From Promethearchaeota archaeon (lineage in GTDB: Archaea > Asgardarchaeota > Lokiarchaeia > Sigynarchaeales > SOKP01): DNA of 20,131 nt. Position 1 is the first letter of the stretch; every line of letters begins with the position of its first letter. Made by a program: the position numbers and the translations under genes. Below are positions 1 through 20,131 of this stretch, piece by piece. The notes beneath the pieces were generated by a model. That model made no database searches and was not told the origin of the DNA. It was given only the letters and a program-made list of their open reading frames with translations. The stretch lies in assembly GCA_030620005.1 (NCBI GenBank), contig JAUXAJ010000062.1, positions 1 to 20,131 on the forward strand, read 5' to 3'.

Positions 1-11
1 TTTGTTAGTTA

Positions 12-1367
12 TCATTTGATTTGAATAACATCTAGTTCCTTACAAATGAGTGCGCTTTCAAAAATGTGTGAAATGGAAAGTGGAGTTCGTCCATCGTCAC
101 CATTAATTAATTCTTTTATGTAAGTCCCTCCTTGAGTTTCGATTGTAAATTCAAATAATTGAGGGCTAATATAATTGCCATCAATTTTATAGATTAATTT
201 TTCTCTTATTTTATCAGCACGACGGTGAGACACTCTAATTGGCGTTCTTTGACGTATTTTCCGATTTTCTAAACAATTCTTTAAATTTTTTCTTTTTTCC
301 TCAAAGTCCTCCAACCTAAATTCTTTTTTGGATTCCACTAACGCTCGATAAACTTTTCTAGTATTTTCGGTATTTTTTTTAAGCTCTATAACTTCTCTTT
401 TACTACTGTATCTTAAACTGCTAATTTTTACCTTTTTTTTATTACTTTCATTAACTCGCTCTTTAATGGTGATTAAATCTAAGGTTCTAATTTTTGGATT
501 TTTTAGTTCGAGAATAAAAGGTCTCCCATCCCCTAGCATCCGAACATCGATGTCTTCCCTCCCCGCGCCATGAAATTTCGAACCTGTTGATATTGATTCC
601 TTAACGAATTCAGGGCTTATATGTTCTTCCACGCTTGTCAAATATTGCTTTCCGGTGAAATTACAAGTTTCACATCCCTTTCCCCGACATAGACGGCAAT
701 CCCAATGGGTTTGAGGGATCCCTCTTATTAATTTGTTGTATTTCCCGTAGATGAATAAAGATTTTAATCGAATGTTAACTTGAAACGATTCAAATTCCAA
801 CGAAAAATTGAATAAAACATCGGGATTATTGAATTCAGTAGGTACTTTTAAAATATTTGTCAATTGTTTTCCAACAACACGATTGAAATGGCTTTTAAAA
901 GATTCTGCTTCTAAAAGAGTGAATTTAGCTTTGAATTTATCCTCCCGATTAATTATTTGGGGGTTTAAAGTCGTTCCAATTAGCAAGTTTCTAAATTCAA
1001 TATCTTCGAGTAATTCTTTTGCCTTTCTTACATATTTTGGTATTTCAGAAAAAATATTGTTGCATAAAAAACACGAAAGATCGATTTTTTTTTTAGAATA
1101 TTCAAGACCTTCGTTTTCCAAGACTTTTTGAGCTGGTATATAATTTGAGTTCTCAGCCAAAATTCTCAAAATTTTTACAGCTTCTTCCTCGACATTTTTT
1201 TCACAAGACAAATATTTTTGATGGTTTTCCATGGTTAAAGCAAGTAATAACGAACTTCCTCTTTCCATGTTTGTTGTATTTGTCCCTAATAAAGAATACA
1301 TCCTACCAAGACAATTAAGATACAAATAATTATTTTGATAAATCTCAATAATTTTTTCGAAAATCAT
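12..1367 (-). CDS. pus10: Archaeal tRNA pseudouridine synthase Pus10
   Basis: This 451-residue protein should isomerise uridine to pseudouridine in the T-loop of tRNA (positions 54/55), the known role of archaeal Pus10. A cysteine-containing N-terminal region (CLGRMYSLLG near residues 19-28, CFLC at 99-102) is followed by a THUMP-like middle. A zinc knuckle CxxC-x4-CxxC lies at C224, C227, C232 and C235. The catalytic motif GREDIDVRMLGDGRPF begins at residue 269 and carries the active-site aspartate (D272 or D274). The C-terminus has the family's GGTYIKELINGDDGRTPLS block. Length is normal for the family. The ATG is the first one in the frame, and the stop is TGA near the window edge. It reads in the same direction as the MFS gene upstream but is separated from it by a long T tract, so it is probably a separate transcription unit. 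The identification is firm. Confidence 0.95.
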   Translation of the reverse strand: MIFEKIIEIYQNNYLYLNCLGRMYSLLGTNTTNMERGSSLLLALTMENHQKYLSCEKNVEEEAVKILRILAENSNYIPAQKVLENEGLEYSKKKIDLSCFLCNNIFSEIPKYVRKAKELLEDIEFRNLLIGTTLNPQIINREDKFKAKFTLLEAESFKSHFNRVVGKQLTNILKVPTEFNNPDVLFNFSLEFESFQVNIRLKSLFIYGKYNKLIRGIPQTHWDCRLCRGKGCETCNFTGKQYLTSVEEHISPEFVKESISTGSKFHGAGREDIDVRMLGDGRPFILELKNPKIRTLDLITIKERVNESNKKKVKISSLRYSSKREVIELKKNTENTRKVYRALVESKKEFRLEDFEEKRKNLKNCLENRKIRQRTPIRVSHRRADKIREKLIYKIDGNYISPQLFEFTIETQGGTYIKELINGDDGRTPLSISHIFESALICKELDVIQIK

Positions 1368-1479
1368 CTTAACAAGATATGAAAGGACTATTTGTTATTA
1401 TTATTAATTTTACTAAAGAAAGGTTATTATAAAAAATTAAGTACGCGAAATACTGACATAAACATAATACATATAACAG

Positions 1480-1505
1480 AAAAAAAAAAAAAAAAAAAAA
1501 AAAAA
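1480..1505 (-). terminator. 26-base T tract after the MFS gene
   Basis: A run of 26 A on the plus strand reads as 26 T on the coding strand of the MFS transporter and begins 3 bases after its TAA. Archaeal RNA polymerase terminates at U-rich tracts without needing a hairpin, so this is a strong terminator candidate. No stable stem precedes it. The exact length may be unreliable in the assembly because it is a long homopolymer. Confidence 0.6.
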
Positions 1506-1508
1506 TAG

Positions 1509-2873
1509 TTATAATTTTGGTTCCTTTTCTTCCCAGTCGTAATCAAGCTTTACAAATTTCTTCGTATATAACAGAGAAACAATTAGAATTAAAGAACATA
1601 TTGGCCCCCATATCACTAAACCCATTGAAAATGTCAATGATCCAACCGTAATATCAGGAAGTGTCATGATCGTACCTAGCAGCAAAACTCCAACAGCTTG
1701 GAAGATATTAAGAATAATACTAGGATATCCGGTATATATACCTGCTTTTAACATCCCCGTGGTTTTTTCATCGTCTTCTGCAATATCTGCATATATTATA
1801 TACGGGAAGAGAAACCATCCTCCTAAGATTGCTGCTATTCCTAAAATAAAAACCACACCAAATAATAATTTGGGAATCTCCGGAATTAAACCTAATAATG
1901 TAATGGGAAGGAAACAAATTGCTAAGATAAAAATTCTCATCAGAGTTGGTTTTTTGCCGTTTTTTTGTATCATTTTTCTCCAAAGATATAAAGAAGTAAA
2001 GATCCCTAGCAGTAATAATATCGCAACAATTAAATATTCCATTGTTCCTAAGTCTAAAACCACTTCAATATATGTAAGCATTACCGTGACTATTATCGAC
2101 CATCCAAAACCAGAAATACCCACCATGAGTACCATTAAATTATAATTCTTATTTTTAAGGATAATCTTCAAGTTCCCGATTAAATTAGTGTCAATTTCAT
2201 AGTGTGGTTCCGTAGGTAATACAAAACAAATTAAGGAAAATAACACGATTGCGATTGATCCAAACGACACGACGATCAATAAGAATTCCGAAGGAATAGT
2301 ATTTACATCTGTTTGTATCTTGTCAAAAACTCCTGTTAATACTAACATGGTAGTTAAAGCCATTATTCCATTTCCTATATAAGCAAATGTATTTTGTGTT
2401 TGAGAAACCATTGGTCGTTCTTCCACTGGAAATATTTCAGCCATCCATGCTTGGTAAGGAGTTGTCACCGCATAAGATATTCTGAATATGATATCCCATA
2501 CTAATAACCATCCAAATAATGCCGTTTTATTAGCTAAATCTGGTAAAACTAAAGCAGGCAACAATAGAAATATGAAAGAGATTCCAAGCAATGGTGCAAA
2601 CATTATTATATATGGTTTCCTCCTTCCCCATTTTGTATATTTTGCATCGCTAACCCATCCTAATAAAAATTGAGCTGCAGCTATACTTAGATAACCCATT
2701 GATTGTGCAAAACCAACGAGAAATGGTTCTAATCCGTATCCTATGTAATAAAGAGTGAACATGGCAAATCCTTCAATGCCTAAGACAAGAGAACTGCTCA
2801 ATCTGGGAAATGCATAAAGAACCCTTTTACCTCTTGTAGTTTTACTTCTTTTTATTCCTTTAATTTCGCTCAT
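1509..2873 (-). CDS. MFS transporter, GPH (sugar:cation symporter)-like
   Basis: This is a 454-residue polytopic membrane protein with about 12 hydrophobic segments and a short basic cytoplasmic N-terminus (KGIKRSKTTRGKR). The loop between helices 2 and 3 has the major-facilitator signature GWVSDAKYTKWGRRKP (residues 72-87), with the SD and GRRKP elements typical of the glycoside-pentoside-hexuronide symporter branch (MelB and relatives). Its likely role is uptake of a sugar or glycoside with a cation, but the substrate cannot be read from the sequence. A GH57 hydrolase lies about 7 kb away with no operon link. The ATG at 2873 is the first in the frame. A TATA-like element lies about 70 bases upstream and a T tract follows the stop, which fits a single-gene transcript. 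SLC45-type sugar carriers share the same motif. Confidence 0.85.
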   Translation of the reverse strand: MSEIKGIKRSKTTRGKRVLYAFPRLSSSLVLGIEGFAMFTLYYIGYGLEPFLVGFAQSMGYLSIAAAQFLLGWVSDAKYTKWGRRKPYIIMFAPLLGISFIFLLLPALVLPDLANKTALFGWLLVWDIIFRISYAVTTPYQAWMAEIFPVEERPMVSQTQNTFAYIGNGIMALTTMLVLTGVFDKIQTDVNTIPSEFLLIVVSFGSIAIVLFSLICFVLPTEPHYEIDTNLIGNLKIILKNKNYNLMVLMVGISGFGWSIIVTVMLTYIEVVLDLGTMEYLIVAILLLLGIFTSLYLWRKMIQKNGKKPTLMRIFILAICFLPITLLGLIPEIPKLLFGVVFILGIAAILGGWFLFPYIIYADIAEDDEKTTGMLKAGIYTGYPSIILNIFQAVGVLLLGTIMTLPDITVGSLTFSMGLVIWGPICSLILIVSLLYTKKFVKLDYDWEEKEPKL

Positions 2874-2943
2874 TTTTATTCACGATAAAAATTTAGTTTT
2901 ATTATATTTAAAAATGAAATGTTAATTATAATATAGTCTATGA

Positions 2944-2953
2944 TTTATATAAA
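2944..2953 (-). promoter_or_regulatory. TATA-like element upstream of the MFS gene
   Basis: TTTATATAAA on the coding strand lies about 70 bases before the MFS start. With the usual archaeal TATA-to-start spacing of about 25 bases, this would leave a leader of about 45 bases. The DNA is AT-rich, so chance occurrence is likely and the call is tentative. Confidence 0.3.
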
Positions 2954-3035
2954 GATTTTATAAATTTAGAAAAATTTACATATAAACAAATAAATCGAAT
3001 AGCGTCTAAAAATTACAATTAAATTTCAATAGAAC

Positions 3036-3113
3036 ATGAGGAGATTAAGGTGCATAAAAACTAGCTATATTTCAGGAATTATAATAATAGTAATTGTATT
3101 AATGAAATATTAA
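3036..3113 (+). CDS. Possible 25-residue single-span membrane peptide
   Basis: A small plus-strand ORF between two minus-strand genes starts at an ATG and ends at a TAA. The peptide has a basic start (MRRLRCIK) followed by a hydrophobic stretch (ISGIIIIVIVLM) just long enough to enter a membrane. No Shine-Dalgarno sequence is visible and ORFs of this size arise by chance in AT-rich DNA. It is listed only because the basic-then-hydrophobic layout is that of real small membrane peptides. Confidence 0.15.
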   Translation: MRRLRCIKTSYISGIIIIVIVLMKY

Positions 3114-3116
3114 AAT

Positions 3117-3590
3117 TCAATTATCCTCATCATGCCATCCTAAATCCTTTAATACAGCGTCCAATGCTTCTGATTCTTCGTCTAAAATGAATTTCGTGTC
3201 ATATTCAGAAGCAAGACTAGATGCATTAAAATCTGGAACGCCCAATTTATCAAGCGAAGGCAGTTCACCCGGAGGAACTATATCTTCTGCAGGTTCAGGC
3301 GCCTGAGTTAAATTTTCATCTTCAATTTCCATTGGTGTGTAGTCTTCAAGGGGGACAGGAGGAACCTCGTCGTCATATACCTTAAATGGGGCTGTTGGCT
3401 TAGATGCTGCTGCTTTGGGAAGTCCAATAGCTCTACTTTGACTTGGAAGTCCCACGCTTGTAGCTTTGGGGATTGAGACGACATTTTTTACGTTACCTAC
3501 TTCAAGATCTCCAAAATCTTCCGTCCCTTCCCCCCCTTCCATCTCCCAATCATCTAGAGCACTTAATAATTCATCCAATGCGGCTCTATC
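3117..3590 (-). CDS. Acidic disordered tail of the Roadblock protein, separated by an in-frame TAA
   Basis: This segment is in the same reading frame as the Roadblock gene just upstream, separated from it only by the TAA at 3591-3593. If translated alone it would need the TTG at 3578, which has no visible Shine-Dalgarno sequence. It is therefore better read as the C-terminal half of one protein of about 320 residues. The segment is rich in Asp, Glu, Pro, Ala and Ser and looks disordered. A short motif occurs at both ends: ALDELLSALDDWE right after the stop, and ALDAVLKDLGWHDED at the C-terminus. Both fit ALDxhLxxL(D/G)W followed by acidic residues, with h hydrophobic, and look like amphipathic binding helices. 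No enzymatic domain is visible. Partners are unknown; a Roadblock, longin or small-GTPase protein is a guess. Confidence 0.6.
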   Translation of the reverse strand, partial: DRAALDELLSALDDWEMEGGEGTEDFGDLEVGNVKNVVSIPKATSVGLPSQSRAIGLPKAAASKPTAPFKVYDDEVPPVPLEDYTPMEIEDENLTQAPEPAEDIVPPGELPSLDKLGVPDFNASSLASEYDTKFILDEESEALDAVLKDLGWHDEDN

Positions 3591-4079
3591 TTATTCTATT
3601 GATGGTTTTAAGGGGGTTACAACGCTACTTTCTGCCGCTTCTTCTTGCTTTTTTCTTTCAGATTCATCTAAAGAGAGAGCCATCTTAGTTATTTCGTTAC
3701 CAGAAATGAGGACTCTTAATTTTCCGGCCAAGACGCGCATGTATCCAAGATAATATCCAACGCGATAAATGGATTTTAACCCACCAAATACGATGTATTC
3801 GTCATTTATTGTCATGAGAATACAGTACCCGGAGGAATTATGTAAGATAATCTCTTTTAGTGAACCGTGAGCTGTTGCATCTGAAAGTCTGAGTCCTAAA
3901 TCGATTAAGGCGGTACTTGATGCGGAAATCGTATCTGCATCTACCTCTGGAGATGTGGACGAGCACATTTTCATTCCTATCTTTGACAATACTGAGAGAT
4001 TCTCAAGATCAGTTTTGTTTTCTTCTTCTTGTAATACCAACATCATTTTTTCTCGAATATCTTGCTCTATTGCCGACAT
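3591..4079 (-). CDS. Roadblock/LC7-domain protein (N-terminal half)
   Basis: The 162 residues from the ATG to a premature-looking TAA contain one Roadblock/LC7 fold at about residues 25-135. Helix 1 carries NLSVLSKIGMKM, followed by a central strand and helix region and then a second hairpin (IILHNSSGYCILMTINDEYIVFGGL). In eukaryotes and Asgard archaea such proteins dimerise and act as platforms for small GTPases (for example Ragulator, MglB). No catalytic site is expected. After the domain comes a charged linker (ESERKKQEEAAESS), and the frame runs through a TAA directly into the acidic tail. A weak purine stretch (AAGGGAATAG) precedes the ATG. The domain call is good; whether the full-length product is made is open. 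Confidence 0.75.
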   Translation of the reverse strand: MSAIEQDIREKMMLVLQEEENKTDLENLSVLSKIGMKMCSSTSPEVDADTISASSTALIDLGLRLSDATAHGSLKEIILHNSSGYCILMTINDEYIVFGGLKSIYRVGYYLGYMRVLAGKLRVLISGNEITKMALSLDESERKKQEEAAESSVVTPLKPSIE

Positions 4080-4179
4080 TTTTCTTTCTATTCCCTTGTA
4101 GATTTTTTATTGTAGTTCTTATTAATTAATAGATAGTGTTTTTTAATATATTTTATTACCTTCTAGAAAAATACATCGA

Positions 4180-4896
4180 TTAAATGAAATTATTCAAGTT
4201 CACTTGAGTTTTTGGAGGTTTAATCAATTTCTTAAAAGAATATCCCGATAAATCGGTTATTATTTCTTCTATTTCTTTTAGTACATCGTCTTGGGACAAT
4301 TTATTAGTATCGATTATGAAAATCTTTTTCTTGTCTTTTTTTGTTAATAAAATTTGGTTATAATAGGAAATTATTGTCAATAAGTACTTTTTATTTGACT
4401 CGTTCCATTCTTTTCTTACCTTTTCTAACGAACCTCTTTGAATTATCCTTTTTAAAATCGTATCAGGTTCCGCTATTAGATATATCACGTAATCTTCCTT
4501 CCATTTTACAGAGTTGTACATGTCCACGATAAGTTTATAATCTTTTTCTTTTAAATTTAGACTTTTAGAATAAATAAGGACGCATGATGGAGATCTATCG
4601 AGGAAGATTACTCTTCCATTGTATCTAGAATCGTAATTGAGAATATTTTTGTTTCGCTTTATGAACTGTTGGAGAAAATGAATTTCGCTGCGAAAAGCAA
4701 CTTGTTTATCGGATGAACCGAATGGGAACGGAGGTTTTTTAACATATCTTTCGTTAAAAAATTTAAATTTTTTATTGTCTTGAACTTTTTTCTTTAATAG
4801 ATTAAAGATCGTTGTTTTTCCGACTCCATGCGCTCCCGCAATTGATATAACGACATTATCCTTGCTTTTTTTGATCCTATAATTTTTTTTCCCCAA
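4180..4896 (-). CDS. P-loop nucleotide/deoxynucleoside kinase-like protein
   Basis: This 238-residue cytosolic protein resembles the thymidylate kinase and deoxynucleoside kinase group, which phosphorylate nucleotides or nucleosides with ATP. The Walker A motif GAHGVGKT spans residues 21-28. A DRSP motif at about 100-103, after a buried strand (RVIFL), matches the DR(S/Y) element of these kinases. A basic segment (KRIIQRGSLEKVRKEW) could be the lid. The start is TTG at 4896; it is supported by GGAGAG eight bases upstream and no ATG lies between. The substrate cannot be assigned; a repurposed kinase or an AAA-like ATPase is possible. The tail after the last helix (KLIKPPKTQVNLNNFI) is not part of the kinase fold. 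Confidence 0.65.
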   Translation of the reverse strand: MGKKNYRIKKSKDNVVISIAGAHGVGKTTIFNLLKKKVQDNKKFKFFNERYVKKPPFPFGSSDKQVAFRSEIHFLQQFIKRNKNILNYDSRYNGRVIFLDRSPSCVLIYSKSLNLKEKDYKLIVDMYNSVKWKEDYVIYLIAEPDTILKRIIQRGSLEKVRKEWNESNKKYLLTIISYYNQILLTKKDKKKIFIIDTNKLSQDDVLKEIEEIITDLSGYSFKKLIKPPKTQVNLNNFI

Positions 4897-5033
4897 GCTC
4901 GTTACTCTCCGTAAGAATTAGAATTCACAATACGAAAATTTCCATTCTTTATAATAAACATGGAGTTAATTGATTTTTCTATTACAAAAAGAATTATTCA
5001 GAAATTGGGTATTAAGCTCATAACCAAGTAAAT

Positions 5034-5577
5034 TTAAGCAATTTTATTCTTCCAAGCGTTATCTATTTCTGTTTGCTTCTTTTTTGCATCAATTAGCTTG
5101 TGTTGAACAATAAAAGCATTTGGTTTTAGTTCCGCGATTACTTCGTAACATTTAATTGCTTCAGGATATTTACCTTGTTCGTGATAAATAAGCGCTTTCT
5201 CAAAAAGAGAATCCAACTTCAACACATCTATTTTTCTTACCTCGTCAAAAGCATCTATCGCTTCATCAAGCTTCCCAAGTTCTTTTAGTGCTAACCCTTT
5301 ATTATGATAGGCCGCAGTTTTATTGGGATCGATTTCAATGGCCTTTTCATAAATTTTTAAAGCTTCTTCGTGTTTGTGGAGTTTTTCGAGTGTAACGCCT
5401 TTTTGATTCCATATTTCGTAAGAGTTTGGATCCAATTTTAATGCTTCGTCGAAAAGCTTAATCGCTTCAATGTAACTTCCACCTCTATAAAGCTTTATAG
5501 CCTCTTTATATAACTTTTTAATTTGTTTATTATCTTCTCTACTAATTTTGCTTTTTTTTTTTTTTTTTTTCAGACAT
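5034..5577 (-). CDS. TPR-repeat protein with a frameshift in a 19-base homopolymer after the start
   Basis: Four tetratricopeptide repeats fill almost the whole protein. They begin KKLYKEAIKLYRGGSY, SYEIWNQKGVTLEKLHKH, KTAAYHNKGLALKELGKL and KLDSLFEKALIYHEQGKY, each with the usual small and aromatic positions and a DPN-type ending. TPRs form a helical scaffold for protein partners, and no enzyme activity is expected. The only ATG near the first repeat is at 5577 (ATG TCT GAA, then the A tract), but with 19 A residues this start is out of frame and ends at TAG after 11 codons. With 18 or 21 A residues it runs straight into the repeats as MSE, a lysine run, then SKISREDNKQ, giving about 180 residues. 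The in-frame TTG at 5435 would start inside the first repeat and is implausible. The gene is either miscounted in the assembly or genuinely switched by slippage. Confidence 0.75.
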
Positions 5578-6134
5578 GCATCAAACCGCTGTTTTTTTCA
5601 TTTAAAAACATTTAATTAAATTAAAGTTATATTTTCTTTTATCTCTTTTTAATTTTTTTTGCTTTTGGATAATGATTACATTAAGAATTCTTATAAAAAT
5701 ATTAAAAACGAGAAGAAATTAAAAAATTAACCCACTAAGTGCTTGTAAATTGCCAAAAATCATTTATTTAATTAAATGAATGGAATAATTCTAAGAACGA
5801 TGTGATGCTAACAATTAATTTCCATGTGTACCCAACTGAAGCACAATAGAAAATGTTTCACGAAATTTGTACAACTTACAATGGGGTAGACCATAGTTTT
5901 TGAAATCTTGTACAAATCTGGACATTATATAAATTAGTGAAAAATGTACATCTTCCAAACTTTTATAATCCATTAACTTATCTTGTAACGGTGCAAGCTT
6001 GCATTTGATGGGAAATGTATCGTTAAGAACAGGTAAGAAGAAAAAAATATTTTTAAATATATAAATATTTAAAAAAAGGTTGTGATTGGAAAACAAATTA
6101 GATATGGAATAAAGAAATGAATGGAATTAGAACT
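5578..6134. other. Gene-poor stretch between the TPR gene and the CPBP-like gene
   Basis: These 557 AT-rich bases hold no gene I recognise. A minus-strand ORF at 5815-6096 (93 codons, TTG start) ends in a plausible-looking mixed sequence (SRFVQDFKNYGLPHCKLYKF), but it has no Shine-Dalgarno sequence and I cannot assign a family. It may be a decayed fragment or chance. No tRNA-like or long repeated structure was seen. Confidence 0.4.
5815..6096 (-). CDS. Doubtful ORF, 93 residues
   Basis: The ORF starts at TTG and has no ribosome-binding site. The first 25 residues are Phe, Ile, Asn and Leu rich, as expected of translated AT-rich non-coding DNA. The remainder (about residues 26-93) has a more balanced composition with several charged residues, two Cys and a His, which could be the end of a degraded gene. 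I recognise no family. It is included at low confidence so that the stretch is not left unexplained. Confidence 0.15.
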   Translation of the reverse strand: MFSNHNLFLNIYIFKNIFFFLPVLNDTFPIKCKLAPLQDKLMDYKSLEDVHFSLIYIMSRFVQDFKNYGLPHCKLYKFRETFSIVLQLGTHGN

Positions 6135-7244
6135 TTAAATAAGAACGATTAAGAAAATCATGATAACATTATAAAAAACGCTTGCCATGATCGTATTGTA
6201 AATGTTTCCGTTTATTTCGTAAAGAACTCCTAAGAACAGGAAGCTTAAAAAATTTAGTGCCAAAAAGACAATTCCTAATGGAAAGGATAATAACAAATAC
6301 AAAAGTGAATATACCAGTGCTACTATAATAATGACCTTTAATTTACCTTTTCTATCGTCTCCGAATCTTACTTTCAACGTATTATGTAGCACTCCCCTAA
6401 ATAAAATTTCCGTCGAAAACGCAACTAGGCTTAATAAAAAGATCAAACAAGCAATCCAAATAAAATTAGCGTTCCGAATTATTTGATTCTGTTCTACTAC
6501 AATGCTTTGTATGGCGAATAATTCAATACCAGCATTATAAAAAAGATCGATTAATACATTCGAAAAATAATTAACCCCGTATAAACCAAATACCCCGAAT
6601 GCACCTATAAGCACGGCAAGCACTATTTTCTTTGAATCTGAAAAAAAACCTAATTTTTTAAAATCGTGCTTCTTAGCATGAATGTACCATAGCGGGTATA
6701 TTCCAAACAAGATTTCGGGCAAAAAATTTAAAAAAAATGTAAAAATATTAATTTCAGTAGGTTCTCCGGGTTCCACCTGAAAAAATAAAAGCATTATTAT
6801 TAAAAATTGTGCGATAATGTAGGTTAATACGCAAGATTGAAAAATTTTTAGCCCTTCCTTAAAATTCCACGTCTCCTTTCTTAAGACATATTTTTGAGCC
6901 GGTTCAAGTTTCTTGTCCCTAAAAACAAAACCTAATTCTGGTTCTTTTTGAGCTTCTAACTGAGCCTGTGGAATCTTTTCTAATATGGTATTACATATAG
7001 GACATTGCTGTAAAACTGTAGAAGTAATAATAGAGCCACATCCAGAACACTTGCGAGAAATATCTACTTTTCCCTTCCAAGCAAGCGACTGATAAGGTTG
7101 TTTTTTTTGAATTGATTCTTTTTTTGGTTTTGTTTTTACGACTAATTTTCCGCATTTAGGACAATAAACTTGGTTTTCTTCTACTTTTGTGCCGCAATAC
7201 ACGCAAAAATTAATAATTCTATCTTTATCTTTATTATTCGACAT
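6135..7244 (-). CDS. CPBP/CAAX-protease-like membrane protein with two N-terminal zinc ribbons, probably catalytically impaired
   Basis: This protein has 369 residues. Two zinc ribbons lead: C14, C17, C28, C31 and C66, C69, C81, C84. A charged linker follows, then about seven hydrophobic segments from residue 134 to the end. The membrane part has the layout of the CPBP (Abi/CAAX) intramembrane protease family, with motif 1 as STEILFRG (E279, R283). The usual double glutamate is reduced to TE. The FxxxH motif reads YSLLY (residues 312-316), with Tyr for the catalytic His. The final HxxxN motif reads SVFYN (355-359), with Ser for His and only the Asn kept. Family members cleave prenylated or signal-type membrane proteins; this one may instead be a binding or regulatory pseudo-protease. 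It is divergent from the UroD gene, and the ATG is the first in the frame. Confidence 0.75.
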   Translation of the reverse strand: MSNNKDKDRIINFCVYCGTKVEENQVYCPKCGKLVVKTKPKKESIQKKQPYQSLAWKGKVDISRKCSGCGSIITSTVLQQCPICNTILEKIPQAQLEAQKEPELGFVFRDKKLEPAQKYVLRKETWNFKEGLKIFQSCVLTYIIAQFLIIMLLFFQVEPGEPTEINIFTFFLNFLPEILFGIYPLWYIHAKKHDFKKLGFFSDSKKIVLAVLIGAFGVFGLYGVNYFSNVLIDLFYNAGIELFAIQSIVVEQNQIIRNANFIWIACLIFLLSLVAFSTEILFRGVLHNTLKVRFGDDRKGKLKVIIIVALVYSLLYLLLSFPLGIVFLALNFLSFLFLGVLYEINGNIYNTIMASVFYNVIMIFLIVLI

Positions 7245-7324
7245 TATTTAACAAAATTTGAAAATATAAGTATAAAAACGATATTAAATAGAAAGATCTA
7301 ATAATAATTCTATTACTCTAAAAA

Positions 7325-7332
7325 TTATATAA
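7325..7332 (+). promoter_or_regulatory. TATA-like element upstream of the UroD-family gene
   Basis: TTATATAA lies 45 bases before the ATG of the UroD-family gene, in the intergenic region shared with the divergent CPBP-like gene. The spacing allows a leader of about 20 bases. No Shine-Dalgarno sequence is seen before the ATG at 7378. Tentative because the surrounding DNA is AT-rich. Confidence 0.3.
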
Positions 7333-7377
7333 TTTTCGTTTATTAAAATAAAATAAAAAAAAGATTTGTGAATTCAC

Positions 7378-7962
7378 ATGGAGAGAAGGGAAAGAGTTAA
7401 AAGAGCTTTTCACTTTGAAAGACCAGACAGAATACCTTTTTTAGGTTTAACCTTTAAATCAGATTTTTTTCCAATTGAAGCCCACGAACCAATATCGTGG
7501 CAACCAACTAATTACCCACCTCATGTTGATGGTGGGGCGCAAAGAATAGGAAATGCTGCCTTTAGAAGGGATGTTTACGATTGGAAGCCAGAAATTAGAG
7601 AAAGATTAAACTCTCCTGAAAAATGGTGGGAGAACCCTCACGATAGTATAGATGAATTTAAAGTTATTTGGCATTCTTCTGGCACTAAAAGTGATGACAA
7701 AACCATGGGACATCCTATTAAGGGACCATTTCAAGACGATGGCTCTGGAGAAGGTTGGGAGGCGTTTGCCAATTTCGAATTCCCAGATGCATTTAATCCG
7801 AATCGTTATGAGGAAGTAAAATCTGGAAAGTGGAAATCGATGGCCGAGGATCGGTATCTCTTTGGATCAACTGGTTCTGGTGGACTTTTTAACGAGTGTT
7901 CTCAGATGAGAGGATTTAATAACTTTTTATTCGATTTGGCAAGTAATCGATACAATAAATAA
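7378..7962 (+). CDS. Uroporphyrinogen decarboxylase-family protein, N-terminal half, ending at a premature TAA
   Basis: The start MERRERVKRAFHFERPDRIPFLG is the classic opening of UroD-superfamily proteins (ERV..AL...PDR.P). The superfamily includes haem-pathway decarboxylases and corrinoid methyltransferases of the MtaA/MtbA and demethylase type. The frame stops at TAA 7960-7962 after 194 residues, in the middle of the barrel, just after FNNFLFDLASNRYNK. The next codons (VKELIDSILSFNLTHIEKLKEY) continue in the same frame with the helix expected at that point. I read both halves as one gene of about 389 residues. The substrate is unknown; divergent UroD-like proteins in anaerobes are more often methyltransferases than haem enzymes. 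Confidence 0.75.
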   Translation: MERRERVKRAFHFERPDRIPFLGLTFKSDFFPIEAHEPISWQPTNYPPHVDGGAQRIGNAAFRRDVYDWKPEIRERLNSPEKWWENPHDSIDEFKVIWHSSGTKSDDKTMGHPIKGPFQDDGSGEGWEAFANFEFPDAFNPNRYEEVKSGKWKSMAEDRYLFGSTGSGGLFNECSQMRGFNNFLFDLASNRYNK

Positions 7963-8547
7963 GTTAAAGAATTGATTGACTCGATTCTCTCGTTCAATTT
8001 AACGCACATCGAGAAGTTAAAAGAATATTGTCCCCCATTAGATTCGATAATGATGGCTGATGACCTCGGCACTCAAAAATCTACTTTCATGAGTCCAAGA
8101 ATCTTTCGAAAGTTCTTCAATGAACCATTCAAAAAATTAACCAAATTAACTCACGATTTAGGAATGGATTTTATCCTACATTCTTGCGGAAATGTGTTAG
8201 CCCTTATTCCCGAATTTATCGAAGTTGGCATGGATGTCTTGGAATTTGATAGCCCTCACATGACGGGCGTGGAAAATTTCAAGCGTTTTGCCGAAGAGAG
8301 AAAAATCGCATTTTGGCTGAGTTCAAACATACAATCCACGTTTGTAAATGGAACGCCTAAAGACATTGAGGAAGAGATTAAATACTACATGAAAGAAATA
8401 GGAAATAACGAAGGAGGACTTGCCATTTACGAATACACTAGTTTTGATGCGATAAGAGTTCCAAAACAGAACATTAGAGCTCAAAGAAAAGCTACTTTCA
8501 AATGGGGGAATTATAACGAAAATGGTGTCATTGAATGGTTAGCGTGA
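7963..8547 (+). CDS. Uroporphyrinogen decarboxylase-family protein, C-terminal half, in frame after the TAA
   Basis: This is the in-frame continuation of the preceding gene. If translated separately it would start at TTG 7972, without a Shine-Dalgarno sequence. It holds the C-terminal half of the UroD barrel: ADDLGTQKSTFMSPRIFRKF, then HDLGMDFILHSCGNV (the family's HSCGN block), then EVGMDVLEFDSPHMTG. The His-x-Cys pair in HSCGN is where corrinoid-linked methyltransferases of this superfamily bind zinc, which is suggestive of a methyltransferase but not proof. Neither half should fold alone, so the gene is either dead, read through, or mis-sequenced at one base. An LLM oxidoreductase gene follows after 121 bases on the same strand. 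Confidence 0.7.
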   Translation, partial: VKELIDSILSFNLTHIEKLKEYCPPLDSIMMADDLGTQKSTFMSPRIFRKFFNEPFKKLTKLTHDLGMDFILHSCGNVLALIPEFIEVGMDVLEFDSPHMTGVENFKRFAEERKIAFWLSSNIQSTFVNGTPKDIEEEIKYYMKEIGNNEGGLAIYEYTSFDAIRVPKQNIRAQRKATFKWGNYNENGVIEWLA

Positions 8548-8668
8548 AAAATTTTAATCGTTTATAAACCTAAAATTTTAAGTTAATGCTGTATTTCGTC
8601 GCTTATTGAATACTAATTGAACATTTTTATTTCAAAATTTAAAAAATCTTAATTATTGAGTTTAAAAA

Positions 8669-9778
8669 ATGGTAGATTTAAAATTTGGAGTTCAAATATT
8701 TTTTTCTCAATCTTACGACCTTGTTCGGAAAAAAGTTTTTACAACAAGTAAAGAATGTTGGGACTCTATATGGCTTCCAGATCACTTAAGTGGCATTCCT
8801 GGAGGGGCTATTGACGATTTCCTATGTTTGTGGCCAATGCTTGGTTCGTTCGCAGAATTAGCGAAAGGAAAGACTCTTGGATCGGCAGTGACTGATCCTC
8901 ATAGGCTTCATCCGGCGGTTTTAGCTCAGATTGCTACGACAATAGATCATATTTCGGGAGGAAAGTTCATCTTGGGCATTGGAGCAGGAGAAGGCATGAA
9001 TTTTAAAGCCTACAACATCCCATACGATCACGCTGTAACTAAAATGTCGGAGTCTATAAGACTAATGAAACAATTCTGGAAGAAAGGCAAGAGAGTTACT
9101 TTTAAAGGGACATGCTATCAAACAAATAAAGCAGTATTGCTTCCTAAACCTGTGTCTGACATCCCCATATGGGTCGCAGCAAACGGTCCGAAGACTAGAA
9201 AAATGACGGGCGAAATCGCAGATGGCTGGATGCCGTTAGGTGTTTTTACAGGCACTTATAAAGCCGGCAAGGAAGAGATTATTGAAGCTATTAAAAAGGA
9301 AGGACGAGATTTGGATAAATTCACGTTCGCAAATTTCCAGAGAATTTACATGAACGACGATGAGAATAAAATTGGCGAATACTTGAATGGTATAAAAACC
9401 AGTCTTGCATTACAACCCCGGGTATTAAAAAAAATGGGTTATTGGAAAGAAGAATTTGAGCACCTTTATAAGGAAGCTACAGGATTCAATAGCGATGATA
9501 TGAGCCTGCTAGTATTTGATCGAGAAGATGTTGGAAAATTTGATCTTAAAAAATTAGAAACTATTGTAGGTCAAATCCCTGAAAAAATAATACGCGAAAA
9601 TACCATGGTAGGAACAAAAGAAGAAATTATTAAAAAAATCCAGGATTACATTGATGTGGGAGCAAAATACTTCATTTTAGAAATTCAGAACGGCGTCTCG
9701 AGTCGGAACGCTCCCTTCACGTATTTTGACGTGTCACGGATTATTAGCGAAGAAATAATACCTTCTTTTAGAAACTAA
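8669..9778 (+). CDS. LLM-class (luciferase-like) flavin/F420-dependent oxidoreductase
   Basis: This 369-residue cytosolic TIM-barrel protein belongs to the bacterial-luciferase-like superfamily. In archaea its members mostly use coenzyme F420, for example methylene-tetrahydromethanopterin reductase (Mer) and F420-dependent alcohol or sugar dehydrogenases. The beginning KFGVQIFFSQSYD, the DSIWLPDHL strand, the HPAVLAQIATTIDHISGGKFILGIGAGEGMN block (residues 87-117) and PIWVAANGPKTRKMTGEIADGWMP (about 165-188) are all typical. The C-terminal GTKEEIIKKIQDYIDVGAKYFIL is also family-like. It has the right length for a full protein. The substrate and the choice between FMN and F420 cannot be decided by eye. 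It lies downstream of the UroD-like gene on the same strand and is convergent with the GH57 gene after 29 bases. Confidence 0.85.
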   Translation: MVDLKFGVQIFFSQSYDLVRKKVFTTSKECWDSIWLPDHLSGIPGGAIDDFLCLWPMLGSFAELAKGKTLGSAVTDPHRLHPAVLAQIATTIDHISGGKFILGIGAGEGMNFKAYNIPYDHAVTKMSESIRLMKQFWKKGKRVTFKGTCYQTNKAVLLPKPVSDIPIWVAANGPKTRKMTGEIADGWMPLGVFTGTYKAGKEEIIEAIKKEGRDLDKFTFANFQRIYMNDDENKIGEYLNGIKTSLALQPRVLKKMGYWKEEFEHLYKEATGFNSDDMSLLVFDREDVGKFDLKKLETIVGQIPEKIIRENTMVGTKEEIIKKIQDYIDVGAKYFILEIQNGVSSRNAPFTYFDVSRIISEEIIPSFRN

Positions 9779-9807
9779 AAGAATTCAATTATAATTTTAT
9801 TTACATC

Positions 9808-11046
9808 TTACAATTTTTTCAAATTTTTTTTTGTAATCGCATACAACTCCATCAAAAGAAGGCCCTGGTAATAAGATATAGAATCAAAATAACCCTCTCC
9901 TGCGTCGTTTCTCCCGTGTTCTAAAGCAAGTTGCGCGTTAAGTGCAGACCTCATCAAAAAATCCACGCCTTTATAAATTAAGTTTGGACTCCAAGTTCCT
10001 CTCCGTGGATTGGCCCACCAAATTGTGCAAGAATAAATTCCACGATCGTAGAAATATCTGGCAGTATTATAATAGGATTCAACTTCCCAATTCTCGGTTA
10101 AATCTAGATTTTCTGCCAATTCCAATAGTTTGTTAAGGCTTTTCATGATTTTCCAATAATACTTGTGGACATTATTATCCGGATGATTCCACAGAGGATA
10201 TGGCACTCCTGCTTTAATGTCATCGTAAGAAGTACTCCAACTCGACTCCCTTGGTGTTATTTTTTTCTTGCTTATTGGAAAATATTGGTCCAATTCGGAA
10301 ATAAATACAATTTCTATATCATCACTATCGTTAATCAATTCAAGGGTTTTTCCTAAAAAGGCTTTCTCGTAATTTTTTATATGATGGCCGAATGTTTCAC
10401 CATCCATAGCTGTCAGAATGAATTTTTTATTATTCTTCTCCTCGTCTTTATACATGTCTTTGATTTGTTTCACGAATTCCTTTGCTGTAATTTTTTTAAA
10501 AGAGATCTTGTTGCTTAAAATATCGTCCCTAAAAAATAACTGAAGTCCATTAGGAGAACAATATATTTTATCGTAAGGCCAATCTATGGGACAGGCAATT
10601 CCACTCATGACTATCCATTTATAACCTAATTCACGGACAATTTTAGCTACATTAGAAGAAATTGCCAGTTCTGGCGGAAAAAACCCTTTTCGTTCCCAAA
10701 TATTGCCAAATTGTTGACGATTTATTTCTTCATTCATTCGAATTTGGCGATATACCTCTTTTTTTGGAATCAAGGGAAGTAGTGGATGGTATTTTCCCGT
10801 TCCCACAATTTCTATCTTACTTTCAGAAACCAAATTTTTTAGCAATTCCATTGTATCGGCCATTCCATACTTGTAAAGCAAATCAATAAGAATACCGTTA
10901 ATATTCAGGCAGAACTTCGCATTTTCGTGCTGATCTATCATTGAAAATAAAGGTTTATAGCATTCCTTATCAATAATTCTTAAAATGTTGATTTCTTGGG
11001 TAGGAGGTTGATAAATGTGAACTAATGGAGCCCAATAGGTTGTCAT
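9808..11046 (-). CDS. Glycoside hydrolase family 57 protein
   Basis: This 412-residue protein without a signal peptide probably acts on alpha-glucans in the cytoplasm (amylase, 4-alpha-glucanotransferase or branching-type activity). All main GH57 motifs are visible. Motif 1 is HIYQPP (residues 10-15). Motif 2 is GTGKYHPLLPLIP (82-94). Motif 3 is GFFPPELAIS with the catalytic nucleophile E126. Motif 4 is TAMDGETFGHH with the acid/base D215. The C-terminal helical region contains WNHPDNNVHKYYWKIM and TIWWANPRRGTWSP. At this length it is closer to the short GH57 members than to the 600-residue amylopullulanases. The exact activity is not assignable. The ATG start is the first in frame. It runs in the same direction as the DUF998-like gene, 101 bases away, with a T tract between them. 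Confidence 0.85.
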   Translation of the reverse strand: MTTYWAPLVHIYQPPTQEINILRIIDKECYKPLFSMIDQHENAKFCLNINGILIDLLYKYGMADTMELLKNLVSESKIEIVGTGKYHPLLPLIPKKEVYRQIRMNEEINRQQFGNIWERKGFFPPELAISSNVAKIVRELGYKWIVMSGIACPIDWPYDKIYCSPNGLQLFFRDDILSNKISFKKITAKEFVKQIKDMYKDEEKNNKKFILTAMDGETFGHHIKNYEKAFLGKTLELINDSDDIEIVFISELDQYFPISKKKITPRESSWSTSYDDIKAGVPYPLWNHPDNNVHKYYWKIMKSLNKLLELAENLDLTENWEVESYYNTARYFYDRGIYSCTIWWANPRRGTWSPNLIYKGVDFLMRSALNAQLALEHGRNDAGEGYFDSISYYQGLLLMELYAITKKNLKKL

Positions 11047-11122
11047 TGGAATAATATTGTTTTTTAATTTAGAATTGTTAATATAATTCTTTTAGCACTA
11101 TTACTATTTTAAAATAATGAAG

Positions 11123-11131
11123 AAAAAAAAA
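11123..11131 (-). terminator. T9 tract downstream of the DUF998-like gene
   Basis: Nine consecutive T on the coding strand start 16 bases after the stop of the membrane-protein gene. A second T-rich run lies close by. This could terminate that transcript before the GH57 gene. It is short and found in AT-rich DNA, so only moderate weight is given. Confidence 0.35.
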
Positions 11132-11147
11132 GTTTTTTATCGTTTTT

Positions 11148-11798
11148 TTAAGGCTTTGCTTCCTTCCAGATATTTGTTGTTTGAAAAGAAGCCCATAAAC
11201 AGAAGCCATATACCATGATTTTCTGGTTTAAAACACCCATATCCGCAGGTAAAAATCCATATATACTAAGGATGATATAAATTGAAAAGATTACGCTAAC
11301 AATACCGTAGATATTTTTGTAATCGCTATTTAAAAGAATGGCTACAGAATATATCATGATAGCTATAGCAAAGAGTAAAAAGAAGTACATTGTCGTCCAG
11401 CCATATTCTGCACCAAAAATATCGGCTGCATAAATTGATAATAACACCAAGAACGGTGATGAAATTAAACCTAATATAGACCCTGCAAAACTTATATATT
11501 TTGCTATTCTAGTTTGTAGAAACAATGTCGGCATGACGATCCAGAAAGGGATTAAAGAAATTCCAGCCCAAGTACAAGCTATTACGAATAAAATCCTACT
11601 TGTCATGTTTGGTAGCCCATTTCTTGAAACAGTTGTTCCTAAATCGCTAAAATAATGACCTAAAAACTCATAACCGTCCGGATAGAAAAGCATTCCAATT
11701 AAAGTAACAAAAATAAACTGCAAGGCTCCGGTTACAATGATAATACAAAATAATCTTTTCCAAGATTTCAAATCTTCTAATCCAACCATTATCATCAC
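11148..11798 (-). CDS. DUF998-like polytopic membrane protein
   Basis: This protein of about 216 residues has six hydrophobic segments (roughly residues 16-37, 67-92, 98-123, 135-156, 162-183 and 190-206). The extracytoplasmic loop YPDGYEFLGHYFSDLGTTVSRNG (40-61), with its conserved SDLG, and the following TSRILF helix resemble DUF998 membrane proteins, whose function is unknown. Three start codons are clustered: GTG at 11798, ATG at 11795 and ATG at 11789. GAGTGATG just before the last could serve as a ribosome-binding site, so the true start may be 11789. No catalytic residues are evident, and the neighbours give no clear functional hint. Confidence 0.65.
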   Translation of the reverse strand: MMIMVGLEDLKSWKRLFCIIIVTGALQFIFVTLIGMLFYPDGYEFLGHYFSDLGTTVSRNGLPNMTSRILFVIACTWAGISLIPFWIVMPTLFLQTRIAKYISFAGSILGLISSPFLVLLSIYAADIFGAEYGWTTMYFFLLFAIAIMIYSVAILLNSDYKNIYGIVSVIFSIYIILSIYGFLPADMGVLNQKIMVYGFCLWASFQTTNIWKEAKP

Positions 11799-11976
11799 TC
11801 TATATATTTTTTTTATTATGGAATTTAAAATTAAAATGTAATTATTTTATACTTTAGTTAAACTTTTATATAAGATTATTCAATTAACCTTATTGTTTTG
11901 ATTTTTTTGACTTTTTTAACACGCAATTACTTTGCGCTATTCTGTTCTTTTCCGTGATTTGCATGTCTTTTTCTAT

Positions 11977-12107
11977 TCATTCTTTTTTAAATGGCTTAGT
12001 TGGCTTTAATTTATCAAATGGTTCATGACACACCTTACATTCGTTTTTTAAATCGCTTAATGTTTAAGTACAGTTCCCTTTTTTTTCTTAATTGGATTAG
12101 TATTATT
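11977..12107 (-). pseudogene. Possible remnant of a small zinc-finger-like gene
   Basis: Two short minus-strand reading frames abut. The right one reads NNTNPIKKKKGTVLKH and ends at TAA. The left one, offset by one base, reads LSDLKNECKVCHEPFDKLKP and then a basic end before TGA. Adding a single T at the junction (TTA for TA) would join them into one peptide of about 45 residues with CxxCH. There is no ATG. The CxxC followed by F and L resembles the first half of a zinc finger, but chance is a real alternative at this length. Confidence 0.2.
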
Positions 12108-12190
12108 CTATATATATGAGAATAAAAATTTTAGCAAAATTAAAATAACTAATTTAACTAAAATGTAATCAAATATCAAAAAATTTAAGA

Positions 12191-12199
12191 ATATATATA
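12191..12199 (+). promoter_or_regulatory. TATA-like element before the DUF35/thiolase operon
   Basis: ATATATATA lies about 61-69 bases before the inferred start of the first DUF35 gene. A purine-rich AGGTGA ribosome-binding sequence follows at 12247-12252. This is the best promoter candidate for the cluster, though a second TATA-like run lies near 12110. Confidence 0.3.
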
Positions 12200-12256
12200 G
12201 GAAAATGTGTTAAATTAAATTATTAAAAAAATTTTTAAAAAAAAATAGGTGAAAGT

Positions 12257-12724
12257 ATTATTCAAAAGGAAAAAGACATCTTCATAACTTCTGGTATCGT
12301 ATCAGCTTCCTTCAATTTTTGGGTCGGATTATGGATGGATAAATTTTACGATGGCTTGAAAGAAAAAAGATTTATAGGGAGTAAATGCTCTAAATGTGGA
12401 AGAGTCATGGTTCCACCGAGAAGTAGATGTGGGAAATGTTTTGCTAAAGCTGAAGAATTTGTTGATCTTCCTGAAACAGGAGTTCTAAAAAATTTTACGA
12501 TAACTCCATATAAAATCAACGAAAAAAGGATAAAAAACGTGAAAAGGGACACCATTATTGGGTTAGTGAAATTAGACGAAGCGGATACAGCCATGGCACT
12601 TCCTATCATTAGTGCAAATCCAGGAAGTTTAACTGACGACGTGAAAGTGAAAGTAGTTTGGGCGGAAAAAACTAAAGGAGCCCCTAAAGACATTAAAGGA
12701 TTTGAACCAATTGGAGGTGGATAA
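12257..12724 (+). CDS. DUF35 Zn-ribbon/OB-fold acyl-CoA-binding subunit, probable non-ATG start
   Basis: DUF35 proteins carry a rubredoxin-like zinc ribbon and an OB fold and act as partners of thiolase-fold enzymes, as in the archaeal thiolase/HMG-CoA synthase complex and the bacterial Ltp2 aldolase. The ribbon cysteines are in CSKCGRVMVPPRSRCGKC, the OB fold follows from LPETGVLKNF, and the end has the usual VVWAEKTKGAPKDIKGFEP block. The first ATG is at 12335 (129 residues), but the frame upstream is open and reads DIFITSGIVSASFNFWVGLW. This is the N-terminal strand and helix expected in DUF35 proteins ahead of F..GLKE..FIGSKC. No ATG, GTG or TTG exists there. AGGTGA at 12247 sits four bases before ATT 12257 and seven before ATT 12260, so an ATT start or a mutated start is inferred. 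The gene overlaps the signal for the next one. Confidence 0.75.
   Translation: MIQKEKDIFITSGIVSASFNFWVGLWMDKFYDGLKEKRFIGSKCSKCGRVMVPPRSRCGKCFAKAEEFVDLPETGVLKNFTITPYKINEKRIKNVKRDTIIGLVKLDEADTAMALPIISANPGSLTDDVKVKVVWAEKTKGAPKDIKGFEPIGGG
12713..12720 (+). promoter_or_regulatory. Shine-Dalgarno sequence for the first thiolase-like gene
   Basis: GGAGGTGG lies inside the last codons of the DUF35 gene, six bases before the GTG start at 12727. It fixes this unusual GTG start and implies translational coupling. The identical octamer precedes the second thiolase-like gene at 13849-13856. Confidence 0.7.
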
Positions 12725-12726
12725 GA

Positions 12727-13863
12727 GTGGAAAAAGTAGGAATAGTAGGATTTTATCAAGTAAAACCAGGTCTAGATGTATTGATGAGCCCTTATGAAAT
12801 GATTTTTACAGCTGTAAGAGGTGCTTTAGATAATGCGGGGCTAAAAAGAAAGGATATTACAACAGTAATATCTGCTACTAACGATTATTACGACGGAAAA
12901 ACCATATCAAACACTTTTAAAGTGGAAGCAGGAGGTGCTTACATGAAAGACGAAAGCAAAGTGGAAATGGACGGAGCTCATGCCGCAATGTACGGTTTAT
13001 ATAGGATTTTATCTGGCAATCATAGGTTAGCAATGGTTTATGGGTTTAGCATGCCTTCTTGTTATCCGTATGAAATTGCGAGAATTTTAGAATTAGATCC
13101 TACTTTTGATAGGCCAACTAATGTAATAAATCCTTATACTGCTGGTGGACTTCAAATGAAAGCGTACATGAAAGCATATGGGGTTGGCGAAGAAGATATT
13201 GCTAGGGTTGCTGTAGAAAACCTAAAAAATTCGGCTAAAAATCCTTTAGCATTGCCAGAGGCCCAAAAGTCCAATATCACCGTTCAGGACGTTTTAAATT
13301 CCGAAGTTTTAAGTGTTCCGCTAAAAAAGTTAATGTACCCGATGCTTTGCGATGGAACGACTGCGTTAATTTTAGCTCCAGAAAAACAAAGCTTAAAAAT
13401 TACGGATAACCCCGTATGGATTACAGGTGTTGGACATTGCCAGGAAACATATTATTTGGGCGATAGAGATCTAAGCCTTAGCGTTTCAATGGAAAAAGCT
13501 GCCGAAAAAGCGTATAAAATGGCGGGAATAAGTGATCCTAAGGGTGAAATTGATGTAGCAGAAATATTTGGACATACATCATGCGAGGAATTAATATTAG
13601 CAGAGGCCGCAGGTTTGCGTGAAAAAGGAAAAGGCATTATCCTTTTAGATGGTGGTCCTGCTTTAAATCCGTCTGGAGGTCCTATGAGCGCATTTACTCC
13701 GTGTGCTTGCGGTTTGACAAGAATAGTTGAAGCCGCTAAACAAATTCGGGGTGAAGCGGAAGGTCATCAAGTTTCGGGGGCTAAAAAAGCCATTGCTTCA
13801 GGGCAAGTAGGCTTTTGTGCTCAAAATAACATAATATATGTATTAGAAGGAGGTGGAAAATAA
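12727..13863 (+). CDS. Thiolase-fold protein lacking the catalytic cysteine (subunit 1)
   Basis: This 378-residue protein belongs to the thiolase/SCP-x superfamily, whose members make or split C-C bonds next to a CoA thioester. The fold is recognisable from SPYEMIFTAVRGALDNAGL, the LSGNHRLAMVYGFSM strand, EEDIARVAVENLKNSAKNP, the MLCDGTTALILAPE block and the C-terminal LNPSGGPM. The nucleophile site reads KVEMDGAHAAM (residues 79-88), with Gly83 where thiolases have Cys. The GHPxGATG motif is FTPCACG (323-329), with Thr324 for His. It is therefore unlikely to be a normal thiolase and may be a structural subunit or a retro-aldolase-type enzyme. The GTG start is fixed by GGAGGTGG six bases upstream. 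Its TAA directly abuts the ATG of the second thiolase-like gene, suggesting a 1:1 complex. Confidence 0.8.
   Translation: MEKVGIVGFYQVKPGLDVLMSPYEMIFTAVRGALDNAGLKRKDITTVISATNDYYDGKTISNTFKVEAGGAYMKDESKVEMDGAHAAMYGLYRILSGNHRLAMVYGFSMPSCYPYEIARILELDPTFDRPTNVINPYTAGGLQMKAYMKAYGVGEEDIARVAVENLKNSAKNPLALPEAQKSNITVQDVLNSEVLSVPLKKLMYPMLCDGTTALILAPEKQSLKITDNPVWITGVGHCQETYYLGDRDLSLSVSMEKAAEKAYKMAGISDPKGEIDVAEIFGHTSCEELILAEAAGLREKGKGIILLDGGPALNPSGGPMSAFTPCACGLTRIVEAAKQIRGEAEGHQVSGAKKAIASGQVGFCAQNNIIYVLEGGGK
13849..13856 (+). promoter_or_regulatory. Shine-Dalgarno sequence for the second thiolase-like gene
   Basis: GGAGGTGG lies within the end of the first thiolase-like gene, seven bases before ATG 13864. 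It is the same octamer used by the first gene, fitting matched, coupled translation of the two subunits. Confidence 0.7.
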
Positions 13864-15108
13864 ATGGCTAAAGTACAACCAGCGGTAATAAGTTGCGGTT
13901 TCAGCGAACACGCATCCAAGCGTTCGGATGTTAATATGGCTGAATTAGCGAACGAGGCTATAGAAGATTGCTTGAAAAAGGCTGAATCTGTAGGGTGGAA
14001 AGATATTGATGCAATCATAAACGGAAACATGCCTGCATTTGAAGGTGCTAACATGCCCGAGTTGTGGATGGGAGATCATATGGCGGCTTACAACAAACCC
14101 ATGTTAAGAGTTACCACTGGAGGAACGACGGGTGGGTCTGTTTGCATTGCTGGTTATTATAGCGTCGCGTCAGGCATGTACGATACGGTCTTGGCAGTTG
14201 CTTTCGAACAGCAATCTTGTGGAGATACATCAATAGGTTTGGCATCAGTAGCATTAGGAGAATTTTCAATATTTCCATTTATAGGTTATACTTATGATAA
14301 ATTGGTTTCAAACTTTGGCGCTGGAGCGGCGATTGGAGTTGCGTCCTATCAAGCCATGAATTACATGAGCCGAAGTAAAGCAACTGAGGAAGATCTTGCC
14401 CGCGTTGTAGTTCAAAATAGGAGAAATGCCGCTAAAAATTGGTGGACACATTTAAAAATGCCAACAATCACAATTGAAGACGTGTTAGATACTCCATACA
14501 TATCATTCCCTTTAAGATTTGGAATGGTGTGTCCTGCCTCTGACGGGGCGTGTGCCATGTTAATTACAACCGAGGAAAAAGCAAAGCAAATCGCAGATAT
14601 TCCCGTATATATTAATGGTGTCGCAAGTTATAGTAATGAATCGGCTATTATAGGCGTTGATTGTGGAGGTGCTGGGCAGGTTGATCCTTGCGAGCAATTG
14701 GGAGCAATGAAGTCAGCTGAAGTGGCTTATCTGCAAGCGGGAATTTCTTTCCCTAATAAAGAAATTGATTACGCAGAAGTGTATTCTCCATTTCCAAACC
14801 AAGAATTAATGTGGGTTGAAAGAATTGGGTTTTTTGAAGAAAACACGGCCCCAGAAGCGTATAAAAACGGAGTGACTGCGTATAACGGGGAATTACCGGT
14901 GAATTGTTCTGGAGGGGTTAACGCTACAAACGCGATCGGGGCGTCCGCCATGGAAAGACCAGCCGAAGCAGCCCTCCAAATCATGGGAAAAGCAGGAAAT
15001 CAAGTTCCTAAAACGGTTCATACAGCTTTAGGACACGGATGGGGAGGATCTATTAATTTTATTACTCATGTGGTCATGTCTGACGAACCACAAAGAAAAT
15101 TTAGGTGA
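13864..15108 (+). CDS. Thiolase-fold protein lacking the catalytic cysteine (subunit 2)
   Basis: This is a 414-residue thiolase-superfamily protein of the archaeal thiolase-paralogue type. The nucleophile loop reads LRVTTGGTTGGSV (residues 81-93), so Gly87 replaces the reactive Cys. A cysteine does follow at 94, but in the wrong place. EVHDxF, common in SCP-x-type thiolases, is EVYSPF (Y307), and the GHPIGATG motif is TNAIGAS with N356 for His. The end keeps AAEAALQIMGKAG-like packing (PAEAALQIMGKAGNQVP) and a GHGWGGS loop at about 390-396. The family would act on a CoA ester held partly by a DUF35 partner, and both neighbours in this operon are DUF35 genes. The tyrosine at 307 and the loss of Cys recall Ltp2-type aldolases, which split side chains without thiolysis. 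The start abuts the upstream stop, with a good Shine-Dalgarno sequence. Confidence 0.8.
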   Translation: MAKVQPAVISCGFSEHASKRSDVNMAELANEAIEDCLKKAESVGWKDIDAIINGNMPAFEGANMPELWMGDHMAAYNKPMLRVTTGGTTGGSVCIAGYYSVASGMYDTVLAVAFEQQSCGDTSIGLASVALGEFSIFPFIGYTYDKLVSNFGAGAAIGVASYQAMNYMSRSKATEEDLARVVVQNRRNAAKNWWTHLKMPTITIEDVLDTPYISFPLRFGMVCPASDGACAMLITTEEKAKQIADIPVYINGVASYSNESAIIGVDCGGAGQVDPCEQLGAMKSAEVAYLQAGISFPNKEIDYAEVYSPFPNQELMWVERIGFFEENTAPEAYKNGVTAYNGELPVNCSGGVNATNAIGASAMERPAEAALQIMGKAGNQVPKTVHTALGHGWGGSINFITHVVMSDEPQRKFR

Positions 15109-15114
15109 GGTGAG
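15109..15114 (+). promoter_or_regulatory. Shine-Dalgarno sequence deciding the start of the second DUF35 gene
   Basis: GGTGAG begins immediately after the TGA of the thiolase-like gene and ends seven bases before ATG 15122. This supports 15122 over the GTG at 15068, which would overlap the upstream gene by 41 bases. Confidence 0.6.
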
Positions 15115-15121
15115 AAAAATA

Positions 15122-15646
15122 ATGCCATTGCCAGAATATATAAAAAAGGTTTATAAAAGAACTAGAACAATGCCAGGGATATGGAATCTACCATTATATA
15201 AGTATAAATTCAATTTGTCAAGAACTAGAGTTTTTCTTAACGGATTGAAGGAAGGGCACATATTAGGTTTAAAATGTAGATCATGTAACACCGTATCATT
15301 TCCGCCCAGATTAATTTGCGGTAGATGTCTAGTTAAGCCCGATCAATGGGTAAGGCTGCCTGAAACGGGTTCAGTTGCCACTGGTTCAGCTACATACGAA
15401 GCGGACGATAAAGCTCATGAGAGACCACAGCCGGTAATAGCGGTGCGCCAAGACGGTGCAGATACAGTTTGGCTTCACAATTTACCCAAAGATATCGATT
15501 TTCACTCAGTATATGTAGGCATGCCTGTAAAAGCTGTTTGGGCTGAAGAAAGAAAAGGAGCATGGTTGGATATCGATCATTACGAACCAGTTGAAGACCC
15601 GGCCATAGAACTTAACAAGAAAGAAGGACAAAACAGGAATTCATAA
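15122..15646 (+). CDS. DUF35 Zn-ribbon/OB-fold subunit (second copy)
   Basis: This 174-residue DUF35 protein has zinc-ribbon cysteines C52, C55, C66 and C69 (CRSCNTVSFPPRLICGRC) and then the OB fold from LPETGSVATG. It has the usual VWAEERKGAWLDIDHYEP ending and a short hydrophilic tail. It differs from the first copy in its longer basic N-terminus (KKVYKRTRTMPG), so the two are not recent duplicates. Each may pair with one of the two thiolase-like subunits, giving a DUF35-thiolase-thiolase-DUF35 arrangement. DUF35 partners in known complexes channel or hold the acyl-CoA. The chosen ATG has a clear ribosome-binding site; an upstream GTG at 15068 is open in frame but overlaps the previous gene. 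A T tract follows the gene, so the operon may end here. Confidence 0.85.
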   Translation: MPLPEYIKKVYKRTRTMPGIWNLPLYKYKFNLSRTRVFLNGLKEGHILGLKCRSCNTVSFPPRLICGRCLVKPDQWVRLPETGSVATGSATYEADDKAHERPQPVIAVRQDGADTVWLHNLPKDIDFHSVYVGMPVKAVWAEERKGAWLDIDHYEPVEDPAIELNKKEGQNRNS

Positions 15647-15667
15647 AATTTCTAAAAATTAACTATA

Positions 15668-15678
15668 TTTTTTTTTTT
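15668..15678 (+). terminator. T11 tract after the second DUF35 gene
   Basis: Eleven consecutive T begin 21 bases after the TAA. This is the form of an archaeal U-tract terminator and may end the DUF35/thiolase transcript before the acyl-CoA synthetase gene, which then has its own leader and inverted repeat. Confidence 0.45.
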
Positions 15679-15708
15679 AATTTTAATCAAAACAATGTGA
15701 AAATAAAC

Positions 15709-15740
15709 CTCACAGAATAAATTTAATTGGATTCTGTGGG
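15709..15740 (+). promoter_or_regulatory. Inverted repeat (operator or leader hairpin) upstream of the acyl-CoA synthetase
   Basis: CTCACAGAAT (15709-15718) and ATTCTGTGGG (15731-15740) can pair over 10 positions: eight Watson-Crick pairs, one T-G wobble and an outer C-G pair. The spacer is 12 bases. The element sits between a T-tract terminator and the ATG at 15770. It is richer in G and C than the surroundings, which makes a chance repeat less likely. It could be the operator of a dimeric fatty-acid-responsive repressor or an RNA hairpin in the leader. Confidence 0.45.
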
Positions 15741-15769
15741 AAAAAAAAAGAAAGAAAAATGAGAAAAGA

Positions 15770-17395
15770 ATGAGGTTAGATCAAATAGTTAAGATAATCG
15801 CAAGAAATAAAAAAGATAAAGTTGCTCTCGTTGATATAATGGCGGGAGGAAAAAGCATTACTTTTACTGAATACGATCAGAGATGTAATAATTTTGCTAA
15901 TTATGTTATTAACGACTTTAAAATTAATCCAGATGATAGAATCGCTCTTTTATTGGAAAACAGCATAGAAATTTGTGTAGCATATTTTTCAATCCCAAGG
16001 ACTTCTGGAATTGCCGTGCCCTTAAATTATTTCATGTCTAAAAAGGAGATTGAGTACTGTTTGAACGACAGCAAGCCTGTCATGTTAATCTACGGAAATA
16101 GATTTGCTAACGATATAGCGTATTATAAAGAGAAATGTCCTTTTATTAAAGAATTTATTTCCGAAGAAAGATTTGAGATGCTTTGCAAAAAACCTTTTGT
16201 AGGAAGAAGGCTCAATCCCCCTAAAAAACTTACAAGTGAAAATGTGGTATTTATTGCATATACAGGAGGAACGACGGGTTTTCCTAAAGGAGTCATGTTA
16301 ACTCATCAAGGACTTAGTGATAACATGATGAAAAGTACTGAGACTATCTTAAAATCTCTAAAAGAAAAACCAGATTTTAAAGAAGAGGGATTAAAAATGC
16401 TCGATCAAACAATATTAATTCCAATTCCTATTTTTCATTTGGCTGCGATGATAGTTTTTCTAATGTCTTTAAGTGCAGGATACACCATATATTTACACAG
16501 AGGATTTAAGGGTGATAAAATCGTACAATCGATTGACAAATATAAAATTAATCATCTTGTATGCGTGCCAACTAATATTATTAGCCTTATAGAATATTTA
16601 GAATCTGAAGACGCCAAAAAGTACGATTTGAGCAGCCTTACAGCATTAACCTATGGTGCTGCACCTATTTCTCCATCAGTACTCTCGAAAGCTTTAAAAA
16701 TGTTGCCAAATACTAGTTTTCGGCAAGCGTACGGCCAAACGGAATATTCGCCTGTTATCACTCAATTGACTTCTGAAGACCACGAGTTAGCTACGAAATA
16801 CCCAGAGATTTTAAAAAGTGGTGGACGACCTTTAGTGGGTACAGAACTCGCAATTGCCGATGAAAACGGAAATTTCCTTCCTAAAGGTGAAATAGGAGAA
16901 GTTGTTGCTTCTGGAAAATCTATAATGAGGGGATATTGGAATAAGGAAGAATTAACGAATAAAGCCATACGAGAAATTAATGGTAAGATGTGGTTATTTA
17001 CGGGGGATGTAGGATATTTGAAGGAAATTGATGGTAGAGAGTACTTATTCTTAACTGATAGGGCGAAGGACATGATCGTATCGGGGGGCGAGAACATTTA
17101 CCCTAAAGAAATTGAACATGTCATTTATCAAATTGAAGGCGTTAAATTGTGTGCTGTAATTGGAATACCTGACGAAAAATGGGGCGAAGCAGTGGTAGCT
17201 TTAGTCGTCCCAAAAAAAGGGGCCATCTTGAAGGAAGAACAAATAATAAATTACTGCGGGGAATATCTCGCTGGTTATAAAAAGCCAAAAAAAGTAATAT
17301 TTAAAGATGATCTTCCTGTTAGCGCTCAAGGAAAAATTTTGAAAAGAGTGCTAAGAGAAGAATTTTGGAAGGGAAAAGAACGCCAGATACATTAA
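15770..17395 (+). CDS. Acyl-CoA synthetase (AMP-forming, ANL family), probably fatty or aromatic acid
   Basis: This 541-residue enzyme activates a carboxylic acid to an acyl-adenylate and then to acyl-CoA. The core motifs are all present: phosphate-binding loop YTGGTTGFPKG (164-174), the A5-type YGQTEYSP, the ATP-ribose motif LFTGDVGYL, the hinge DRAKDMIVSGGENIYPKEIE, and the C-terminal catalytic lysine in SAQGKILKR (K522). The length and motif forms match long/medium-chain acyl-CoA synthetases, but substrate specificity cannot be read. Arginine codons are mostly AGA/AGG (15 of 19 by hand count), unlike the next gene. The ATG lies 30 bases after an inverted repeat, with a purine-rich leader. 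It probably supplies acyl-CoA to the thiolase-like complex encoded upstream and to the dehydrogenase downstream. Confidence 0.9.
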   Translation: MRLDQIVKIIARNKKDKVALVDIMAGGKSITFTEYDQRCNNFANYVINDFKINPDDRIALLLENSIEICVAYFSIPRTSGIAVPLNYFMSKKEIEYCLNDSKPVMLIYGNRFANDIAYYKEKCPFIKEFISEERFEMLCKKPFVGRRLNPPKKLTSENVVFIAYTGGTTGFPKGVMLTHQGLSDNMMKSTETILKSLKEKPDFKEEGLKMLDQTILIPIPIFHLAAMIVFLMSLSAGYTIYLHRGFKGDKIVQSIDKYKINHLVCVPTNIISLIEYLESEDAKKYDLSSLTALTYGAAPISPSVLSKALKMLPNTSFRQAYGQTEYSPVITQLTSEDHELATKYPEILKSGGRPLVGTELAIADENGNFLPKGEIGEVVASGKSIMRGYWNKEELTNKAIREINGKMWLFTGDVGYLKEIDGREYLFLTDRAKDMIVSGGENIYPKEIEHVIYQIEGVKLCAVIGIPDEKWGEAVVALVVPKKGAILKEEQIINYCGEYLAGYKKPKKVIFKDDLPVSAQGKILKRVLREEFWKGKERQIH

Positions 17396-17404
17396 ACTAA
17401 TTTT

Positions 17405-17426
17405 CATTACTAAATGTAATGTTTTT
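17405..17426 (+). terminator. Short hairpin with T5 after the first acyl-CoA synthetase
   Basis: CATTAC and GTAATG form a perfect six-base stem with a TAAAT loop, followed directly by five T. It lies about 10 bases after the TAA of the gene. The stem is AT-rich and weak, so terminator function is plausible but unproven. Confidence 0.4.
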
Positions 17427-17443
17427 AGATTAAATGAAAATAA

Positions 17444-17509
17444 ACAAGTCATATAAGCTTGCATTGTCCGAATTGTGAAGCAAAAATTAATGAATTGGAG
17501 AGGAAGTAA
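17444..17509 (+). pseudogene. Possible gene-end remnant with a CPNC motif
   Basis: A 21-codon frame without a start codon reads HCPNCEAKINELERK and stops at the TAA that touches the next ATG. CPxC followed by AK is a common ending for zinc-ribbon tails (CPNCGAKL-like). It may be the relic of a gene displaced when the downstream synthetase arrived, or chance. Its last codons double as the ribosome-binding site (GGAGAGGAAG) of the next gene. Confidence 0.15.
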
Positions 17510-19159
17510 ATGCGTGCTAGTCCGGAAATTGACATTCGTTCGTATCCCTTGGAAAGCTTTGCCACATTATCCACTAATTTCGAATGGAATATTCCCTCAA
17601 CATTTAATATAGGTGAAGCTATATGTGACCGGCATGCTGACGATAAAGCTCGGGTTGCTATCTTCTACGAAGATGATCAAGGAAATGAAGCTAATTATAC
17701 TTTCTGGGATCTCAAGAACCGGTCTAATCAACTCGCAAATCTCCTGAAGGAGCTAGGTGTTGAATCAAAGGATCGAGTGGGCGTCCTTCTTGCAGAGAGA
17801 CCAGAAACAATCGCCTCGTTTGTAGCAGTTTATAAACTTGGAGGAATAGTTCTTTCCATGTCTCCCTTGTTCGGTCAAGAAGCCGTTCGGTACAGGTTAA
17901 AAGATAGTAGCACTAAGATTCTGATCGTTGAAACAGGGCGTAATGATATAAGACAAATTGCCGAAGAAATTCCTTCTTTACGGCATGTTATCGTTGTAGG
18001 AGAAGGAGAACCCTCTGGTCGAAAAGAGCAAGGATTTGACGAAATTCATGACTTAACTACGAAATTTGAGTTCCCTCTAACTTCGAGTGAGAATCCTGCC
18101 CACATGTTTTACACATCTGGTACAACTGGACCACCTAAAGGTACATTACACGCTCATCGATTTATACTGGGGCATATTCCAAGTTTTCAGCTTTATTTTG
18201 AGTTGGCACCTCAAGAAACCGATGTATTTTGGACTCCTGCTGATTGGGGTTGGATTGGTGCCTTGGGTGATGTTATATTCCCTGCATTGTATTTTGGTAA
18301 GCCGATTCTTGCTTACAGACGAAGTGGTCGATTTAAGCCGCTACGGACTCTTGAACTAATGGAAAAACATCGAATAACATGTGCTTTCATCCCCCCTACA
18401 GCTCTTCGGATGATAAAAAAAACAATAGATCGTCCCGCGAACGAGTACGACTTAAGCCTTCGAGCAATCTCAAGTGCCGGTGAGAGTGTTGGTTCAAATT
18501 TGAAAAAATGGGGAAAAGAAGCGTTAGGTGTTCCGATTAATGAGTTCTATGGTGCAACAGAAGCAAATCTGATTGTAGTAACGTGTTCGGCACTTTTAGA
18601 GAGTCATTCGGGAGCAATGGGAAAACCCTGTCCAGGACAAGTCGTTGAGGTTCTTGATGAAGAAGGAAAGATTCTCCCCATCGGCGAGATCGGAGAGATT
18701 GGTGTTAAGAGCCCTAATCCTGTTCTATTTTTAGAGTATTGGAACAATCCTGAAGCAACCAAACAAAAGTTCAAAGGTTCATGGTTCATGATGGGAGATC
18801 TCGGTTATAAGGACGAGTTTGGATGCATTTGGTTTAAAGCTCGTGCAGACGACCTGATAAAGCAAGCAGGATATAGAATCGGTCCTAGCGAAGTAGAAGC
18901 CGTTATCAACTCACATCCTAAAGTGTTAGAATCGGGAGTCGTTCCGAAACCAGATCTCGTCAGAGGTCACATCATAAAGGCATTTGTAGTCATCAAAAGT
19001 GGGTCTCAACCAAATAATGAATTGAAAAACGAGATCATGGATCTTGTTAAGAATCAACTCGCTGCATATGCTTATCCTCGTGAAGTTGAATTTATCAAGG
19101 AGATACCTAAGACGGTAACTGGCAAAATCATGCGGTATGAGCTTCGGAAAATGATGTGA
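17510..19159 (+). CDS. Medium-chain/acetyl-type acyl-CoA synthetase (ANL family), atypical codon use
   Basis: This 549-residue acyl-CoA synthetase is of the ACSM/acetyl-CoA-synthetase-like branch. Motifs include the phosphate loop YTSGTTGPPKG (201-211), TPADWGWIGALGD (a hallmark of this branch), EFYGATEANL, the GDLGYKDEFGC ribose motif, the hinge KARADDLIKQAGYRIGPSEVE and the catalytic lysine in KTVTGKIMR (K539). It makes an acyl-CoA from a short or medium-chain acid using ATP and CoA. Arginine is coded by CGN in 22 of 28 positions (hand count), whereas the preceding synthetase uses CGN in 4 of 19. This suggests recent acquisition, perhaps from a bacterium. GGAGAGGAAG just upstream gives a good ribosome-binding site for ATG 17510. 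It is not a duplicate of its neighbour. Confidence 0.9.
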   Translation: MRASPEIDIRSYPLESFATLSTNFEWNIPSTFNIGEAICDRHADDKARVAIFYEDDQGNEANYTFWDLKNRSNQLANLLKELGVESKDRVGVLLAERPETIASFVAVYKLGGIVLSMSPLFGQEAVRYRLKDSSTKILIVETGRNDIRQIAEEIPSLRHVIVVGEGEPSGRKEQGFDEIHDLTTKFEFPLTSSENPAHMFYTSGTTGPPKGTLHAHRFILGHIPSFQLYFELAPQETDVFWTPADWGWIGALGDVIFPALYFGKPILAYRRSGRFKPLRTLELMEKHRITCAFIPPTALRMIKKTIDRPANEYDLSLRAISSAGESVGSNLKKWGKEALGVPINEFYGATEANLIVVTCSALLESHSGAMGKPCPGQVVEVLDEEGKILPIGEIGEIGVKSPNPVLFLEYWNNPEATKQKFKGSWFMMGDLGYKDEFGCIWFKARADDLIKQAGYRIGPSEVEAVINSHPKVLESGVVPKPDLVRGHIIKAFVVIKSGSQPNNELKNEIMDLVKNQLAAYAYPREVEFIKEIPKTVTGKIMRYELRKMM

Positions 19160-19282
19160 ACGTATCAAAATAGGTTAGAACGGATATAATTGTGCCCAAT
19201 ATATTAAATTAAAGAATGTTATTTGAGCTAAGGAATTAAAACAACAGAAAAGGAAAAGAAATTGAAATCATAAATCTTCCTT

Positions 19283-19304
19283 ATTTTCATTTCTTTATGA
19301 AAAT
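19283..19304. terminator. Inverted repeat between convergent genes
   Basis: ATTTTCAT (19283-19290) and ATGAAAAT (19297-19304) form a perfect eight-base stem around a TTCTTT loop. It lies between the ends of the second acyl-CoA synthetase and the convergent dehydrogenase, where a two-way terminator would be useful. The same arms occur at 17400-17407 and 17434-17441 after the first synthetase. AT-rich, so weak as a structure. Confidence 0.35.
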
Positions 19305-19336
19305 TGGTGTGACATATGAAATTAAGATATGCTAAA

Positions 19337-20131
19337 TTATTTATTCTTTCTATAAACTGCCTTTTGAATGATATATTTCATGACTTCGTCCGTGCCGCCC
19401 CCAATCCTTAAAAGTCTCACGTCACGGGCACATCTTTCAACGGGGTATTTATTCGTGTATCCTATTCCACCAAGAATTTGTATAGCTTCGTCACATATTT
19501 TAAATGAATTTTGGCACGCAAAAAGCTTTGCCATTGCTGCTAAATTACCATCTTGTGGTGTTTTTACAGATTTTTCAGTGAGAGCCCTTCCAGCTTCGTA
19601 GGTTGAAACCATTTTAGCAATTTTAAAGTTGATACCTTCAAATTCGCTTATCGGTCTTTTAAATTGAACCCTTTCCATGGAATATTGAATGGCGACATCT
19701 AACGCCCTTTTAGCCACGGCTAACGCTTGAACTGATAAGACCATTCTTTCTGGTCCTAAGAAAGCTTGCAATCCAGAAATAACGGAGGATTTTCCAGTTT
19801 TTCCCGTGCCCGAAGGATCGTTCTTTATTTCTTGGTAAAAAAGCGCATTTTCTTCCGGAACACGAACATTATTGAATTTCATGTGTCCTAAATGTAGCCC
19901 GTGAAGTCCCATCATTTTATATTCTTCAATGACTTCAAATCCATCCCATCCAGATTCAACAACACAAGCGCCGTTCCGACCGTATACAATCATTATGTCT
20001 GCGATACTCCCATTCGTGATAAACCTTTTCTCACCATTTAGGATAAATTCGTTATTTGCCTCGTCTTTTTCGTAAAATGTTCTCATGCGTGATAAATCGC
20101 TTCCAGCATCCGGTTCAGTAAAACAAAAACA
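19337..20131 (-). CDS. Acyl-CoA dehydrogenase (partial, 5' end beyond the window)
   Basis: This flavoenzyme introduces a double bond between C2 and C3 of an acyl-CoA, the first oxidative step of beta-oxidation. The frame is open to the window edge: the residues before the first ATG read FTEPDAGSDLSRMRT, the family's FAD-binding TEPxAGSD motif, so the N-terminal half is simply cut off. Visible parts are LNGEKRFITNGSIAD, YSMERVQFKRPISEFEGINFKIAKM, and LGGIGYTNKYPVERCARDVRLLRIGGGTDEVM near the end. The usual MCAD-type base (EGT) is GGT here, but GPERMVL has a glutamate (codon 19748-19750) at the site used by isovaleryl- and long-chain acyl-CoA dehydrogenases. It is likely active. It converges with the synthetase genes and should use their product. 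Confidence 0.9.
   Translation of the reverse strand, partial: CFCFTEPDAGSDLSRMRTFYEKDEANNEFILNGEKRFITNGSIADIMIVYGRNGACVVESGWDGFEVIEEYKMMGLHGLHLGHMKFNNVRVPEENALFYQEIKNDPSGTGKTGKSSVISGLQAFLGPERMVLSVQALAVAKRALDVAIQYSMERVQFKRPISEFEGINFKIAKMVSTYEAGRALTEKSVKTPQDGNLAAMAKLFACQNSFKICDEAIQILGGIGYTNKYPVERCARDVRLLRIGGGTDEVMKYIIQKAVYRKNK

Follow-up and report, generated by a model that had tools for sequence, protein, structure and literature searches.

The window analysed here, a stretch of 20,131 nucleotides of contig JAUXAJ010000062.1 from a Promethearchaeota archaeon (GCA_030620005.1), carries on its forward strand a module of four genes encoding two thiolase-like subunits flanked by two DUF35 proteins. 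The first, DUF35-A (12335..12724, + strand), consists of a zinc ribbon and an OB fold and has a C4 zinc motif, C-x2-C-x10-C-x2-C; Pfam PF12172 matches it at 5.1e-11, and PF01796 scores below its cut-off. Its frame is open upstream to about 12239, and because the translated stretch resembles the N-termini of Asgard orthologues, the real start may lie upstream at a non-standard codon. Subunit 1 (sub1; 12727..13863, +; 378 aa, GTG start) matches Pfam PF22691, and subunit 2 (sub2; 13864..15108, +; 414 aa), whose reading frame directly abuts that of sub1, matches PF22691 and PF00108. Their best NCBIfam matches, PRK07937 for sub1 (186 bits, cut-off 419) and PRK08313 for sub2 (377 bits, cut-off 514), both fall below threshold. 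The two-domain fold of the thiolase superfamily is present, and the AlphaFold models have pLDDT values of 94.8 (sub1) and 87.9 (sub2). DUF35-B (15122..15646, +) is again a zinc ribbon with an OB fold and a C4 zinc motif (PF12172, 2.2e-9; PF01796 below its cut-off). Its mechanical ORF start is 15068, within sub2; the ATG at 15122, preceded by AGGTGAGG, gives a protein of 174 aa that matches the downstream DUF35 ORFs of Asgard loci (170-187 aa).

Pfam and NCBIfam scans assigned the next two genes to acyl-CoA synthetases of the AMP-binding type, synthetase 1 at 15770..17395 (+) and the acetate--CoA ligase/MbcS-like synthetase 2 at 17510..19159 (+). They are followed on the opposite strand by an acyl-CoA dehydrogenase (19337..20086, -), whose open frame runs to the end of the window. 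The scan of 19 window proteins detected neither a hydratase nor an aldehyde oxidoreductase. The outline given in a preliminary description of this DNA, namely, a Cys-less thiolase fold that has DUF35 partners, lies in an acyl-CoA setting, and resembles Ltp2-ChsH2, was borne out by sequence analysis.

Both subunits lack the nucleophilic cysteine that starts the helix after strand 3 in thiolases. The motifs that the preliminary description had quoted are present (KVEMDGAHAAM at residues 78-88 of sub1; RVTTGGTTGGS at 82-92 of sub2), and its reading of glycine in place of the cysteine in both was confirmed by alignment. G83 of sub1 (D82-G83, 12970..12975, +) is aligned by MAFFT with the Cys of two relatives that retain it, and G87 of sub2 (14122..14124, +) aligns with the nucleophilic Cys of 6esq, 7yvy, 7pxp (BbsB), and 6hsj in HMMER. 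In the AlphaFold models, the helix that follows strand 3 begins at G83 in sub1 and two residues after G87 in sub2. Column counts gave Gly at position 83 in 203 of the 206 sub1 sequences examined (Ala in the other 3), Asp at position 82 in 205 of the same 206, and Gly at position 87 in all 204 sub2 sequences examined. Since glycine is nearly invariant and none of these 206 and 204 sequences has a Cys within the seven columns around G83 or G87, its occurrence at both nucleophile positions is not due to chance.

An ordinary thiolase using another cysteine as nucleophile, such as C94 of sub2 or C326, C328, or C364 of sub1, is extremely improbable on these counts. Cysteines do occur in both subunits, and 179 of 206 sub1 sequences have one at position 364. 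However, C94, whose placement in the nucleophile column had been named beforehand as the alignment that would overturn the claim, comes seven residues after G87, at a position where 3 of 204 sequences have Cys, and the His residues of HDxF and GHP are also gone from both window subunits. Both C94 and C364 were rejected in that role on alignment columns and conservation.

Neither the GHP His nor the His or Asn of HDxF/NEAF is found at its thiolase position, where sub2 has N356 and Y307 and sub1 has F323 and F281. The preliminary description had reported Asn and Thr in place of the GHP His. The Asn stands (N356, 14929..14931, +; Tyr344 in Ltp2 and Gln352 in Sal), while in sub1 the residue is Phe323, with Thr324 at the Pro of the motif (13693..13698, +), because the column is anchored on an invariant Arg shared by the subunits (R332 of sub1, R365 of sub2). 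A single-sequence alignment shifts the sub1 column by one, to Thr, which is not His either. The replacement of the HDxF motif was absent from that description; alignments and column counts place it at F281-G-H-T in sub1 (13567..13578, +) and Y307-S-P-F in sub2 (14782..14793, +), the Tyr coinciding in position with the catalytic base of Ltp2 (Y294) and of Sal (Y302).

DUF35-dependent retro-aldolases combine Gly for Cys with a Tyr base at the YDHF/YDCY position. This combination is reported for Sal, in which Y302F abolished activity (PMC12329534), and was read for Ltp2 from an alignment of Ltp2-like rows. Sub2 has both residues (G87 and Y307), whereas sub1 of the window has F281, so that the two window subunits are not equivalent, the aldolase-like Tyr being present only in sub2. 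The general acid of the known enzymes (Tyr344 of Ltp2, Cys304 of Sal) has no counterpart in sub2, since Pro309 stands at the oxyanion His of Ltp2 and the catalytic Cys of Sal and Asn356 at the acid of Ltp2. Tyr307 is conserved in 201 of 202 scorable sequences (Phe in one) and Asn356 in all 202, with 2 gaps besides at each position. Sub2 of a haloarchaeal plasmid locus with one DUF35 has Phe at Tyr307. The corresponding sub1 positions vary: residue 281, Phe in the window, is Tyr in 16 of 206 sequences, and residue 323 is N in 110, F in 38, H in 21, and Y in 16. Eight of the 16 sequences with Tyr281, all bacterial, also carry His at 323, so that sub1 could be active in those bacteria.

These patterns bear on two other functions. 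A noncatalytic carrier of acyl-CoA or lipid, as the family name lipid-transfer protein would have it, is quite unlikely; the site of the window sub1 is indeed lost, but the support otherwise comes from a database name only, and the pocket residues of sub2 are almost invariant in the archaea and bacteria examined, a constraint not expected of a simple carrier. Very unlikely, too, is a decarboxylase or Claisen-type enzyme acting without an acyl-enzyme on malonyl-CoA-like or beta-keto-acid substrates, an activity weakly seen for TbSLP. That protein, with YDCF, is described as slowly decarboxylating malonyl-CoA, but Sal, with the same Tyr, is reported to have made no acetyl-CoA from it (PMC12329534). 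Genes for a beta-keto acid cleavage enzyme (BKACE) do lie near the pair in three Asgard and two bacterial loci; sub2, however, has neither the HDxF nor the GHP His, although 169 of 204 sequences keep H391.

Loci were found by sub1 patterns, with a cap at the best 80 of 573 relatives, and the counts are thus no census. The alignment excluded locus rows scoring below 280 bits against either profile; as a result, of the 87 loci, 7 of which are plasmid records, L007 (with a shrunken sub1) and L045 contribute no sub1 row, while L038 contributes two. L045 likewise carries the sub1-sub2 pair between two DUF35 genes. The window's own sub1 (P0001) is one of the 120 sub1 database proteins. Sub2 directly follows 82 of 86 sub1 genes, the other 4 being cut by contig ends, and exactly two DUF35 domains, whether flanking, tandem, or fused, accompany 75 of the 82 pairs. 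Pairwise identities of sub1 and sub2 are correlated over 80 loci (r 0.95, with 0 of 1,000 permutations as high); the two subunits are co-inherited. The preliminary description had seen a two-subunit archaeal version, but the pair extends beyond archaea: together with two DUF35 domains it occurs in MAGs or plasmids of Actinobacteria, Chloroflexota, Thermodesulfobacteriota, Spirochaetota, Elusimicrobiota, Myxococcota, and Cupriavidus.

Nor is the two-subunit design unprecedented. The actinobacterial pair corresponds to ltp3/ltp4, which is reported to act as a heteromeric aldol lyase on C24-branched sterol side chains (PMC6678751) and to be essential for branched but not straight ones (PMC6273163). 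Deletion of ltp3 or ltp4 in M. neoaurum is reported to have left 4-HBC formation, for which Atf1 makes the aldol cut (PMC10398937), a weak counterpoint given that Atf1 acts on a different bond. Like Ltp3-Ltp4, the window module has two adjacent Cys-less thiolase folds and two DUF35 domains, sub2 motifs with Gly, YxPF, and Asn, an acyl-CoA synthetase nearby in several loci, and a place in the same two tree groups. The actinobacterial gene order agrees with Rv3521-Rv3522 (ltp4)-Rv3523 (ltp3), Rv3521 being presumably a DUF35 protein. Two of the three actinobacterial loci scanned (L075 and L005) pass the cut-offs of PRK07937 and PRK08313, models that appear to stand for Ltp4 and Ltp3; the third (L028), like the window pair, falls below. 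By this likeness, the Asgard module is probably a carbon-carbon bond cutter.

There are also differences from Ltp3-Ltp4. The DUF35 genes of the window are single on each side, whereas the actinobacterial ones are tandem or fused upstream; sub1 of the window has Phe281 where four actinobacterial rows have His; and the window module has no orthologue of the LLM F420 enzyme. The example of Rv3520c had suggested that the LLM F420 enzyme encoded at 8669-9778 might be tied to the pair, an idea that the ORF matches do not support: at E 1e-20 it has a match in 1 of 87 loci (L055, 72 bits), and the Tsukamurella LLM F420 enzyme has matches in 2 of 87 (L002 itself and L006). In the literature searched, which lay largely outside subscription journals, no title or abstract dealt with the Asgard pair or with a structure or assay of Ltp3/Ltp4.

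The module shares with the steroid aldolase Ltp2-ChsH2(DUF35) (6ok1) the thiolase fold, Gly for Cys, Tyr at YDHF, and a DUF35 partner, but the core of the latter is described as an Ltp2 homodimer, its His296 and Tyr344 correspond to Pro309 and Asn356 of sub2, and it lies on a separate tree branch. The bile-acid aldolase Sal-Shy(DUF35) (9myr) is likewise described with Gly for Cys, a Tyr base, and an amide at the GHP His (Gln352 in Sal, Asn356 in sub2); it differs in that Sal is a homodimer, its catalytic Cys304 is Pro in sub2, and the DUF35 of Shy is fused to a MaoC hydratase. The best PDB sequence match of sub2, ST0096 of Sulfolobus tokodaii (4yzo; one protein, four chains), is also without the Cys in the alignment but, unlike sub2, keeps HD and GHP.

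Cys, HDxF, and the GHP/GHA His are all retained in the benzoylsuccinyl-CoA thiolase BbsAB (7pxp) and in the archaeal AACT/HMGCS/DUF35 complex (6esq). The presence of 6esq, 5m3k, and 9vbo among the close folds would suit a part in a C-acyltransferase or HMG-CoA-synthase assembly (PhlABC, MucABC, archaeal AACT/HMGCS), in which DUF35 staples the thiolase fold to a second enzyme. This role is nevertheless highly improbable, as no HMG-CoA-synthase-like protein occurs among the 19 window proteins scanned, 6esq keeps its Cys, the title of 9skm (a C88S mutant) suggests a working Cys, and the window has two different Cys-less thiolase folds.

An unrooted tree of 49 rows, with long branches flagged and open forks, placed SUB1 on one side of a branch with support 87/95 and SUB2 on a branch with 72/46 (75% of 200 bootstrap trees). 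It thus gives modest support to sub1 and sub2 each being one group, the actinobacterial subunits included. Four Ltp2-like rows grouped apart from the pair, which suggests that the Tyr of sub2 and that of Ltp2 may be convergent. Common origin with Ltp2 was considered and not adopted, though an unrooted tree with long branches cannot tell whether the Tyr arose once.

Asgard neighborhoods of the pair include genes for acyl-CoA synthetase, dehydrogenase, hydratase, aldehyde:ferredoxin oxidoreductase (AFOR), and Fe-ADH, counted as single-linkage clusters and annotated from cluster representatives; several neighbor genes of other loci sit on the opposite strand. The hydratase, acyl-CoA synthetase, AFOR, and Fe-ADH genes agree with an aldehyde product. 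CrtI-like flavoenzymes also adjoin the pair.

The reading that we favor, and hold to be somewhat better than an even prospect, is that DUF35-sub1-sub2-DUF35 is a beta-hydroxyacyl-CoA retro-aldolase in which sub2 is catalytic and sub1, in Asgard archaea, is a retired partner. The products of the genes at 12335-15646 would assemble as DUF35-A : sub1 : sub2 : DUF35-B, a single complex on the plan of the Ltp2-ChsH2 or Sal-Shy thiolase dimer, except that its two thiolase-fold protomers would differ from each other, each with its own DUF35 cap. We infer that the CoA thioester would sit in the old thiolase pocket of sub2, with Gly87 where the nucleophile was, and that Tyr307 would take the proton from the beta-hydroxyl, whereupon the Calpha-Cbeta bond would break. 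The resulting acetyl- or propionyl-CoA enolate would be reprotonated by a group other than a Tyr344 of the Ltp2 type, the place of which is taken by Asn356, to yield a shorter acyl-CoA and an aldehyde or ketone. Sub1 of the window, like that of most Asgard relatives, would be a partner with a decayed site, comparable to a chain-length factor.

One active site is in principle reversible, and the neighboring Fe-ADH and AFOR could supply aldehydes as well as remove them. An aldol ligase joining acetyl- or propionyl-CoA to an aldehyde or ketone from these alcohol/aldehyde enzymes, to form 3-hydroxyacyl-CoA, is nonetheless unlikely, as the synthetase, dehydrogenase, and hydratase neighbors look catabolic and the actinobacterial homologs are reported to be catabolic (PMC6678751, PMC6273163).

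If the complex is a retro-aldolase, the named but mechanistically little-described ltp3/ltp4 pair becomes a broad family with a clear architecture, and a catalytic subunit and a residue to probe are predicted. Labels such as acetyl-CoA C-acetyltransferase or lipid-transfer protein would then mislead metabolic reconstructions. An aldolytic route for acyl chains resistant to ordinary beta-oxidation would also be suggested in Asgard archaea, which are not known as sterol eaters.

A wider and more doubtful proposal, which we offer tentatively, is that Asgard archaea and anaerobic bacteria carry out an aldolytic form of beta-oxidation by means of an ancient heterodimeric retro-aldolase that has one live site, one site retired in Asgard archaea, and a DUF35 clamping each half. 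A branched beta-carbon cannot become a ketone, and a tertiary beta-hydroxyacyl-CoA would instead be cut to acetyl- or propionyl-CoA and a ketone. The substrates would be isoprenoid-type or other methyl-branched acyl chains, at which the adjoining CrtI-like flavoenzymes hint; aldehydes from unbranched substrates would pass to AFOR, and the actinobacterial cutter of sterol branches would be one specialized offshoot. Within the phylum, the sub1 profile at E 1e-30 matches 140 of 148 sampled genomes, paralogous thiolases counted too, and among the matches listed a copy scoring at least 580 bits occurs in 23 of the 148, the profile having been built partly from such sequences.

Open reading frames and family profile matches in the window bear out the preliminary description of an adjacent thiolase-like pair with flanking DUF35 genes and acyl-CoA synthetases. 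Subunit 1 (12727-13863, + strand), a thiolase-fold protein, is followed directly by a second, subunit 2 (13864-15108, +). Profile search placed a DUF35 gene (zinc ribbon plus OB fold) on either side of the pair, and downstream of this module lie two acyl-CoA synthetases and then an acyl-CoA dehydrogenase on the opposite strand. Both DUF35 proteins carry the C4 zinc motif C-x2-C-x10-C-x2-C, termed canonical in PMC12329534. Because in-frame sequence upstream of the ATG of the upstream DUF35 gene (12239-12334, +) resembles orthologue N termini, its start codon may be non-standard.

The window appears to be part of an Asgard genome: its named homologues were from Promethearchaeota and, among the best 80 of 573 relatives, the locus nearest to it was L008, from a Lokiarchaeia MAG. 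Those 80 loci from a genome scan, together with 7 plasmid loci, yielded 86 subunit 1 genes at a threshold of >280 bits; subunit 2 followed in 82, and the other four (loci L037, L058, L065, and L068) were truncated by contig ends. Exactly two DUF35 domains lay within 1.9 kb of 75 of the 82 pairs. One pair (L010) had three, the third belonging to an adjoining thiolase-like gene; five had one (four at contig ends, plus haloarchaeal L004), and one, at a contig end, had none. The 75 fell into three layouts: a DUF35 domain on each side (38; Asgard, Solincola, Anaerolineae, Thermodesulfobacteriota, and others), both upstream, tandem or fused (34; chiefly Actinobacteria, plus Myxococcales and Deltaproteobacteria), and both downstream (3). 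Identities of the two subunits were correlated (r = 0.95; 80 loci; 0/1000 permutations), and in a 49-row tree each subunit formed one side of a branch (87/95 for subunit 1, 72/46 for subunit 2), with largely matching inner groups. Asgard paralogous pairs (L094 and L096) obeyed the same grouping, and several genomes held more than one pair (three in G001, two each in G002 and G004). The pair's loss of active-site residues is genuine and of long standing rather than a sequencing artifact. A Rhodococcus qingshengii plasmid (L007:5081-7679) encodes a shrunken subunit 1-like reading frame (304 amino acids, 74 bits), subunit 2, and one DUF35 domain, a possible reduced form of the module.

The window pair is an Asgard variant of the known, little-characterized Ltp3-Ltp4-type pair, comprising Cys-less thiolase folds plus two DUF35 domains. 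The NCBIfam models PRK07937 (subunit 1) and PRK08313 (subunit 2) presumably represent Ltp4 and Ltp3, respectively. A scan of three actinobacterial loci put L075 and L005, but not L028, over both cut-offs; in the profile search, the window subunits passed neither. In plasmid loci of Streptomyces, Tsukamurella, Nonomuraea, and Nocardia, a DUF35 protein of 299 to 340 amino acids, tallied as two domains in our counts, precedes the pair; those of Tsukamurella and Nocardia also have an LLM F420-type enzyme close by. This layout agrees with the gene series Rv3520c (F420 oxidoreductase), Rv3521, Rv3522 (ltp4), and Rv3523 (ltp3) in the tables of PMC6429209. Rv3521 is presumably a DUF35 protein. Ltp3 and Ltp4 are described as aldol lyases that act on sterol side chains branched at C24 in PMC6678751, PMC6593523, PMC6273163, and PMC8708139, one of which makes them a heteromeric aldol lyase; these statements rest on Wilbrink et al. 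2012.

According to PMC12329534, the Tyr of YDHF/YDCY in the retro-aldolases Ltp2 and Sal takes the proton of the beta-hydroxyl, and Sal has Gly in place of Cys. Subunit 2 shares both features with Sal, the Gly and the Tyr. Its general acid is not evident: the position of Ltp2 Tyr344 holds Asn, and that of Sal Cys304 holds Pro. This role could fall to water or to a subunit 1 residue reaching across the dimer interface, one candidate being the nearly invariant D82 next to the lost nucleophile; alternatively, the reaction might differ from that of Ltp2 and Sal. On balance, we regard the window pair as probably a retro-aldolase. In eight bacterial loci (L033, L034, L035, L042, L043, L044, L049, and L050), subunit 1 retains Tyr281 and His323, so that each of the two subunits could be active.

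Across 20 Asgard loci, including the window, neighbors comprised acyl-CoA synthetase (10), crotonase-type hydratase (7), a cluster of CrtI-like flavoenzymes and Fer2-type flavin reductases (7), acyl-CoA dehydrogenase (6), a pyridoxal phosphate (PLP) threonine-aldolase-like enzyme (6), Fe-ADH (5), aldehyde:ferredoxin oxidoreductase (AFOR; 4, and also 2 Anaerolineae loci), and BKACE (3). Downstream of the module in L008 and L009 come synthetase, hydratase, and flavoenzyme genes in its own orientation, whereas AFOR is encoded on the opposite strand; L016, L021, and L051 have synthetase, dehydrogenase, and hydratase genes running divergently from it. A scan of 19 window proteins detected no hydratase, AFOR, or CrtI-like gene. 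A canonical thiolase cluster was close to the pair in five bacterial loci but in no Asgard locus. This neighbor set suggests activation, desaturation, hydration, aldol cleavage, and aldehyde oxidation. It resembles the Sterolibacterium anaerobic steroid clusters, for which PMC6678751 proposes aldolytic side-chain cleavage and which include an aldehyde dehydrogenase as well as a gene resembling phytoene dehydrogenase. The literature searched yielded no description of the regular 2 + 2 arrangement, the disparity between the subunit 2 site, which is conserved, and the subunit 1 site, which drifts freely, the spread of the pair beyond sterol-degrading bacteria, or the adjoining aldehyde enzymes. 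A nitronate-monooxygenase-family flavoenzyme occurs near the pair in six Asgard loci (L012, L013, L016, L017, L018, and L023) and in Tsukamurella.

A third Cys-less thiolase-like protein lies near the pair in Asgard loci (L010:2378-3610; L016:15184-16440, -; L023:8517-9773, -; L094:3633-5063), with a probable member recognized by its HDAF motif only (L019:12783-14033, -). It has Gly for Cys (SGGATGG or TGGATGG) and retains HDAF and the His of GHA/MHA, a combination different from those of Ltp2, Sal, and the pair; DUF35 adjoins all except L094. Two Ltp2-like proteins in which YDAF takes the place of YDHF (L071:7350-8591, -; L076:10720-11946, -) are candidates for another aldolase variant; near each is a long reading frame that matches DUF35 weakly (32 bits).

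Elsewhere in the window, archaeal Pus10 (12-1367, -), an MFS transporter (1509-2873, -), and a GH57 glycosidase (9808-11046, -) are ordinary neighbors with no evident link to the pair. A TAA codon at 7960-7962 interrupts the gene at 7378-8547 (+) without a change of reading frame between the two halves. The downstream half matches URO-D (PF01208) and the upstream half matches no Pfam family; the locus may represent a broken gene, a sequencing error, or two proteins.
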